From Paraburkholderia agricolaris (GTDB taxonomy: Bacteria > Pseudomonadota > Gammaproteobacteria > Burkholderiales > Burkholderiaceae): a stretch of 64,000 bases of DNA. Every line of letters begins with the position of its first letter. Within the stretch, counting starts at the first letter, position 1. Of the stretch, positions 1 through 64,000 are shown piece after piece. The notes beneath the pieces are model-generated. The model was not told the origin of the DNA and searched no databases. It saw only the letters and a program-made list of their open reading frames with translations. Location of the stretch: NCBI RefSeq assembly GCF_009455635.1, contig NZ_QPER01000002.1, positions 1,240,001 through 1,304,000 of the forward strand, in the 5' to 3' direction. The position numbers were made by a program, and so were the translations under genes.

Positions 1-1087
1 CGATTGGGACCGCGCGGCGGAGCCGGTGCCGGCCCGCGTAGTCAGTACCGGGGCGCGGCCGGAGCCGTTCGTGCTGGAGCAGATCGGCGCGGCGCTCGAT
101 ACCTGTGAGCGGCCGGTTTTCGTGGTGGGCGGCGCAGTCGACCGGGCCGGCGGCTGGGATGAAGTGGTGAGCCTCGCGGAGCGTCACAATGCCCGTGTGT
201 TCGTTGCGCCGATGACCGGCCGTTGCGCGTTCCCTGAAGACCATCGCCTGTTCGCCGGTTTCCTGCCGGCCATGCGCGAGAAGATCGTCGAACTGCTCGG
301 CGGTCACGATTTGATCTTCGTGATCGGCGCACCGGCCTTCACGTATCACGTCGAAGGTCACGGGCCGCATCTGCCGGCCGGTGCAACGCTGTGCCAGTTG
401 ATCGACGATCCGGCTATCGCGGCGTGGGCGCCGACCGGCACCGCGGCGGTCGGCAATATTCGCCTGGGCGTAGCCGATCTGCTATCGCGCGCGGCGCCGA
501 CAACGCGCCCGTTACCCGCGCCGCGCGCCGCACGTCCGCGCGCCGAACCGTCTGCGTTGATGTCGGTGGCCTTCGCGTTGCAGACCCTCGCCGAGGTGCG
601 CCATGCGGACGATATCGTGGTCGAGGAGGCGCCGAGTTCGCGGCCGGTGATGCAGAACTATCTGCCGTTCACGCGCAGCGGCACTTTCTACACGATGGAT
701 AGCGGCGGCCTCGGTTATGGCATGCCGGCGGCTGTCGGCGTGGCGTTGGCGAAACCCGGCACGCGCGTGATCGGCCTGATCGGCGACGGCTCCAGTATGT
801 ATTCGATCCAGGCTATCTACAGCGCCGTGCAGATGAAACTTCCGATCACATTCGTGATCCTGAACAATTCCCGCTATGCCGCGTTGCAGGACTTCGCGCC
901 GGAATTCGGCTTTGGCCCGGACGATCCTGTACAAGGCACCGATCTGCCGGGACTCGACTTCGTATCGCTGGCCGCGGGCATGGGTTGCCACGGCACGCGC
1001 GTGACCGATGCCGAACGCCTGCATGAGGTTTTGCGCGAGGCATTGGCATCATCCGGACCGAGGCTCGTCGAAGTCGTTGTGGCTTGA
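1..1087 (+). CDS. mdlC: Benzoylformate decarboxylase, 5' end outside the window
   Basis: Thiamine-diphosphate enzyme that decarboxylates benzoylformate (phenylglyoxylate) to benzaldehyde. The open frame runs in from the left edge (first full codon at base 2), so roughly the N-terminal third is missing; a GTG at 26 is internal, not the start. About 361 residues are visible: the central domain with the GHDLIFVIGAP stretch typical of this enzyme, then the C-terminal ThDP-binding domain with GDG (bases 781-789) and NN about 26 residues later, the standard spacing of the cofactor motif. An aldehyde dehydrogenase gene follows after 54 bp, which fits benzoylformate to benzaldehyde to benzoate. A related 2-oxoacid decarboxylase of other specificity cannot be excluded. 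Confidence 0.85.
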   Translation, partial: DWDRAAEPVPARVVSTGARPEPFVLEQIGAALDTCERPVFVVGGAVDRAGGWDEVVSLAERHNARVFVAPMTGRCAFPEDHRLFAGFLPAMREKIVELLGGHDLIFVIGAPAFTYHVEGHGPHLPAGATLCQLIDDPAIAAWAPTGTAAVGNIRLGVADLLSRAAPTTRPLPAPRAARPRAEPSALMSVAFALQTLAEVRHADDIVVEEAPSSRPVMQNYLPFTRSGTFYTMDSGGLGYGMPAAVGVALAKPGTRVIGLIGDGSSMYSIQAIYSAVQMKLPITFVILNNSRYAALQDFAPEFGFGPDDPVQGTDLPGLDFVSLAAGMGCHGTRVTDAERLHEVLREALASSGPRLVEVVVA

Positions 1088-1141
1088 CGTTAAGCGTGCC
1101 CCGCGGCCGCATCCCTACAATTTTCCGCAGGAGACAACACG

Positions 1142-2593
1142 ATGCAGAGTATTTCCATGCTGATCAACGGCGCAGCCGTGCAAGCGAGTAACGGCGCCAC
1201 CTTCGAGCGCCGCAATCCGCTGGATGGCGAAGTCGCGACGCGGGCTCCCGCCGCCACGGTTGCCGACGCGGTAGCCGCGGCTGATGCGGCGGCAGCGGCA
1301 TTTCCTGCATGGTCCGCGCTCGGACCGGGCGAGCGCCGCGCGCTGCTGATGAAGGCAGCGCACGCCCTCGAGGCGCGCAGCGCCGCGTTCGCCAGCGTGA
1401 TGGCCGCGGAGACGGGGGCATCGGCGATGTGGGCGGGCTTCAATGTCCATCTCGCGGCCGGCGGATTGAGGGAAGCCGCGGCGCTCACGACGCAGATTGG
1501 CGGCGAGTTGATCCCGTCCGACGTGCCCGGCAGTCTCGCGATGGGCATGCGTCAACCGGCGGGCGTCGTGCTCGGTATCGCGCCGTGGAATGCGCCGGTG
1601 ATCCTCGCGGTGCGGGCGATCGCGTTGCCGCTTGCGTGTGGAAATACCGTCGTGCTGAAGGGCTCGGAAATCTGCCCCGGCACGCACGGGCTGATTATCG
1701 AAGTCCTGCAGGAAGCGGGTTTGCCGAAAGGCGTGGTGAACTTCGTCACCAACGCACCGGCCGATGCCGGCGCCGTGGTCGAGGCGCTGATTGCCCATTC
1801 GAAAGTCCGGCGCGTCAATTTCACGGGCTCCACGCACGTGGGCAAGATTATCGCGGCCACCTGCGCGCGCTATCTGAAGCCGTCGGTGCTTGAGCTGGGC
1901 GGCAAGGCCCCGTTGATCGTGCTCGACGACGCGGATCTCGACGCAGCCGTCAATGCCGCGGCATTCGGCGCGTTCGCCAACTCCGGGCAGATCTGCATGT
2001 CGACGGAGCGGATCATCGTCGACGAACAGATCGCCGAGCCGTTCGTCGCGAGGCTCGCGCAGAAGGCACGCGGCCTGCCGCTCGGCGATCCTCGCAAAGG
2101 TCCTGTGGTGTTGGGATCGGTCGTCGATATGGCGACCGTGGAACGCTGCAACGCGCTGATCGACGACGCGCTGGCCAAAGGCGCCACGCTCGTCTGCGGC
2201 GGCAAGGCGGACAGCACCCTGATGCCCGCCACGCTGCTCGATCACGTCACGCCGGCGATGCGTATTTATGGCGAGGAATCGTTCGGGCCAGTGAAGGGCA
2301 TTGTGCGCGTCAATGGCGAAGACGAAGCCGTGGCCTGTGCAAATGACAACGAGTATGGGCTTTCATCGGCGGTGTTCAGCCGCGATGTAGCACGTGCGAT
2401 GAATGTTGCAAGGCGCATCGAATCGGGCATCTGTCACGTCAATGGACCGACCGTTCACGACGAAGCGCAAATGCCGTTCGGCGGCATGAAGGGCAGCGGC
2501 TTTGGACGCTTCGGCGGGCAGGCGGGCATTGCTGAATTCACGGATCTGCGCTGGATTACCGTGCAAACCACGCCACGTCATTATCCGTTCTGA
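1142..2593 (+). CDS. Aromatic aldehyde dehydrogenase (benzaldehyde/salicylaldehyde dehydrogenase type)
   Basis: NAD(P)-dependent aldehyde dehydrogenase of 483 residues, the usual family length. The general-base Glu lies in LELGGKAP (about residue 251) and the catalytic Cys in GQICMST (about residue 285). The GQICMSTERI context resembles salicylaldehyde, vanillin and benzaldehyde dehydrogenases. The ATG follows a GCAGGAGA ribosome site. Its position directly after the benzoylformate decarboxylase gene suggests that it oxidises benzaldehyde to benzoate; the exact substrate is inferred from context. A hairpin at 2681-2710 probably ends this transcript. Confidence 0.88.
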   Translation: MQSISMLINGAAVQASNGATFERRNPLDGEVATRAPAATVADAVAAADAAAAAFPAWSALGPGERRALLMKAAHALEARSAAFASVMAAETGASAMWAGFNVHLAAGGLREAAALTTQIGGELIPSDVPGSLAMGMRQPAGVVLGIAPWNAPVILAVRAIALPLACGNTVVLKGSEICPGTHGLIIEVLQEAGLPKGVVNFVTNAPADAGAVVEALIAHSKVRRVNFTGSTHVGKIIAATCARYLKPSVLELGGKAPLIVLDDADLDAAVNAAAFGAFANSGQICMSTERIIVDEQIAEPFVARLAQKARGLPLGDPRKGPVVLGSVVDMATVERCNALIDDALAKGATLVCGGKADSTLMPATLLDHVTPAMRIYGEESFGPVKGIVRVNGEDEAVACANDNEYGLSSAVFSRDVARAMNVARRIESGICHVNGPTVHDEAQMPFGGMKGSGFGRFGGQAGIAEFTDLRWITVQTTPRHYPF

Positions 2594-2680
2594 AGGGACG
2601 AGTGTCGTTCCGGACGCTGCATGTTCTCGCGTGTTCTCGCGTGTCCTTGTGCCGTTAAGCGCCGCAACGATACGCGCCGC

Positions 2681-2710
2681 GAAAGCCATGCATACATGTC
2701 ATGGCTTTTG
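2681..2710 (+). terminator. Probable Rho-independent terminator after the aldehyde dehydrogenase
   Basis: Perfect 9-bp inverted repeat: AAAGCCATG at 2682-2690 and CATGGCTTT at 2700-2708 with a 9-nt loop, followed by a short T run. It separates the decarboxylase-dehydrogenase pair from the transporter gene, which then needs its own promoter in the remaining ~120 bp. Confidence 0.6.
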
Positions 2711-2831
2711 CTCGAAATGGCAATGTCAGAAGCCGGCCGCTCGCTCACATACTGAGCCCAAAGCGTAACCCCGGAGCATGACGGCAAAAGCGCGGCGCTC
2801 AGATCGCGCACACACATCAGGAGACAGTTGC

Positions 2832-4250
2832 ATGACCAGTTATGTACCACCGGCCGGCCCGGCCAGTGCGGCAAGCGGCTCGGCCGATGCGCCGCTCGCC
2901 GGCAATCGCGCGGGAATCGGCGAAGGGCGTCACGCGGTCGACATCGGCCGCGCGCTCGACGAAGGTCCTTACACCGCCATGCAGAAGATCGTGGTGTTGC
3001 TCGCGGCGTTGTCGATCGTGCTGGACGGGTTCGACAGTCAGTTGATCGGTTTTGCGATTCCCGTGCTCATCAAGGAATGGGGCGTCACGCGCGCGGCTTT
3101 TGCGCCGGTGGTCGCGGCCGGTTTGATCGGCATGGGCATCGGCAGTGCGTGTGCCGGGTTGCTGGCCGACCGCTTTGGCCGCCGCTGGGCGGTCATCGGC
3201 AGCGTGGTGGTGTTCGGTGCCGCCACTTGCGGTATCTGCTTCGCGCCCGACATCGTGACGATTGCCGTGCTGCGTTTTATCGCCGGCCTCGGCATTGGCG
3301 GCGCGTTGCCGAGTTCGACGACCATGACCGCGGAGTTTACGCCGGCTCGCCGCCGCACCCTGGCCGTCACTGCGACGATTGTCTGCGTGCCGCTCGGCGG
3401 CATGGTGGCGGGATTGTTCGCGCACGAAATTCTGCCGACGTACGGATGGCGCGGGCTGTTCATGATCGGCGGCGTGCTGCCGCTCGCGCTCGGCGTGTTG
3501 CTGATCTTCACGTTGCCCGAGTCGCCGCGCTTTCTCGCCCGGCACCCGCAACGCTGGCCGGAACTCAAACGCCTGCTAGGACGGATGTCGCGTCCGGTCG
3601 CAAGCAACTGCGTATTTACCGACTCGCGCGAACAGGCCGTCGAGAAACACACGGGTTTTACCGCACTGTTCCGCGAAGGCCTGGCGCCCGATACGGTGGC
3701 GATCTGGTGCGCGTTCTGCTTATGCCTGCTGGCCGTCTATAGCGCTTTCAGCTGGTTGCCGACGATGCTGAGCACGCAGGGCTTGTCGGTGTCGGTGGCG
3801 GGTGCGGGGCTCACCGCGTACAACCTGGGCGGCGTGCTTGGTGCGTTGCTGTGTGCCGCGGTGATTGCGCGCACCGGCTCGCGTTGGCCGTTGATTCTCT
3901 GTAGCGCGGGTGGCGCGGCGAGCGCGTTGCTGCTGCTCGGCGTGAATATCTCCGATCACACCGGCTTGCTGATCTTCGGTCTTGGCGTGCACGGACTGTT
4001 CGTCAACGCGGTTCAGTCAACGATGTTCGCGCTGTGTGCGTATGTTTATCCGACCCGTGTGCGTGCCACCGGTACCGCGTCGGCGCTCGCGTTCGGCCGG
4101 CTCGGTGCGATCGCCAGCGCGTTCGCGGGTGCGGTGGTGATTACGGCCGGCGGGGCATCGTCGTACCTGTGGATGCTCGGAATCGCGATGTTGATCGTGA
4201 TGGTCGCGCTGATGGTGGTCAAGCGCCATATTCCGAGGCCAGGTGTTTGA
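2832..4250 (+). CDS. MFS transporter, aromatic acid:H+ symporter (AAHS) family
   Basis: Predicted 12-helix inner-membrane symporter of 472 residues. The start at 2832 is preferred over an in-frame upstream ATG at 2778 because it follows CAGGAGACA. The first helix carries GFDSQLIGF, matching the D-x-x-D type motif of the AAHS family, followed by the loop 2-3 motif GLLADRFGRR. Its place between aromatic-acid catabolic genes and a porin suggests uptake of benzoylformate, mandelate or a related aromatic acid. The substrate is inferred from neighbours only. Confidence 0.85.
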   Translation: MTSYVPPAGPASAASGSADAPLAGNRAGIGEGRHAVDIGRALDEGPYTAMQKIVVLLAALSIVLDGFDSQLIGFAIPVLIKEWGVTRAAFAPVVAAGLIGMGIGSACAGLLADRFGRRWAVIGSVVVFGAATCGICFAPDIVTIAVLRFIAGLGIGGALPSSTTMTAEFTPARRRTLAVTATIVCVPLGGMVAGLFAHEILPTYGWRGLFMIGGVLPLALGVLLIFTLPESPRFLARHPQRWPELKRLLGRMSRPVASNCVFTDSREQAVEKHTGFTALFREGLAPDTVAIWCAFCLCLLAVYSAFSWLPTMLSTQGLSVSVAGAGLTAYNLGGVLGALLCAAVIARTGSRWPLILCSAGGAASALLLLGVNISDHTGLLIFGLGVHGLFVNAVQSTMFALCAYVYPTRVRATGTASALAFGRLGAIASAFAGAVVITAGGASSYLWMLGIAMLIVMVALMVVKRHIPRPGV

Positions 4251-4461
4251 GGGACGCAATGTCCTGACTTGCGGCGATCGGGCATGAGATGCGGATCGCC
4301 GCTATCTGAAGCAGTCAATCGTTAATGTGCCGGACGGCTTGAATAGCGGTCGGCATGGCCACGTCTGTAATTAGTATCGCTACATAAAAAATGCCGCGTA
4401 TAGGCCGCATCGGGATAGGTGCGCGTCCATACAAAGCGCCAGTCCAGGAGACACGGAGATA

Positions 4462-5598
4462 ATGAAATACCAACTCGCTTTGGGCAGCGTGCTGCTCGGT
4501 ATCAGCGCCTCGTCGTTCGCACAGAGCAGCGTGACGCTATACGGGATCATCGATACCGGTATCGAACTGGTGACGCATGCGAACGCGGCGGGCGATAGCG
4601 TCGTGCGCATGCCAGGCATTACCGGCGAATTCCCGTCGCGCTGGGGGATTCGCGGCAAGGAAGGATTGGGCGGTGGGCTGTCCGTGGTGTTTGTGCTGGA
4701 AAGCGGCTTTAACACCAAAGGCGGCACGCTCAACCAGGGCGGCCGGATGTTTGGGCGGCAAGCTTACGTAGGGATCGAGAGCCCCTATGGCACGCTGACT
4801 TTCGGCCGCCAGTACACCATGACGTACTGGGCGATTCTCGATTCCGACCTGCTCGGTCCGGACATATACGGCGGCACCGGGTCGTTCGATCAGTACATGC
4901 CGAGCGCGCGTAGCGACAACACGATTGCGTACAAGGGTACGTTCTCGGGTTTCACATTCGGCGCAACGTATTCGTTCGGCCGCGATTCGGCGGGTACCGG
5001 CAATTCACCGGGGCAGGGCACCTGCGCAGGGTCGATTCCGGGCAGCTCGCAGAGTTGTCGCGAATGGTCGGCGATGCTGCGCTATGACATGAACGGCTAT
5101 GGCGTGGCGGGCGCCTACGACGAACAACGTGGCGGCCCAGGCGCGGCCGCGAATCTATACGACGGCACCGCGCCTTTTGCCTTGACGCAATCCGGAGACA
5201 AGGACGTGCGGATGCAACTGAACGGCTATGGACACATCGGGCCGGTGAAACTCGGCGCGGGCTGGCTTGGCCGTCATGTCGAAACGGTGTCGCCGGCGTT
5301 GCCGGACGTGCGCTCGAATCTGTACTACGTGACCGCGTCCTATAACGTGACCCCGGCGTTTATTCTCGACGGCGGCGTGTACCGCATCGTCAATCGTGCC
5401 GACGACACCCGCGGCACAATCACCGCGCTACGCACCACGTATCTGTTGTCGAAGCGTTCCGCGGTGTACCTGCAAGGCGCGTATCTGTTCAACAGTGCGC
5501 ACGCTGCCTATACGGTGAGCCAGGGCGGTGGAGGGACGACGCCCGCGCCGGGCATTGGGCAACTTGGTGTGATGGCCGGCATTCGCCATTCGTTCTGA
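4462..5598 (+). CDS. Gram-negative porin (Burkholderia/Neisseria type)
   Basis: Outer-membrane trimeric porin of 378 residues, normal for the family. It has a signal peptide (MKYQLALGSVLLGISASSFA) cleaved before QSSVTLYG, the standard mature start SSVTLYGxIDxG, and ends in Phe preceded by alternating beta-strand residues, as required for outer-membrane insertion. The ATG follows CAGGAGACACGGAG. It lies after the aromatic acid symporter and may be the outer-membrane route for the same substrates. A strong terminator follows at 5626. Confidence 0.9.
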   Translation: MKYQLALGSVLLGISASSFAQSSVTLYGIIDTGIELVTHANAAGDSVVRMPGITGEFPSRWGIRGKEGLGGGLSVVFVLESGFNTKGGTLNQGGRMFGRQAYVGIESPYGTLTFGRQYTMTYWAILDSDLLGPDIYGGTGSFDQYMPSARSDNTIAYKGTFSGFTFGATYSFGRDSAGTGNSPGQGTCAGSIPGSSQSCREWSAMLRYDMNGYGVAGAYDEQRGGPGAAANLYDGTAPFALTQSGDKDVRMQLNGYGHIGPVKLGAGWLGRHVETVSPALPDVRSNLYYVTASYNVTPAFILDGGVYRIVNRADDTRGTITALRTTYLLSKRSAVYLQGAYLFNSAHAAYTVSQGGGGTTPAPGIGQLGVMAGIRHSF

Positions 5599-5625
5599 GA
5601 AAGGCACTGCATTCACACTCAAGAT

Positions 5626-5664
5626 AAAACGGCCACGTCGGAGATTCCGACGTGGCCGTTTTTT
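5626..5664. terminator. Bidirectional Rho-independent terminator between porin and gabD
   Basis: Perfect 17-bp stem: AAAACGGCCACGTCGGA (5626-5642) and its complement (5646-5662) with a 3-nt loop, flanked by A and T runs. It can end transcription of the porin from the left and gabD from the right. Confidence 0.92.
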
Positions 5665-5676
5665 GCCGTTTTTGCG

Positions 5677-7137
5677 TTAGATCCCGCCGACGCACATGTA
5701 CTTGATTACGACGTAGTCGTCGATACCGTAGTGCGATCCTTCGCGGCCGAGACCGGATTGTTTGACGCCGCCGAACGGTGCGACTTCGTTGGAAATCAAT
5801 CCGGTGTTGATGCCGACCATGCCATATTCGAGTGCTTCCGCGACGCGCCAGACGCGGCCGATATCGCGGCTATAGAAGTACGACGCGAGGCCGAATTCCG
5901 TATCGTTGGCGAGGCGGATCACTTCTTCGTCCGACGAGAAGCGGAACAGCGGCGCGAGCGGCCCGAAGGTTTCGTCGCGCGCGACCTTCATGGCCGGCGT
6001 GACGTCCGCGAGCACGGTCGGCTCGAAGAAGCCGTGGCCGAGCGCATGGCGTTTGCCGCCGGTGACGATGCGCGCGCCTTTGGCGAGTGCGTCTTCGATA
6101 TGCGACTCGACCTTGAGCACGGCGGCTTCGTTGATCAGCGGACCTTGCGTGACGCCATCTTCGGTGCCGCGGCCGACCTTGAGTTGCTCGACGGCAACGC
6201 GCAGCTTTTCGGCGAACGCGTCATAGACTTTATCGTGCACATAGAAGCGATTCGTGCAGACGCAGGTCTGACCGCTATTGCGATACTTCGACGCGATGGC
6301 GCCCGCGACGGCCGCATCCAGATCCGCGTCTTCGAAGACGATGAACGGTGCGTTGCCACCGAGTTCGAGCGACACTTTCTTGACTGTCGGCGCGCACTGC
6401 GCCATCAGCAGACGGCCCACTGGTGTCGAGCCGGTGAAGGACAGTTTGCGCACGATCGGGTTGCCGGTCATTTCGGCGCCGATTGCTTTCGGCTCGCCGG
6501 TGACGACATTGAATACGCCGCGCGGCACACCGGCGCGTTCCGCGAGCGCGGCGAGGGCGAGTGCCGACAGGGGCGTGGCTTCGGCCGGTTTGACGATGAT
6601 TGGGCAACCGGCGGCGAGTGCGGGGCCGACTTTACGGGTGATCATGGCTGCCGGGAAATTCCACGGCGTGATGGCCGCGCAGACACCGATTGGTTCTTTC
6701 GTTACGACGATGCGCTTGTCGCCTGCCGGCGTGGGGATGGTATCGCCGTTGACGCGTTTGCCTTCTTCCGCGAACCATTCGAGGAACGACGCGGCGTAGA
6801 GGATTTCGCCTTTGGCTTCCGCTAGCGGTTTGCCTTGTTCGGTGGTGAGGATTTTCGCCAGATCGTCGGCGTTTTCCAGCATCAGGTCATGCCATTTACG
6901 CAGGATCGTGGCGCGGTGTTTGGCGGTGGTGGCACGCCATGCCGGCCATGCTGCGTTGGCCGTGTCGATTGCACGGCGGGTTTCGGTTGTGCCCATGCGG
7001 GGCACGGTGGCGATTGTTTCGCCGGTGGCTGGGTTTTTTACTTCGAAGGTGGCGCCGTCGTCGGCGGGTTGCCATTCGCCTGCTATGTAGGCTTGGGTTT
7101 TTAGAAGAGTGGGGTCTTGCAGGGCTAGCGTTGGCAT
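5677..7137 (-). CDS. gabD: Succinate-semialdehyde dehydrogenase
   Basis: NAD(P)+-dependent oxidation of succinic semialdehyde to succinate, second step of GABA catabolism. It has 486 residues, the normal GabD length. Catalytic Glu258 lies in SLELGGNAP and Cys292 in SGQTCVC. gabT is the next gene upstream on the same strand, but 3.47 kb away because a palindromic repeat with two insertion sequences lies between them. The pair would otherwise be an ordinary gabTD operon. The start at 7137 has a GGAG about 10 nt upstream. The 5' end, next to the repeat, uses more GGT/GTT/TTT codons than the rest of the gene. Confidence 0.93.
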   Translation of the reverse strand: MPTLALQDPTLLKTQAYIAGEWQPADDGATFEVKNPATGETIATVPRMGTTETRRAIDTANAAWPAWRATTAKHRATILRKWHDLMLENADDLAKILTTEQGKPLAEAKGEILYAASFLEWFAEEGKRVNGDTIPTPAGDKRIVVTKEPIGVCAAITPWNFPAAMITRKVGPALAAGCPIIVKPAEATPLSALALAALAERAGVPRGVFNVVTGEPKAIGAEMTGNPIVRKLSFTGSTPVGRLLMAQCAPTVKKVSLELGGNAPFIVFEDADLDAAVAGAIASKYRNSGQTCVCTNRFYVHDKVYDAFAEKLRVAVEQLKVGRGTEDGVTQGPLINEAAVLKVESHIEDALAKGARIVTGGKRHALGHGFFEPTVLADVTPAMKVARDETFGPLAPLFRFSSDEEVIRLANDTEFGLASYFYSRDIGRVWRVAEALEYGMVGINTGLISNEVAPFGGVKQSGLGREGSHYGIDDYVVIKYMCVGGI

Positions 7138-7164
7138 TTGGGTTTTGCTCCAGGGTTTGAAGTT

Positions 7165-7652
7165 TTAAGGGTTGGGCCTGCTCGGCGGTTTTGTTGTTGA
7201 TCTGGCTCTTTGGCCTTTCCTTGCTGTGTTAGTGGTCTATTAGCGTTCCCCCTGTGCGGGGGGCACCTACTTTTCTTTGCCAGCCGCAAAGAAAAGTAGG
7301 CAAAAGAAAGCGGCTCAAACCGCTAGCTCATAAGCGGGTCCCCTGGCTTGGAGGGGGTAGTGGTGCATCTGGAATCCGTGCCCACGCACACTCCGCGCCG
7401 TTGACAAAGGACTCATCAGCTCCCACTCCGCACTGCATGCGTCGCGGATGGGTCTGCCTGGGAAACCTGGTCAGCGCTTTGCATAACTGATGGTTTTCGA
7501 AACCGGGTTTCGGCGGCGCAGGCCGCCGGAGGTATGACTGCCTTGTCACTAACGCCGAATGTGCGAGGCGACAGATTCCAGATGCACCACTACCCCCTCC
7601 AAGCTAGGGGACCCGCTTATGAGCTAGCGGTTTGAGCCGCTTTCTTTTGCCT
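7165..7652. repeat. Long palindromic repeat, copy 1, left part
   Basis: Left arm and asymmetric core of a ~650-bp inverted-repeat element. The outer arm (about 7168-7345) contains the sub-palindrome CCTACTTTTCTTTGC / GCAAAGAAAAGTAGG. The inner second arm runs to 7652, where an IS30 element interrupts it. Removing both insertion sequences joins 7652 to 8781-8799 and 10458-10605 and restores an element nearly the same length as copy 2 at 29515-30163. The two copies lie in opposite orientation. No conserved reading frame is present. Confidence 0.85.
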
Positions 7653-8777
7653 GGCGGTTTCAAATACCAAGTGCAACAGCCGGGTCGATAACAATTCCCT
7701 GTCTGGCGCAGTTATCAATGAAGACCTCGCCGGGCCGGCGCCAGCCGAGTGTTTTGCGAGGTCGCCGATTCAGGTTCAGCGCGATGGCATCGAGTTCGCG
7801 CTGCGTGAACTTTGACAGGTCCACGCCCTTCGGCAGGAACTGGCGCAGCAACCCATTGGTGTTCTCGCAGATACCGCGTTGCCAGGGACTATGCGGATCA
7901 CAGAAATACACCTTGATACCGGTTGTTTCGGCCAGCTTCTTGTGTAGCGCCATTTCCTTGCCCTGATCGTAAGTCAGGGTCTTCAGCAAATCCGGATCGA
8001 GCGGCGCAAACGCCGCACTGTACGCCTTGAGCGCGGCTTCGGCGGTGCTGTCCTCCATCTTCACCAGCATCACGAACAGCGTGCTGCGATCGATCAGTGT
8101 GCCCACTGCCGAACGGTTGCCCGCACCCTTGATCAGATCCCCCTCCCAATGTCCGGCAATCCGCCGCTCATTGGCCTCCGGAGGCCGGATATGGATGCTA
8201 GCCATATCGACCAGTTTGCCCCGTCGGTCTTCGCCTCGCGTGCGCGGCTTGCGCGTGCTACGCCCCTGTCTTAACAGACCCACCAACTCGCGCTTGAGTT
8301 CTCCACGCGGCATGGCGTAGATGGCGTTGTAGATGGTTTCGTGTGAGGCATTCAAGGCAGGTTCGTCTGGATGGGTACGTTTGAGTTCGGCAGAAATCTG
8401 TTCGGGCGAGTGACACTCGTCCAGATGCTGACGCACTTCAGCCCACAGGGCTCCTTCAGGCTGTAGCTTGCGTTCGCGACGCGGCTTATGACGAAGCTGT
8501 GCAGCCCTGCGCCCGGCCAATGTTGCATTGTATCCACCCGCAACCGGCGGCCTGCCCAGTGCGCCGCGTTCGTGCTTCGGCTTCCAGTTATTGCGCCTCA
8601 ACTCCCGACTGATCGTGCTGCGCGAGCGCTGCAAAGCGAGCGCAATCTCGCTTGATTTGCGATTCTCCATCTTCATCGCAAAGATCACGCCGCGCTCTTC
8701 GACGCTCAGATGTTCGTATATTTTTCCCATGCAACGCATCCTAACTGAGGCTGTTGCACTTGTATTTTGAAACCGCC
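7653..8777 (-). mobile_element. IS30-family insertion sequence, apparently complete
   Basis: 1,125-bp element with imperfect 28-bp terminal inverted repeats, GGCGGTTTCAAATACC... at 7653-7680 and its near-complement at 8750-8777, and a 3-bp target duplication CCT (7650-7652 and 8778-8780). It encodes one intact transposase on the minus strand whose stop codon falls inside the left repeat. It is inserted in the right arm of palindromic repeat copy 1. The intact ends, duplication and reading frame suggest a recent, possibly active insertion. Confidence 0.93.
7660..8730 (-). CDS. IS30-family transposase
   Basis: DDE transposase of 356 residues from the start at 8730; a start three codons upstream (8739) is possible, but AGGA sits at the right distance from 8730. 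The N-terminal helix-turn-helix reads SSEIALALQRSRSTISRELRR. The catalytic triad can be placed at HWEGDLIKG (Asp), LTYDQGKE (Asp) and GICENTNGLLR (Glu), the usual IS30 context. The frame is full length, with no frameshift or stop. Confidence 0.95.
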   Translation of the reverse strand: MGKIYEHLSVEERGVIFAMKMENRKSSEIALALQRSRSTISRELRRNNWKPKHERGALGRPPVAGGYNATLAGRRAAQLRHKPRRERKLQPEGALWAEVRQHLDECHSPEQISAELKRTHPDEPALNASHETIYNAIYAMPRGELKRELVGLLRQGRSTRKPRTRGEDRRGKLVDMASIHIRPPEANERRIAGHWEGDLIKGAGNRSAVGTLIDRSTLFVMLVKMEDSTAEAALKAYSAAFAPLDPDLLKTLTYDQGKEMALHKKLAETTGIKVYFCDPHSPWQRGICENTNGLLRQFLPKGVDLSKFTQRELDAIALNLNRRPRKTLGWRRPGEVFIDNCARQGIVIDPAVALGI

Positions 8778-8831
8778 CCTACTTTTCTTTGCGGCTGGCG
8801 GTGTGTGTCAAGGTAGTTGTCGCGTGAACCG

Positions 8832-9923
8832 TTACGCTGCCTGCCTGTACATTTGGGTCGAGGCCGAGGTTCGTTCCGGATTCAGATAGACCGCGTCTGC
8901 CAGATGCCAGTTCCGGATAGCTCCTGACCAGCGCGCCGGGTTTCGCATGCGTGCGCTCCGGTACAGCGCTCGCCGTCGGGCCAGCAGGTCACTGGCTTCG
9001 CCCCGGTGACGTTGGCCCGGGCTGACATACTTCAGACCGCTGTGACAGTGCTCTTCGTTGTACCACTGCACGAAGCGCTGCACCCATTGCCGAGCCGCCT
9101 CCAGCGTGTCGAACGGCTGCTCTGGCCACAACGGACAGTACTTCGCCGTTCGGAACAGCGATTCGGCAAAAGCGTTGTCGTTGCTCACACGCGGCCGGCT
9201 GAACGAAGGCTGCACACCCAGATCGATCATCGCCGCGCGCATGGTGGCGCCTTTCATTGCACTGCCGTTATCAGAGTGCAGCACCAGCGGACGCCCGGCG
9301 ACGCCTTCACGCAGACACCCCTTGGCCAGCAGCACGCTCGCGTGCTCGGCCGACTCCTGCTCCCAGACCTCGTTCATCACCAGCTTGCGGCTGTAGATGT
9401 CCTTCATCATGTACCAGTAGAAGTACCGGCCCCTTACCGTGGTCGGCATCCAGGTGATATCCCAGCACCACACCTGATTCGGACCATCGGCACAATGCGT
9501 CGTGAGCGTGCGTCGTTGCGGGGCACGCGCGCGGCCCCGGCGCTGGCCCTGTCCTGCCGCTTTCAGCACCCGGTAGAACGTCGATTCGGAAGCCAGATAA
9601 ACCCCCTCATCGGCCAGTTTCGGCACGATCTGGTGCGGCGTCAGGCTCGCGTAGCCCGGGCGGTTGGCCGCATCGAGTACGGCCTGCCGCTCGGCTTCAC
9701 TCAGCCTGTTGGGCGGCGCTGCACGCTTCACCTGAGTGCGCCCGTCATGCGGCAACAGGCGCCAGCGCTGGACACTGCGTATGCTGAGCCCCAACTGCTC
9801 GCATGCTCGCGAGCGGCATGCCCCTTGCCGTACGGCTTCATCGATCAACTGCATGGCTTCATCGCGATCCGGGCTGCTGATCAGTCTTCCTCTTCCTTGC
9901 CCCAGATCGCGTCGGCTTTTTTT
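8832..9923 (-). CDS. IS3-family transposase OrfB (made as an OrfAB frameshift product)
   Basis: Catalytic half of the transposase. The first Met of the frame is at 9854, but the frame is open upstream to the slippery A7 run, so the active product is expected from a -1 shift out of OrfA. DDE residues: Asp in VWCWDITW, Asp in LHSDNGS, Glu in DNAFAESLFRT, in the order and context of the rve core of IS3 enzymes. The N-terminal part has an HTH_21-like region. The frame is intact. Confidence 0.9.
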   Translation of the reverse strand, partial: KKSRRDLGQGRGRLISSPDRDEAMQLIDEAVRQGACRSRACEQLGLSIRSVQRWRLLPHDGRTQVKRAAPPNRLSEAERQAVLDAANRPGYASLTPHQIVPKLADEGVYLASESTFYRVLKAAGQGQRRGRARAPQRRTLTTHCADGPNQVWCWDITWMPTTVRGRYFYWYMMKDIYSRKLVMNEVWEQESAEHASVLLAKGCLREGVAGRPLVLHSDNGSAMKGATMRAAMIDLGVQPSFSRPRVSNDNAFAESLFRTAKYCPLWPEQPFDTLEAARQWVQRFVQWYNEEHCHSGLKYVSPGQRHRGEASDLLARRRALYRSARMRNPARWSGAIRNWHLADAVYLNPERTSASTQMYRQAA

Positions 9924-10378
9924 CGCAGGTTCAGCAACGCCGCCGCCTCCGCACGGGCCGCATCGCTGCGCTTGAGCTGGCGCTCCAGTTCACGGATGCG
10001 CTTCTGGTGAGCCTTCACTTCCTTGCGCTGGGCAGCCGTGAGTTTCGCCTCCGGCACGTTGGCCTGCTCGCACGCCTGACGCCACTGCCGGATCTGCTCC
10101 GGATAAATGCCCTTGCTACGGCAGTATTCTGAGGTCTCCACCTCGTTCAGCGATGCCGTCTCCAGCACCACCCTGAACTTGTCGGCGCTCGACCATTGAT
10201 CGCTTGTCTTGCCATTGCCCGGCATGAATCCCCCAGCCTGTCTCGCGCTCTGCCGCCAGGCACGCAGTGTCACCGTCGTGATGCCCGTCGCCCCTGCCAG
10301 CTCGATGACCGCACGATTGAACGGCGGCATCATCTGTTTGACTACCCATTCCCGCGTCTCTGCTGAATAGCGTCTCAT
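9881..10378 (-). CDS. IS3-family transposase OrfA
   Basis: DNA-binding half of the IS3 transposase, 165 residues. An N-terminal helix-turn-helix (residues ~18-45, including GATGITTVTLRAWRQSAR) is followed by a second helical region with a leucine-zipper-like stretch (RIRELERQLKRSDAARAEA). Near its 3' end the minus strand carries seven consecutive A residues (9917-9923 on the plus strand as T), where a -1 slip enters the OrfB frame. I checked that the relative reading frames agree with a -1 shift. Confidence 0.9.
   Translation of the reverse strand: MRRYSAETREWVVKQMMPPFNRAVIELAGATGITTVTLRAWRQSARQAGGFMPGNGKTSDQWSSADKFRVVLETASLNEVETSEYCRSKGIYPEQIRQWRQACEQANVPEAKLTAAQRKEVKAHQKRIRELERQLKRSDAARAEAAALLNLRKKADAIWGKEEED
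9917..9923 (-). other. Predicted -1 ribosomal frameshift site joining OrfA and OrfB
   Basis: Run of seven A (minus strand) followed by G, the A6G-type slippery sequence common in IS3 elements. Slipping back one base turns LRKK-ADA of OrfA into the frame that continues into OrfB. Confidence 0.75.
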
Positions 10379-10450
10379 ATTCCATTCGCTGTCCGCCCTC
10401 CATCTTTACATCAATCGTTCGAGTGAGGCGACAACTAGCCTGACATGGAG

Positions 10451-10605
10451 GGCTGGCAAAGAAAAGTAGGTGCTCCCCCGCACAGGGGGAACGCTAATAG
10501 ACCACTAACACAGCAAGGAAAGGCCAAAAGACCAAAAGGCAAAAAGACCAAACGGGCAACGCCAAAAAAAACCAGACAACAAACCCGCCGACCAGGCCCA
10601 AACCC
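10451..10605. repeat. Long palindromic repeat, copy 1, right part
   Basis: Remainder of the right arm after the IS3 element. It is the inverted complement of the left arm near 7168-7290 (shared GGCACCTACTTTTC, GTGTTAGTGGTCTATTAGCG and CTTTGGCCTTTCCTTG read on the minus strand). It ends within a few bases of the gabT stop codon at 10609. Only 19 bp of the same arm survive between the two insertion sequences (8781-8799). Confidence 0.8.
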
Positions 10606-10608
10606 TGA

Positions 10609-11892
10609 TCACACAGCTACAGCAACATTCTCCTTAAGCACCGCTTCAAGAATCCCCATAGCCTCATCAAAAACAGAATCCTGAATCGTAAGCGGGAACA
10701 GGAACCGAACCACGTTCGAATAAACACCACAAACGAGCAACAGCAACCCACGCTCAAGCGCCAGCGCCTGCACCCGCTTGGTGAACTCAGCATCCGGCTC
10801 GGTCCCACCGGCCTTGCAGAATTCAACAGCAACCATCCCGCCTGGCCCACGCACATCGGCGATCTGCGGAACTTCGCTCTGCAGCGCGATCAGCTTCGCC
10901 TTGACGCGATCGCCCAAAACGGTAGCCCGCTCGCAGAGCTTCTCCTCATCGATGATATCGAGCACAGCATGCGCGGACGCAATCGCCAGCGGGTTGCCCG
11001 CATAGGTGCCACCCAGACCGCCAGGCGCCGCCGCATCCATCAGATCGGCACGCCCAACCACACCCGACAACGGCATGCCGCCTGCCAGGCTCTTGGCCAT
11101 CGTCATCAGATCAGGCACCACGTCGTAGTGATGCATGGCAAACAACTTGCCGGTACGGGCAAAACCCGTCTGCACTTCGTCGGCGATCAGCAAAATGCCA
11201 TGCTCATTGCACAGCTTGCGCAACGCACGCACGAACTCGGCCGGCGCCGGGTAGAAACCGCCTTCGCCCTGAACCGGTTCGAAAATGATCGCCGCGACAC
11301 GCTTCGGATCAATGTCGGCCTTGAACAGAAACTCGATCGCCTTCAACGAATCAGCCGTCGTCACGCCATGCAGCGGATTCGGGAACGGAGCATGGAATAC
11401 GTCCGCCGGGAACGGGCCAAAGCCGATCTTGTACGGCGCAACCTTGCCGGTCAGCGCCATGCCCATCATCGTGCGGCCATGAAAACCACCCGTGAAGGCA
11501 ATCACGCCCGGACGGCCCGTCGCGGCACGCGCAATCTTGATCGCGTTTTCAACGGCTTCGGCACCCGTCGTGAAGAAGGCAGTCTTCTTCGGATAGTCGC
11601 CCGGCGCACGCGCGTTGATCTTCTCAGCCAGTTCGACGTACGACGCGTACGGCACGATCTGATACGCGGTATGCGTGAAATGATCGAGCTGGTCGCGGAT
11701 CGCCGCCAGAATCTTCGGGTGACGATGGCCCGTGTTACACACGGCAATACCCGCGGCGAAATCGATGAAGCGGCGCCCCTCGACGTCCCACAACTCGGCG
11801 TTTTCGGCGCGCTCAGCGTAGAAATCGCACATCACCCCGACGCCGCGCGGCGTGGCGGCGTCTTTACGGCTCTTCAGGTCAGCATTCTTCAT
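10609..11892 (-). CDS. gabT: 4-aminobutyrate--2-oxoglutarate aminotransferase
   Basis: PLP-dependent class III aminotransferase that converts GABA and 2-oxoglutarate to succinic semialdehyde and glutamate. It has 427 residues, the normal length. TGAEAVENAIK contacts the PLP phosphate, Asp238 in IADEVQTG pairs with the PLP pyridine nitrogen, and Lys267 in TMAKSLAGG is the Schiff-base lysine. The start follows GGAGATAACC. It is divergent from gabR, its probable regulator, and heads a gabTD unit split by the repeat/IS block. Confidence 0.95.
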   Translation of the reverse strand: MKNADLKSRKDAATPRGVGVMCDFYAERAENAELWDVEGRRFIDFAAGIAVCNTGHRHPKILAAIRDQLDHFTHTAYQIVPYASYVELAEKINARAPGDYPKKTAFFTTGAEAVENAIKIARAATGRPGVIAFTGGFHGRTMMGMALTGKVAPYKIGFGPFPADVFHAPFPNPLHGVTTADSLKAIEFLFKADIDPKRVAAIIFEPVQGEGGFYPAPAEFVRALRKLCNEHGILLIADEVQTGFARTGKLFAMHHYDVVPDLMTMAKSLAGGMPLSGVVGRADLMDAAAPGGLGGTYAGNPLAIASAHAVLDIIDEEKLCERATVLGDRVKAKLIALQSEVPQIADVRGPGGMVAVEFCKAGGTEPDAEFTKRVQALALERGLLLLVCGVYSNVVRFLFPLTIQDSVFDEAMGILEAVLKENVAVAV

Positions 11893-12015
11893 GGTTATCT
11901 CCTTGGCTCCTCGATTTTGCAGGGGACTGCGTGCTCAACGCAGCACATGCAGCGACTATAATGAGATTTGGCTCTTAATTTCAGAGCCATTTCAATAAAA
12001 AAGTAGGAGCCAATC
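11893..12015. promoter_or_regulatory. gabT-gabR divergent promoter region with GabR-type operator candidate
   Basis: Inverted repeat TGGCTCT (11969-11975) / AGAGCCA (11983-11989) with a 7-bp gap; further AGCC half-sites lie at about 11903 and 12007. TATAAT at 11957-11962 reads on the plus strand, and its complement gives a TATAGT-like -10 on the minus strand with CTGAAA 18 bp upstream, so the repeat overlaps the gabT promoter. Binding by GabR is inferred from position and from the habit of MocR proteins to bind their own intergenic region. Confidence 0.5.
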
Positions 12016-13533
12016 ATGCGCGCGAGCGTTTTGTCCGACTGGCTGGCGCAGCGCCTCGATCGCGGCAATGGCCAGCCGATCTATCGCCAGCTGCATCGGC
12101 TGTTGCAGCAGGCGATCCTGTCGCGCGAATTGCCGGCGGGCAGCAAGGTGCCGTCATCGCGTCTGTTGGCGCAGGAATTGGGCATCGGGCGCAATACCGT
12201 TACGCAGGTGTACGAGCAACTGGTGCTCGAAGGCTATGTGAGCTCGGCGACCGGCCGTGGCACGTTCGTCGCCGATAGCGCGCCGGACGAGATCGTCGGC
12301 GCACCCGACGCCGAGGCGCCGGGCATGCCGCCCGAATCATTGCCGCCGCCACCGTCGTCGCAGGGCAAGCGCGCGTTGTCGACACGCGGCGCGCGGCTCA
12401 TCGCGGGGGCCGGCGTTTCGAAGCGGCAATGGGGCGCGTTTATGCCGGGGGTGCCGGATGTCACCAGGTTTCCGGCACGCGTGTGGAGCCGTTTGCACAA
12501 CAAGTATTGGCGCCGGCTGCGCCCGGACTTGCTGACCTACGCGCCGGGCGGCGGGCTGGCCTCGTTGCGGCACGCGCTGGCGGACTATCTGCGCACGTCG
12601 CGCTCGGTGCGCTGCACGCCCGAGCAGATCATCATCACGACCGGGATTCACCAGTCGGTCGACCTGGCCGTGCGTCTGCTGTCCGATCCGGGCGACCTGA
12701 TCTGGACCGAAGACCCGTGCTACTGGGGCGTGCGCAGCGTGCTGCACGTGTCCGGCCTGCAATCGCGGCCGATCGCCGTCGACGAAGAAGGCATCAATCC
12801 GTCCGCCGACGATCTCGCGCAGCCGCCGAAGCTGATGCTCGTCACGCCATCGCATCAATATCCGCTCGGCATGGTGATGAGCCTCGCGCGGCGCCGCATG
12901 CTGCTCGAGTACGCGCGCCAGAACCAGTGCTGGATCATCGAGGACGACTACGACAGCGAATACCGCTACGGCAGCCGGCCGCTGGCATCGCTGCAAGGTC
13001 TGGACAGGTCCGGACAGGTGATTTACGTGGGCAGCTTCGGCAAGACGCTGTTTCCGGGCCTGCGCATCGGCTACCTGGTCGTGCCCGAAGCGCTGGCCGA
13101 GAGCTTTGCGACCGCGAGCGCGGAGTTATATCGCGAAGGACAGTTGCTGCAGCAGGCGATGCTGGCGGAATTTATCGCGGAAGGGCATTTCACGTCCCAT
13201 ATCCGCAAGATGCGCACGCTTTACGGGCAGCGTCGCCAGACCCTGCTGGACGCCGCTGCGCACCGTTATGGCGATGCGTTGCCGGCCGTAGGCGGCGATG
13301 CCGGTCTGCATCTGGTGATGCAATTGCCGGCAGGCAGCGATGACCGCGCGGTGGCTGCCGCCGCGCTGGAACGCAATATCGTCGTGCGGCCGTTGTCGGG
13401 GTATTACGCGCAACCGTCGCTGGCGCCGTCGGGCTTGCTGATCGGCTATGCATGCGTGCCCGACGAGGAGATCGCGCCTGCTTTCAATACATTGGCGGAT
13501 GCGATCGACGCGACCCTGGTGCAGTTCGCGTGA
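12016..13533 (+). CDS. gabR: MocR/GabR-type transcriptional regulator
   Basis: Fusion of an N-terminal GntR-type winged helix (residues ~15-80, with SSRLLAQELGIGRNTVTQVYEQL) to a C-terminal class I aminotransferase fold, joined by a Pro/Ala-rich linker (~95-115). The PLP lysine is about residue 343 in SFGKTLFPGLRIGY. In characterised GabR the aminotransferase domain senses GABA through PLP and activates gabT/gabD. The divergent position against gabT supports that role. It has 505 residues, typical for the family. Confidence 0.88.
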   Translation: MRASVLSDWLAQRLDRGNGQPIYRQLHRLLQQAILSRELPAGSKVPSSRLLAQELGIGRNTVTQVYEQLVLEGYVSSATGRGTFVADSAPDEIVGAPDAEAPGMPPESLPPPPSSQGKRALSTRGARLIAGAGVSKRQWGAFMPGVPDVTRFPARVWSRLHNKYWRRLRPDLLTYAPGGGLASLRHALADYLRTSRSVRCTPEQIIITTGIHQSVDLAVRLLSDPGDLIWTEDPCYWGVRSVLHVSGLQSRPIAVDEEGINPSADDLAQPPKLMLVTPSHQYPLGMVMSLARRRMLLEYARQNQCWIIEDDYDSEYRYGSRPLASLQGLDRSGQVIYVGSFGKTLFPGLRIGYLVVPEALAESFATASAELYREGQLLQQAMLAEFIAEGHFTSHIRKMRTLYGQRRQTLLDAAAHRYGDALPAVGGDAGLHLVMQLPAGSDDRAVAAAALERNIVVRPLSGYYAQPSLAPSGLLIGYACVPDEEIAPAFNTLADAIDATLVQFA

Positions 13534-13552
13534 GGGCGCATGACGGTGAGCG

Positions 13553-14389
13553 TCAAATCCGTATCAACACTGCCCCCAGCGTAACCAGCGCGCATGCCAC
13601 GATACGCCGCGCTGTCAGCTTTTCACGCATGAACAGCCAGCCGATCAGCACCGCGAAGATCGAACTCAGCTCACGCAGCGCGGAGACCATCGCGATCGGC
13701 AGATAGCGGTAGGCCTCGATGATCAGGCAATAGGCGGTGAGCGCGAGCACGCCGGAGGCGATCCCTTTGAGCACCACCGTGCGGCCGATGAAGAGCCCCC
13801 GGGCGCCGCCGCGCCAATGCCAGGCGAGCAGAAACTGCGGGATATTCCAGATCAGATACACCCACATGATGTAGCTCAGGCCGTTGCCCGCCACGCGTGC
13901 GCCAATTCCATCGACGACCGAATACGTCGCGATGAAGAAGCCGGTCAGCAGCGCAAACGGCACGCTTTCGCCGGAAAACCGCATGCCGCGGCGAAATGCC
14001 AGCGAGACGATGCCGAGCGACACGAGCGCCACGCCGATTGCCGCCAGCGGTTTGAGCGCTTCGTGCGCGAACACCAGCGCGCCGACGAACACCAGCATCG
14101 GCGAAAGACCTCGCGCAATCGGATAGATCTGCCCGAAGTCGCCGCTCTTGTAGGCACGGATCAGTGCCAGCAGGTAGCCGAATTCGAGTACCACCGAGGC
14201 GAAGATATAAGGCCAGGCCGCCGGATCGGGCAAAGGCAATACGACCACCCCGACCGCGCTGACCGCGATATACGGAATCGCCATCATGCCGAGCAGCCAT
14301 ACACGGTCTTCGGATAGATGCAGAAACGCGTTCCAGGTGGCGTGAAGCAGCGCGGAAAGCAGCACCAGCGAAACGACTAAGGTGTCCAT
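13553..14389 (-). CDS. EamA/DMT-family membrane transporter
   Basis: Integral inner-membrane protein of 278 residues with about ten hydrophobic segments in two homologous halves (EamA repeats), as in drug/metabolite exporters. The first repeat begins at the N-terminus and the second near residue 145. Substrate unknown. It converges on gabR (gap 19 bp) and lies upstream on the same strand, so it is not obviously in the GABA unit. Only a weak ribosome site is visible before the ATG. Confidence 0.8.
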   Translation of the reverse strand: MDTLVVSLVLLSALLHATWNAFLHLSEDRVWLLGMMAIPYIAVSAVGVVVLPLPDPAAWPYIFASVVLEFGYLLALIRAYKSGDFGQIYPIARGLSPMLVFVGALVFAHEALKPLAAIGVALVSLGIVSLAFRRGMRFSGESVPFALLTGFFIATYSVVDGIGARVAGNGLSYIMWVYLIWNIPQFLLAWHWRGGARGLFIGRTVVLKGIASGVLALTAYCLIIEAYRYLPIAMVSALRELSSIFAVLIGWLFMREKLTARRIVACALVTLGAVLIRI

Positions 14390-14483
14390 CGCAGATCAGG
14401 GAGAGGGAGAAGAAGACCGCAAAGGCGGCCGCAAGCCCGTGATTATTCCAGCAGAACGCCGCAATAACCGAATCACGCTTTAA

Positions 14484-15407
14484 CTACAGGGGCTTTGAGG
14501 CGCTTTCGGCTGCCGCCGTCGCCCGCGGTGCATCGTCGAACAACCAGTCGAGAAATAAGCCGAGTTCGCGGTCCTGCGGCGCCACGCGATACAGGCAATG
14601 AAACGGCGGTCCTTCGAGCCTGACTTCCGGAAAGAGGGCAACCAGCCGCCCGCGCTGTACGTCTTCTTCGACGATGGCATGAGGCGCGAGCGCCACGCCG
14701 AGACCGCTCGCGGCTGCCTGCACGAGCAAAAAGAACTGCTCATAGAAGGGGCCGCCGAGTGTTTCGCCGGCCGGTACCGCCGCGCAGTGGAACCAGTACT
14801 GCCAGGCCTCCGGCAAGCCCGCATAGTGCAGCAGCCGCGCCTGCAGCAAATCGGCGGGGGTACGCAGGGTATCCAGTTCGGGCAGGTTGGGCGCGCACAC
14901 GGGCACTGCCACATTGGGGACGAGGGGCCGCGAGTCGAAGCCGTAACGCCGCAGATTCGGCTGGTAGCGGCGGATGATGGCATCGTGCGCTTCGTCGAGG
15001 TGGTCGATGTTCAGGCCGTTGACGGTAACGACCTGTACGTCGATTTCGGGGTGGCGCGCGTGAAAGCGCGCGAGCCGTGGAATCAGCCAGCCGTGCGCGA
15101 ACGATGCCGATGTATTCACGCGGAGTGTTCGCCGCGTGGTGTTGCCGCGCATTTGCGCGGTGGCTTCGGCCAGCCGGCTCAGACAGCCGGCGACATCGAC
15201 CAGGTAATGCCTGGCATGCGGCGTCATTTGCAGCGTGCGGCCGTTGCGTTCGAACAGCTTCTGCCCGAGATAGTCTTCGAGCGCGCGAATCTGTTGTGTT
15301 ATCGCGCTATGCGTGACGCACAGTTCCTCGGCGGCTTTGGTGAGGCTGCCGAGGCGTCCGGCAGCCTCGAAGCTGCGCAACGTGTTGAGAGGAGGCAGGC
15401 GGCGCAT
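14484..15407 (-). CDS. LysR-family regulator, GcvA-like
   Basis: Transcription factor of 307 residues: N-terminal winged HTH (RSFEAAGRLGSLTKAAEELCVTHSAITQQIRALE, residues ~10-45) and a C-terminal periplasmic-binding-type effector domain. PPLNTLRSFEAAGR followed by HSAITQQIRALE resembles the GcvA/AmpR branch. The start at 15407 is chosen because AGGG lies 6 nt upstream; an upstream in-frame TTG at 15425 is possible. Target unknown; the neighbours are a DMT transporter and, divergently, a lipoprotein gene 106 bp away. Confidence 0.85.
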   Translation of the reverse strand: MRRLPPLNTLRSFEAAGRLGSLTKAAEELCVTHSAITQQIRALEDYLGQKLFERNGRTLQMTPHARHYLVDVAGCLSRLAEATAQMRGNTTRRTLRVNTSASFAHGWLIPRLARFHARHPEIDVQVVTVNGLNIDHLDEAHDAIIRRYQPNLRRYGFDSRPLVPNVAVPVCAPNLPELDTLRTPADLLQARLLHYAGLPEAWQYWFHCAAVPAGETLGGPFYEQFFLLVQAAASGLGVALAPHAIVEEDVQRGRLVALFPEVRLEGPPFHCLYRVAPQDRELGLFLDWLFDDAPRATAAAESASKPL

Positions 15408-15513
15408 GAAAAGCCCTATATCCAAGTATTACTTGTATTTCTAACAGAAACTTTCCATTGAGGATATCGGCTTCACGCTTTTACGATAAGGCTTTCCACC
15501 ACCGGTCATAGCA

Positions 15514-16167
15514 ATGGCATTGCCCGTGTTGCAGCGCGCCACAACCCAGTTTTCCTGTTATCCCAAGGCACGGCGCCGCCCGTTCTGGCGCAGTGTCTGC
15601 ATGTGTGCGGGCGTCTTCGCCCTGCTGGGCGCATGCAAGGCGCCGGATCCGAACGAGCGCGTGACAGGCTCGGGCGGCACCGCGGTCAAATACAGTTCGC
15701 GTCAGGTGAGCGTGGATCTGACCGACAGCGAACGCACCGCGCTTGCTGCGATGCGCGACCGCGGTTTTCCGGGCGCCACGCGTGAGAAGGCGCTGACGGC
15801 GGTCGCCAGCGCGTTGAAATCGAGCGGCTATGCGCCGGTGACGGTGGAAACGGATACGGCGCTGGTGGAAGCCGGCCGCTCCGAAGTGCTGGTGCCGAAA
15901 TGGCGGGAAGTGCTGCGTGGCGTGCTCAAGACGCGTATCGGCATGTTGCCGGCCAAACCCGATCACCAGTACACCGCGGCGCTCGTCAGCGTGCGGCCGG
16001 CAGAAAGTGGCCAGGGTGTCGTCGTGCGGGCGCGTTTCGACAATACGGTATGGGACAGCAACGGCGACGCTCGCACGAAGACGGTGTTGGCGCGCGAAGA
16101 ATATGAAGCGTTCTTCGGTAAGGTTGGCGAGGCGCTGAATGGCGCTTTGGCGCCTCGCCAGCCCTGA
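15514..16167 (+). CDS. Hypothetical lipoprotein
   Basis: 217 residues, not recognised. The N-terminus has basic residues (KARRRPFWR), a hydrophobic run and a lipobox LLGAC around residues 37-41, so it is predicted to be an outer- or inner-membrane lipoprotein. The rest is soluble and mixed alpha/beta. The predicted n-region is long; a later ATG at 15600 would leave no basic residues before the lipobox, so the upstream start is kept. No motif gives a function. It lies divergent from the LysR gene and convergent with phnE. Confidence 0.65.
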   Translation: MALPVLQRATTQFSCYPKARRRPFWRSVCMCAGVFALLGACKAPDPNERVTGSGGTAVKYSSRQVSVDLTDSERTALAAMRDRGFPGATREKALTAVASALKSSGYAPVTVETDTALVEAGRSEVLVPKWREVLRGVLKTRIGMLPAKPDHQYTAALVSVRPAESGQGVVVRARFDNTVWDSNGDARTKTVLAREEYEAFFGKVGEALNGALAPRQP

Positions 16168-16210
16168 GTGCCGATCGGTATCGGGGCACCTCAGGCAGCG
16201 TGAAATTGCA

Positions 16211-17053
16211 TCAGGTCACGCGTTCGCGCAGCCACGCGGATGCCATGTCGAGCACCGTCACGACAACGATCACCATGATCATCACCGCAGCCGTCTGCGC
16301 GTAATTGAACGAACGGATCGCCTCGTACAGCACCACGCCGATCCCGCCCGCGCCGACCATGCCGACCACCATCGCCGAGCGCACGTTCGATTCGAAGCGA
16401 TATAGCGCGTACGAGATCCACAACGGCAACACTTGCGGCAGCACGCCGTAGATGATTTCGTCGAGACTGGTCGCGCCGGTTGCACGCACGCCTTCGGCCG
16501 GTCGCGGATCGATAGCCTCGACCGCTTCGGCGAAGAGCTTGGCGAGCACGCCGGTGGTGTGCACCCACAATGCGAGCACGCCGGCGAACGGACCGAGTCC
16601 CACCGCGACGATGAACAGCATCGCGAAGACCATTTCATTGATCGCGCGGCATGCATCCATCATGCGGCGCATCGGCTGTACGACCCACATGGGCGCCATG
16701 TTGTGTGCGGACATCAGGCCGCACGGCACGGCGCACACCAGTGAGAGCACGGTGCCCCACACGGCAACCGAGAGCGTCACGTACATCTCGTGCAAATAGC
16801 TGCGCCACTCGGTGAAGTCCGGCGGGAAGAAGTCCTTGGCGAACTGCCCCATGTTGCCCGAATCGGAGAGCAGGTCGAGCGGACGCATATCGGCGCCGTG
16901 CCACGCGCCACCCAGTACGGCAAGCACGGCGATCCAGCCGATAAGCGACAGCCAGCTGCGCTTGCCTGCGGCAGGCGCAGCGTGCCGTGCCGCCTGCGCG
17001 GCGAGCGCTTCGCTCGCGCGCATGGGCGACGTGATCAGATCAACCGTGTTCAT
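16211..17053 (-). CDS. phnE: Phosphonate/phosphite ABC transporter permease
   Basis: Inner-membrane permease of 280 residues with about six helices and the EAA-type loop that contacts the ATPase ([24 protein letters not shown], residues ~165-190). It overlaps the 3' end of phnD by 4 bp (ATGA), so the two are translationally coupled. It is third in phnC-phnD-phnE. No C-P lyase genes are in the window, so the substrate could be phosphonate, phosphite or hypophosphite. Confidence 0.9.
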
Positions 17054-18054
17054 TGCTTCGATACGGCGCTGTTGAGTGCGCTCATCTTCGCGTCGATGTC
17101 GGCCAGCTGGGTCTTGCGGTCGTCGTCGGAAAGATGGGTGTCGTTCTCGATCTTCTGCTTCTGCCGGTACAACGCGACCTGGCGGATCGGCAGCAACTGC
17201 GCATCCGACGATGCCGCGAAGCCGGCGTAGCCCGTAATCGCGGCCATCACCGCTTTTTCATGCGGATCGGTCTTGCCATAGTTCAGGAAGAAGTTGCGCA
17301 GCTTGTCCTTGGTGGCTTGCGGCAGATCCTTGCGCCACACCAGCGGGTCCGACGGAATCAGCGGCGAAGTCCACAGCACGCGTACCTGTGCAAACTTGTC
17401 CGGATGCTGTTGCTTCAGCGTGTCGAGCATCTCGGTGTTGTTGGTCGCGACGTCGATCTTGTTGTTCACCACGGCCAGCAGATTGGCCTCGTGACTCGAC
17501 GGCAGCACCGCCTTGAATGCCGTGTTGACCGCGACGTTGCGCTTGGCGAACAGGTAGTAGCCCGGGATCAGCGTGCCGGAGGTGGAGTTCGGATCGCCGA
17601 AACCGAGCGTGACGTCTTTCGTATTCTTGAACACGTCGTCCAGCGTCTTGAAGCGGCTGTTGACGTTGGTGATGAGCACCGACTTGTAGCCGAGGTCGCC
17701 GTTCGCATACAGCACCTTGGCGAATACTTCGCCTTGCGAACGATCCACCGCCTCGATCGCCGATGCATTGCCGAAATAGCCCACCTGTACCTTGTTGAAG
17801 CGCATGCCTTCAATGATGCCGGCGTAGTCGGTCGCGAAGAACGCTTTGACATTCAGGCCGGTCTGCTTGTTCATGTCCGCGATCAGCGGTTCCCAGCGCT
17901 GTTTCAGCACCGAGGAGGAGTCGGTCGAAATGATGCCGAGGTTGATGTCCTCGGCGTGTGCGGTGGCGGCGCAGGCGAATGTGGCCGCGCCGACAGTCAG
18001 CGTGACTAATGAACGTAGTGAACGTAATGAACCTAATGAACGCAGAAATTTCAT
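17050..18054 (-). CDS. phnD: Phosphonate ABC transporter substrate-binding protein
   Basis: Periplasmic binding protein of 334 residues. The signal peptide contains a repeated RSL motif encoded by tandem 9-bp repeats, and a cleavage site at about AHAEDINLG. The domain carries the PhnD hallmarks: [15 protein letters not shown] segment, [10 protein letters not shown] (anion-binding Ser/Thr) and [10 protein letters not shown]. The start at 18054 is preferred because upstream in-frame codons encode an implausible Arg/Pro/Thr-rich stretch. It lies 43 bp after phnC and overlaps phnE. Confidence 0.9.
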
Positions 18055-18097
18055 CGCTTTTGAAGTCCGGTTGAGTGAACAGAATGGATGGGCGCGC

Positions 18098-19015
18098 TCA
18101 GTTCGAGTGCGCCGGATTGAGGGCGAACGCATAGCGTGTCGAGTTGGGGACGGCGTCGTTCGCCGGCGCGCTGGCGTCGCCCCCGTTGGCGGCGTTGTCC
18201 GCCTGATTGACCATGTTGCCGGCGGCGGCCTCGTCGAGCAGTTCGCGGGCGTCGTCGCCATAGAGTTTCTTGAGCAGGGCAGGGCTCAGCGCCGCGGAGG
18301 GGCCGTCGTAGACCACCTTGCCGCGACGCAGCGCAACCGTGCGCGGGCAAAATTGCATGGCGATGTCGACTTGATGCAGCGACACGAGCACCGTCAATTG
18401 ATGCTCGACGTTGAGCGTGCGCAGCATTTCCATTACACGGCGCGACGATTCGGGGTCGAGCGAAGCGATCGGTTCGTCGGCGAGTACGATGCGTGCGCGT
18501 TGCACCAGCGCTCGCGCGAGGGCGGCGCGTTGCTGCTGACCGCCGGAGAGATTGGCGGCGCGTTCGCGTGCATGGTCGCCGATGCCGACTTCATTGAGCG
18601 CGGCCATCGACAACGCCCGTTCCGCGGCCGGAAAGCGCCCGCTGAGACGGCGCCACAAAGGCAGCCGCGCGAGCGCGCCGATCAGTACGTTGCGCTCCAC
18701 CGAAAGCCGGTTCACCAGATTGAACTGCTGGAACACAAAGCCGATATCGCGGCGAATACTGCGCACCTCCCGTACGATGCGGCCGTTCTGCTGGATCGGC
18801 CGGCCGAGAATCGCGATCTGCGACGGCTGCGCATCCGAAGCCGTGAAGCCCGCGATATGCCGCAGCAGCGTCGACTTGCCCGAGCCCGAGGCGCCGATCA
18901 AGGCAACCATTTCGCCCGGTTCGACACGCAGATCGATTTCGTCCAGCGCCTTGCGGCCATTGCTGAACGTCTTGCTCAGGCGTTCGATACGGATTGCTTC
19001 CCGAATTGTTTCCAT
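18098..19015 (-). CDS. phnC: Phosphonate ABC transporter ATP-binding protein
   Basis: ATPase of 305 residues: Walker [11 protein letters not shown]-loop FVFQQFNL, signature [15 protein letters not shown], Walker B IVLADEP and switch His in VSLHQVD. The start at 19015 follows AAGGGG at the right distance; an upstream ATG at 19063 would add residues without homology to the family. The C-terminal ~45 residues (Ala/Asn/Asp-rich) form a tail longer than usual. A Pho box lies 167 bp upstream. Confidence 0.9.
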
Positions 19016-19181
19016 AAGTACCCCTTGATGCATACGGCCATTGCCGGCATGTGTGGGGCCCATTCTAGGAAGCGTCTGTGACGGTTGAGTGAAGGCATCG
19101 CAACGTCTAGACGACTATATCTTCACGTGTCTTTTTTGCGTCGCCAGAAAGGCAGGAAGATGTCATTCGTTCGAATAAAAA

Positions 19182-19199
19182 ATGACACCCGCATGACAC
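19182..19199 (-). promoter_or_regulatory. Pho box upstream of phnCDE
   Basis: Minus strand reads GTGTCAT-GCGG-GTGTCAT: two identical 7-bp half-sites 11 bp apart, the exact geometry of PhoB sites (consensus CTGTCAT-N4-CTGTCAC). An inverted TGTCAT lies a further ~20 bp downstream at about 19161-19166. It implies induction of the importer during phosphate starvation. Confidence 0.75.
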
Positions 19200-19306
19200 G
19201 ATTTGCGGTGCGCGGCGCGGGTTTCGCATGATCGTGTGCTGCCAGGCTATATTGCTCCATTCAGTGTGCCGTCCCCAATAACCTTGCAGTTCCTTTCGAC
19301 GTCGTC

Positions 19307-20341
19307 ATGCAGCCTTTGAGCTTTCTTCCCGACAGTTTTGCGGAGTACGAAGATCTCAAGACGATCCTCGACCAGGGCAGCGCCAGCTTCGAGATTCGTA
19401 CCGTTTGCGAAACCACGGTGCGAGGGCGGCAGTTCGCCGTGCACACCGCGAGTATCGGCTCGACCGATCCGCTCGCGCCGGCAATTGGTTTTTTTGGCGG
19501 CATTCACGGGCTTGAACGGATTGGCTCGCAACTCGTGCTCGACTACATGCGCGCGCTGCTCGCCCGGCTGGAATGGGACGAGCTGCTGGTGCGGCAATTG
19601 CAGTCGATTCGTCTGATCTTTATGCCGATCGTCAATCCGGGCGGCATGTGGGCCGCCACGCGCGCCAATCCCAATGGGGTCGATCTGATGCGCAATGCGC
19701 CGCAGAATGCCGACGAACGCGTGCCGCTGCTCGCGGGCGGCCAGCGGGTGGGCGCATGGCTGCCCTGGTATCGCGGCCGGCCGGGCGACCCCATGGAACC
19801 GGAGGCGGCGGCGCTCCTGCAGGTGGTCGAAACCGAAATGGCCGCGCGACCCCTGAGCATTGCGCTCGACTGCCACTCGGGTTACGGCTGGCGCGATAGC
19901 ATCTGGTTTCCTTATGCGCGCACGCGCAAGCTGATGGCGCATCTGCCGGAAATGTACATGCTGAAGACCATGTTCGAACGCGCACATCCGCATCATGGCT
20001 ACGCGTTCGAACCGCAGAGCCACCAGTATCTGCTGCACGGCGATCTGTGGGACTTCGCGTACGACCGTACACTGGCGCCAAACATCCTCCTGCCAATGAC
20101 GCTCGAACTCGGTTCGTGGTTGTGGATCAAGAAGAATCCGCGCCAACTGTTTTCGCGCCAGGGCATGTTTAATCCGGTGAAGGCGCATCGCACCGCGCGC
20201 GTGCTGCGGCGTCATGCGAATCTCCTCGATTTCCTCGCGCGTGCGGCGTTCTCATCGCAACGCTGGCTGCCGCAAGGCAATCGTCGCGAGCAATTGCTGC
20301 AAAGCGCGACCGAGCATTGGTCCAAACCGGCAGTGTTATGA
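19307..20341 (+). CDS. M14-family zinc carboxypeptidase-like / DUF2817-type hydrolase
   Basis: 344 residues. Zinc-binding features of the M14 fold are visible: GGIHGLERIGSQ (H-x2-E, around residues 67-70) and the third ligand in LDCHSGYGWRD (His ~186). A late Glu in MTLELGSW is a candidate general base. This pattern matches the carboxypeptidase/succinylglutamate desuccinylase superfamily rather than digestive carboxypeptidases. Substrate unknown. It overlaps the next gene by 4 bp (ATGA), so the two are coupled. Cytoplasmic: no signal peptide. Confidence 0.72.
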   Translation: MQPLSFLPDSFAEYEDLKTILDQGSASFEIRTVCETTVRGRQFAVHTASIGSTDPLAPAIGFFGGIHGLERIGSQLVLDYMRALLARLEWDELLVRQLQSIRLIFMPIVNPGGMWAATRANPNGVDLMRNAPQNADERVPLLAGGQRVGAWLPWYRGRPGDPMEPEAAALLQVVETEMAARPLSIALDCHSGYGWRDSIWFPYARTRKLMAHLPEMYMLKTMFERAHPHHGYAFEPQSHQYLLHGDLWDFAYDRTLAPNILLPMTLELGSWLWIKKNPRQLFSRQGMFNPVKAHRTARVLRRHANLLDFLARAAFSSQRWLPQGNRREQLLQSATEHWSKPAVL

Positions 20342-21114
20342 GCACTTGGATTCTGTTGCGTGGATTGACGCGCGAAACACGCCACTGGGGCCGTTTGCCC
20401 GGCTTGCTGCGTGAAGCGGCCGGCACGGATCGCCTTTTGTTGCTCGACCTGCCGGGCAACGGTGAGTTCACCAGCTTGCGCGCCCCGGCTGGCGTGGAGG
20501 ATATGGTGAGCTTTGTGCGGATTGCTGCGCTGCAAACCGGGGCGCCAGGCCCTTATCGCGTGTTGGCGATGTCGCTTGGCGGCATGGTGGCGACTGATTG
20601 GGCGCAGCGCTATCCCGGCGAGATCGAGCGGCTCGTGCTGATCAATACCAGCATGCGGCCGTTCAGCCGCATGCACGAACGCTTGCGTCCCTCCGCATGG
20701 CCGGGCCTGGTGGGCGTGGCGGCTCACTGGCTCGATGCGCCGCGCGCGGAAAGCGGCATCCATCGGCTCACGTGCAATAACGTTGAAACGTTGGGCGCGG
20801 ATCTCGAAGCGTGGAGCGAAATTCGCCGGAGCGCGCCGGTGCGGCGGGGCAACGCGCTACGGCAGCTGTGGGCGGCTGCGCGCTTTAGCGCGGCGGCAAC
20901 GAAACCGCGTTGTCCGTTGCTGATTCTTTCTTCACGCGCCGACAAGCTGGTCAACCCGGTGTGTTCGGCGAAGCTCGCGGCGGCGTGGGGCGCAACGCAT
21001 CGCGAGCATCAGTGGGCCGGCCACGACCTGCCGCACGACGACCCGGCGTGGACCAGCGAACAGGTCGAGGCATGGCTGAAGCAGGAGGCCGGAGAATCGA
21101 AGGCCGTGCTTTAA
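20338..21114 (+). CDS. Alpha/beta-fold hydrolase
   Basis: 258 residues, starting at the ATG that overlaps the stop of the M14-type gene. Nucleophile Ser in the elbow VLAMSLGGMVA (AMSLG, a variant of GxSxG), acidic residue in SSRADKLV and His in WAGHDLPHDDP complete a recognisable triad. Substrate unknown; coupling to a metallopeptidase-like gene suggests a shared pathway. The following gene starts 147 bp away on the same strand. Confidence 0.8.
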   Translation: MSTWILLRGLTRETRHWGRLPGLLREAAGTDRLLLLDLPGNGEFTSLRAPAGVEDMVSFVRIAALQTGAPGPYRVLAMSLGGMVATDWAQRYPGEIERLVLINTSMRPFSRMHERLRPSAWPGLVGVAAHWLDAPRAESGIHRLTCNNVETLGADLEAWSEIRRSAPVRRGNALRQLWAAARFSAAATKPRCPLLILSSRADKLVNPVCSAKLAAAWGATHREHQWAGHDLPHDDPAWTSEQVEAWLKQEAGESKAVL

Positions 21115-21260
21115 ACAGAAGCCGCACGCATACCGGCAACGGGTATAACCTAAGTGCGCTTACGCATCGCTTTTCGGGGCGGCAGGCGCATAATCCCCGT
21201 TCAGACGATGCATGCGAATCGAGCGATACTCGCTATTGCCGCCCGCCAGGGGAGTTGATC

Positions 21261-24200
21261 ATGCAAGCAAAGAATGAAGAAGCCGTCACGCACCTGCTGA
21301 ACGATGTCTTCGAATTTGCGCGTGGGCGCTTGCCCGAGCCGACCTTCAAAGTCGTCGAACCTTTCTTGCGGCACTACTACGATTTCGTCGACGCCGACGA
21401 TCTGCAGAGCCGCGCGATCGCCGATCTTTACGGCGCGGCGCTCGCACACTGGCAAACCGCGCAGCGCTTCGTGCCAGGCAGCGAACGGCTGCGTGTCTAC
21501 AACCCGATACTCGAACAGCACGGCTGGCATTCCGATCACACGGTGATCGAGATCGTCAACGACGACATGCCGTTTCTGGTCGATTCGGTATCGATGGCGG
21601 TCAATCGCCTCGGGCTTGCGCTCCATTCAGTCGTGCATCCGGTGTTTCGCATCTGGCGTGATCCGGACGGCAGCATCGTGCGAGTCAGCCAGGGTGCCGA
21701 AGATGCCACCGACACGCGCTCGCAGCTCGCCTCGTTCATTCACTTCGAAGTCGACCGTTGCGGCGACGCAGCGAAGCTCGACGCATTGCGTGACGAAATC
21801 GCCCGGGTGCTGCGCGACGTGCGTGCCGCAGTGGAAGACTGGCCGAAGATCGTCGAACTCGCGCGTGTCACCGTCAAAGGCATGAAGGCCGGCGAAGCAG
21901 GGCCCGAAGGTGTGGAAGCCCGCGCGTTCCTCGAATGGATGGTGGCCGACCATTTCACGTTTCTCGGCCAGCGCGACTATGAGCTGGTGCAGCATGGCGG
22001 CGGCTTTGGCCTGCGCGCGGTGCCCGGCTCCGGCCTCGGCATTCTGCGCGATGAGTTGCGCCCGGCGGGGGCCGCCGAAGTCACGCCGTTGCCGCCGGCG
22101 GCCGCCGATATCATCTCCGGTTCGTCGCCCATTTTCCTCACCAAGGCCAATTCGCGCGCGACGGTGCATCGGCCCGGCTATCTGGATTACGTGGGCATCA
22201 AGCTGACGGGGGCGGACGGCAAGACGATCGGCGAGCGGCGCTTCATCGGCCTGTACACCTCTACCGCCTACCTGGTGTCGGCCTCGGAAATTCCAATCGT
22301 GCGGCGCAAATGCGCGAACATCGTGCGGCGGGCCGGCTTCCTGCCGAAGGGCCACCTGGCCAAATCGCTGGTGACGGTGCTCGAAACCTATCCGCGCGAC
22401 GAACTCTTCCAGGCCGACGAAGACCAGCTTTACGACATCGCGCTGGGTGTACTGCGTTTGCAGGAGCATCAGCGCACGCGCCTGTTCATACGGCGTGATC
22501 GTTTTGACCGCTTCGTATCGTGTCTGGTGTTCGTGCCGCGCGACAAGTACAACACCGATCTGCGGCAGCGTATCGCGAACCTGCTGACCGATGCGTTCAA
22601 CGGCGAAAGCGTCGAATTCACGCCGCTGTTATCGGAGTCGACCCTCGCGCGGATTCATTTCGTGGTGCATGCGAAGCCGGGCGGCATGCCCCAGGTCGAT
22701 ACGCGCGAACTCGAAGCGCGGCTCGTGCAGGTCACGCGCCGCTGGCAGGACGATCTCGCCGACGCATTGCTCGATGCATTCGGCGAAGAGCAGGGTAACC
22801 GCCTCTTGCAACACTATGCGGATTCATTCCCCGCTGGTTATCGCGACGATTATCCGGCCCGCACGGCGGTGCGCGATATCGAGTTGATCGAGCGCGTGCA
22901 GGGCAGCGAACGGCTCGCCATGAACCTGTACCGTCCGATCGAAGCCGGGCCGCGCGCGTTTCGTTTCAAGGTCTATCGCGCGGGCTTGCCGATTGCGTTG
23001 TCGCGCAGCTTGCCGATGCTCGAACATCTCGGCGTACGTGTCGATGAAGAGCGCCCCTATCTGATCGAAGCAATCGACGCCACGCCTGCGTGGATTCACG
23101 ACTTCGGCCTCGAACTCGCGGACGATGCTGAGTTCGACATCGAACGCGTGAAGGACCTGTTCGAAGATGCATTCGAGCAGGTGTGGACCGGCGCAATCGA
23201 AAGCGACGATTTCAACCGTCTCGTGTTGCGCGCGCAATTGAGTGCGCGCGAGGTGACGATTCTGCGTGCTTATGCCAAGTACTTGAGGCAGGTGGGCTCG
23301 ACATTCAGCGACGCGTACATCGAACGCGCGGTCACCGGCAATCCGGCGATTGCCCGCATGCTCGTGGAGTTGTTCATTGCGCGCTTCGATCCGGTACTCG
23401 GCGATACGCGGGAAGCTCGCGTCGACGGTTTGTTGAAGCGGATCGACAGTGCGCTCGATCAGGTGCCGAATCTCGACGAGGACCGGATACTGCGGCAATT
23501 CCTCGGCGTCATCAAGGCTACGCAGCGCACGAACTACTACCGCTTCGATGCTGAAGGCCATGCTAAACCGTATCTGTCGTTCAAATTCGATCCTGCGCAT
23601 GTCCCCGGTTTGCCCGAACCGAAACCGATGTTCGAAATCTGGGTGTACTCACCGCGAGTAGAAGGCGTGCATTTGCGCGGCGGCCGTGTCGCGCGCGGCG
23701 GTCTGCGCTGGTCGGATCGGCGCGAGGACTTCCGCACGGAAGTGCTCGGCTTGATGAAAGCGCAGATGGTGAAGAACGTGGTGATCGTGCCGGTCGGCTC
23801 CAAAGGCGGTTTCGTCGTGAAGAATCCGCCGCCGCAGACCGAACGCGACGCGTGGATGCGTGAAGGCATCGCCTGCTATCAGACTTTCCTGCGCGGCTTG
23901 CTCGATCTAACCGACAACCTCGCGGGTACGACGGTCGTGCCGCCGCCCGATGTGGTGCGGCATGATCCTGACGATCCGTATCTGGTGGTTGCCGCCGACA
24001 AGGGCACCGCCACCTTCTCCGACTACGCGAACGCGATCTCGCAGGAGTACGGTTTCTGGCTCGACGACGCTTTTGCGTCCGGCGGTTCCGTCGGCTACGA
24101 CCACAAGAAAATGGCGATCACGGCGCGCGGCGCCTGGGAGTCGGTCAAGCGGCACTTCCGGGAAATGGGCGTCGATACGCAGGCGACTGATTTCACGGTG

Positions 24201-26102
24201 GTCGGCGTCGGCGACATGTCGGGCGATGTGTTCGGCAATGGCATGCTGCTGTCGCCGCATATCAAGCTGGTGGCCGCGTTCGATCATCGGCATATCTTTC
24301 TCGATCCCAACCCCGACCCGGCCGTAAGCCTTGCCGAACGTGGGCGTTTGTTCGGCATGGACCGCTCCAGCTGGGCCGACTACGACCCATCGCTGATCTC
24401 GGCTGGCGGCGGCGTGTTTCCACGCACCGCCAAGACGATTCCGTTGTCCGCGGCGGTGCAGTCGGCGCTTGGCATCAGTGCGCCGGCGCTCGCGCCCGCT
24501 GAATTGATGCGGGCGATTCTGCAGGCGCCCGTCGATCTGCTCTACAACGGCGGTATCGGCACCTACGTGAAGGCGACCCGTGAAACGCATCTGCAGGTCG
24601 GCGACCGTGCTAACGATGCGATCCGCGTCAACGGCGCCGATCTGCAATGCAAGGTCGTGGCGGAAGGCGGCAATCTCGGTCTCACGCAACTGGGGCGTAT
24701 TGAGTTTGCGCAGCGCGGCGGCCGTATCAACACCGACGCGATCGACAACTCCGCCGGGGTCGACTGTTCGGACCACGAGGTCAACATCAAGATTTTGCTG
24801 GGTCTCGTCGTCTCCGATGGCGAAATGACCGGGAAGCAGCGCAATACACTGCTCGCGGAAATGACCGACGAAGTCGGGCTGCTTGTCTTGCAGGACAACT
24901 ATTACCAGACCCAGGCGCTCTCGATCGCGGGGCGCTATGGCGTCGAGTTGCTCGATGCCGAAGCGCGCCTGATGCGTTACCTCGAACGCGCGGGCCGCCT
25001 GAATCGCGTGATCGAGTTCTTGCCGACCGATGAAGAGGTCACCGAACGCCTGGCCGCGAAACAAGGACTAACCACGCCCGAGCGCGCGGTGTTGCTCGCC
25101 TATAGCAAGATGTGGCTGTACGACGCGTTGCTCGAATCGTCGATGCCGGAAGACCCGCTCGTCAGCGACATGTTGGTCGAGTACTTTCCAAAGCCGTTGC
25201 GGCAACGCTTTAGCGATCCGATGCAACGTCACCCGTTGCGGCGCGAAATCCTCGCCACCCACCTGACCAATGCGCTGGTGAATCGCGTGGGCTGCGAGTT
25301 CGTGCATCGCCTGATGGAAGAGACCGATGCGAAGCCCGGCGACATCGTGCGGGCCTGCATCATGGCGCGCGATGTGTTCGATCTCGACGACGTGTGGCGC
25401 AGCATCGACGCGCTGGACAATCGTGTCGCCGACGACGTGCAGGCACGCATGTTCGTCGAAGTGGCGCGGCTCGTCGAACGCTCGGCGTTGTGGTTCTTGC
25501 GGCAACTGCAATCGGGGGCGGTCAGCGACGGCGATGTCGCCGGCTTGCTCGCACGCTGCCGCGACGCGGCGCAACGCCTCGCGCCGCAATGGCCCGCGCT
25601 GCTGCCGGCCGCCGATCTCGAAGCGCTGTCCGAGCGGCAGCGCGTGCTGGTGGATGCCGGCGTCGATAGCGATCTGGCGGTGCGAATTGCCAGCGGTGAA
25701 ATCTCGGCGGCTTTGCTCGACATCGCCGAGGTGTCGTCGACCTGCGGGCGCGGTCTCGAACTCGTGGCGGGCGTCTACTTCGCGCTCGGCACGTTGCTGA
25801 ACTACAGCTGGATCAGCGAGCGGGCGGCCGCACTGCCGGCACCCACGCACTGGGACATGCTGGCGCGAGCCACGGCGCTGGCGGAACTCGCACGCCTGAA
25901 ACGCGCGCTGACCACGAGCGCGCTGGCCGATGCCGACGAGGCGTCGACGCCCGAGAGCCTGGTTCAGACATGGCGTGAGAAGCGCGCTGCGCAACTCGAA
26001 CGTTACGCGCGCCTGCTTGCCGATTTGCGGGCCACGGGCGGCGCGAGCTTGTCGATGCTGCTGGTGATCGTGCGGGAGATGGCGGCGCTCGAAAGGGCAT
26101 AG
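21261..26102 (+). CDS. gdhB: NAD-specific glutamate dehydrogenase, large (~180 kDa) type
   Basis: 1,613 residues, within the usual range for this class of NAD-GDH, which oxidises glutamate to 2-oxoglutarate and ammonium. The start at 21261 has GGGGAG 8 nt upstream. The long N-terminal regulatory region precedes the catalytic core, where RGGLRWSDR (glutamate site), KAQMVKNVVIVPVGSKGG (catalytic Lys region) and VGVGDMSGDVFGNGM (dinucleotide fold) are visible. The C-terminal ~500 residues are helical. It could supply 2-oxoglutarate from amino-acid breakdown, such as that at the gab and hydroxyproline loci. Confidence 0.95.
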   Translation: MQAKNEEAVTHLLNDVFEFARGRLPEPTFKVVEPFLRHYYDFVDADDLQSRAIADLYGAALAHWQTAQRFVPGSERLRVYNPILEQHGWHSDHTVIEIVNDDMPFLVDSVSMAVNRLGLALHSVVHPVFRIWRDPDGSIVRVSQGAEDATDTRSQLASFIHFEVDRCGDAAKLDALRDEIARVLRDVRAAVEDWPKIVELARVTVKGMKAGEAGPEGVEARAFLEWMVADHFTFLGQRDYELVQHGGGFGLRAVPGSGLGILRDELRPAGAAEVTPLPPAAADIISGSSPIFLTKANSRATVHRPGYLDYVGIKLTGADGKTIGERRFIGLYTSTAYLVSASEIPIVRRKCANIVRRAGFLPKGHLAKSLVTVLETYPRDELFQADEDQLYDIALGVLRLQEHQRTRLFIRRDRFDRFVSCLVFVPRDKYNTDLRQRIANLLTDAFNGESVEFTPLLSESTLARIHFVVHAKPGGMPQVDTRELEARLVQVTRRWQDDLADALLDAFGEEQGNRLLQHYADSFPAGYRDDYPARTAVRDIELIERVQGSERLAMNLYRPIEAGPRAFRFKVYRAGLPIALSRSLPMLEHLGVRVDEERPYLIEAIDATPAWIHDFGLELADDAEFDIERVKDLFEDAFEQVWTGAIESDDFNRLVLRAQLSAREVTILRAYAKYLRQVGSTFSDAYIERAVTGNPAIARMLVELFIARFDPVLGDTREARVDGLLKRIDSALDQVPNLDEDRILRQFLGVIKATQRTNYYRFDAEGHAKPYLSFKFDPAHVPGLPEPKPMFEIWVYSPRVEGVHLRGGRVARGGLRWSDRREDFRTEVLGLMKAQMVKNVVIVPVGSKGGFVVKNPPPQTERDAWMREGIACYQTFLRGLLDLTDNLAGTTVVPPPDVVRHDPDDPYLVVAADKGTATFSDYANAISQEYGFWLDDAFASGGSVGYDHKKMAITARGAWESVKRHFREMGVDTQATDFTVVGVGDMSGDVFGNGMLLSPHIKLVAAFDHRHIFLDPNPDPAVSLAERGRLFGMDRSSWADYDPSLISAGGGVFPRTAKTIPLSAAVQSALGISAPALAPAELMRAILQAPVDLLYNGGIGTYVKATRETHLQVGDRANDAIRVNGADLQCKVVAEGGNLGLTQLGRIEFAQRGGRINTDAIDNSAGVDCSDHEVNIKILLGLVVSDGEMTGKQRNTLLAEMTDEVGLLVLQDNYYQTQALSIAGRYGVELLDAEARLMRYLERAGRLNRVIEFLPTDEEVTERLAAKQGLTTPERAVLLAYSKMWLYDALLESSMPEDPLVSDMLVEYFPKPLRQRFSDPMQRHPLRREILATHLTNALVNRVGCEFVHRLMEETDAKPGDIVRACIMARDVFDLDDVWRSIDALDNRVADDVQARMFVEVARLVERSALWFLRQLQSGAVSDGDVAGLLARCRDAAQRLAPQWPALLPAADLEALSERQRVLVDAGVDSDLAVRIASGEISAALLDIAEVSSTCGRGLELVAGVYFALGTLLNYSWISERAAALPAPTHWDMLARATALAELARLKRALTTSALADADEASTPESLVQTWREKRAAQLERYARLLADLRATGGASLSMLLVIVREMAALERA

Positions 26103-26149
26103 CGCGACGAAGCGCGAGCGAGGGCCGATGTGCTGCATACGTCACGACA

Positions 26150-26171
26150 CCCGGCGCAAAACAGCGCCGGG
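26150..26171 (+). terminator. Hairpin after the glutamate dehydrogenase gene
   Basis: CCCGGCGC (26150-26157) and GCGCCGGG (26164-26171) with a 6-nt A-rich loop. There is no clear T run, so it is a terminator candidate or a 3'-end stabilising hairpin. Confidence 0.4.
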
Positions 26172-26258
26172 ATTGGACGCTTGCCACCTGGCATGTCCAT
26201 AATACGAACTCTTGCCAACTGAAAGCGCTCTGCAAACTCACGGAACCCCGCCACGACG

Positions 26259-27164
26259 ATGAAAGAAGAATCGCCGAAAGCCATCTTTTATGCGCTTGCC
26301 GCCAACCTCGGCATCGCCATCTGCAAGTTCGCTGCTGCCGCCTTCACCGGCTCCGGTTCGATGTTCGCCGAAGCCATCCACTCCACTGCCGACTGCGGTA
26401 ACCAGTTGCTGCTGCTATTCGGCCTGCGCCAGGCGCGCCGGCCCGCGAGCCCGTTGCATCCCCTGGGCGGCGGCCGCGAGATCAATTTCTATTCGTTGCT
26501 GGTGGCGTTGCTGCTGTTCTTTGTGGGCGGCGCGTTTTCGGTGTACGAGGGCGTGCATCGCCTGTTTGCGCGGGAACCTTTGCAGTACGCGTATGTAGCG
26601 CTTGTCGTACTGGGTGTTTCGGTCGTGCTCGAGACGCTTTCGCTGTGGGGCGCGATCAAGGAGATCCGTAGGACGCATCCCGACAAAAACCTGTGGCGCT
26701 GGTTTCGCGAAACGCGCGAGTCCGAACTGCTGGTGGTGGCCGGCGAGGACATTGCCGCGTTAGCGGGGCTTGCAATCGCCTTCGTCGCGGTGCTGCTGAC
26801 GATGGTGACCGGCAATCCTGTCTATGACGCTTTGGGTTCCATCGGCGTGGGCGTATTGCTGATGGTGATTGCGTGGCTGGTGGCGCGCGAAGTGAAGTCC
26901 ATGATCGTCGGCGAATCGGCGGGGCCGGAAGTGCGCCGCGCGATCGAGGCGCATCTGGGCGCCCGGTCGGAGATTCGCAGCATCATCAACATGATTACGC
27001 TGCAATGGGGCCGCCACGTGGTGGTGGCCGTGCAGGCCGAAATGATCGACTATGCCAGCGGCCGCGCGATGGTCGATGCGATCAACGTGATCGAAGCGGA
27101 CCTGCAGGCGGCGTTTCCGCAAGTGCGCTGGGTGTTTTTTGAACCGGACGTGCCGCGGGTTTGA
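26259..27164 (+). CDS. Cation diffusion facilitator (CDF) family transporter
   Basis: 301 residues. The first helix pair carries SMFAEAIHSTADCGNQ, where Glu/His/Asp form the metal site (H-x3-D type), and a second site lies in GEDIAALAGL (residues ~165-175). A cytoplasmic C-terminal domain ends in a ferredoxin-like fold. Substrate is probably Zn2+, Mn2+ or Fe2+, not predictable from the sequence. Single gene, convergent with the aldo/keto reductase (42-bp gap). Confidence 0.85.
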   Translation: MKEESPKAIFYALAANLGIAICKFAAAAFTGSGSMFAEAIHSTADCGNQLLLLFGLRQARRPASPLHPLGGGREINFYSLLVALLLFFVGGAFSVYEGVHRLFAREPLQYAYVALVVLGVSVVLETLSLWGAIKEIRRTHPDKNLWRWFRETRESELLVVAGEDIAALAGLAIAFVAVLLTMVTGNPVYDALGSIGVGVLLMVIAWLVAREVKSMIVGESAGPEVRRAIEAHLGARSEIRSIINMITLQWGRHVVVAVQAEMIDYASGRAMVDAINVIEADLQAAFPQVRWVFFEPDVPRV

Positions 27165-27206
27165 TGCATTGTCTTGCTTGCGGTGCCCGTCCGGTCCATT
27201 GACCGT

Positions 27207-28187
27207 TTATTGAAACCCGGTCACCGCGTGCGGCACATACAGTTCTTCCAGTCGGCGGATTTCGTCCGCGCTCAGATTCAGCGAGAGCGCGGCGACCGCA
27301 TCGTCCAGGTGATGCAGCTTGGTCGCGCCGACGATTGGCGCGGTGATCGGCTTCTTCTGCAAGACCCACGCGAGGGCCACCTGCGCTCGCGGCACACCGC
27401 GTTCCCTGGCAATCTCGCTGACGCGCTCGACGATCCGGCGATCCGCGTCTTCGGTTTGCGCGTATAAGGTGCGGCCGAACGCGTCGGTCTCCGAGCGTGC
27501 GCTTTCGGTGTTCCAGTCGCGCGTCAGGCGTCCGCGTGCCAGCGGGCTCCACGGAATCACGCCCACGCCTTCGCTTTCGCACAGCGGCAGCATCTCGCGC
27601 TCTTCCTCGCGGTACAACAGATTCACGTAGTTCTGCATGGTCACGAAACGCGTCCAGCCATTGCGTTCGGCTACATGCAGCGCCTTGGCGAACTGCCACG
27701 CGTACATCGACGATGCACCAATATAGCGCGCCTTGCCGGCTTTCACGACGTCGTGCAGTGCTTCCATGGTTTCTTCGATCGGTGTGCCGTAGTCCCAGCG
27801 GTGGATCTGATACAGATCGACGTAATCCGTACCGAGGCGCCGCAAGCTATTGTCGATTTCGGTCATGATTGCCTTGCGCGACAGGCCTGCACCGTTCGGG
27901 CCCGGATGCATGCGGCTATTCACCTTGGTTGCCAGCACGATTTCGTCGCGCTTTGCAAAGTCCTTGAGCGCACGGCCGACGATTTCTTCGCTGGTGCCGT
28001 CCGAGTAAACGTTGGCCGTGTCGAAGAAATTGATGCCGTGGTCGAGTGCCTGCTTGATGAAAGGACGTGCCGCTTCATCGTCGAGCGACCAGGGGTGAGT
28101 GCCGCGAGCGGGCACGCCGTAGCTCATGCAACCGAGACAAAGACGCGATACATCGAGGCCGGTGCGGCCGAGTTTCACATAATCCAT
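27207..28187 (-). CDS. Aldo/keto reductase
   Basis: NADPH-dependent carbonyl reductase of 326 residues, usual for the YajO/Tas-like branch. Tetrad residues: Asp and Tyr in NFFDTANVYSDG (~54-59), Lys in VLATKV (~86) and His in YQIHRWD (~130). The C-terminal APIVGATKLHHLDD binds the NADP phosphate. Natural substrate unknown. Cytoplasmic monocistronic unit; the start is supported by AGGAGCACC upstream. Confidence 0.9.
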   Translation of the reverse strand: MDYVKLGRTGLDVSRLCLGCMSYGVPARGTHPWSLDDEAARPFIKQALDHGINFFDTANVYSDGTSEEIVGRALKDFAKRDEIVLATKVNSRMHPGPNGAGLSRKAIMTEIDNSLRRLGTDYVDLYQIHRWDYGTPIEETMEALHDVVKAGKARYIGASSMYAWQFAKALHVAERNGWTRFVTMQNYVNLLYREEEREMLPLCESEGVGVIPWSPLARGRLTRDWNTESARSETDAFGRTLYAQTEDADRRIVERVSEIARERGVPRAQVALAWVLQKKPITAPIVGATKLHHLDDAVAALSLNLSADEIRRLEELYVPHAVTGFQ

Positions 28188-28433
28188 CGTGGTGCTCCTG
28201 GGTTGAAGCGCGCAAACGCGATGCGTGCTGAAGGTCCCCCATTATAAGAACGGCGGCGTTGACGCGCTGAGTGGCCGACGGGCCGCACGGGCATGCGGGT
28301 AGGCGGGAGTTCAGGCGCGGCGCATGAATTGCCGCAACACGTAGTGGAAAATAATTTCTTCGCATCTATACTTCTTTCGGCCTGAAGGCAGTCCCTCTCC
28401 CAATTTGCATCAAAAGAAAAAGGAAGGATCCCG

Positions 28434-29507
28434 ATGCTGACTCGCACACTTGGCGCGTTCTGCGCAATGACACTCGCGGCTTGCGCCGCTTTCACGTCCG
28501 GCCCGGCTAACGCCGACGACAACGCGGGCTATTCGCAAGGTGACGGCGGCTCACGCGGGCTGCCGGTCAAGGTGATGATCATTTCGATGTTTGCACCCGA
28601 GGGGCAGGTATGGCTGGACCGGCTTGGGCCATGGCGCGAGATTACGGTCGACGGCCTGTCACCTGATTACCCGACGGTTCATTGCAATAAGCAGGACGTG
28701 TGTGTCATGACCACTGGCATGGGGCATAGCAATGCTGCCGCGTCGATCATGGCGTTGACCTTCTCGCCGCGTTTCGACTTGCGGCATACGTACTTTATGG
28801 TCGCGGGGATTGCCGGGATCGATCCGCAGCAGGGCACGGTTGGGTCTGCCGCGTGGGCGAAGTATCTTGTGGATTTCGGAATCCAGTGGGAGCTCGATGC
28901 GCGGGAGATTCCGCCGGGCTGGAATACCGGGTACCTGGGGATCAATACCACGGGTCCCACGGCCAAGCCGCCGCTCGATTATCGGACGGAGGTGTTCCAG
29001 TTGAATACCCAGCTGGCCGATACGGCGTTTGCTTTGTCGCGCAGTGTGGTGCTGTCCGATAGTGCTCAGGCGCAGGCAGCGCGAGCCAAGTATTCTTATG
29101 CGCCGGCGAATCGGCCGCCTACCGTTATTCAATGCGACACGCTGGCTGGAGACACCTGGTGGTCGGGGACGCTGCTTGGGCAGCGGGCGCGGGACTGGAC
29201 CAGAATTCTGACCGACGGCAACGGGGTTTATTGCACGACGCAGCAGGAGGATAACGCGACGTATGAGGCGCTTAAGCGCGCGGCCTCGGTGCATAAGGTC
29301 GACTTGAATCGCGTTGCGGTGCTGCGGGCCGGGTCAGATTTTGATCGGCCATATGATGGGCAGACTAGTGCGGATAATCTGCTTAACTATGCTGCGCAAG
29401 GGGGCTTTACGATTGCTATTGAGAATTTGTATAGGGCTGGGAGTCCGCTTGTGCAGGATATCGTTAGTCATTGGGGGGAGTGGAGGGAAGGGGTGCCTAA
29501 GAGGTAA
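28434..29507 (+). CDS. Purine nucleoside permease (NUP) family protein
   Basis: 357 residues with an N-terminal signal peptide (cleavage near GPANADD). No transmembrane helices are seen beyond the signal, so despite the family name it is probably a periplasmic nucleoside-binding or nucleoside phosphorylase-like protein (MTTGMGHSNAAASI and VAGIAGIDP resemble phosphorylase motifs). The 3' third uses many GGG, CTT, TAT and ATT codons, unlike the 5' part. A palindromic repeat begins immediately after the stop codon. Confidence 0.8.
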   Translation: MLTRTLGAFCAMTLAACAAFTSGPANADDNAGYSQGDGGSRGLPVKVMIISMFAPEGQVWLDRLGPWREITVDGLSPDYPTVHCNKQDVCVMTTGMGHSNAAASIMALTFSPRFDLRHTYFMVAGIAGIDPQQGTVGSAAWAKYLVDFGIQWELDAREIPPGWNTGYLGINTTGPTAKPPLDYRTEVFQLNTQLADTAFALSRSVVLSDSAQAQAARAKYSYAPANRPPTVIQCDTLAGDTWWSGTLLGQRARDWTRILTDGNGVYCTTQQEDNATYEALKRAASVHKVDLNRVAVLRAGSDFDRPYDGQTSADNLLNYAAQGGFTIAIENLYRAGSPLVQDIVSHWGEWREGVPKR

Positions 29508-29514
29508 GGGTTGG

Positions 29515-30163
29515 GGCCTGTTCGGCGGTTTCCTTGTTGTTGATCTGGGTCTTTGGCTTTTCCTTGCTTTGTTAGTGGTCTATTAGCGTTGCCCCTGTGC
29601 GGGGCGGCACCTACTTTTCTTTGCCTGCCGCAAAGAAAAGTAGGCAAGAGAAAGCGGCTCAAACCGCTAATTCTTAAGCGGGTCCCCCGCACAGTAGCGG
29701 TAGTGGTGCATCTGGAATCTGTCGCCTCGCACATTCGGCGTTAGTGACAAGGCAGTCATACTTCCGGCGGCGCTGTGCGCGCCGACGCCCGGTTCAGAAA
29801 GCCATCAGTTATGCAAATCACCGACCAGGTTTCCTTGGTAGACCCGTCCGCGACGCACGTAGTGCGGAGTGGGAGCTGATGAGCGCTTTGTCGCTAGCGC
29901 GGAGTGTGCGAGAGCACGGATTCCAGATGTACCACTACCGTGGCTGTGCGGGGGACCCGCTTATGAGCTAGCGGGGTGAGCCGCTTTCTTTTGCCTACTT
30001 TTCTTTGCGGCAGGCAAAGAAAAGTAGGTGCCGCCCCGCACAGGGGCAACGCTAATAGACCACTAACAATTCAAGGAAAGGCCAAAAGACCAACACCAGA
30101 ACGGACCACTAACAAAACAAGGAAACGCCAAAGACCCAGATCAACAACAAAACCGCCGAACAG
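29515..30163. repeat. Long palindromic repeat, copy 2 (free of insertion sequences)
   Basis: About 650 bp with two long inverted arms (about 29517-29760 and 29870-30163) around an asymmetric core. Each arm contains the smaller palindrome CCTACTTTTCTTTGC / GCAAAGAAAAGTAGG. The right arm holds a partial tandem duplication of a ~50-bp unit containing GACCACTAACA (30057-30066 and 30105-30114). It is in opposite orientation to copy 1. Both copies start within a few bases of a stop codon (gabT; the NUP gene). No reading frame is conserved between the copies. Confidence 0.87.
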
Positions 30164-30175
30164 GCAAAAAAACCT

Positions 30176-30250
30176 CTACTGCTGTGGCGCCCGATAAGGC
30201 GTCCACACAGGCGCATCCACATCCCAATCATCGAGTTCAGACGGCGTCAT
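30176..30250 (-). CDS. Putative 24-residue micro-protein
   Basis: Reading frame of 24 codons plus TAG with a near-perfect ribosome site: AAAGGAGT, then 6 nt, then ATG. The product is acidic and Trp-containing (two Trp, four Asp, one Glu, one Arg) and has no signal peptide or cysteine. It lies 88 bp downstream of the DUF4148 gene on the same strand and 13 bp beyond the palindromic repeat, so it may be the last gene of that transcript. Function unknown; too short for homology reasoning. Evidence is the ribosome site and the clean frame only. Confidence 0.5.
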   Translation of the reverse strand: MTPSELDDWDVDAPVWTPYRAPQQ

Positions 30251-30338
30251 AACGTACTCCTTTACAAAGAGTGAAACAACAAACCAAAACCGTGATGAAA
30301 ATTTCTTATGGAAACCGAATCATCGCGGCATAGCCGCT

Positions 30339-30653
30339 TCACTGCCCATCAGCAACACGCGTCACATTGCCATTTCTGCCTTCCTGCAAGGCAATGCGCG
30401 CAGCCTGCGTCTGCCCAATCAAACCTTTATTCGGATACGACGTGCGATTCAATGCGGGCAGCGACCCATCCCGATACGCCGCAACCAGTTCAGCCTGAAC
30501 CTCAGCGCGAGTCTTCCCACCCGTAGTCGGAACAGGTTGCGTTTCATAGGTGCCCGCACGACCAATACCCCCACCACCAGCGTTGCCTTGTGCAAACACC
30601 GGCGCGCTGGCCAGCAGCGAAAGAGCCAGACCTGCTAAGAGATTGCGTTTCAT
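30339..30653 (-). CDS. DUF4148-domain secreted protein
   Basis: 104 residues: signal peptide (MKRNLLAGLALSLLASAPVFA, cleavage before QGN), a Gly-rich linker, then KTRAEVQAELVAAYRDGSLPALN and an NRTSYPN segment characteristic of the DUF4148 family, which is abundant in Burkholderiales and of unknown function. The ribosome site AGGAGTGAATC precedes the ATG. Predicted periplasmic. Confidence 0.85.
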   Translation of the reverse strand: MKRNLLAGLALSLLASAPVFAQGNAGGGGIGRAGTYETQPVPTTGGKTRAEVQAELVAAYRDGSLPALNRTSYPNKGLIGQTQAARIALQEGRNGNVTRVADGQ

Positions 30654-30811
30654 GATTCACTCCTGTCGATTTGTTTGCAGCGCAAGCAGCGCCGCGACAG
30701 GGTGAAATGTAGACTTCGAGCCAGTGCGGATAAATCGCACTTTCGCGAAATGAATTGTCGCGATTCCAGAACAATCGCGATAACGTGCGCGCCCCGCCGG
30801 TTACTGCAGGG

Positions 30812-30837
30812 CAACCGCGGCATTAGAGCCGCGGTTG
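30812..30837 (-). terminator. Hairpin downstream of the LysR gene
   Basis: Perfect 10-bp stem CAACCGCGGC (30812-30821) / GCCGCGGTTG (30828-30837) with a 6-nt loop, 41 bp after the stop of the LysR gene. No T run follows on the minus strand, so it may act as an RNA-stabilising or Rho-assisted end. Confidence 0.4.
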
Positions 30838-30877
30838 GAATTCACTGTTCCAGATTCTGTACTTCAACTCGTGCGAA

Positions 30878-31882
30878 TCAGGCAACCCATTCCGTCATCA
30901 CCGGCGTATCGAGCGTCGGAGCAGATTCGCGTTCTTCAAACGTGCGCTTCGTGCACATCGCGTCGAGACTGCCGCGCCCGCTCAGCAACGGGCAACGATC
31001 GAACAGCTCGGCAATCCAGTCTACGAAAACGCGGACTTTAGGCGACAGATGCCGACTGTGCGGATAGACTGCGGAAATCGGCATCGGTAAAGGCTTCAGC
31101 TCCGGCAACACTTCAACCAGCTGGCCCGAACGCAGATGCGGCAGCACCATGAAGAGCGCCGGCTGAATCAGACCGAAACCTTCCAGTCCGCAAGTTACGT
31201 AGGCATCAGCGTCGTTCACCGACACAATGCCCTTCATTTTCACTTCGACTTCTTTGCCATCAACCATGAAGGCCCAATCGATCGTGCGCCCCGTGCGGCT
31301 CGAAAAATAATTGACTGCTTTGTGATTCTCGAGGTCCTCAAGCGACGCCGGCATGCCCGCGCGTTCGATGTAGTCGGGGGCGGCGCAGGTCACGCCCTCG
31401 AACAAACCGATACGCCGCGCCACCAGCGACGAATCCTGTAGCGCACCCACACGTACAACGCAATCCACGCCTTCCTGCAACAGGTCGACGGGCCGGTCCG
31501 TCAATCCGAGTTGCAGGTCGATGTCCGGATAGCGCGTGTGGAATTCACACAGAGAAGGGATCACCAGCAAACGTCCGATCGATCCCGGCATGTCGATGCG
31601 CAGCTTGCCGTGCGGCTTCTTGTTGCCGCTCTGGAAGCTGGCTTCGGTCTCTTCGACGTCCGCCAGGATGCGCACGCAGCGTTCGTAATACGCAGCGCCG
31701 TCCGGTGTGAGCGACAAACGCCGCGTGGTCCGGTGCATCAAACGCGTGCCGAGGAACGCTTCGAGATTCTGAATGATGGTGGTGACCGATGCGCGCGGCA
31801 GGTCGAGCGTTTCCGCCGCACGGGTAAAGCTGTTGGTGTCGACGACGCGCGTGAACACTTGCATGGCCTGAAGCCGGTCCAT
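30878..31882 (-). CDS. ceoR: LysR-family regulator of the adjacent efflux operon (CeoR/BpeT-like)
   Basis: 334 residues: HTH with MQVFTRVVDTNSFTRAAETLDLPRASVTTIIQNLE (residues ~7-41) and an effector-binding domain to about residue 300, then a longer tail than usual. It is divergently transcribed from llpE and the RND pump, the arrangement of ceoR/llpE-ceoAB-opcM in Burkholderia cenocepacia and bpeT/llpE-bpeEF-oprC in B. pseudomallei. By analogy it should activate the pump in response to salicylate or other aromatics; this is inference from synteny. Confidence 0.8.
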   Translation of the reverse strand: MDRLQAMQVFTRVVDTNSFTRAAETLDLPRASVTTIIQNLEAFLGTRLMHRTTRRLSLTPDGAAYYERCVRILADVEETEASFQSGNKKPHGKLRIDMPGSIGRLLVIPSLCEFHTRYPDIDLQLGLTDRPVDLLQEGVDCVVRVGALQDSSLVARRIGLFEGVTCAAPDYIERAGMPASLEDLENHKAVNYFSSRTGRTIDWAFMVDGKEVEVKMKGIVSVNDADAYVTCGLEGFGLIQPALFMVLPHLRSGQLVEVLPELKPLPMPISAVYPHSRHLSPKVRVFVDWIAELFDRCPLLSGRGSLDAMCTKRTFEERESAPTLDTPVMTEWVA

Positions 31883-31935
31883 TGCAAACCTCCAGAAAGG
31901 GGCGGGCGCACTGAGCAGGAATCGAATCCGCAGAG

Positions 31936-32020
31936 CAATCGCATTCGATTGTTCAGGGGCGCCGAATTGTGTTGCCGGATTATAGGCATTTATTTACGAG
32001 TCTGCCGAACCCACAATTCG
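31936..32020. promoter_or_regulatory. Operator candidates in the ceoR-llpE intergenic region
   Basis: Two inverted repeats: CAATCG (31936-31941) / CGATTG (31946-31951), and CGAATTGTG (31963-31971) / CACAATTCG (32012-32020) spaced 40 bp apart. The complement of 31979-31984 is TATAAT, a possible -10 for the LysR gene. LysR proteins bind spaced dyads between divergent genes, so these are good candidates, but the binder is not proven. Confidence 0.45.
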
Positions 32021-32035
32021 CACCATTGAAGTTCT

Positions 32036-32911
32036 ATGCGCATTGCGCGGCTCGACATGGATGCATTTAAACCGCCGTACTCCTTTGTGCCCGCCGGCAG
32101 CGGCCCGGCACAGGCAGACAGCACGGCACTTGAGGTCACTGACGTGCAGATCGAAGGGCACGCCCAGGACATAACGTTGCGTTTGTACCGGCAGTCACAC
32201 AAAACCGCACTGCCAGTACTGCTTTACTTCCACGGCGGCGGTTTTACCAAGGGCTCGATCGATCAGGCCGACTACGCCGCACGTTATTTCGCAGAACACT
32301 TACCGGCCCTGGTGGTCTCGGTCGGTTATTCGCTGGCGCCGCAGTTTCCGTTTCCGGCGGCGCCTGAAGACGCCCATCGCGCGGCGCTGTGGGTGCAGAC
32401 AAGAGCGCGCGCGTTTGGCGGGAACAGCAAGAAGGTCGGCGTGGCGGGCCACGACGCGGGCGGGCAACTGGCCAATTGCCTCGCTTTCATCGCCCGCGAT
32501 CGCGGCGACGTGCGCATCGTCGCGCAGGCGCTGTTCGGACCGATGCTCGACCCGAGCCTCACGCGTCTCGGCGACGAGAAGCGTCTGGGTTCGGACATCA
32601 CGGCGAAGGAATGCGCGGCGTGTTATCGCGCGTACTTGCCGCAAGCGTCGCAACGCATGCATCCGTACGCCGCGCCGCTCGAGTCGTCACGTCTCGCGGG
32701 CCTGCCGGCCACGCTGATCGCGACGGCGCAAAACGATGTGCTGCATGTGGAAGCGGAGAAATACGCGAGCAGTCTGATCGACGCGGGTGTGCTGACCCAG
32801 GTGGTCCGCTATCCCAGCATCTCACACGCCGCGTTGGCGGACCATCCGCCCGCCTTGCAGGAAGCGGTCAGGTTTTTTCAGTGGCGCTTCGATGCGCGCG
32901 CCCATCGCTGA
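32036..32911 (+). CDS. llpE: Lipase-like alpha/beta hydrolase of the efflux operon (LlpE-like), nucleophile Ser replaced
   Basis: 291 residues, hormone-sensitive-lipase fold: oxyanion motif HGGGF at residues 66-70, acidic residue in TAQNDVLHVE and His in ISHAALADHP. The nucleophile elbow, normally GDSAGG, reads GHDAGG, so position 140 is Asp (codon GAC) instead of Ser. It may be a non-catalytic or Asp-nucleophile member. It is the first gene of the efflux operon (45 bp to ceoA), as in Burkholderia. Its role in export is unknown. Confidence 0.82.
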   Translation: MRIARLDMDAFKPPYSFVPAGSGPAQADSTALEVTDVQIEGHAQDITLRLYRQSHKTALPVLLYFHGGGFTKGSIDQADYAARYFAEHLPALVVSVGYSLAPQFPFPAAPEDAHRAALWVQTRARAFGGNSKKVGVAGHDAGGQLANCLAFIARDRGDVRIVAQALFGPMLDPSLTRLGDEKRLGSDITAKECAACYRAYLPQASQRMHPYAAPLESSRLAGLPATLIATAQNDVLHVEAEKYASSLIDAGVLTQVVRYPSISHAALADHPPALQEAVRFFQWRFDARAHR

Positions 32912-32956
32912 GACAGAAATAAGCAGAACTTTAACCAACGATACCGGGAGCTTCAC

Positions 32957-34168
32957 ATGACTATCCTTCCTCTTTCCCGTCGCCGTGTGGCGATTGCAGC
33001 GCTAGCCGTCATCGTGGTGGCCGGGCTGGGCACGTTCGGCGCGATTCGCGTCGACGCAAGCTCGCCCGCCGCGCCGACCATCGTGCCGGAAGTCGATGTT
33101 GCCACCGTGGTGCAAAAGACCATCACCGACTGGCAAAGCTATTCGGGCCGCCTCGAGGCGGTCGAAAAAGTAGAGGTCCGTTCGCAGGTGCCGGGCACGA
33201 TCGTGTCCGTCAACTTCAAGGACGGCGCGCTCGTGAAGAAGGGCGACACGCTGTTCGTGATCGATCCGCGTCCGTACGCAGCCGAAGTCGACCGCGCCGA
33301 AGCACAGGTCGCGGCGGCGCAGGCGCGCACCGGCTACACGCAAAGCGATTGGGAACGTGCGCAACGCCTGATCGCCGACAACGCGATCGCCAAGCGTGAT
33401 TACGACGAGAAGCAGAACGCCGCGCGCGAAGCGAGCGCCAATCTGAAGGCCGCGCAAGCAGCCGTCGAAACGGCTCGTATCAATCTCGGCTACACGAAGA
33501 TCGTCGCGCCGGTGTCGGGCCGCGTATCGCGTGCGGAAATCACGGTGGGCAACGTGGTGGCGGCGGGCGCAAGCTCGGCGCCGCTCACCACGCTGGTGTC
33601 GGTTTCGCCGATCTACGCATCGTTCGACGTCGACGAACAAACCTACCTGCAGTACCTGAGCCGCGCGAAGGATGGCCGCAAGGTGCCGGTGGACCTGGGC
33701 CTGGCGGATGAAAGCGGCTACTCGCGCAGCGGCACGATCGAGTCCGTCGACAACCGGCTGGACACGTCGTCTGGCACGATCCGGGTGCGCGCGCGTTTCG
33801 ATAACCAGGATGGTGCATTGATCCCGGGTCTGTATGCGCGCGTGAAGGTCGGCGGCAGCGAGCCGCATCCGGCACTGCTGATCGACGACGCCGCGGTGGG
33901 CACCGATCAGGACAAGAAGTTCGTGCTGGTGGTCGACCAGAGCAATCACGTCATCTATCGGGAAATCGCGGTCGGCAGCATGCAGGGCAACCTGCGCGTG
34001 GTCAAGGGCGGCTTGCAGCCGACCGACCGGATCGTCGTGAACGGTATTCAGCGCGTGCGTCCGGGCGATGCAGTGCGTGCTCACATGGTGCCGATGACCG
34101 CCGATCAGGACCCGAATAGCGCGCCGCTTGCGCAGACGCGAGCGAAAACCGCGGACAAGAATTCGTGA
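32957..34168 (+). CDS. ceoA: RND efflux periplasmic adaptor (membrane fusion protein)
   Basis: 403 residues. N-terminal anchor (RRRVAIAALAVIVVAGLGTFG), barrel-sandwich lipoyl halves (SGRLEAVEKVEVRSQVPGTI; RINLGYTKIVAPVSGRVSR), an alpha-hairpin (~100-170) and beta-barrel domains. No lipobox Cys is visible, so it is probably held by an uncleaved or cleaved N-terminal helix. It bridges the RND pump and the outer-membrane channel. First pump gene after llpE; GGGAG ribosome site. Confidence 0.92.
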   Translation: MTILPLSRRRVAIAALAVIVVAGLGTFGAIRVDASSPAAPTIVPEVDVATVVQKTITDWQSYSGRLEAVEKVEVRSQVPGTIVSVNFKDGALVKKGDTLFVIDPRPYAAEVDRAEAQVAAAQARTGYTQSDWERAQRLIADNAIAKRDYDEKQNAAREASANLKAAQAAVETARINLGYTKIVAPVSGRVSRAEITVGNVVAAGASSAPLTTLVSVSPIYASFDVDEQTYLQYLSRAKDGRKVPVDLGLADESGYSRSGTIESVDNRLDTSSGTIRVRARFDNQDGALIPGLYARVKVGGSEPHPALLIDDAAVGTDQDKKFVLVVDQSNHVIYREIAVGSMQGNLRVVKGGLQPTDRIVVNGIQRVRPGDAVRAHMVPMTADQDPNSAPLAQTRAKTADKNS

Positions 34169-34256
34169 GCCTCGTGCACCGCGCTTATCCAGATCGTCTG
34201 AGCTACCCGTATTTTCTGGCGATAGCGGGCGCATGCTCCAACGTTAAGAGCTTCCA

Positions 34257-37200
34257 ATGAACATATCCAAATTCTTCATCGATCGACCGATCTTTGCCGG
34301 TGTGCTATCGGTATTGATCCTGCTGGGGGGCATTATTTCGCTCTTCAAGCTGCCGATTTCGGAGTACCCGGAAGTCGTGCCGCCTTCGGTGGTGGTGCAC
34401 GCGCAATATCCGGGCGCCAATCCGAAGGTGATCGCCGAGGCGGTCGCCGCGCCGCTCGAGGAGCAGATCAACGGCGTCGAGAACATGCTGTACATGCAGT
34501 CGCAAGCCAATAGCGACGGCAATCTCACGCTGACGGTGACCTTCAAGCTCGGCACCAATCCGGACCTTGCGACGCAACTGGTGCAGAACCGCGTCAACCA
34601 GGCGCTGCCGCGCCTGCCGGAAGACGTGCAACGGCTTGGCATCACGACCATCAAGAGTTCGCCTACGCTGACGATGGTGGTCCACCTGATCTCGCCGAAC
34701 AATCGCTACGACATGACGTATCTGCGCAACTACGCGCTGCTCAACGTCAAGGACCGCCTGGCGCGAATTCAGGGCGTCGGCGAAGTGCAGTTGTGGGGTT
34801 CGGGCGACTACGCGATGCGTGTCTGGCTCGATCCGCAGAAAGTCGCACAGCGCGGTTTGACCGCGACCGAAGTGGTCAACGCGATCCGTGAGCAGAACAT
34901 TCAGGTGGCAGCCGGTGTGATCGGCGCATCGCCTTCAGTGCCGGGCACGCAATTGCAGTTGTCGGTGAATGCGCGTGGCCGTTTGAGGACTGAGGGCGAA
35001 TTCGGCGACATCATCGTCAAAACCGCGCCGGATGGCGGCGTGACGTACCTGCGTGATATCGCACGTGTCGAACTGGCGGCGTCGGAATACGGCCTGCGTT
35101 CGCTGCTGGATAACAAACCGGCGGTGGCGCTCGCTATCAATCAGGCACCGGGTGCGAACTCGCTGGCGATTTCCGACCAGGTTCGTTCCGCGATGAAAGA
35201 GCTGGCGGAAGATATGCCGGCCGGCGTCGAGTACAAGATCGTCTATGACCCGACGCAATTCGTGCGGTCGAGTATCGAGGCGGTGATCCACACGCTGCTC
35301 GAAGCGATCGCGCTGGTGGTGATCGTGGTGATCGTGTTCCTGCAAACGTGGCGTGCATCGATCATTCCGCTGATCGCGGTGCCGGTGTCGATTGTCGGTA
35401 CGTTCTCGTTGCTGCTCGCATTCGGCTTCTCGATCAACGCGTTGTCATTGTTCGGGATGGTGCTGGCCATCGGGATCGTGGTGGACGATGCGATCGTGGT
35501 GGTGGAGAACGTCGAGCGGAACATCGAAAACGGGCTCAGCGCGCGCGATGCCACCTATAAGGCGATGCAGGAGGTGAGCGGGCCGATTATCGCTATCGCG
35601 CTGACGCTGGTCGCCGTGTTCGTGCCGCTCGCTTTCATGACCGGCTTGACCGGCCAGTTCTACAAGCAGTTCGCGATGACCATCGCGATCTCGACGGTGA
35701 TCTCGGCGTTCAACTCGCTGACCTTGTCGCCGGCTTTGTCCGCGATGCTGTTGCGCGGCCACGGCGCCAAGGAAGACTTCCTGACGCGCTTGATGAATCG
35801 CGTGCTGGGCCGCTTCTTCAAGGGCTTCAACAAGGTCTTCCATCGCGGCTCGACGGAGTATGGCCGTGGCGTGAAGGGCGTGCTGCGCCGTAAGGGCGCG
35901 ATGCTCGCGGTGTACGCGATCCTGCTGGGCGCAACGGTGCTGATCTCGCGCGTCGTGCCGGGCGGTTTCGTGCCGGCGCAGGACAAGGAATACCTGATTG
36001 CCTTCGCGCAATTGCCGAACGGTGCGTCGCTGGATCGTACCGAAAAGGTGATCCGCGATATGAGCGCGATCGCATTGAAGCAGCCGGGCGTGGAAAGCGC
36101 GGTGGCATTCCCGGGTCTGTCGGTGAACGGCTTCACTAATAGTTCGAGCGCGGGCATCGTGTTCGTCACGCTGAAGCCTTTCAAGGAGCGCGGCAACAAG
36201 AAGCTCTCGGCGGGTGCGATTGCCGGTGCATTGAACCAGCAGTACGGCGCGATCAAGGACTCGTTCGTGGCGGTGTTCCCGCCGCCTCCGGTGCTGGGCC
36301 TCGGTACGCTCGGCGGCTTCAAGATGCAGCTGGAAGACCATGGAGCGGTGGGTTACGCGGAGCTGAACAAGGCTGCGGAGGCATTCGTGAAAAAGGCGGC
36401 GCAAACGCCTGAACTCGGACCGACCTTCTCCAGCTATCAGATCAACGTGCCGCAGCTGAATGTCGATCTGGATCGCGTGAAGGCCAAGCAGCTCGGCGTG
36501 CCGGTCACGGACGTGTTCAACACGATGCAGATCTATCTCGGCTCGCTGTATGTGAACGACTTCAACCGCTTTGGCCGCGTGTATCAGGTGCGGGTCCAGG
36601 CCGATGCGCCGTTCCGTCAACGTGCCGACGACATCCTGCAACTGAAGACGCGTAATGCGGCTGGCGACATGGTGCCGTTGTCGTCGCTGGTGACGGTCAC
36701 GCCTACGTACGGTCCGGAAATGGTGGTGCGTTACAACGGTTATACGGCTGCCGACATCAACGGCGGTCCGGCGCCGGGTTACTCGTCGGGCCAGGCGCAA
36801 GCCGCGGCTGAACGCGTGGCGGCGGAAACCTTGCCGCACGGTGTCAAGCTCGAATGGACCGATTTGACGTATCAGCAGATCATCGCCGGCAATGCGGGTT
36901 TGTGGGTGTTCCCGATCAGCGTGCTGCTCGTGTTCCTCGTGTTGGCCGCATTGTATGAAAGCCTGACGCTGCCGCTCGCGGTGATTCTGATCGTGCCGAT
37001 GAGCGTGCTGTCGGCGCTCACCGGGGTGTGGCTCACGGGCGGCGACAACAACATCTTCACGCAGATTGGCTTGATGGTGCTGGTGGGGCTGTCGGCGAAG
37101 AACGCGATTCTGATTGTGGAGTTTGCCCGCGAGCTGGAGCATGACGGGCGTACGCCGCTGGCAGCGGCGATCGAGGCGAGCCGTTTGCGTCTGCGGCCGA

Positions 37201-37442
37201 TTCTGATGACGTCGATCGCTTTCATCATGGGTGTGGTGCCGCTGGTGCTTTCGAGTGGAGCGGGTTCGGAGATGCGTCACGCGATGGGTATCGCGGTGTT
37301 CTTCGGCATGCTCGGCGTGACGCTGTTCGGTCTGATGCTGACCCCTGTGTTCTATGTGGTGCTGCGTACGTTGGCGGGCGGGACAATTCACGTCGCGCAG
37401 AAAGACGCACCGCATCTTGGGGCGCCGTTGACGGACGCCTGA
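34257..37442 (+). CDS. ceoB: RND multidrug efflux transporter, HAE-1 family
   Basis: 1,061 residues, the standard AcrB-like length: 12 transmembrane helices with two large periplasmic loops. The proton-relay Asp pair in helix 4 is in GIVVDDAIVVVENVER, and the helix 10 Lys is in VGLSAKNAILIVEFA. Starts with MNISKFFIDRPIFA, the usual HAE-1 N-terminus. Expected to export chloramphenicol, trimethoprim, fluoroquinolones and salicylate by analogy with CeoAB/BpeEF. It lies 88 bp after ceoA and 13 bp before the channel gene. Confidence 0.95.
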   Translation: MNISKFFIDRPIFAGVLSVLILLGGIISLFKLPISEYPEVVPPSVVVHAQYPGANPKVIAEAVAAPLEEQINGVENMLYMQSQANSDGNLTLTVTFKLGTNPDLATQLVQNRVNQALPRLPEDVQRLGITTIKSSPTLTMVVHLISPNNRYDMTYLRNYALLNVKDRLARIQGVGEVQLWGSGDYAMRVWLDPQKVAQRGLTATEVVNAIREQNIQVAAGVIGASPSVPGTQLQLSVNARGRLRTEGEFGDIIVKTAPDGGVTYLRDIARVELAASEYGLRSLLDNKPAVALAINQAPGANSLAISDQVRSAMKELAEDMPAGVEYKIVYDPTQFVRSSIEAVIHTLLEAIALVVIVVIVFLQTWRASIIPLIAVPVSIVGTFSLLLAFGFSINALSLFGMVLAIGIVVDDAIVVVENVERNIENGLSARDATYKAMQEVSGPIIAIALTLVAVFVPLAFMTGLTGQFYKQFAMTIAISTVISAFNSLTLSPALSAMLLRGHGAKEDFLTRLMNRVLGRFFKGFNKVFHRGSTEYGRGVKGVLRRKGAMLAVYAILLGATVLISRVVPGGFVPAQDKEYLIAFAQLPNGASLDRTEKVIRDMSAIALKQPGVESAVAFPGLSVNGFTNSSSAGIVFVTLKPFKERGNKKLSAGAIAGALNQQYGAIKDSFVAVFPPPPVLGLGTLGGFKMQLEDHGAVGYAELNKAAEAFVKKAAQTPELGPTFSSYQINVPQLNVDLDRVKAKQLGVPVTDVFNTMQIYLGSLYVNDFNRFGRVYQVRVQADAPFRQRADDILQLKTRNAAGDMVPLSSLVTVTPTYGPEMVVRYNGYTAADINGGPAPGYSSGQAQAAAERVAAETLPHGVKLEWTDLTYQQIIAGNAGLWVFPISVLLVFLVLAALYESLTLPLAVILIVPMSVLSALTGVWLTGGDNNIFTQIGLMVLVGLSAKNAILIVEFARELEHDGRTPLAAAIEASRLRLRPILMTSIAFIMGVVPLVLSSGAGSEMRHAMGIAVFFGMLGVTLFGLMLTPVFYVVLRTLAGGTIHVAQKDAPHLGAPLTDA

Positions 37443-37455
37443 GGAGAAAATAAAA

Positions 37456-39099
37456 ATGAATCGCTTTGAATCTTTAGGCGGGTGGGGCCGGGCGGCTGCC
37501 AGCGGTTTGCTGGTGGCGTTGCTCGCGGCCTGCTCCGTGGAACCCACGTATAAGCGGCCGGAGGTGGATACGCCGGTTGCGTTCAAGGAAGCGCCGGTTG
37601 CTGCTTCGGGTGCGTCCGCTACATCGGCTACATCGGCTACTTCGGCTACGTCAGCCGCATCGCCGCAGGACGCGGGCACCTGGAAACAGGCGCAGCCCGC
37701 CGACGACGCGCATCGCGGCGAATGGTGGACGATTTTCGGCGACCCGCAGCTCAACGCGCTGGAAGAGCAGGCGGCTGCCGCGAATCAGGACCTGAAGGCG
37801 GCTGCGGCCCGCGTGCAGCAGGCGCGCGCGGTGACCCAGGCGGCGAAATCGGACTGGTTCCCGAAGCTCGACGCGGGCTTCGGCCCAACGCGTGAACGGG
37901 CATCGGCAGCCTCGCAATTCCAGCCGGATAGCGCGGGTGGCACGAACGGCACGATCTGGCGCGCCCAGGTGGGCGCGTCGTATGAGACCGATCTGTTCGG
38001 GCGGGTCGGTTCGAACGTGAACGCGTCGCGTGCCGACGAGCAGCAAACTGAAGCGCTGTTTCGCTCGGTGCAGTTGTCGTTGCAGGCCGACGTCGCGCAG
38101 AACTACTTTCAGTTGCGCGAACTCGACACGGATCAGGATCTGTACCGCCGCACCGTGGCATTGCGCGAAGACACGCTGAAACTGATCGAGCGCCGTTTCA
38201 AGGAAGGCGATATCGGCGAGCTGGATGTTTCGCGCGCTCGCAACGAACTGGCGAGTGCGCGTGCGGACGCCGTGGGCGTGGCGCGTCAGCGCGCGGCCTC
38301 CGAGCACAGTCTGGCGATTCTGCTAGGCAAGCCGCCGGCAGATTTCTCGTTCGCGGAAGCGCCGCTCGTGCCTGTGACGGCGCGCGTGCCGCCAGGATTG
38401 CCTTCGGCACTGCTCGAACGTCGGCCGGATATTTCGGCGGCGGAGCGGGCGATGATGGCGGCGAATGCGCGGGTTGGTCTGGCGAAATCGGCGTTCTTCC
38501 CGAAGCTCGATATTACGGGTGGGGCTGGCTTTGAATCGGCGACGCTGGGCGATCTGTTCATGTGGTCGAGCCGCGCGTTCATTCTCGGGCCGTTCGCCGG
38601 TACCGCGCTGACGCTGCCTTTGTTCGACGGCGGCCGCCGCAAGGCAAACCTGGCGCAAGCGCGTTCGAAGTACGACGAGGATGTCGCGCAATATCGTCAG
38701 CAGGTGCTGGTGGCGTTCCGTGAGGTCGAGGACAATCTGGCCGATCTGCGTTTGCTCGACGATCAGATGCGCGAGCAGAACAATGCGGTGGTGGCCTCGC
38801 AGCGTGCGGCGCATCTGTCGCGCACGCAGTACACGGAAGGCGCGGTCAGCTATCTGGATGTGATTGACGGCGAGCGGCAGGTGCTGCTTACGCAACTGCA
38901 GGCGAGTCATTTGTCGGGTACGCAGGCAGTGGCGACCGTCAATCTGATTCGCGCGCTAGGCGGTGGCTGGGGCGATGCGAAGCCGGCGGACGATACGGCG
39001 GTGGGCGCGGTTGCGCCGGCCTCGGGTGCGATTGCCGCATCGAGCAGCTCTGTTGCTGCTTCTGCCTCAGCGCCGGTGGATCAGGTGGCGAAGCGTTAG
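37456..39099 (+). CDS. opcM: Outer-membrane efflux lipoprotein, NodT family
   Basis: 547 residues, TolC-like outer-membrane channel: lipobox LLVALLAACSVEP (acylated Cys ~24), two OEP repeats, and the family motif LERRPDISAAERAMMAANARVGLAKSA in the second. A Ser/Ala/Thr repeat region (SATSATSATSATSAAS, residues ~53-68) encoded by tandem 9-bp-like repeats lies just after the mature N-terminus; the C-terminus has another Ala/Ser-rich tail. Both are candidates for length variation. Operon end; strong terminator at 39130. Confidence 0.93.
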   Translation: MNRFESLGGWGRAAASGLLVALLAACSVEPTYKRPEVDTPVAFKEAPVAASGASATSATSATSATSAASPQDAGTWKQAQPADDAHRGEWWTIFGDPQLNALEEQAAAANQDLKAAAARVQQARAVTQAAKSDWFPKLDAGFGPTRERASAASQFQPDSAGGTNGTIWRAQVGASYETDLFGRVGSNVNASRADEQQTEALFRSVQLSLQADVAQNYFQLRELDTDQDLYRRTVALREDTLKLIERRFKEGDIGELDVSRARNELASARADAVGVARQRAASEHSLAILLGKPPADFSFAEAPLVPVTARVPPGLPSALLERRPDISAAERAMMAANARVGLAKSAFFPKLDITGGAGFESATLGDLFMWSSRAFILGPFAGTALTLPLFDGGRRKANLAQARSKYDEDVAQYRQQVLVAFREVEDNLADLRLLDDQMREQNNAVVASQRAAHLSRTQYTEGAVSYLDVIDGERQVLLTQLQASHLSGTQAVATVNLIRALGGGWGDAKPADDTAVGAVAPASGAIAASSSSVAASASAPVDQVAKR

Positions 39100-39129
39100 G
39101 GTTGGCTTCCGGTTTGCTGGTCGATGAGG

Positions 39130-39175
39130 AACGCCGGGTTGCGCTTGCCAAAGCGCGGCCCGGCGTTTTTTTTTT
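39130..39175 (+). terminator. Rho-independent terminator of the efflux operon
   Basis: AACGCCGGG (39130-39138) / CCCGGCGTT (39159-39167) with an inner GCGCTT/AAGCGC stem, followed by ten T residues. Confidence 0.93.
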
Positions 39176-39255
39176 GCTTATGGAGTGTGTCGATGCACGC
39201 GCGGGGTGCGCCGCTCCAAATCATTTTTCCCGCTTTCCTTCCCAAAATCCGTTCG

Positions 39256-39284
39256 TAGACCGCCGGTTTTCCGCCGTCTATCAT
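39256..39284 (+). promoter_or_regulatory. Sigma-70-type promoter candidate of the organosulfur operon leader
   Basis: TAGACC (39256-39261), 17-bp spacer, TATCAT (39279-39284). This predicts a transcript start near 39291, about 20 nt before the Cys-rich leader frame. It scores 4/6 and 5/6 against the consensus by eye. Confidence 0.5.
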
Positions 39285-39311
39285 GATTCGCACCTCATCT
39301 GGAGAGAGGCG

Positions 39312-39344
39312 ATGACCTGTCCGACCTGCCACTGTCCGCGCTGA
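39312..39344 (+). CDS. Cys-rich 10-residue leader peptide (putative attenuation uORF)
   Basis: ATG followed by nine codons and TGA; product MTCPTCHCPR, three Cys in ten residues. GGAG lies 7 nt before the ATG. It sits 156 nt upstream of the first gene of an operon for importing and oxidising organosulfur compounds, and just after a plausible promoter. Ribosome pausing at the Cys codons when Cys-tRNA is scarce is the natural model, as for known Cys-codon leader peptides of sulfur genes. The mRNA after it can form a hairpin at 39371-39390. No classic U-run terminator is visible, so control could be Rho-dependent or translational. Confidence 0.6.
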   Translation: MTCPTCHCPR

Positions 39345-39500
39345 TCCGCTCGCGCGCTCTATTGCCGTTGCGCGCCGGTTAAACCGCGCGTTGCAGATTT
39401 CCGTTATCCGTTTGCCTGACCGATTCCGGCACGCCTGCCCGCGTGCTGTGGGATCGGCTCGTCCCGAAACACGCCACGCCGCAACCCTAAAGAGCTCACC
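39345..39500 (+). promoter_or_regulatory. Untranslated leader between Cys peptide and metQ-like gene
   Basis: 156 nt without another gene. CGCGCCGGT / ACCGCGCG (39371-39390, one bulged C) forms a hairpin, and an upstream CGCGCGC stretch (39351-39357) could pair with the same bases, giving two exclusive folds. The ribosome site of the metQ-like gene (AAAGAG) is weak. Confidence 0.4.
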
Positions 39501-40349
39501 ATGCCCATTTCTCTCTCCGCCGTGCAGCGTTTTTTCCGCGCGCCCGCGCTGACGCTGATCGGTGTATTCAGTGTATTCGGCGTCGCGCTGGCCTTGTTTG
39601 CCGCGCCGGCTTCCGCGGCAGATACCCCGACACTGAAAATCGGCATCGCCACCAGCCCGCAAATCGAAGCGCTCAAAGTGGCCGCGCGCGAAGCGAAGGA
39701 GCAGGGGCTGGACGTGAAGATCATCGAGTTCACCGACTGGAATACGCCGAACGCGGCACTCGCCAACAAGGATATCGACGTCAACTATTTCCAGCACATC
39801 CCGTTTCTCGAGAACGCAAAGAAGCAGGGCGGCTATAACTTCGTAGCGATTGCGCCAGGCACGATCATGAAGATCGGTCTGTACTCGAAGAAGATCAAAA
39901 GCTTCGATCAACTGAAGGACGGTGCCACCGTCGCCATTGCCAACGATCCGGTCAACGGCGGCCGCGGTCTGTTGCTGCTGCAACGCGCCGGTCTTATCAA
40001 ACTGACGCCGGGCATCGACTATCGCGCTACGACGCTTAACATCATCGACAACCCGAAGCACCTGAAAATCGTCCAGCTTGAAGCATCGCAGTTGGCCCGC
40101 TCGCTCGACGACGTCGATCTCGCCCAGGGCTATCCGAGCTTCATCAAGCTCGCGGGCACCACCGATCCGAATAGCGCGTTGCTGTTCGACGGCGTGGAAA
40201 ACAAGAATTATGCGATTCAGTGGGTTGTGCGCCCGGAAAGCGCAAACGATCCGCGTATCCGCAAGTTCATCTCGATCTATCAGCATTCGCCCGCGGTGCG
40301 CGCGGCGCTCGATAAAGCCTTCGGCAATCTTTACGCCGTTGCCTGGTAA
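39501..40349 (+). CDS. MetQ/NlpA-family substrate-binding protein of an organosulfur importer
   Basis: 282 residues. Signal peptide to about residue 40 (cleavage near ASAADTPT); no lipobox Cys, unlike E. coli MetQ. The NlpA domain is recognisable by KIGIATSPQIEALKVAAREAKEQG, ANKDIDVNYFQHIPFLE and AIANDPVNGGRGLLLLQ. Partners are the downstream metN- and metI-like genes, with a monooxygenase gene between. Because of the neighbours the cargo may be methionine, methionine sulfoxide, a sulfone or another organosulfur compound rather than methionine alone. Confidence 0.85.
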   Translation: MPISLSAVQRFFRAPALTLIGVFSVFGVALALFAAPASAADTPTLKIGIATSPQIEALKVAAREAKEQGLDVKIIEFTDWNTPNAALANKDIDVNYFQHIPFLENAKKQGGYNFVAIAPGTIMKIGLYSKKIKSFDQLKDGATVAIANDPVNGGRGLLLLQRAGLIKLTPGIDYRATTLNIIDNPKHLKIVQLEASQLARSLDDVDLAQGYPSFIKLAGTTDPNSALLFDGVENKNYAIQWVVRPESANDPRIRKFISIYQHSPAVRAALDKAFGNLYAVAW

Positions 40350-40432
40350 GGTGCGCGATTCAGTTGCGTAATAAGGCTGCGAAGGCTGCGAAGGCCGCAC
40401 GGCCAGCGTCAAATAGAGCAAGGAGCCACACG

Positions 40433-41839
40433 ATGGCGAAGAAAAAGATTCTGCTGAACGCGTTCAACATGAATGCGGTCGGCCATATCAACCATGGTTT
40501 GTGGACGCATCCGCGGGACCGGTCCGCACAGTACACCGACCTCGATTACTGGACGAGCCTTGCGCAAACGCTCGAGCGCGGCAAGTTCGACGGGATCTTT
40601 CTGGCGGATATCGTCGGCGTATACGACGTTTATCAGGGCGGTCCGGACACGCCGCTGCGTGAATCGGTGCAGATTCCGATCAACGATCCCTCGCTGATCG
40701 TGCCGGCCATGGCGCACGTGACCCAACATATCGGCTTCGGCGTCACATCGAATCTGACTTATGAGCCCCCGTACCTGTTCGCGCGCCGTATGTCGACGCT
40801 GGATCATCTGACCAAAGGGCGGGTGGGCTGGAACATCGTTACCGGCTATCTGGACAGTGCCGCGCGCGGCATGGGTCTCGCGCAACAGATCAGTCACGAC
40901 GATCGCTACGATCGCGCGGACGATTACATGGACGTGGTCTACAAGCTATGGGAGCAAAGCTGGGAAGACGACGCCGTGGTGCGCGATCGTGCGGCGCGTA
41001 TCTTCTCGCATCCGGGCAAGGTGCATCGGGTGAAACACGACGGTCCGTACTATTCGATCGACGCCATCCACCTGAGCGAGCCGTCGCCGCAACGCACGCC
41101 GGTTCTCTATCAGGCGGGTTCGTCGAGCCGGGGCGTCGATTTCGCGGCGCGTCACGCGGAATGTGTGTTTGTCGGCGGGCAGAACAAGCAGCTTACGCGT
41201 TCCATTGTCGACGACATCCGGGCGCGGGCGGTGCGCTTCGGCCGTGCGCCTGACGATATCAGGATCTTTGCCGGCATTACCGTTGTAGTCGGCGAAACGG
41301 AACGCGCCGCACAGGAGAAGTTCGAGGAGTACCGGCGCTATGCGAGTGCCGAAGGCGGCATCGCGCACTTTTCCAGTTCGACCGGCATCGACTTCTCGCA
41401 ATACGCGCTGGATGACCCGATTTCGTACGTGAAGACCGAATCGATGCAATCGGCCGTTGAGGCAATTTCGAAGAAGAGCGTGAGCGGCGTTTGGACTAAA
41501 CGCAAGGTACTCGAGCAGATGACGCTGGGCGGCCGCGCGAAGCCCGTGGTCGGTTCGCCACAACAGATCGCGGACGAGTTGATCTCGTGGATAGAGGAGG
41601 CGGGCGTGGACGGATTCAATCTGACGCGTACGGTCATGCCCGAATCGTTTGAAGACTTCGTCGATCTGGTGGTGCCGGAGTTGCAGAACCGCGGCGTGTA
41701 CAAGGAAGACTACGACCCGGCGCCGACGCTGCGCGAAAAGCTATTCGGCGGCGGCCGCGCGCGATTGCCCGAGGTGCATGCCGGCGCGCAGCATCGGCGT
41801 CGTGCGCAAACCGCTGCACCGTCCACCGTGGACGCCTGA
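40433..41839 (+). CDS. FMN-dependent monooxygenase, NtaA/SnaA/DszA (LLM) family
   Basis: 468 residues, bacterial-luciferase-like TIM barrel. MAKKKILLNAFNMNAVGHINHGLWTHP and GRVGWNIVTGYLDSAARGMG are hallmarks of the NtaA/SnaA/DszA group, which opens C-S or C-N bonds with reduced FMN from a separate reductase. The start follows AAGGAGCCACACG. It sits between the binding-protein and ATPase genes of the importer, so it probably acts on the imported organosulfur compound, perhaps with the DszC-like enzyme. No flavin reductase gene is in the window. Confidence 0.85.
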   Translation: MAKKKILLNAFNMNAVGHINHGLWTHPRDRSAQYTDLDYWTSLAQTLERGKFDGIFLADIVGVYDVYQGGPDTPLRESVQIPINDPSLIVPAMAHVTQHIGFGVTSNLTYEPPYLFARRMSTLDHLTKGRVGWNIVTGYLDSAARGMGLAQQISHDDRYDRADDYMDVVYKLWEQSWEDDAVVRDRAARIFSHPGKVHRVKHDGPYYSIDAIHLSEPSPQRTPVLYQAGSSSRGVDFAARHAECVFVGGQNKQLTRSIVDDIRARAVRFGRAPDDIRIFAGITVVVGETERAAQEKFEEYRRYASAEGGIAHFSSSTGIDFSQYALDDPISYVKTESMQSAVEAISKKSVSGVWTKRKVLEQMTLGGRAKPVVGSPQQIADELISWIEEAGVDGFNLTRTVMPESFEDFVDLVVPELQNRGVYKEDYDPAPTLREKLFGGGRARLPEVHAGAQHRRRAQTAAPSTVDA

Positions 41840-41852
41840 GAGGAACGCAGCC

Positions 41853-43010
41853 ATGGCTAATCTTTTCGACGTGCCGCAGTTCATTGAAGACGCACCGTCC
41901 CTCGGCTTGAATCGTGTTGCGCCCGACACCGCGCAGGACGCCGTCGTTTTCGACGATGTGGGCAAGCTGTTCGCCAACACGCGCGGTGTGTCGACCGCTG
42001 CGCTTTCGAACGTCACGCTGAAGGTAGCGCGTGGCGAGGTGTTCGGCATTATCGGCCGCAGCGGCGCAGGCAAATCGACACTGCTGCGGCTCGTCAACGG
42101 CCTGGAAAAACCGAGTTCCGGCGCGGTTCGCGTGAATGGCGTGAGTGTCGGCGAGCTCGACGAACGCGGGCTGGTCACGTTGCGCCGGCGCATCGGCATG
42201 GTGTTCCAGCATTTCAATCTGCTCTCCGCGAAAACGGTGCGCGAGAACATTGCGTTGCCGCTAAAAATCGCCGGCGCGCCGAAAGCGGCGATCGACGAAA
42301 AGGTCGATGCGTTGCTCGATCTGGTCGGGCTGTCGAGCAAGCGCGACGCTTATCCGGCGAGTTTGTCCGGTGGGCAGAAACAGCGCGTTGGAATCGCACG
42401 CGCGCTCGTGACCGATCCGGATATTCTGCTATGCGACGAAGCGACCTCCGCACTCGACCCGGAAACGACACAAGCCATTCTCGCGTTGCTGCGCGATATC
42501 AATCAGCGTCTCAAGCTGACCATCGTGCTGATCACGCACGAAATGCAGGTGATTCGCGAGGTCTGCGATACGGTGGCGGTGATCGAGCGCGGCGAAGTGG
42601 TGGAGACCGGTTCCGTGTGGCGCGTGTTTGGCGACCCGCAGCATGACGCAACGCGCGCGTTGCTGCGTACGCTGGTGCACGATCTGCCTGCGGATCTGGC
42701 CGCGCGCGTCAAACCGTTGCACGAAATTGCGCAAGCGGATGCACAGATTCTGCTGGACGTGCGTTTCACCGGCAGCGATGCAAGCGAGCCTGACCTCGGC
42801 GGATTGACTTCCGCATTGAGCCTGGCAGGAGGGCGGGTGAGCTTCGTGCACGGTGGCATCGACCGGATTCAGGGCCATGCGCAAGGACGTCTGGTGGTGT
42901 CGGCGGAAGTGCGCGCGAATGCGGGCGGCACGGTGCAAACGCAGATCGCGACCTTGCTCGAACGCGCACGCCGCTATGCCAATCATGTCGAGGTGCTCGG
43001 CTATGTCTGA
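41853..43010 (+). CDS. MetN-family ABC transporter ATPase
   Basis: 385 residues: Walker A GRSGAGKST, Q-loop MVFQHFNL, signature LSGGQKQRVGIARAL, Walker B ILLCDEATSALDP, switch His in LITHEMQV. The C-terminal ~90 residues match the NIL regulatory domain that in MetN binds methionine and inhibits transport. The start at 41853 follows GAGAGGAACGCAG. It overlaps the permease gene by 8 bp. The ~35-residue N-terminal extension before the ABC domain is unusual. Confidence 0.9.
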   Translation: MANLFDVPQFIEDAPSLGLNRVAPDTAQDAVVFDDVGKLFANTRGVSTAALSNVTLKVARGEVFGIIGRSGAGKSTLLRLVNGLEKPSSGAVRVNGVSVGELDERGLVTLRRRIGMVFQHFNLLSAKTVRENIALPLKIAGAPKAAIDEKVDALLDLVGLSSKRDAYPASLSGGQKQRVGIARALVTDPDILLCDEATSALDPETTQAILALLRDINQRLKLTIVLITHEMQVIREVCDTVAVIERGEVVETGSVWRVFGDPQHDATRALLRTLVHDLPADLAARVKPLHEIAQADAQILLDVRFTGSDASEPDLGGLTSALSLAGGRVSFVHGGIDRIQGHAQGRLVVSAEVRANAGGTVQTQIATLLERARRYANHVEVLGYV

Positions 43011-43659
43011 TCTCTGGCTCTCCGAGCTCGCCGATGCGATCCGCGACACCATCGTCATGGTCGGCGTATCTGCCTTCATCGCGGCACTGGTCGGCATTCC
43101 GCTCGCCCTGGTGCTGGTCACCACGACGCGAGGCGGGATCTTTGAAAAACGCGTGGTGAACAGCACGCTTGGCGCGCTCGTCAATGCGTTTCGCTCCACG
43201 CCGTTTATCATTTTGCTGGTTGCGCTGCTGCCGCTCACGCGTTTGCTGATCGGCACGACGATCGGCGTATGGGCCGCGATTGTGCCGCTCAGTATCGCGG
43301 CGATTCCATTTTTTGCACGTGTGGCCGAAGTGAGCCTGCGTGAAGTGGACCGCGGCTTGATCGAAGCCGCGCAGGCAATGGGCGCGCAGCGCCGGCATAT
43401 CATCTGGCATGTACTGCTGCCTGAGGCGCTGCCAGGCATTCTCGGCGGCTTCACGATCACGGTGGTAGCGATGATCGGCTCCTCCGCAATGGCGGGCGCG
43501 GTGGGCGCCGGCGGTCTGGGCGACCTGGCGATCCGCTACGGTTATCAGCGTTTCGATACCACGGTGATGGTGACGGTAATCGTGTTGCTGATCGTGATTG
43601 TGACCGCGGTGCAATTTCTCGGCGACCGCTTTGTGCGGCGGCTTGCGCAGCGCGCATGA
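43003..43659 (+). CDS. MetI-family ABC transporter permease
   Basis: 218 residues, five to six helices, with the EAA loop VDRGLIEAAQAMGAQRRHIIWHVLLPEALPG (residues ~118-148). The start overlaps the 3' end of the ATPase gene by 8 bp. It completes the importer formed with the MetQ- and MetN-like proteins. Confidence 0.92.
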   Translation: MSDLWLSELADAIRDTIVMVGVSAFIAALVGIPLALVLVTTTRGGIFEKRVVNSTLGALVNAFRSTPFIILLVALLPLTRLLIGTTIGVWAAIVPLSIAAIPFFARVAEVSLREVDRGLIEAAQAMGAQRRHIIWHVLLPEALPGILGGFTITVVAMIGSSAMAGAVGAGGLGDLAIRYGYQRFDTTVMVTVIVLLIVIVTAVQFLGDRFVRRLAQRA

Positions 43660-43669
43660 TGGCGGCGGC

Positions 43670-43762
43670 GTGAAGATTCTCGCGAATCCGATCGAGCCCG
43701 AGTCGGTCGCGCGGATAAGCCATGCGCTGCTCGCCAAACTTTTTCACGTGGACATTCAATGA
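43670..43762 (+). CDS. Possible 30-residue coupling ORF ahead of the DszC-like gene
   Basis: GTG-initiated frame of 30 codons filling the gap after the permease gene; its TGA overlaps the ATG of the next gene (ATGA). The next gene has no visible ribosome site, so re-initiation from this frame is plausible. The GTG itself also lacks a strong ribosome site, so the call is weak. Confidence 0.25.
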   Translation: MKILANPIEPESVARISHALLAKLFHVDIQ

Positions 43763-44961
43763 ACGAACCTCGTTATCCCGAGGCGCTGCAAAACTTGCCA
43801 ACCGACGCTGCGCCCGTGGTGCGCGATCTCGCCGGCTTGCTCAAGGCATTGCGTGCCAGTGCGGCTCAGCGCGACCGCGACGGCGGCCACGCCGCGCAGG
43901 AAAAACAATGGATCGCCGACGCAGGTCTGCTGACGCTCGCCGTGCCGCGTGAATTCGGCGGCCTCGGTGCGCGCTGGCCGGAGATCTACGAGACGATCCG
44001 GCAGATCGCGCGAGTCGACAGCGCGCTCGCGCATCTGCTGGGCTTCACGTGCCTGCAGGTGGTCAGCGTCAATGTGTGGGGCAACGCGGAACAACGTGCC
44101 CGCTACCTGAGCGGCACGGCGGAGGGGCGCTGGTGGTGGGGCAATGCGGTCAACCCGCTCGACACGCGACTCGTTGCTGGCGCAACCCGCGACGGCGGCT
44201 ATCGCCTCGACGGGCAGAAAGGATTCTGCTCGGGCACACGCGGCTCGCACATGATGACTATTTCCGCGCTCGATCCGACTACCGGCAAAGCAGTATTCGC
44301 CGTGGTGCCGACCACCCGCGAGGGCATTACCGTTCACGAAGACTGGAATCCGATCGGCCAGCGGCAAACGGATAGCGGCAGCGTCTCCTTTGAACGAGTG
44401 CAGATCGAGCCGCATGAGGTGCTGGCGCGGGCCGACACGCCATACGCGAGTCTGCGCACGCTGATCTCGCAGCAGGTGCTGACCAATCTGTTCGTCGGCA
44501 TCGCGCAGGGTGCGCTCGAAGAAGCTCGCGAGTACGTCACGCAATACGGCAAGCCGTGGATCTCTTCCGGCGTCGACCAAGCCACCGACGATCCTTACCT
44601 GATCCAACGTTTCGGCGAGATGCGTCTGCAGGCGGTAAGCGCGGAAGCGCTGGCAACGCGCGCGGCCTACGCACTCGAAGACGCATGGCAGCAGGGTCCG
44701 GCTTTGGATGCCGAAAAGCGCGCCCGCGTGGCGCTCGCCACCTCGGAGGCAAAAATCGTCGCGCATCGCGCCGCGCTCGACGTCAGCGAGAAACTGTTCG
44801 ACGCCTGTGGCGCGCGCGCCACGCACGCACCGCTCGCACTCGACCGTTTCTGGCGCAACGCCCGGGTGCATACGCTGCATGATCCGCTCGACTACCGCGT
44901 GCGCGACGTCGGCCGCTACGCATTGAGCGGGACATTGCCGGAGGTTTCTTTGTACACTTGA
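43759..44961 (+). CDS. DszC/SfnB-like flavin-dependent monooxygenase (acyl-CoA dehydrogenase fold)
   Basis: 400 residues, acyl-CoA dehydrogenase fold with three domains; AVPREFGGLGARWPE and the DGQKGFCSGTRGSH segment are typical of the DszC/SfnB branch, which uses reduced flavin to oxygenate sulfur compounds instead of dehydrogenating acyl-CoA. The residue pattern around the acyl-CoA catalytic Glu is not conserved. Last gene of the organosulfur operon. Probable partner of the DszA-like enzyme. Substrate (sulfone, sulfide or sulfonate) is not determined. Confidence 0.8.
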   Translation: MNEPRYPEALQNLPTDAAPVVRDLAGLLKALRASAAQRDRDGGHAAQEKQWIADAGLLTLAVPREFGGLGARWPEIYETIRQIARVDSALAHLLGFTCLQVVSVNVWGNAEQRARYLSGTAEGRWWWGNAVNPLDTRLVAGATRDGGYRLDGQKGFCSGTRGSHMMTISALDPTTGKAVFAVVPTTREGITVHEDWNPIGQRQTDSGSVSFERVQIEPHEVLARADTPYASLRTLISQQVLTNLFVGIAQGALEEAREYVTQYGKPWISSGVDQATDDPYLIQRFGEMRLQAVSAEALATRAAYALEDAWQQGPALDAEKRARVALATSEAKIVAHRAALDVSEKLFDACGARATHAPLALDRFWRNARVHTLHDPLDYRVRDVGRYALSGTLPEVSLYT

Positions 44962-45021
44962 AGCGGTTCGCGGCGGCCGGTATGAGGCGTCGCGTTTTAT
45001 CCCCTTCAAGAGACCACCGGA

Positions 45022-46350
45022 TTGCAGTTCAAATTACCGACTACCGCCACGGCGCCGTTTTGCCCATCTGAAGTACAAGGCACGGTTGCCGTTTCGCAAG
45101 GCGCGCCGTTCTGGAAAAAAATCCTGCAATTCGCCGGCCCCGGTCTGCTGATTTCGATCGGCTACATGGACCCGGGCAACTGGGCCACGGATATCGAAGC
45201 GGGTTCGCGCTACGGTTACAGCCTGCTGTTCGTCGTGATGCTGTCGAGTCTTGCGGCGATGGCGCTGCAATGCCTGAGCATGCGTCTGGGCATCGCTACC
45301 GGGCGCGACCTCGCGGAGTTGTCGAGGCTGCGCTATTCGCCGGGTGCCGCACGTTGTCAGTGGCTGCTCGCGGAACTCTCGATCGTGGCCTGCGATCTGG
45401 CCGAAGTGCTCGGCGGCGCGTTGGCCTTTCACTTGCTCTTCAAATGCTCGCTGACCACCGGCGTGTTGCTGACCGCCTTCGACACGCTGATCGTGCTCGG
45501 CCTGAAGGGCAAGAATTTTCGTGACCTCGAAGCGATCATGCTCGGCTTGATCGCGACGATCGGCGTGGGCTACATCATCGAACTGGCGCTGGTGAAGCCG
45601 CATTGGCCGTCGGTCGCGCAAGGATTGATTCCTTCGTGGCAGGCGCTCAGCAGCCGCGAGCCGATGTATCTGGCGATCGGCATTCTCGGTGCGACTGTGA
45701 TGCCGCACAACCTTTACCTGCATTCGTCGATCGTGCAGACCCGTGCGGTCAAGCGCGATCCGGCCAGCATCAGGTCGGCGATCGGCATGTCGCGCATCGA
45801 TACGATCGTCTCGCTGGTGATCGCGCTGCTGATCAACATGGCGATCCTGATTCTCGCGGCCGCTGCGTTCCACGCGACCGGCCACAATCAGGTTACCGAA
45901 ATCGAAGACGCGTACAAGCTGCTGGCGCCGATCGTCGGTACCGGCTTTGCCGCGGTATTGTTCGCGATCACGCTGCTGGCGTCGGGGCAAAGTTCGACCT
46001 TTACCGGCACGGTGGCGGGGCAGGTCATCATGGAAGGCTTCCTGAAGCTGAAAATTCCATGCTGGCAACGGCGCTTCATCACGCGGGCGCTTGCCTTGAT
46101 TCCGGCGCTGATCGGCGTGCAGATGATGGGCAACGGCGCTGTGGGCAAACTGCTGGTCGCAAGCCAGGTTGTGTTGAGTCTGCAACTGCCGTTCGCGCTT
46201 TATCCGTTGATTCGCATGACCAACGATCGTTCTCTGATGGGCGAATTCGCCAACAGACTGCCGACGCGGCTGCTCGCCTGGTCGCTGTTCGTGGTGATCA
46301 GCGCGGCGAACCTGTGGCTGGTGGTGCAGACGGTCGGTCTGGTGGACTGA
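45022..46350 (+). CDS. mntH: Nramp-family divalent metal transporter
   Basis: 442 residues with about eleven helices. The helix-1 metal motif is MDPGNWATDIEAG and the helix-6 motif MPHNLYLHSS, so the Asp and Met/His ligands for Mn2+/Fe2+ are present. The frame has no ATG before this point; TTG at 45022 is the best start, and no upstream in-frame ATG precedes the stop at 44983. Regulation is not obvious in the 60-bp gap. Terminated by a strong hairpin at 46415. Confidence 0.9.
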   Translation: MQFKLPTTATAPFCPSEVQGTVAVSQGAPFWKKILQFAGPGLLISIGYMDPGNWATDIEAGSRYGYSLLFVVMLSSLAAMALQCLSMRLGIATGRDLAELSRLRYSPGAARCQWLLAELSIVACDLAEVLGGALAFHLLFKCSLTTGVLLTAFDTLIVLGLKGKNFRDLEAIMLGLIATIGVGYIIELALVKPHWPSVAQGLIPSWQALSSREPMYLAIGILGATVMPHNLYLHSSIVQTRAVKRDPASIRSAIGMSRIDTIVSLVIALLINMAILILAAAAFHATGHNQVTEIEDAYKLLAPIVGTGFAAVLFAITLLASGQSSTFTGTVAGQVIMEGFLKLKIPCWQRRFITRALALIPALIGVQMMGNGAVGKLLVASQVVLSLQLPFALYPLIRMTNDRSLMGEFANRLPTRLLAWSLFVVISAANLWLVVQTVGLVD

Positions 46351-46414
46351 GGAGGCAGCTAGCTGGTGGTGGTAGGGTAGAGCAGCAAGGCCGCGTCGGG
46401 CGAAAGCCAAATAA

Positions 46415-46447
46415 AAAAGGTCCGCGTGTTGGTGGCGGACCTTTTTT
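46415..46447. terminator. Bidirectional terminator between mntH and flhC
   Basis: AAAAGGTCCGC (46415-46425) / GCGGACCTTTT (46435-46445) with a 9-nt loop, and A and T runs on either side. Confidence 0.92.
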
Positions 46448-46501
46448 CTGGGGGCTTCGGTTCGAATCAGGCTGGACCGGCCCTCATCGATTCAATCCGA
46501 T

Positions 46502-47071
46502 TCAGGCGGCTTGCGCGATCTGCGCTGCTTCGAGCGCTTCCTGGCGAGCGGCCGCGGCCTTCTTGGTCTTGCCGGCGCGCGACGGCGGCTGGCAGGCGCC
46601 ACACACCACGTTGTGCTGCAGATCGTGCTTGTGCGCGACAAACTTGCCGGTGCAACGGCAGCATTTGGTCAACTGCAGGATGTTGGCGTCGAAGAAACGC
46701 ACCAACGTCCACGCACGCGTCAGGTCCAGTACGGGTTCGGTTTCGCTGTGCTGGCAATGTTCCAGATACAGTCGATACCCTTTGGTCAGCGCGTCCAGAT
46801 GCGAGCAACGTGCTTCGTTCTTCAGGAACAGGTACGTGTTGTAAAACAACGACGCGTGGATGTTCGCCAGCCACGTCATGTACCAGTCCGCCGAGAACGG
46901 CAGCATGCCCTTGGGCGGCGATACACCTTTGACCTCGCGGTACAGGCGGATCATGCGGTCGCGCGAAAGCGTCAACTCGCTTTCGAGCACCTGCATGCGC
47001 GCGCCGAGTTCAATCAGCGCGATGGCGCGAAATACTTCTTGCGCGTCTTCCGTCAGGCTACGCTTGAGCAT
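46502..47071 (-). CDS. flhC: Flagellar master regulator subunit FlhC
   Basis: 189 residues. DNA-binding subunit of the FlhD4C2 activator of class II flagellar genes. The zinc-binding Cys cluster is visible as CCRC and VVCGAC (residues ~138-160), and the N-terminal helices match the family. Chosen start is ATG 47071, with GAGG 8 nt upstream, instead of the GTG at 47080. It follows flhD by 14 bp. It ends opposite mntH; motAB or che genes do not follow. Confidence 0.92.
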   Translation of the reverse strand: MLKRSLTEDAQEVFRAIALIELGARMQVLESELTLSRDRMIRLYREVKGVSPPKGMLPFSADWYMTWLANIHASLFYNTYLFLKNEARCSHLDALTKGYRLYLEHCQHSETEPVLDLTRAWTLVRFFDANILQLTKCCRCTGKFVAHKHDLQHNVVCGACQPPSRAGKTKKAAAARQEALEAAQIAQAA

Positions 47072-47085
47072 CGCGGTCACCTCGA

Positions 47086-47406
47086 TTAAGCAAACTGCTC
47101 AGCAGGCTGGCCTGCAAGCAGAATCGCCGCGTGAGTCGGTGCAACTGCTGCGTGCTTCGTCGTTTGCGTCAACGCCGACAACATCGAGTGGTCGTTGAAG
47201 CGGAAGAAGCATAAAAGCTGATCGGAAGCGGCCAGCTTGACGATCTGCGCGAGCGACAGCCCGGCAAGCAAATCAGCCAGTTCCGACGACAGTCCCAGCC
47301 GGAACATGCCGACCGGTTTGTCCTCACGCAACATACGTTGCGCGAGCATGATGTAAGACAAGTTGATCTCGCGGATTGAATCCAGCGTCTCGCTGCTACG
47401 GTCCAT
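47086..47406 (-). CDS. flhD: Flagellar master regulator subunit FlhD
   Basis: 106 residues, all-helical dimer typical of Flh[18 protein letters not shown] and [26 protein letters not shown]. First gene of flhDC. The ribosome site is weak. A 521-bp, AT-rich region without genes lies upstream, suggesting complex control as in other flhDC promoters. Confidence 0.92.
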
Positions 47407-47927
47407 TTTCTGTGTTTCCGAAGCCCCGAATTACTATGTCGGCTTTTTTTGCCGTTATGTCTTTTGTGCCTCACCGGAAACGTTGTCCTCCGGCTACATG
47501 TCACCACCTGATACAGATAGCGACTTTTTGATACATCACGTTACATTTCGTAACAGCTTGGGACGAATTGTATGAAGGGTAAAACAAGAAATCAATCCCC
47601 TCTCAAAAAAATATCTCAAAAAAATGCATCAAATTTCGGTAACTCTTTCACGGCGCTGTAATAGAGGATGCATAGCGGATTTTTTGCCGCCTGAGAATTT
47701 CGTCTAATCCATGGAAACCCTTGTGTAGTGGGCTTCGGACTGATTCGTCTGAGTAATGACGTGCGGCCGGCCGAGCGCCGCAAAATCAGGATGGAATCAG
47801 AAAGGAAGTAGAAAGCGAGATCAATTAAAAGTAATAAATACCGTTCATCGATGCCGCTATGGGGACAAATCAGAGGTGTAACAGATTGGTGCGGCCCCAG
47901 TTACAAACGAGGCCGCGTTTGTAACTT
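47407..47927 (-). promoter_or_regulatory. AT-rich upstream region of flhDC
   Basis: 521 bp with no gene and clearly lower GC than the surroundings. It holds the inverted repeat GTTAC-N5-GTAAC (47540-47554), a direct repeat of CTCAAAAAAAT (47602-47627), and, at its far end, a perfect 10-bp palindrome GTTACAAACG / CGTTTGTAAC (47900-47909 and 47916-47925). A CGGC-T7-GCCG hairpin lies close to flhD. AT-rich tracts of this kind often bind H-NS-type proteins; no specific regulator can be named. Confidence 0.5.
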
Positions 47928-49151
47928 CTAGCAACCGTTTGCGCGAATCCGCTCGACTTCGAGGCCGAACACCGGGCGCAGGCGGGTGCCGAGCACATTG
48001 CCGGCGAAGGCGGCGACCAGCCACAGCCAGCCATGCAAGCTGCCTGACACGATGCCGCTGAAATAGGCGCCGATGTTACAACCATAGGCCAGACGGGCTC
48101 CATAGCCGAGCATCAGGCCGCCGACTACCGCCGCGATCAGCGAGCGTGCCGGAACTTTCCAGACCGGTGCGTAACGGCCGGCAAGCGCCGCAGCCGTCAT
48201 GGCGCCGAGGATGATCCCGATGTCCATGACTGTGGTGACGTCACGTGTAACAGGGGCAGCCAGCGCACCGGCGTTGGCATGAGCGGCCCAATACGGCCAG
48301 TTGGCCACGTCGATACCCAGTGCGGCGAATAGCTTGGCGCCCCACAGCGCGAACGCCGACGTCACTCCCCATGGACGGCCGGACAATGCGAGGGTTGCGA
48401 AGTTGAGTAACACCAGAGCGATTGCGCCGACAAACAGCGGCCACGGGCCGTGCAACCAGGGCGACGCATGGGGCGCGCGTGGCGGCTCGTTGATCAGTCG
48501 GCCATGACGGCGCCGTTCGACCACAACCGTGAGCGCCGCGATCCCGGCGAAAACGGCCAGATTCAGCACGATGGCCCAGCCCGCGCCGAGCGTGCTGACC
48601 AACGAAAGCGGTTTGAGCGATGGCAACGCGGTCCAGAACGGCATGTGCGCGGTCGCGACAACCGAGCCGATGACAAACGCGGCCAGCGTGACGATCATGC
48701 GTGTACTGCCGCCACCCACGGTGTATAGCGTGCCGGACGCGCAGCCACCGCCCAGTTGCATGCCGACGCCGAACATGAAGGCCCCGACCAGCACCGACGT
48801 GCCGGCTGGCGCGACCAGGCCGACTACCGGCCGGCCGAACAGCGTGCCTGCGGCGAGCACCGGAAAGAACAGCAATACGCCGAGCGCCAGCATCAGCATT
48901 TGTGCGCGCAGGCCGGCGCCGCGGCCGTCGGCGATAAAGACCCGCCATGCGGAGGTAAAGCCGAACGCCGCATGATAAAGCGACATACCCAGCAGCGCGC
49001 CGACGATATAGAGCGCCGCCTGGCGCCCGCTAACGGTTTGCGCCAGATAAACAGCGCCCAGCGCGATTAGCACGAGCGCGGCGCCAAGCGGCTTCGGATT
49101 GATGTCGAAGCGTCGTGGTGCGCGTGGAAGCGAAGTGGAGAAATCGGACAT
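47928..49151 (-). CDS. YeeE/YedE-family sulfur (thiosulfate-type) transporter
   Basis: 407 residues with about ten helices in two YeeE/YedE (DUF395) halves. The Cys-containing motifs GGGCASGTLYTVGGGS and AYGCNIGAYFSG, conserved in thiosulfate transporter TsuA/YeeE, are both present, as is the C-terminal CysX. Probably imports thiosulfate or another sulfur species. It follows the acetyltransferase gene by 30 bp and may be co-transcribed. A palindrome lies 3 bp beyond its stop. Confidence 0.85.
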   Translation of the reverse strand: MSDFSTSLPRAPRRFDINPKPLGAALVLIALGAVYLAQTVSGRQAALYIVGALLGMSLYHAAFGFTSAWRVFIADGRGAGLRAQMLMLALGVLLFFPVLAAGTLFGRPVVGLVAPAGTSVLVGAFMFGVGMQLGGGCASGTLYTVGGGSTRMIVTLAAFVIGSVVATAHMPFWTALPSLKPLSLVSTLGAGWAIVLNLAVFAGIAALTVVVERRRHGRLINEPPRAPHASPWLHGPWPLFVGAIALVLLNFATLALSGRPWGVTSAFALWGAKLFAALGIDVANWPYWAAHANAGALAAPVTRDVTTVMDIGIILGAMTAAALAGRYAPVWKVPARSLIAAVVGGLMLGYGARLAYGCNIGAYFSGIVSGSLHGWLWLVAAFAGNVLGTRLRPVFGLEVERIRANGC

Positions 49152-49181
49152 GATGTTTGAATGACGAACGGCAGATAATTG

Positions 49182-49730
49182 TTACATGAAGCGTGCCATC
49201 AGATCGGCATCGTGAAACACCCCGTTGACGTTTAGCGCGTCGATCTCGCAGCCATACCTGCGAAAGCCGAGCGACTCATAGAGTTTGCGTGCCGCCTCAT
49301 TCTGGCTATTCACTATCAACTGAATTTGCCTCAGGCCTTCTACTTGCGCCGCCCGTTCCAGCAACGCATTGAGCAAAGCACGCCCGACGCCGCGACCTGC
49401 CGCTTCCGGCGCGACATACATGCCGATGACAGAGGCCTTGTGCTGTTCCTTGTCGCGCTGGCTGCGCAGCAAGCCGACCACGCCGATCAACGGCGCATTG
49501 ACCGCCGCATTGACTGCCGCATTGACTGCATAAGCGCCGAGCAGAAAATCGCCTTTGGCCGCGCGCGCGCCTTGCAACATAGCGTCATGCTGCGAAGCGC
49601 CCTTGGCTAGCGCTTCTTCATAGCCTTGGCCGAACGACTCCGGATGGGTTTTCAGACCGTGCAGGCGAAGCTGGAAATAGGCGTCGCGGTCGGCCGGACC
49701 AAGCTGGCGGATCAGTAGGGCGCTGTTCAT
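49182..49730 (-). CDS. GNAT-family N-acetyltransferase
   Basis: 182 residues. Acetyl-CoA-binding motif V-x-P-E-A-A-G-R-G-V-G-R-A (MYVAPEAAGRGVGRALL) and the C-terminal YESLGFRRYG are recognisable. Start at 49730 has GGAGAGA 9 nt upstream. Residues ~82-95 contain a VNAA repeat encoded by three 12-bp repeats. Substrate unknown. Confidence 0.8.
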   Translation of the reverse strand: MNSALLIRQLGPADRDAYFQLRLHGLKTHPESFGQGYEEALAKGASQHDAMLQGARAAKGDFLLGAYAVNAAVNAAVNAPLIGVVGLLRSQRDKEQHKASVIGMYVAPEAAGRGVGRALLNALLERAAQVEGLRQIQLIVNSQNEAARKLYESLGFRRYGCEIDALNVNGVFHDADLMARFM

Positions 49731-49816
49731 CGAATGCGTCTCTCCATGTGATTTGAATGGCGCCGCAAGCGCTAACAACGCCGTGTTCGCTGAGGCGCCG
49801 CTGTCCGCAGTGCGCG

Positions 49817-50695
49817 CTAAGACTTCCCGGCTTCGGCCTTTTGCGTCTCGGCGCGCTGGCTTTCGGCAAACTCGCGCAGGGCCGCCGCGGTTTGCTGGTC
49901 GGCGGGAAAGAACGCTTCAATGGCAAGTTCCGATAGCGTTACATCTACCGGCGTGCCGAATACCGTGGTTGTGCTAAAGAACGACAACTCGCCGATTGGC
50001 GTGCGCAGCCGCAGCGGCACGGCGACCTGGTGACTCGCGGCCTCGTCGTGGCTGGCTGCTTGCGCGCCGGGCGGAGCAGGATAGGCGGCGAGCTCGTCAC
50101 GCAGCGCGCTCAACGTTTCGTCACCGCTCACGTCGATTTGCCGCTGGAGTCGGGACAGCGCATGCGCGCGCCACGCATGCCAATTGACGATCGACGCTGC
50201 GATGCCCTGCGGATGCAAGCTCAGCCGCATTGCGTTGACTGGCGGCTTCAGCAGTTCCGGGCTTGCGCCTGCAAGCAGTGGCGCAAGCGCATTGTTCGCA
50301 GCCACGATGGTCCAGTGACGGTCGATCGCGAGGGCCGGATACGGCTCGTGACCTTTGAGCACCAACTCGACTGCCTCGCGCGCCGCGGCCAGTTGCGGGT
50401 CCGTGAGAGGACGTTCGCGGAACAGCGGCGCATAACCCGCCGCGACCAGCAGCGCGTTGCGCGCACGGAGCGGCACGTCGAGTCGCTCGGCGAGGTGCAT
50501 GACCATTTCCCGGCTGGGCACCGCCCGGCCTGACTCGACGAAGCTCAGATGCCGCGTTGAAATTTCGGCTTCGGCGGCGAGCAGCAACTGGCTCATTCTT
50601 CGCCGCTGCCGCCATTCGCGCAGCAGATCGCCGACCGTGCGGCTTGCCGTCGGAGCGTTCGACGGGATGGTTTGCGCAAGAGAGAGTGTGTTCAT
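49817..50695 (-). CDS. XRE-family regulator with MmyB-like ligand-binding domain
   Basis: 292 residues: N-terminal HTH (LREWRQRRRMSQLLLAAEAEISTRHLSFVESGRAVPS, residues ~20-58) and a C-terminal MmyB-like sensor domain (PALAIDRHWTIVAANNAL). Such proteins usually regulate an adjacent dehydrogenase or transport gene, but no such gene lies divergently here. A perfect palindrome lies 33 bp upstream of the start at 50695 and is probably its operator. Confidence 0.8.
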   Translation of the reverse strand: MNTLSLAQTIPSNAPTASRTVGDLLREWRQRRRMSQLLLAAEAEISTRHLSFVESGRAVPSREMVMHLAERLDVPLRARNALLVAAGYAPLFRERPLTDPQLAAAREAVELVLKGHEPYPALAIDRHWTIVAANNALAPLLAGASPELLKPPVNAMRLSLHPQGIAASIVNWHAWRAHALSRLQRQIDVSGDETLSALRDELAAYPAPPGAQAASHDEAASHQVAVPLRLRTPIGELSFFSTTTVFGTPVDVTLSELAIEAFFPADQQTAAALREFAESQRAETQKAEAGKS

Positions 50696-50727
50696 GCTAC
50701 CGATGATAGCCAAAGCGCGTTAGCAAT

Positions 50728-50748
50728 CCATTACCTAGCAGGTAATGG
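50728..50748. promoter_or_regulatory. Operator palindrome of the XRE regulator
   Basis: CCATTACCT (50728-50736) / AGGTAATGG (50740-50748), perfect 9-bp arms with a 3-bp centre. Position 33 bp from the start codon suits autoregulation. Confidence 0.6.
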
Positions 50749-50884
50749 AATACCACGGATTATTGGGGAATACACGGGAATATCCGGGAAAGCGTAGGCA
50801 CACCCACGCGCCCACACACCCACGCACCCACGAATCGCAGCCTATTCAGCGCGTTGCCCCAGCCAAGGACACGGCGAGTGCGAA

Positions 50885-51187
50885 TCACGCGTGCGCCACA
50901 CCTTCCGGCACGGCATTAAGTTTGACGCCCAGCGCGCGCAGCAGTTTGAACACAGTATCCATGCGCGGTTTGGAGCCCGGCGCGAGCGTTTTATAGAGGC
51001 TTTCGCGCCCGAGCCCGGCGTCGGCCGCGACCTTTGCGATGCCGCGCGCTTTTGCGATATCGGCGATCGCGGCGAGCAGGACGTCGGCGTCGCTTTCTTC
51101 CAGGGCTGCGTTGAGATATTCAGCGATCATCTCTTCGCTATCGAGGTAGTGCGATGCGTCGAACCGTGCGGTTTTGACTTTGCTCAT
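50885..51187 (-). CDS. HigA-type antitoxin
   Basis: 100 residues, HTH protein of the addiction-module antidote family: IAKVAADAGLGRESLYKTLAPGSKPRMDTVFKLLRALG (residues ~52-90). It overlaps the toxin gene by 4 bp (51184-51187, ATGA), with the toxin first, the order of HigBA modules. It should neutralise the toxin and repress the promoter at ~51510-51543. Confidence 0.88.
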   Translation of the reverse strand: MSKVKTARFDASHYLDSEEMIAEYLNAALEESDADVLLAAIADIAKARGIAKVAADAGLGRESLYKTLAPGSKPRMDTVFKLLRALGVKLNAVPEGVAHA

Positions 51188-51489
51188 GACAGTTCCTTTC
51201 TGATTGCTGCCCACATTGATTTGGCGTGTTTGATGTCGGCCGCCTGCGTGGACTTGTCGCCTCCGCAGAGCAGCAGGTACACCATTCGCCCTTCGCGCGC
51301 GAAGTAGACCCGGTAGCCGGGACCGCTATCAACGCGCATTTCGGATACACCGTCTTCCAGCAGCTTCACGTCGCCGAAATGACCTCGCTCCGCACGCCGG
51401 ACCCGCACCAGGATTTTTGCCCTCGCTCTCAAGTCTGCGAGGCCCGCGAGCCAGCTGTCGAATTCCTCGGTGCGATTGACCGTGTACAC
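51184..51489 (-). CDS. HigB/RelE-ParE-type toxin
   Basis: 101 residues from GTG 51489. Product begins MYTVNRTEEFDSWLAGL and contains RVRRAERGHFGDVKLL and YRVYFAREGRMVYLLLCGGDKSTQ, typical of the addiction-module killer group of RelE-like proteins. The start is supported because the promoter at 51514-51543 would begin transcription near 51507, downstream of alternative starts at 51555 and 51582. First gene of the module. Confidence 0.85.
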   Translation of the reverse strand: MYTVNRTEEFDSWLAGLADLRARAKILVRVRRAERGHFGDVKLLEDGVSEMRVDSGPGYRVYFAREGRMVYLLLCGGDKSTQAADIKHAKSMWAAIRKELS

Positions 51490-51513
51490 AGGCGGTGAAC
51501 CGATCTGCTGAGA

Positions 51514-51543
51514 AGTGTATCCCCATGGATACGGTCTTGCAAG
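51514..51543 (-). promoter_or_regulatory. Toxin-antitoxin promoter with embedded operator
   Basis: Minus-strand TTGCAA (51538-51543) and TACACT (51514-51519), 18-bp spacer. The palindrome GTATCC-N4-GGATAC (51517-51532) overlaps the -10 and spacer, where a bound antitoxin would block RNA polymerase. Confidence 0.6.
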
Positions 51544-51848
51544 AGTAAAAACCATACTGAAAAAAGCGGCTCGTGTCCGCACCCGTTCAGTTCGTCACAT
51601 GCCGTGCGTCAACGCTGCGCGGCCCCCATTTGCTTCACGAGGTTAGCGGCTGACGCCGCTCCTGACGATTCGGCCGGATGGCCAATCCGGCAGGCAAAAA
51701 ACACGGTTCTTCACCTCCGTGCATCCGGATGCTTACCTCTCACGTAATCGACGCGCCGCGCCCGAAGCGCCAATCTTTGTTCCGAGCCCGCCGCATACAA
51801 CGTGTCTGCCTGGCGTAGTGCTCAGTCATGCCAACCAAGGAGTCTGAG

Positions 51849-52217
51849 ATGAATGCGCATACCGATCTGATCGACCGTTATTTCGACGCATGGAATGAGA
51901 CGGATGCAGTGCGCCGCCGCGAGTTGATCGCCGCGACGTGGGCCGCCGATGCCGACTATCGCGATCCGCTGCTGGCGGGCGCGGGTCACGACGGCATCGA
52001 CGCGATGATCCGTGCGGTGCATGAACGCTTCCCGCATCACACGTTTCACCGCACGACCGAGGTCGACGGTTTCGCGAACCGCCTGCGGTTTTCGTGGGCA
52101 CTGACCACGCCGGCGGGCGAAGCGATCGTCAAGGGCTCCGACTTCGGCCTGCTCGATACACACGGCCGGCTGCAGGCGGTGACCGGTTTCCTCGATCAGG
52201 TGCCTGCCGCTACCTGA
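51849..52217 (+). CDS. SnoaL-like / NTF2-fold protein
   Basis: 122 residues. Small NTF2-like fold with DLIDRYFDAWNETD and YRDPLLAGAGHDGIDAMIRAV, typical of SnoaL-like polyketide-cyclase relatives of unknown function. ATG 51849 has AAGGAG 6 nt upstream, making an ATG at 51828 less likely. The 38-bp gap leads to a small membrane protein gene. Confidence 0.75.
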   Translation: MNAHTDLIDRYFDAWNETDAVRRRELIAATWAADADYRDPLLAGAGHDGIDAMIRAVHERFPHHTFHRTTEVDGFANRLRFSWALTTPAGEAIVKGSDFGLLDTHGRLQAVTGFLDQVPAAT

Positions 52218-52245
52218 CAACACGCAGTTTTTCACGGAGACGATC

Positions 52246-52608
52246 ATGCACGAGTCCGCTGCCGCCACGGTTCCTGGTACGGTTCTCACGTTCGCGCGCC
52301 TGTCGGGCGCGGTCAACGCGCTTTCCAGCGCGATCGCAGGCTTCGCTCTGCTGGCCGGCACGCGCGCGTTCACCTTCACGGCGTTGCTGGCCTGGCGCGA
52401 GCCGGTGTTGGGCGGCGCGGGTCTCGTGCTGCTCGCCCTGGTCGGATGGCTGCGCTGGAGCGTGTCGGCGGAACGCCGCTCACCGCATCGCGCGGCAAGG
52501 CTGATTGACGATAAGCCGCCGGCAACGGACCGTGCGCCGCGGTCTTGCTACAATCGATCGCGACGTGCTACAGGGACACTACGGGGACAACCCGTTCGGC
52601 CTGGCTAG
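52246..52608 (+). CDS. Small predicted membrane protein, hypothetical
   Basis: 120 residues with two hydrophobic segments (about 28-50 and 57-72) and a basic, low-complexity tail. CACGGAGACGATC precedes the ATG. Not recognised. It lies between the NTF2-like and RbsD/FucU genes, in the same direction. The 3' end overlaps a TACAAT (52549-52554) that could be a -10 for the next gene, so the last ~20 residues might not be under selection. Confidence 0.5.
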   Translation: MHESAAATVPGTVLTFARLSGAVNALSSAIAGFALLAGTRAFTFTALLAWREPVLGGAGLVLLALVGWLRWSVSAERRSPHRAARLIDDKPPATDRAPRSCYNRSRRATGTLRGQPVRPG

Positions 52609-52635
52609 CCACTAACCAGACCTCAAGGAGACACC

Positions 52636-53100
52636 GTGCTGAAGAATCTGGACCCGCTGCTGAATGCCGACGTGCTGCATGCGCTCCGCTCAATGGGACA
52701 TGGCGACGAACTGGTCGTTTGCGACGCCAATTTTCCGGGCGCTTCGGTCGCACAGGAGACGGTGTTGGGCAAGCTGCTTCGCCTCGATGGCGTGAATGCA
52801 CCGCGCGCGATCCGCGCGATTCTGTCGGTGATGCCACTGGATACTTTCATCGATCGTCCTGCCTCGCGGATGCAAGTAGTGGGCGAGCCGGATACGATCC
52901 CGGCCGTTCAGCGCGAAGCGCAGATCGAGATCAATGCGGCGGAAGGGCGCGAGGTGCCGTTTGCGTCGGTCGAACGTTTCGCATTTTATGAGCGGGCGCG
53001 CAAAGCCTATTGCGTGATCGCGACCGGTGAAGAGCGCGGTTACGGCTGCTTCGTTTTCACAAAAGGTGTCTTGCTCGCGCCGGATGCGCCGCAGCAATAG
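52636..53100 (+). CDS. RbsD/FucU-family sugar mutarotase-like protein
   Basis: 154 residues beginning at GTG 52636 after AAGGAGACACC. The RbsD/FucU fold is identified by HALRSMGHGDELVVCDANFPG (with the active-site His) and the C-terminal KAYCVIATGEERGYGCFVFTKGV. FucU interconverts L-fucose anomers, RbsD ribose forms; no sugar transport genes are nearby here, so substrate is open. Confidence 0.85.
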   Translation: MLKNLDPLLNADVLHALRSMGHGDELVVCDANFPGASVAQETVLGKLLRLDGVNAPRAIRAILSVMPLDTFIDRPASRMQVVGEPDTIPAVQREAQIEINAAEGREVPFASVERFAFYERARKAYCVIATGEERGYGCFVFTKGVLLAPDAPQQ

Positions 53101-53124
53101 CACTTCGTCACGGCGGTGGGGTCC

Positions 53125-53532
53125 ATGAGCTTCTCGATAGACAGTCTCGATCATCTCGTTCTGAATGTCGCTGACGTGGAAGCCAGCGCGGCCTGGTACG
53201 CCCGAATGCTCGGCATGCGGCGCACCGAGTTCGAGTCGCGCACCGGCACGCGGGTGGCGATGACCTACGGCAATCAGAAGATCAATCTGCGTCCGGCGGA
53301 TGCGGACACGGTCGCGTGGTTCACCGGCCGTGAGGCGATGCCGGGCAGTGCCGATCTGTGCTTCGTCACGACCGCGAATCCGGCCGAGGTCAAAGCCCAT
53401 TGGCTTGCCCAGGGTGTTGAGATAGAGGCCGGCCCGGTTGAGCGCGACGGCGCGCGCGGCAAGATGACTTCGGTGTATTGCCGCGATCCGGACGGCAATC
53501 TGATCGAAGTCGCAACGTATCCTCGAGCATAA
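53125..53532 (+). CDS. VOC-family (glyoxalase/bleomycin resistance-type) protein
   Basis: 135 residues. LDHLVLNVADVEASAAWYARMLGM and YCRDPDGNLIEVATY are the standard VOC beta-alpha-beta-beta-beta motifs with His and Glu metal ligands. ATG 53125 is preferred; a GTG at 53116 is an alternative. It starts 24 bp after the RbsD/FucU gene, probably the same transcript. Confidence 0.85.
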   Translation: MSFSIDSLDHLVLNVADVEASAAWYARMLGMRRTEFESRTGTRVAMTYGNQKINLRPADADTVAWFTGREAMPGSADLCFVTTANPAEVKAHWLAQGVEIEAGPVERDGARGKMTSVYCRDPDGNLIEVATYPRA

Positions 53533-53765
53533 ATAAGCATCGAGGCCACGCGGGCCAATCCCGCCGTGCCGGGCAAAATCCGCTGCGTGCCGGGCGCCCG
53601 CACACCTCTGTTCCCCTGGATTCTCCCCTCGGGACGGTGCGAAATGCGCCGTTCACGCCGGCCCGCGCTTGGAAAAGGCGGGCAATGCACATGTTACCGG
53701 ATGCAAAATAGGGAACTGCGGCCGCCTGGCCGGGTCTGCTGCTTATTCATTTACAGGAGCCCCTC

Positions 53766-54197
53766 ATGACGCGTCCCGTCGATTCCGGCGTGATCCTCAT
53801 CGCGCGTATCGCCCTTGCTGTGCTGTTTTTGTGGGGCGGCGTGATGAAATTGCTGGGCTATGCGGGCTTTGTCAGCTATCTGCATTCGAAGGGGGTGCCG
53901 TTCGTTCAGGTCGCCGCGCCGATTGCAACCGCTGTCGAGGCGCTCGGTGGTCTGCTACTGATCGTCGGCTTCAAGGTTCGCCCACTCGCGCTCATCATGG
54001 CCGTCTACACTGTGGCAACCGCCGTGCTGGGCCACGATTTCTGGAACGTCACGGATCCCGCGTTGCAACGCGATATGGTGATTCACTTCTGGAAGAACAT
54101 TGGTATCGCCGGCGGTTTCCTGCTGCTGTTCGTGACCGGAGCGGGCCGTATCAGTATCGACGGCGCGCGATCGCCACGCCGGGGACTGAATCTCTAG
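53766..54197 (+). CDS. DoxX-family membrane protein
   Basis: 143 residues, four transmembrane segments (about 9-25, 50-67, 73-93, 113-125). Starts after ACAGGAGCCCCTC. DoxX proteins are small inner-membrane redox-associated proteins; precise role unknown. The 233-bp gap upstream shows no gene. Confidence 0.82.
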   Translation: MTRPVDSGVILIARIALAVLFLWGGVMKLLGYAGFVSYLHSKGVPFVQVAAPIATAVEALGGLLLIVGFKVRPLALIMAVYTVATAVLGHDFWNVTDPALQRDMVIHFWKNIGIAGGFLLLFVTGAGRISIDGARSPRRGLNL

Positions 54198-54261
54198 TCA
54201 CGCGGTCGACGTAGTCTGTGCCGGTCGCTTTTGATTCTGGCTGTAATCAAGGGAGCAAATA

Positions 54262-54534
54262 ATGATTCAAAGTTTTGAGCAAACCATTGGCGGCAAGGTC
54301 ACGCAGTTGTGCGCAAGTCTCGGCGAAGGGCCTACGCCGCATCGCGTCATCATCAGCCTTGCCGATTCGGCGAAAACCTTGGTGGTTCTGGATGCATCGG
54401 GTCTGATTGGCACGATCAAGGCCGAAATCGAACAGCCGGAAAAGCTGGTCGCGGACGCGATCGCCAAGGCGCAAAACGAAGGGCTGATCGAGCGTGCGAT
54501 TGACACCGGCGCGATTCAGGAAGCGTCGCTGTAA
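54262..54534 (+). CDS. Conserved hypothetical 90-residue protein
   Basis: CAAGGGAGCAAATA precedes the ATG. Mixed alpha/beta, soluble, no signal or Cys; a C-terminal helix of Ala/Glu/Lys residues. Not recognised; no functional motif. Codon use resembles neighbours, so it is probably real. Confidence 0.65.
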   Translation: MIQSFEQTIGGKVTQLCASLGEGPTPHRVIISLADSAKTLVVLDASGLIGTIKAEIEQPEKLVADAIAKAQNEGLIERAIDTGAIQEASL

Positions 54535-54568
54535 GTCGCGCAGTCACGCTGATCGGCGCATGATCTGA

Positions 54569-56089
54569 TCAGCGCGAGTCAGGCACTTGCCCGCGGCCGG
54601 TCTTGTGGGGCCTGGAGGCCGGCGCGTGCGGTTCCGGATGGACAAGGCAGGCCATTACGCCGGCCATCACCAGCAGGCCGACCGAGATCGCTGTCGCCGC
54701 CTGCATCCCTGTGACGATCTGTGCGGCGGCCGCGCCGCTCGCCAACGCGCCGAAGGCGGCTACCCCCACTGCGCCGCCTGCTTGCCTCGCGGTATTGAGC
54801 ACGGCGGACGCCGTGCCCGCGCGCCTCGCTTCAACGGAGGCCAGCACCGCGGTGGTCATGGCCGGCACCGCAAGCCCCATTCCCGACGGAATAAGCAGGA
54901 ACGGCAGCAGCAAGCCGGCCAGCGGTGTGGACGCTCCGACGAAATGCAGCAGGCCGTAGCCGAACCCCGCCGTGATCGCGCCGGCAATCATCGGCACGCG
55001 TACGCCAAACCGTCCGACCACCCAGCCGCTCGCCACATTCGAAATCAGAAAGCCACCGGTCAACGGCAGGAAGGCGAGGCCCGCCTGCAGCGGGGTGTAG
55101 CCGCGCACGCGCTGCAAATACAGGCTCAGCACGAACACCATGCCGTAGTACGTCAGATTTACGCAGACGCCGAACAGCACCGCCGCGTTGAACGTGCGCT
55201 TGCTGAATAGCGAGAGCGGCAACATCGGCGCCGCGACGCGCGATTCCACGGCGATAAAGGCAACTGTGGCGATTAGCGCAAGGATGAAACCGCCGGCTAC
55301 CAGCGGATGGCCCAACCCCAGCGGCCGCCATTCGATCACCGCGGCTACGAAGGCGGTGAGCGCGACGATCGCAAGGGTCTGACCGCTCAGGTCGATGCCG
55401 CGCGGGCTCGCTGCGCTTGCTGTTCCGGCCTGGGTTGCCGCGTGAGCTTCAGACGCGGCAGCGGCGTTAGCCGGTGCCGTTTGCCGTGTTTCGTTTCGCG
55501 CGGGCTCAGACCGGGGCACCCAGAGCAAAGTCGCCAGCCAACCGGCTGCGCAAATCGGCAGATTGACGAGAAAGATGCTGCGCCAACCGAATGCCGCAAT
55601 CAGCAGACCGCCGACCACCGGCCCGGCCGCGATCGCAATCGCACCCGCAGCGGTCCACAGGCCGACTGCACGTGCCCGGAGTTTCGGATCGTGACCGTAT
55701 GAGCGGTTGAGCAGCGCCAGCGAGTTCGGCAACATGGCGGCCGCGCCGATGCCCTGCACCGCGCGCGCGGCCACCAGCATGGTGGCACCGAGCGCCAGGC
55801 CGCAGGCGAGCGACGCGAGCGCGAACAGCACGATCCCGGCCGCGTACATGCGCCGGATGCCGAGCCGGTCGCCGAGCGCGCCCGCCGACAGCATCAGCAC
55901 GGCGAACGCGAGCGTGTACGCGTCGACGACCCATTGCAGCCCCGCGACATTCGCATGCAGGTCCGCACCGATTTTCGGCAGTGCGATGTTGACGATGGTC
56001 ACGTCGAGTTGGGTGACGACGAAGCCGATGCTGACTGTCGCAAGGATGCGGCCGAGAGCGGGCGAGGGGGGCGTGTGGGAAGAGTTCAT
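54569..56089 (-). CDS. MFS drug exporter, DHA2 (EmrB/QacA) family
   Basis: 506 residues, 14 predicted helices. Motifs A (GALGDRLGIRRMY) and C (PVVGGLLIAAFGWRSIFLVNLP) are typical. A variable Ala/Thr-rich loop lies near residues 200-225. Likely a proton-coupled multidrug exporter. No adaptor gene adjoins it. Divergence from flanking genes is ordinary. Confidence 0.88.
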   Translation of the reverse strand: MNSSHTPPSPALGRILATVSIGFVVTQLDVTIVNIALPKIGADLHANVAGLQWVVDAYTLAFAVLMLSAGALGDRLGIRRMYAAGIVLFALASLACGLALGATMLVAARAVQGIGAAAMLPNSLALLNRSYGHDPKLRARAVGLWTAAGAIAIAAGPVVGGLLIAAFGWRSIFLVNLPICAAGWLATLLWVPRSEPARNETRQTAPANAAAASEAHAATQAGTASAASPRGIDLSGQTLAIVALTAFVAAVIEWRPLGLGHPLVAGGFILALIATVAFIAVESRVAAPMLPLSLFSKRTFNAAVLFGVCVNLTYYGMVFVLSLYLQRVRGYTPLQAGLAFLPLTGGFLISNVASGWVVGRFGVRVPMIAGAITAGFGYGLLHFVGASTPLAGLLLPFLLIPSGMGLAVPAMTTAVLASVEARRAGTASAVLNTARQAGGAVGVAAFGALASGAAAAQIVTGMQAATAISVGLLVMAGVMACLVHPEPHAPASRPHKTGRGQVPDSR

Positions 56090-56207
56090 GACCTACATCG
56101 TAGGCCGATGCGGCACGCGATGTTTCGGTCCGGCGTGAAGTGTGGATGTCGCCGAAACCGCCCGAACCGCCGAAACCGCGGGAAAGGCGTGGCGTGGCGA
56201 CGATAGA

Positions 56208-56236
56208 ACAACGGCGCGCTATCGGCGCGCCGTTGT
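56208..56236 (-). terminator. Terminator-like hairpin of the MHS transporter gene
   Basis: ACAACGGCGCGC (56208-56219) / GCGCGCCGTTGT (56225-56236), perfect 12-bp stem, 5-nt loop, 13 bp after the stop codon at 56249. T run on the minus strand is short. Confidence 0.55.
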
Positions 56237-56248
56237 GGAGTCGCTCGA

Positions 56249-57550
56249 TTAGCGCGCTGGCGGCGCGTCTTTGATAAACAGCGTAGTCAACGCCCCGAGA
56301 ATGCAGATCGCGCCGACATAGAGCGGCGCGGCCATCGGGTTCGACTTCATCATCAGCGAAACAGCGATCGGCGTCAGGCCGCCAAACACCGCATAGGCGA
56401 CGTTGTACGAGAACGAGATGCCCGAGAATCGCACGACCGGCGGGAACGCCTTGACCAGTACGAACGGGATCGCGCCGATCACGCCGACAAAAAGACCGGC
56501 CACGGCGTACAGCGGCACCAGCGCCGAGCTATCGACGGCAAGTTGCTGGAACATCACGTAGTACGTCACCGCCAGCGCGAGCCCGCCGATGAAAATCGTG
56601 CGCCCCGCGCCGATCCGGCCGGCGATCGAACCGGCCATCACGCAACCGATCGTCAGGCACAGCGTTGCCACGCAGTTCGCCAGCAGCGCGGTGGCCGGCG
56701 CGATATGAAACTGCTTTTGCAGCAGGGTCGGCGTCATCAGAATCACCACGACGATCGCCGCCGACAGCATCCACGTGAGCAGCATCGACACGATCACGGC
56801 GCGGCCATGGTCGCGCAATACGGCCTTGAGCGGCACTTCCGCGGCGATTGCCTTGCGTTGCTTGAGTTCGGCGAACACCGGCGTTTCATGCAGCCAGCGG
56901 CGCAGATAAACCGAGAACATGCCGAATACGCCGCCCACCAGGAACGGAATGCGCCATGCGTAGGCGGAGATTTCCGTCGGTGCGAAGTTGCGATTCACCG
57001 CCGATGCGATCAGCGAGCCCAGCAGGATGCCCGCCGTGAGGCCGGCGGTCAGCGTGCCGCACGCGTAGCCCACGTGCCGTTGCGGCACGTGCTCGGAAAC
57101 GAATACCCATGCGCCCGGCACCTCGCCGCCGACCGCCGCGCCTTGCATCACGCGGAACAGCAGCAGCAAGACCGGCGCCATCACGCCGATGCTGGCGTAG
57201 GTGGGCAGCAGGCCCATCATCAGTGTCGGCACCGACATCAGCAGCACGCTCAGCGTGAACATGCGCTTGCGGCCGAACAGGTCGCCGAAGTGCGCCATGA
57301 TGATGCCGCCAAGCGGCCGGGCCAGATAGCCCGCCGCGAAGATCCCGAAGGTCTGCACCTGACGCAGCCAGTCCGGCATCGCGGCAGGGAAGAACAACTG
57401 GCCGATCGCCGGCGCAAAGAATACGAAGATGATGAAGTCGTAAAACTCCAGCGCCCCGCCGAGCGCGGCGAGGCCGAGCGTCTTGTAATCGCTTCGCCCA
57501 AGAGGGCGTGGGGTGACAGCCTGCGCTCCACCCAGATTTGTCGCTTGCAT
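56249..57550 (-). CDS. MFS transporter, metabolite:H+ symporter (MHS) family
   Basis: 433 residues, 12 helices. LGGALEFYDFIIFVFFAPAIGQLFFP and GRPLGGIIMAHFGDLFGRKRMF-like loop (RPLGGIIMAHFGDLFGRKR) define the MHS group that includes ProP, ShiA and citrate/alpha-ketoglutarate carriers. ATG 57550 is preferred over an upstream start at 57628. Substrate not predictable. It could serve the nearby hydroxyproline locus, but the response regulator gene intervenes. Confidence 0.82.
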   Translation of the reverse strand: MQATNLGGAQAVTPRPLGRSDYKTLGLAALGGALEFYDFIIFVFFAPAIGQLFFPAAMPDWLRQVQTFGIFAAGYLARPLGGIIMAHFGDLFGRKRMFTLSVLLMSVPTLMMGLLPTYASIGVMAPVLLLLFRVMQGAAVGGEVPGAWVFVSEHVPQRHVGYACGTLTAGLTAGILLGSLIASAVNRNFAPTEISAYAWRIPFLVGGVFGMFSVYLRRWLHETPVFAELKQRKAIAAEVPLKAVLRDHGRAVIVSMLLTWMLSAAIVVVILMTPTLLQKQFHIAPATALLANCVATLCLTIGCVMAGSIAGRIGAGRTIFIGGLALAVTYYVMFQQLAVDSSALVPLYAVAGLFVGVIGAIPFVLVKAFPPVVRFSGISFSYNVAYAVFGGLTPIAVSLMMKSNPMAAPLYVGAICILGALTTLFIKDAPPAR

Positions 57551-57958
57551 TGCTTGTGTTTTGTCTTGAATTGGGAGCCACACGTAGCGCGTGGAAAATC
57601 GGCGGTCGTCGGGCGAGAAGTGTGGCAAGCGCTGGGTAGAGCACGGGACACCGGCGCGCCGCCCGGATAGGGCAAGCGCGATGACGACTGGGGCCAGGCC
57701 GGGGATTTTACAGGATGACTGCGGTCTGCTTAGGGAAGTGCTTAATTAGATTGGAAAAAGTTCCCCGAAACCTGCCTTCCTGGCTATGGGCTGTATCGCG
57801 AGCAGTGCGTGTCGTGCGAGCTGGAGCCTTCGCGTGTAGGAATGCGGCGGGCATCTGTCGGAAGGGGGCGATCGGTGCGTAAATTAGGATTGCTCCTATG
57901 GGATGACTGGGGCGTCCCTCTGAGAATCGCGTCCGAGCTATCAGTGAAAAGTTATCCC
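57551..57958. other. 408-bp gap between divergent MHS transporter and response-regulator genes
   Basis: No gene supported. The minus strand carries TAAAAT (57705-57710), a possible -10 for the transporter. The frame of the response regulator extends upstream to 57809, but those codons show no family similarity. Confidence 0.4.
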
Positions 57959-58678
57959 ATGCGCATTGCCATCCTTCAGCGTGACCCCGTCATGCGTCAG
58001 TCGATCGAAAAGGTCCTCATGAGTGCCAGCCATACCTGTATGGCCTACGACGACGGTCTGTCCATGTCGAAAGCACTCGCCCGTTCCACCGTGGATTTGC
58101 TGGTGCTGGACTGGCACGGCACGCGCCTGTCCGGTGCCGAAGTTCTGCGCTCGGTGCGCGCGGTCGGCGGCGACCGCCTGCCGGTTCTGTTCGCTTCGGC
58201 GGAGACGTCGGAGGAGAGCGTGGTGCGTGCCTTTGCCAGCGGGGCGGACGACTACGTCGCGCTGCCGTTGCGGCCGGGTGAATTCCGCGAGCGCGTGGCG
58301 GCGTTGCTGCGCCGCGCCTATCCGGACCGTTTCAGCGCCGCGAGCTTCGATGTCGGGCCTTACCACTTCGACACGCATCGCCAGCTCGTCATGCTGCGCG
58401 GCCAGCCGGTCGCGCTATCCGGCACGCAATACCGGCTGGCCTCGCTGTTCTTTTCCAATATCGGCCGCGTGCTGTCGCGCGACCATATTTTCGCGATGGT
58501 ATGGGGCCGTGAGTTCCGCGAGTTCACCCGCACCATCGACAGCCACGTGTCGCGCCTGCGCCTGCTGCTCGAGATCGAGCCGCAGAACGACTTCCGGCTG
58601 CAACCCGTTTACAAGAGCGGCTATCGGCTGCTGCATCTGCGGCAGGGTGAAGCGGGTGCGGAGAAGCAGGCGGCTTGA
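57959..58678 (+). CDS. OmpR-type response regulator with degenerate receiver domain
   Basis: 239 residues: receiver (1-~115) and winged HTH (~125-230, YRLASLFFSNIGRVLSRDHIFAMVWG and RTIDSHVSRLRLLLE). The phospho-acceptor Asp is present in LLVLDWHG, but the acidic pair near the N-terminus is reduced (ILQRDP) and the conserved Lys after DDYV is absent (DDYVALPLRPGEF). So phosphorylation may be altered or absent. No sensor kinase gene is nearby. Start at 57959 is chosen by family length. Confidence 0.8.
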   Translation: MRIAILQRDPVMRQSIEKVLMSASHTCMAYDDGLSMSKALARSTVDLLVLDWHGTRLSGAEVLRSVRAVGGDRLPVLFASAETSEESVVRAFASGADDYVALPLRPGEFRERVAALLRRAYPDRFSAASFDVGPYHFDTHRQLVMLRGQPVALSGTQYRLASLFFSNIGRVLSRDHIFAMVWGREFREFTRTIDSHVSRLRLLLEIEPQNDFRLQPVYKSGYRLLHLRQGEAGAEKQAA

Positions 58679-58690
58679 GCCCACTGCGAC

Positions 58691-59596
58691 TCAAACTTGC
58701 GGCAGCACCGGCCGGGTTTCGATCGCCCGGCGGATCAACGCATCGACGGCCTTGCGTTCATCGCCGGCCAACGGCAGGCGCGGCGGCCGGACCGGCTCCG
58801 TGCCCAGCCCGACAATCGTCTCGGCCAGCTTGATGTTTTGCACCAGTTTCGCCGAGACGTCGAGTGCAAGCAGGGGCGCGAACCAGCGGTAGATCGCGCG
58901 CGCTTCTTCAAGCCGGCCCGCCTTCAGCAACTTGTAGATCACAACCGTCTCGCGCGGAAACGCGCACACGAGACCGGCCACCCAGCCATGCGCGCCCATC
59001 AGGAGCGCTTCCATGGCGAGATTGTCGACCCCGCACAGAATCGCGAAGCGGTCACCGACCACGTTGATCAGATCGGTCACACGCCGCACGTCGCCGCACG
59101 ATTCCTTGATCGCGACGATCTTCTTTTCGTCGGCGATTTCCGCGAACATCTCGGGCGTCATGTCGACGCCATAGGCAAGCGGATTGTTGTAGATCATCAG
59201 GGGTAGCACGCTCGCATCGGCGACGCTGCGAAAGTGATGCAGCGTTTCACGCCGGTCGGACAGATAGCGCAGTCCAGGCAGCACCATGAAACCCGCGGCG
59301 CCATGCCCGCTGCCGGCTTCGGCCTGGCGGCAGGCGTCGAGCGTGCTGTTCTCGGCGATCGTCAGCAACACCGGCACCCGGCCGCGTGAGGCCTCGACGG
59401 CGATGTCGAGCACCTCCAGTTTCTCGTCCAGCGAAAGGGTCGATGCTTCACCGAGCGATCCGCACACGATGATGCCGTCCACTCCGGCGTCGATCTGCGC
59501 CTCGATATTCTTGCCGGTCCATTTGCGGTCTATGCTGAAATCCGCGTTGAATTTGGTGGTTACCGCCGGCCATACGCCTTCCCAGATATGCGCCAC
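58691..59596 (-). CDS. lhpC: DapA-family 1-pyrroline-4-hydroxy-2-carboxylate deaminase (hydroxyproline pathway)
   Basis: 301 residues, DHDPS/NAL TIM barrel. Schiff-base Lys in KIVAIKESCGD (~residue 164) and Tyr in MIYNNP (~136). It would convert 1-pyrroline-4-hydroxy-2-carboxylate to 2-oxoglutarate semialdehyde. Starts with GTG 59596, preceded by GGGAGAG. It is divergent from the hydroxyproline epimerase gene; their promoters share an operator. Function is inferred from the locus, since DapA homologs vary. Confidence 0.8.
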   Translation of the reverse strand: MAHIWEGVWPAVTTKFNADFSIDRKWTGKNIEAQIDAGVDGIIVCGSLGEASTLSLDEKLEVLDIAVEASRGRVPVLLTIAENSTLDACRQAEAGSGHGAAGFMVLPGLRYLSDRRETLHHFRSVADASVLPLMIYNNPLAYGVDMTPEMFAEIADEKKIVAIKESCGDVRRVTDLINVVGDRFAILCGVDNLAMEALLMGAHGWVAGLVCAFPRETVVIYKLLKAGRLEEARAIYRWFAPLLALDVSAKLVQNIKLAETIVGLGTEPVRPPRLPLAGDERKAVDALIRRAIETRPVLPQV

Positions 59597-59678
59597 GACT
59601 GCTCTCCCGAGTGAGTTAAATTGAAGCGCAGTGTAAGCAGGGAAAATGCCGCCGTCTTGCGTGATTCATGCGTGGCTG

Positions 59679-59696
59679 ATGACGATTTCAGCATAG
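59679..59696 (-). promoter_or_regulatory. Operator copy 1 of the hydroxyproline locus
   Basis: Minus strand CTATGCTGAAATCGTCAT, 82 bp before the deaminase start. Identical, in the orientation toward its own gene, to copy 2 at 59879-59896. Within the left copy, ATGACGA and TCGTCAT form an additional 7-bp dyad around it (59679-59703). Confidence 0.7.
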
Positions 59697-59878
59697 TCGT
59701 CATGCCTTGAGGCCTAACAAGATCGGGTAAGCCCGCTATTTCAGGACAATGCGCGGGATGCGTCTGGGTCGCGCTGGCAAGGGCTCGCGTGCGTTTCCGA
59801 TTCTGCTTGCCGGACGCTGTTCAGGCGTGGGTTCTGTCAGTTTTCAAAGATTGGGGTGTGCGGGAGCGAGCGCAATCA

Positions 59879-59896
59879 CTATGCTGAAATCGTCAT
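59879..59896 (+). promoter_or_regulatory. Operator copy 2 of the hydroxyproline locus
   Basis: Plus strand CTATGCTGAAATCGTCAT, 56 bp before the epimerase start; perfect 18-bp inverted copy of 59679-59696, exactly 200 bp apart. Confidence 0.7.
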
Positions 59897-59952
59897 AATC
59901 CGCGCTTAAGCACACCAAGACTCCGGCGGCCGGCATTCCTACCATGTGCATC

Positions 59953-60900
59953 ATGAAAACCCTCGATATCATCGACTCGCACACCGGCGGTGAACCGACC
60001 CGCCTGGTGGTGTCGGGTGGCCCGGCGCTCGGCGGCGGCACACTGGCGCAGCGTCTGGACGTGTTTCGCACGCGTTTCGACGACTGGCGCGCGGGCGTCG
60101 TCACCGAACCGCGCGGCTCGGACGTGGTGGTCGGCGCGCTGCTGTGCGAGCCGGACGACCCGGCTTGCGCAGCCGGCGTGATCTTCTTCAACAATGTGGG
60201 CTATCTCGGCATGTGCGGGCACGGCACCATCGGCCTCGTCGTCTCGCTCGCGCATATGGGCCGGATTGGACCGGGGCGTCACCGGATCGAGACGCCGGTC
60301 GGCGTTGTCGAGGCGACGCTCAACGAGGACGGCAGCGTGGCTGTGCGCAACGTGCCGGCTTATCGGTACCGGCAAGGCGTGCAGGTCGACGTGCCGGGCT
60401 ACGGCAAGTTGACTGGCGACATCGGCTGGGGCGGCAACTGGTTCTTTCTCGTTGCCGACCACGGGCACGCGCTGGAGGCGGCGCACATCGCCGAGTTGAC
60501 CGTGTTCAGTACGGCAATCCGCGACGCACTGATCGCGCAGCGCATCACCGGTGCAGAAGGCGCGTTGATCGATCACGTCGAACTTTTTGGAGCCGGCTCG
60601 CGCGACGGCATCGACAGCCGCAGCTTCGTCCTCTGTCCCGGCAACGCGTACGATCGCTCGCCCTGCGGTACCGGCACGAGCGCGAAGATCGCCTGCCTCG
60701 CCGCCGACGGCAAGCTCGCCGAAGGCGCGGTGTGGCGGCAGGAGAGCATTATCGGCAGCGTATTCGAGGCGAGCTATCGCCACACTGGCGATGGGGTTTC
60801 GGTGACGCCGACCATTACCGGCCACGCGCACATCATGGCCGAAGGTCGCTTGTGTTTCGACGAACGCGACCCGTTCGCGTGGGGCATTCGCACCGCATGA
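59953..60900 (+). CDS. lhpA: 4-hydroxyproline 2-epimerase
   Basis: 315 residues, proline racemase family. The two catalytic Cys are in MCGHGTIG (~residue 88) and SPCGTGTSA (~233), both present, which separates it from the Ser/Thr-containing dehydratase branch. It converts trans-4-hydroxy-L-proline to cis-4-hydroxy-D-proline. ATG 59953 gives the normal family N-terminus [20 protein letters not shown] 59944 is an alternative. Its stop overlaps the dehydrogenase subunit start (ATGA). Confidence 0.9.
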
Positions 60901-62027
60901 TGGCGGACGCGTTGATCGTCGGGGCCGGCATTGTCGGTGCGGCTTGCGCCGCGGAGCTGGCCGCGCTCGGCATGCGGGTCGATGTACTCGACGCGCAGGG
61001 CATCGGCGGCGGCGCGACGGCAGCGGGCATGGGCCATATTGTCGTGATGAACGACTCGCCCGCGGAATTCGCGTTGAGCCGCTACTCGCGCGACTTGTGG
61101 CTGGCGCTTGCGCCGCAACTGCGCAAGCGCGATGCGTTCGCGCGCTGCGGCACGCTGTGGGTCGCAGCCGATGACGAGGAATGGCAGGCCGCCCGCACCA
61201 TGCATGCCGCGTTCGCGGCGCAGGGTGTTTCGGCGCAGATGCTCGATGCTGTCGAGTTGCGGGCGTGCGAACCGGCGCTGGCGCAGTCGATGGCGGGCGG
61301 CTTGCGGATCGAGCACGACAGTATCGTCTATGCGCCCACGGTTGCCGAATGGCTGCTGACACAATCTTCAGGAGTGGAGAATATTCGCGTGCGGCTCGGC
61401 GCGCGGGTTATTGCCGTCAGTGCGAACGGCGTGACGCTGGCCGATGGCGAGCGCATCGGCGCCGCGCATGTGATCGTGGCCAATGGCCTGGGCGCTCAGC
61501 AACTGCTGCGATCGCTGCCGTTGCAGCCGAAGAAAGGTCATCTGCTGATCACGGACCGTTACCCCGAGCTCATTCGCCATCAACTGCTCGAACTCGGCTA
61601 CATCAAGAGCGCGCATCACGCGGCGGGCACCTCGGTGGCATTCAATGCACAGCCGCGGCCCACGGGCCAGTTGCTGATCGGCTCGTCGCGCCAGTTCGAT
61701 ACAACCGATCCGGCGGTCGACATGCCGGTGCTCGCTCAGATGCTGCAGCGTGCCGCGCATTACCTGCCGGTTCTGCCGACACTCCATGGCATTCGCGCGT
61801 GGACCGGCTTTCGCGCGGCGTCGCCCGACGGCTTGCCGTTGATCGGTCCCGCCGGCGATTTTTCACCCGGCGTGTGGCTGGCAATCGGACACGAAGGTCT
61901 TGGTGTGACGACCTCGCTCGCGAGCGCGAAGTTACTGGCTGCGCAAATCACGGGGGAGGTCGCGCCGATTCCTGTCGAACCGTACTTGCCCGGCCGTTTT
62001 GCGCAACAGGTGGTGACCCATGACTAA
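60897..62027 (+). CDS. D-hydroxyproline dehydrogenase, FAD-dependent DadA-like subunit
   Basis: 376 residues, DAO fold: N-terminal Rossmann motif [20 protein letters not shown]-terminal [25 protein letters not shown]. It oxidises cis-4-hydroxy-D-proline together with the two next gene products, as in the heteromeric Pseudomonas enzyme. Starts in an ATGA overlap with the epimerase, and overlaps the 2Fe-2S subunit gene by 8 bp (62020-62027). Confidence 0.87.
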
Positions 62028-62394
62028 TGCCGATGCAGCGCGACTTCACTTGACGATCGACGGCCGGCAGGTCGCGGTCGAAGCGGGTACGACCGTGGCC
62101 GCGGCGCTTGCGATCGCGGGCGTGGGCGGTACGCGGACGTCGGTTCGCGGTGAGACGCGCGCGGCGCTGTGCGGCATGGGTGTGTGCCAGGAGTGCCGCG
62201 TTACGATTGACGGCCGGGCGCATGTGATGGCGTGTCAGACGCTTTGCTGCGAGGGGCAGGTGGTTCGCACAACTGTCGCGGCGAACGTTATAAATGCCAA
62301 CGCCAACGCCAACGCCAACGCGGGCACGGGCACTGTCATCGCCACAGCCGCTGCCGCCATCAAGGGCACGGGCACTACCACAGGCACACGATGA
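62020..62394 (+). CDS. D-hydroxyproline dehydrogenase, small 2Fe-2S subunit with repeat tail
   Basis: 124 residues. N-terminal ferredoxin-like domain with Cys motif CGMGVCQEC and downstream C in HVMACQT, ligands for a 2Fe-2S cluster. After about residue 87 a low-complexity tail begins (NANANANANAGTGT and a second Gly/Thr repeat), encoded partly by a hexanucleotide repeat AACGCC, 62293-62321. The tail is not expected for the family. It overlaps the next gene by 4 bp (ATGA at 62391). Confidence 0.83.
   Translation: MTNADAARLHLTIDGRQVAVEAGTTVAAALAIAGVGGTRTSVRGETRAALCGMGVCQECRVTIDGRAHVMACQTLCCEGQVVRTTVAANVINANANANANAGTGTVIATAAAAIKGTGTTTGTR
62293..62321 (+). repeat. Hexanucleotide repeat AACGCC in the 2Fe-2S subunit gene
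   Basis: About 4.8 in-frame copies including one variant, encoding Asn-Ala dipeptides. Length changes by one unit would keep the frame. Confidence 0.8.
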
Positions 62395-63701
62395 AGCAAC
62401 ATTTCGATATCGTCGTGGTAGGCGCCGGTCCGGCTGGGCTGAACGCCGCGCAAGCCGCGGGGCGCGCGGGCGCCACGGTCGCACTGCTCGACGACAATCC
62501 GCGCGCCGGTGGTCAAATCTGGCGGCAAGGTCCCGGCCATCCGCCGCAAGTGCCGCTGCAAGGCTTCCTTGCCACCTTGAAGATGCAAACCAACGTCACC
62601 CTTATGCCGTCGACTCGCGTGATCGCGCCTTTGCGTGCGCGCGGTTTACTGCTCGAATCGGCGGAGCTCGGCGGCGTATCTATCAGCTACGGGCAGTTGA
62701 TTCTCGCAACCGGTGCGCGTGAGCGGCTCCTGCCGTTCGCCGGTTGGACGCTACCCGGCGTGACCGGTGCGGGCGCGCTGCAGGCGCTCATTAAAGGTGG
62801 CATGCCGGTGCGCGGCGAGCGGATCGTGATTGCCGGCAGCGGTCCGCTGCTGATCGCCGCGCTTGCCACCGCGCGTGCTGCCGGCGCGCAAGTCGTGGCG
62901 GTCGTGGAGCAGGCACCGTCGTTCGAGGTTGTCAGCTTCGGAATTTCCTTATTGGCCGAGCCTGCGAAGTTGCGGCAGGCCGTGACCATGACGCGCGGTT
63001 TCGCGGGGGTGCGTTACTGGACCGGCAGCATCGTCCGGCAAGCGCTTGGCGATGGTCGCGTCGAACGCGTGACCATCCAGCGCGGACGCCGGCAACTGAC
63101 ACTCGCTTGCGACCGTATCGCATGCGGCTATGGACTGGTGCCGAATACCACGCTTGCGCAAGCACTCGGCTGTGCGATCAACGAAGCAGGGCAGATCGTG
63201 GTCGACAGTGAGCAGCGGACTTCAGTCGACGGCGTGTTGGCGGCAGGCGAATGCACGGGTGTTGGCGGTGCGGAACTGGCGGGTGTGGAAGGCGAGATCG
63301 CCGGACTCTTCGCGAGCGGCACCCCGGCAAGCGACGCCTCCACAAACCGCAGCTCGGCAAACCCTATCGCACTACATAGCCAACGCGCGCGATGGCAGCG
63401 TTTCGCAACGCGCGTCGAAACAGCCTTCGCGTTACAGGCCGCCGCGCGCACGCCACCCGACGATGCCACGCTGCTCTGCCGTTGCGAAGACGTCAGCGTT
63501 GGCGAAGTGCGCGCCTGGCCGGATTGGCGCGAAGCCAAGCTGCATACCCGCTGCGGAATGGGGGCATGCCAGGGACGCATCTGCGGCGCCGCCGCTGGAC
63601 TGTACTTTGGCTGGCAAGCCGCCGCGCCGCGCCCGCCGTTCAGTCCGGCGCAAATCGGCACCTTGATGGTGGCGGGCGCGGAGGCGCCGCCGACCGAATG
63701 A
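62391..63701 (+). CDS. D-hydroxyproline dehydrogenase, FAD/NAD-binding oxidoreductase subunit
   Basis: 436 residues, pyridine nucleotide-disulphide oxidoreductase fold: VVVGAGPAGLNAAQAAGRAG (FAD), GERIVIAGSGPLLIAALATARAAGAQ (second nucleotide) and a C-terminal BFD-like 2Fe-2S domain with CRCEDVSVGE and CGMGACQGRIC. The order DadA-like, 2Fe-2S, this subunit matches the three-subunit enzyme. The linker before the C-terminal domain is Ala/Ser-rich. Starts in an ATGA overlap. Confidence 0.87.
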   Translation: MKQHFDIVVVGAGPAGLNAAQAAGRAGATVALLDDNPRAGGQIWRQGPGHPPQVPLQGFLATLKMQTNVTLMPSTRVIAPLRARGLLLESAELGGVSISYGQLILATGARERLLPFAGWTLPGVTGAGALQALIKGGMPVRGERIVIAGSGPLLIAALATARAAGAQVVAVVEQAPSFEVVSFGISLLAEPAKLRQAVTMTRGFAGVRYWTGSIVRQALGDGRVERVTIQRGRRQLTLACDRIACGYGLVPNTTLAQALGCAINEAGQIVVDSEQRTSVDGVLAAGECTGVGGAELAGVEGEIAGLFASGTPASDASTNRSSANPIALHSQRARWQRFATRVETAFALQAAARTPPDDATLLCRCEDVSVGEVRAWPDWREAKLHTRCGMGACQGRICGAAAGLYFGWQAAAPRPPFSPAQIGTLMVAGAEAPPTE

Positions 63702-63749
63702 CCCCGGCATCCACCCGGCTGCCGCATATTGTCTCCAGCCGCGTGGTCC

Positions 63750-63755
63750 TATAAT
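63750..63755 (+). promoter_or_regulatory. -10 candidate ahead of the PAS regulator gene
   Basis: TATAAT; TTGTCT lies at 63729-63734 with a 15-bp spacer, shorter than ideal. It would separate the regulator from the dehydrogenase transcript. Confidence 0.35.
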
Positions 63756-63818
63756 CGAGCGCAAGCGCGCGCCGGCAACGCACGACCAACACCAAACCGC
63801 ACCGACCACGGAACCCGC

Positions 63819-64000
63819 ATGATGAACACGCTGGCTCATCCGCTCGAACCGGACGACGCAACGCTGTCCGGCATGCTGTCGCATTTCACTTTGCTCGAGC
63901 CGGTGTTCGACGCAATGCCGGACGTCGTGTTCTTCGTCAAGGACGCGCACGCGCGCTATGCGCTCGTCAACCGCACGCTGGCTTCGCGCTGTGGCTTCAA
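63819..64000 (+). CDS. PAS-domain regulator, 5' part (runs past the right edge)
   Basis: About 60 residues visible. FTLLEPVFDAMPDVVFFVKDAHARYALVNRTLASRCGF begins a PAS domain of the type found before an AraC-type HTH in Burkholderiaceae regulators. The AraC part lies outside the window. Its position suggests a regulator of the hydroxyproline genes, possibly binding the 18-bp operators; inference only. Confidence 0.6.
   Translation, partial: MMNTLAHPLEPDDATLSGMLSHFTLLEPVFDAMPDVVFFVKDAHARYALVNRTLASRCGF

Follow-up and report, generated by a model that had tools for sequence, protein, structure and literature searches.

What is the role of a ten-codon reading frame with three cysteines that lies ahead of an operon for a Met-type importer and two flavin-dependent oxygenases in Paraburkholderia agricolaris? 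To judge from its sequence, the leader frame is real and conserved, with one invariant Cys codon. The window, that is, the whole stretch of 64,000 nucleotides that was analysed, belongs to an assembly of 8.72 Mb in 2 contigs.

Architecture of the Locus

The leader frame MTCPTCHCPR occupies positions 39312 to 39344 of the forward strand (ATG ACC TGT CCG ACC TGC CAC TGT CCG CGC TGA), with the start ATG at 39312-39314 and the stop TGA at 39342-39344. It is preceded by the ribosome site GGAGAGAGG (39301-39309, forward strand), which was graded strong, has its GGAG ending 7 nt 5′ of the ATG, and is identical in 25/25 ten-codon leaders. From the leader stop to the metQ ATG (39501) there are 156 nt. 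A previous sequence-only reading of the window had described the frame, the GGAG, and the distance to the first gene in these terms, and the description was accurate. It had also placed a plausible promoter 20 nt ahead of the leader; for the predicted promoter TAGACC-17 nt-TATCAT (39256-39284, forward strand, 9/12 matches), the probable transcription start is at about 39291, some 20 nt 5′ of the ATG. Its elements are located at 39256-39261 and 39279-39284, inside a conserved block TTCGTAGACC...CTATSAT, and the leader ATG is 27 nt past the −10 box. One promoter-like site was found upstream of the leader versus a mean of 0.1 in shuffles. It was also possible to see a conserved block 5′ of the promoter (39220-39260, and the same place in L008-L021), CAAATCNTTTTTC...TTTCCTT...AATC, which in other species is an ATCGC...GCGAT inverted repeat and is perhaps a LysR-type activator site.

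Dinucleotide shuffling of 39290-39500 was carried out 20,000 times. An ATG frame of 5-12 codons with at least three Cys, preceded by GGAG, GAGG, or AGGA, was obtained in 0/20,000 shuffles, while at least three Cys at 5-25 codons arose 5 times and at least two Cys at 5-12 codons arose 7 times. Known Rfam families gave 0 matches at the gathering score in the whole window, and in 39000-39700 the matches were all sub-threshold.

The first structural gene, metQ (39501-40349), encodes a MetQ/NlpA-type substrate-binding protein and has the weak ribosome site AAAGAG. It is followed, always on the forward strand, by genes for an NtaA/DmoA-family FMN monooxygenase (TIGR03860; 40433-41839), a MetN-type ATPase (41853-43010), a MetI-type permease (listed frame 42853-43659, the true start being probably near 43003), and an SfnB/DszC-type flavin oxygenase (43759-44961). 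Family assignments and solved relatives agree with the operon proposed earlier, with a Met-type importer and two flavin monooxygenase-family genes. Considering that the solved relatives of the first enzyme are long-chain alkane monooxygenase 3b9n (538 bits) and dimethyl-sulfide monooxygenase 6ak1 (517.5 bits), and that of the second, SfnB/DszC-type enzyme is methanesulfinate monooxygenase 6u76, a sulfur substrate is likely, though not settled. The gene order metQ-(LLM)-metN-metI-sfnB is widely kept across loci. No match to the LLM gene was found in its place at the leader loci L038, L046, L067, L071, L072, L077, L078, and L096, and therefore it is the importer that the leader seems to accompany. 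A signal-peptide-like sequence ending ASA-AD begins the MetQ-type protein (39501-39630), which, unlike lipoprotein MetQ, has no evident lipobox Cys. An MntH-type gene (45022-46350) lies 60 nt past the operon; it is probably outside it, because it is on the opposite strand in L066, L068, L078, and L096.

Distribution of the Leader among Relatives

The metQ genes of the window and of P. fungorum LMG 16225 (L037) are 99% identical, and a close metQ relative was detected in 15/34 other genomes of the genus (81-96% identical, one partial). The orthologous set was formed by the best 80 of 104 metQ relatives. All 80 loci had TTCGTA[GA] within 700 nt 5′ of metQ, and 37/80 had a frame of less than 30 codons starting 59 or 60 nt past TTCGTAGAC, 28 of the Cys type and 9 beginning MG; read by eye, L066 (GTG start) and L068 keep MNRLHSRCRRSSGS further downstream. 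In L068, about four to five tandem repeat units stand between the TTCGTAGAC block and the leader, and the leader frame is intact. Since a homologous Cys leader is present in 30 of these best 80 loci, besides the window, the leader is old. In P. xenovorans LB400 (L046), its sequence is MTCPTFRCPR.

The other 50 of the best 80 loci keep the operon and lack the Cys leader; 9 of them carry the MG...-type frame. Of the 41 without any such frame, 31 belong to the Burkholderia sensu stricto branch and 8 to a P. graminis/phenoliruptrix-type clade; the remaining two are L045, where the frame is broken, and L073. Taking into account that the leader is missing in the 31 Burkholderia sensu stricto and 10 Paraburkholderia loci, it would be a lineage-specific layer of control. 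The MG... frames (L075, L088, L102-L104, L107, L108, L111, and L113; the clade with P. nodosa, P. mimosarum, and P. unamae) have a short 5′ region (119-156 nt), and 8/9 end HRVAPH. They lie at the same place as the leader; L104 holds one Cys and the other eight none.

In a further set of 15 loci (own included), several of them from the same genomes as the 80-locus set, the Cys leader was found in 8. There L013 is frame-shifted (MTCPTVHRTLM) and has lost Cys8, L019-L021 have no Cys, and L010, L012, and L014 have no leader. A match at E <= 1e-70 was obtained in 8 of 300 genomes of the order, the own one among them. Outside the genus, no short frame preceded by a ribosome site was listed upstream in the five closest relatives (L256-L260, 67-83% identical).

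Conservation of the Leader Codons

The 25 ten-codon leaders, window included, were picked by length and place and not by Cys, and changes were counted by parsimony on the metQ tree (81 rows, a quick tree with 15/78 inner branches starred). Codon 8 (39333-39335, forward strand) is TGT in 25/25 with zero changes on the tree, and TGT makes up 223/1207 (18%) of the Cys codons in predicted genes. Codons 1 to 5 had one (ATG to GTG start), none, three, one, and six amino-acid changes, and codons 6 to 10 had five, four, none, four, and two. The stop codon changed three times, each time to another stop, and among the ten columns past it nine changed 3-8 times and one was unchanged. The Cys codons had been expected to be conserved in homologous leaders; this was confirmed for Cys8 and largely for Cys3 (22/25), and did not hold for the middle one, Cys6 (11/25). 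The three cysteines are thus not equal, and on these counts the leader is best described as a one-cysteine leader with C-[PRS]-R near the stop. Around Cys8 there are R7 in 21/25, P9 in 21/25, and R10 in 23/25, and leaders of other length (L064, L071, L078, L096, L066, and L068) also keep R/H-C-R-R. What stays constant is one Cys, next to which come Pro, Arg, or Ser and then, in most cases, Arg, together with an unaltered GGAGAGAGG.

These conserved neighbours of Cys8, together with the H/R-C-R-R kept by the other leader forms, would also be expected if the R-C-P-R or H-C-R-R end of the nascent peptide slowed the ribosome on a small molecule (cysteine, sulfide, or an organosulfur compound) and not on uncharged tRNA. 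We regard such an arrest as unlikely, considering that R or S can stand in place of P9 and H or C at codon 7, and that ten residues are short for a known ligand-sensing arrest peptide. It is equally conceivable in principle that translation of the frame senses no cysteine and has a constitutive role, by setting ribosome traffic, RNA stability, or polymerase coupling. The mimosa-clade loci, which keep a frame at the same place with no Cys in 8/9, and the several lineages that lack the leader are in favour of this; the TGT of codon 8 in 25/25 leaders is left unexplained by it, and we hold it to be improbable.

Spacer between Leader and metQ

The untranslated spacer (39345-39500, forward strand) is rich in C over G and has no terminator, and we propose it as a termination zone, possibly Rho-dependent. 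The distance from TTCGTAG to the metQ start was at least 200 nt in 29/31 leader loci (the exceptions being L053 with 140, where the spacer measures about 47 nt, and L096 with 170) and less than 200 nt in 49/49 loci without the leader (L115 not scored), with a 200-nt cut that was chosen after inspection of the data and a leader that alone contributes 33 nt. Since the long distance is seen in 29/31 leader loci and in 0/49 of the others, it is suggested that leader and long spacer work together. There were 5 leader changes on the tree, and the independent-pairs test of this link, with 2 starred pairs (p 0.5), had no power.

The previous reading had reported no U-run terminator, which agrees with our scan of 39090-39520: no intrinsic terminator was found between leader and metQ, and the four terminator-like sites were all at 39126-39217, 5′ of the promoter. 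Terminator and anti-terminator hairpins with a U-run, which define the classical transcription attenuator, were likewise not found in the leader region. C exceeds G in 29/29 spacers, and 13% of background windows reach the family median, so that the composition is weak evidence, compatible with Rho and not diagnostic of it.

Folding of the 5′ region was no better than that of shuffles (z −0.54, 56/200 as good). A convincing conserved RNA structure was not found in the consensus fold, in which 9/35 pairs had some two-sided change and the covariation term was only −0.33 of −20.08. Pairing of the leader ribosome site with codons 2-4 in a hairpin was not supported: the folding of leader segments was poorer than that of mononucleotide shuffles (mean z +0.99, n=22), as expected of an open ribosome site.

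These calculations bear on translation attenuation, where a ribosome waiting at Cys8 would rearrange the RNA and free the weak metQ ribosome site, as the previous reading had contemplated. The weakness of that site speaks for it, and the cysteine genes of M. smegmatis are so controlled according to PMC13236596. A promising long-range pairing of the leader stop was seen in the consensus fold, but the pairing of the stop region with the spacer was not above shuffles (mean z −0.29, n=29). A blocked ribosome opened the metQ start by more than 0.05 in 4/29 loci and closed it in 9/29 (p 0.44), and the comparison of its effect with shuffled spacers gave p 0.15 (n=29). Taking into account also the fold of the 5′ region and the small covariation term, this route is distinctly unlikely. 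As modelled, the folds tell against hairpin attenuation and give release of the start site no support, and the earlier suggestion was not borne out in silico.

Search for Other Copies

When the P. agricolaris genome was scanned with a sequence model of the leader, there was one strong match, the next best having E 0.17 (150/5387 candidates scored); the weak matches were rejected, as none had a fitting frame with a ribosome site. In 144 genomes of the genus, where filters were stricter and 41 candidates were scored per genome, the count from the listing was 52 matches at E <= 3e-5, one per genome, and they are biased towards such leaders because the model was built from them. The 29 top-scoring ones were checked in their loci (L129-L157), and 29/29 had a metQ relative and the leader. 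Among 20 further stretches that were read, L222, L223, L224, and L227 were leader forms at the same promoter, that of L222 containing no Cys. L208-L211 have an open frame in common, a single coding-like context recurs in L212 and L214-L220, and the matches in L213, L225, and L226 look like chance. L221 has the same promoter and a leader remnant without ATG, directly before a gene starting MNEPRH like the SfnB-type gene.

No comparable leader was observed in 28 sulfur-related stretches (about 398 kb) of the P. agricolaris genome. Considering this and the five closest extra-genus relatives, where none was listed, the leader thus appears to belong to this one operon. The window and the 28 stretches contain nine other short frames with Cys, all with weaker ribosome sites or starts. 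From the same scan, a short Cys-containing frame MCCIRHDTRRKTAPGLDACHLACP with a weak ribosome site is located at 26128 of the window (forward strand), 56 nt ahead of a predicted gene. That the leader is itself a chance, untranslated frame, like those nine weak ones in about 64 kb of uncovered sequence, is hardly credible in view of the 0/20,000 shuffles and of a frame kept in 31 loci.

Proposed Mechanism and Related Systems

What can be read in the sequence is the leader frame with its ribosome site, the conservation of the frame, the invariance of one Cys codon, and the tie to a long 5′ region. From the promoter at 39256-39284 a transcript would start about 20 nt 5′ of the leader, and ribosomes would load at GGAGAGAGG. 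With sufficient charged Cys-tRNA they would read through codon 8 and come off at the TGA, so that about 150 nt of C-rich untranslated RNA would lie exposed; many transcripts would end there, most likely via Rho. When Cys-tRNA is short, the ribosome would wait with the codon-8 TGT in its A site, covering the start of the termination zone, and more polymerases would continue into metQ and into the genes of the importer and the oxygenases, through which organic sulfur would be brought in. We infer leader translation, stalling, the cysteine response, and the intervention of Rho.

That the leader is a cysteine-codon attenuator, sensing cysteine through its own translation, is the explanation that we favour, as slightly more likely than not. 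Against it stand the single invariant Cys, fewer than in most known attenuators, the absence of the leader from 50/80 operon-keeping loci, the lack of a comparable one in the 28 sulfur-related stretches, the loss of Cys8 in L013, and the Cys-free form in L222. Within the attenuator reading we give Rho an even chance, action on metQ translation a much smaller one, and other routes the rest. The earlier interpretation stands as regards a conserved coding unit with Cys8 invariant and no intrinsic terminator behind it, and found no support in silico as regards the metQ ribosome site. We put forward only tentatively, and with more doubt than belief, the complete proposal, in which Rho termination in a simple, unstructured spacer would be controlled by a single rare Cys codon located three codons from the stop, an organosulfur scavenging operon would open when charged Cys-tRNA is scarce, and the Cys leader would be retained or lost along with its spacer.

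Like this leader, tnaC is short and is followed by a long untranslated spacer without an intrinsic terminator; it stalls at its stop on free tryptophan, whereas the signal proposed here would be an uncharged tRNA at a sense codon. In PMC1262725, tnaC of E. coli is named as a precedent of Rho-dependent attenuation, and Rho is already suggested for the cysteine uORFs of Actinobacteria. Rho-gated attenuation is our first choice, loosely held, by elimination and by analogy with those terminator-less cysteine leaders (PMC1262725).

The cysteine uORFs of Actinobacteria (Seliverstov 2005, PMC1262725; Shell 2015, PMC4633059; Canestrari 2020 through papers that cite it) resemble the leader in having a short frame, one or more Cys codons near the stop, sulfur genes next to it, and no conserved terminator. 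In these uORFs Cys codons stand in runs, and the mycobacterial members are leaderless (PMC1262725, PMC4633059). Here, in contrast, there are a single invariant Cys, a ribosome site, a betaproteobacterial host, and an organosulfur importer operon: the cysteines, at codons 3, 6, and 8, are non-adjacent with only codon 8 invariant, and GGAGAGAGG and about 20 nt, counted from the predicted start, precede the ATG. Sulfur or cysteine genes downstream are common to both, represented here by the importer and oxygenase operon with its putative substrate.

By comparison with uORFC-8-2 ahead of cysS in Rhodobacterales, as described in PMC8632094, the leader is also proteobacterial, with a conserved Cys codon and a proposed stall at low Cys-tRNA; the two tandem Cys codons, two stems, intrinsic terminator, and cysS of that system were not found here. 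In PMC8079986, metL ahead of metNIQ in Streptomyces lividans ends RCMCRRMCAF and is likewise a Cys-containing leader of a Met-type importer without a clear terminator, but has 29 codons, is leaderless, and is methionine-dependent according to its authors. No betaproteobacterial cysteine leader was recognised in our literature search, outside which most subscription papers lie, and we do not claim that none is in print.

Biological Significance

The natural losses of the leader and the shortened spacers in close species are comparison pairs for asking if a single codon suffices and if the unstructured spacer acts as the switch. Activators of the LysR type, among them CysB and Cbl, are usually regarded as the regulators of sulfur scavenging in Proteobacteria. 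With a conserved cysteine-codon leader ahead of an organosulfur importer, direct sensing of charged Cys-tRNA would join them. On the sequence evidence, a cysteine attenuator of the organosulfur operon is plausible, with the cysteine uORFs of Actinobacteria and the cysS leader of Rhodobacterales as its kin; if true, it would be a cysteine attenuator of Betaproteobacteria that lacks both a run of Cys codons and a terminator hairpin.
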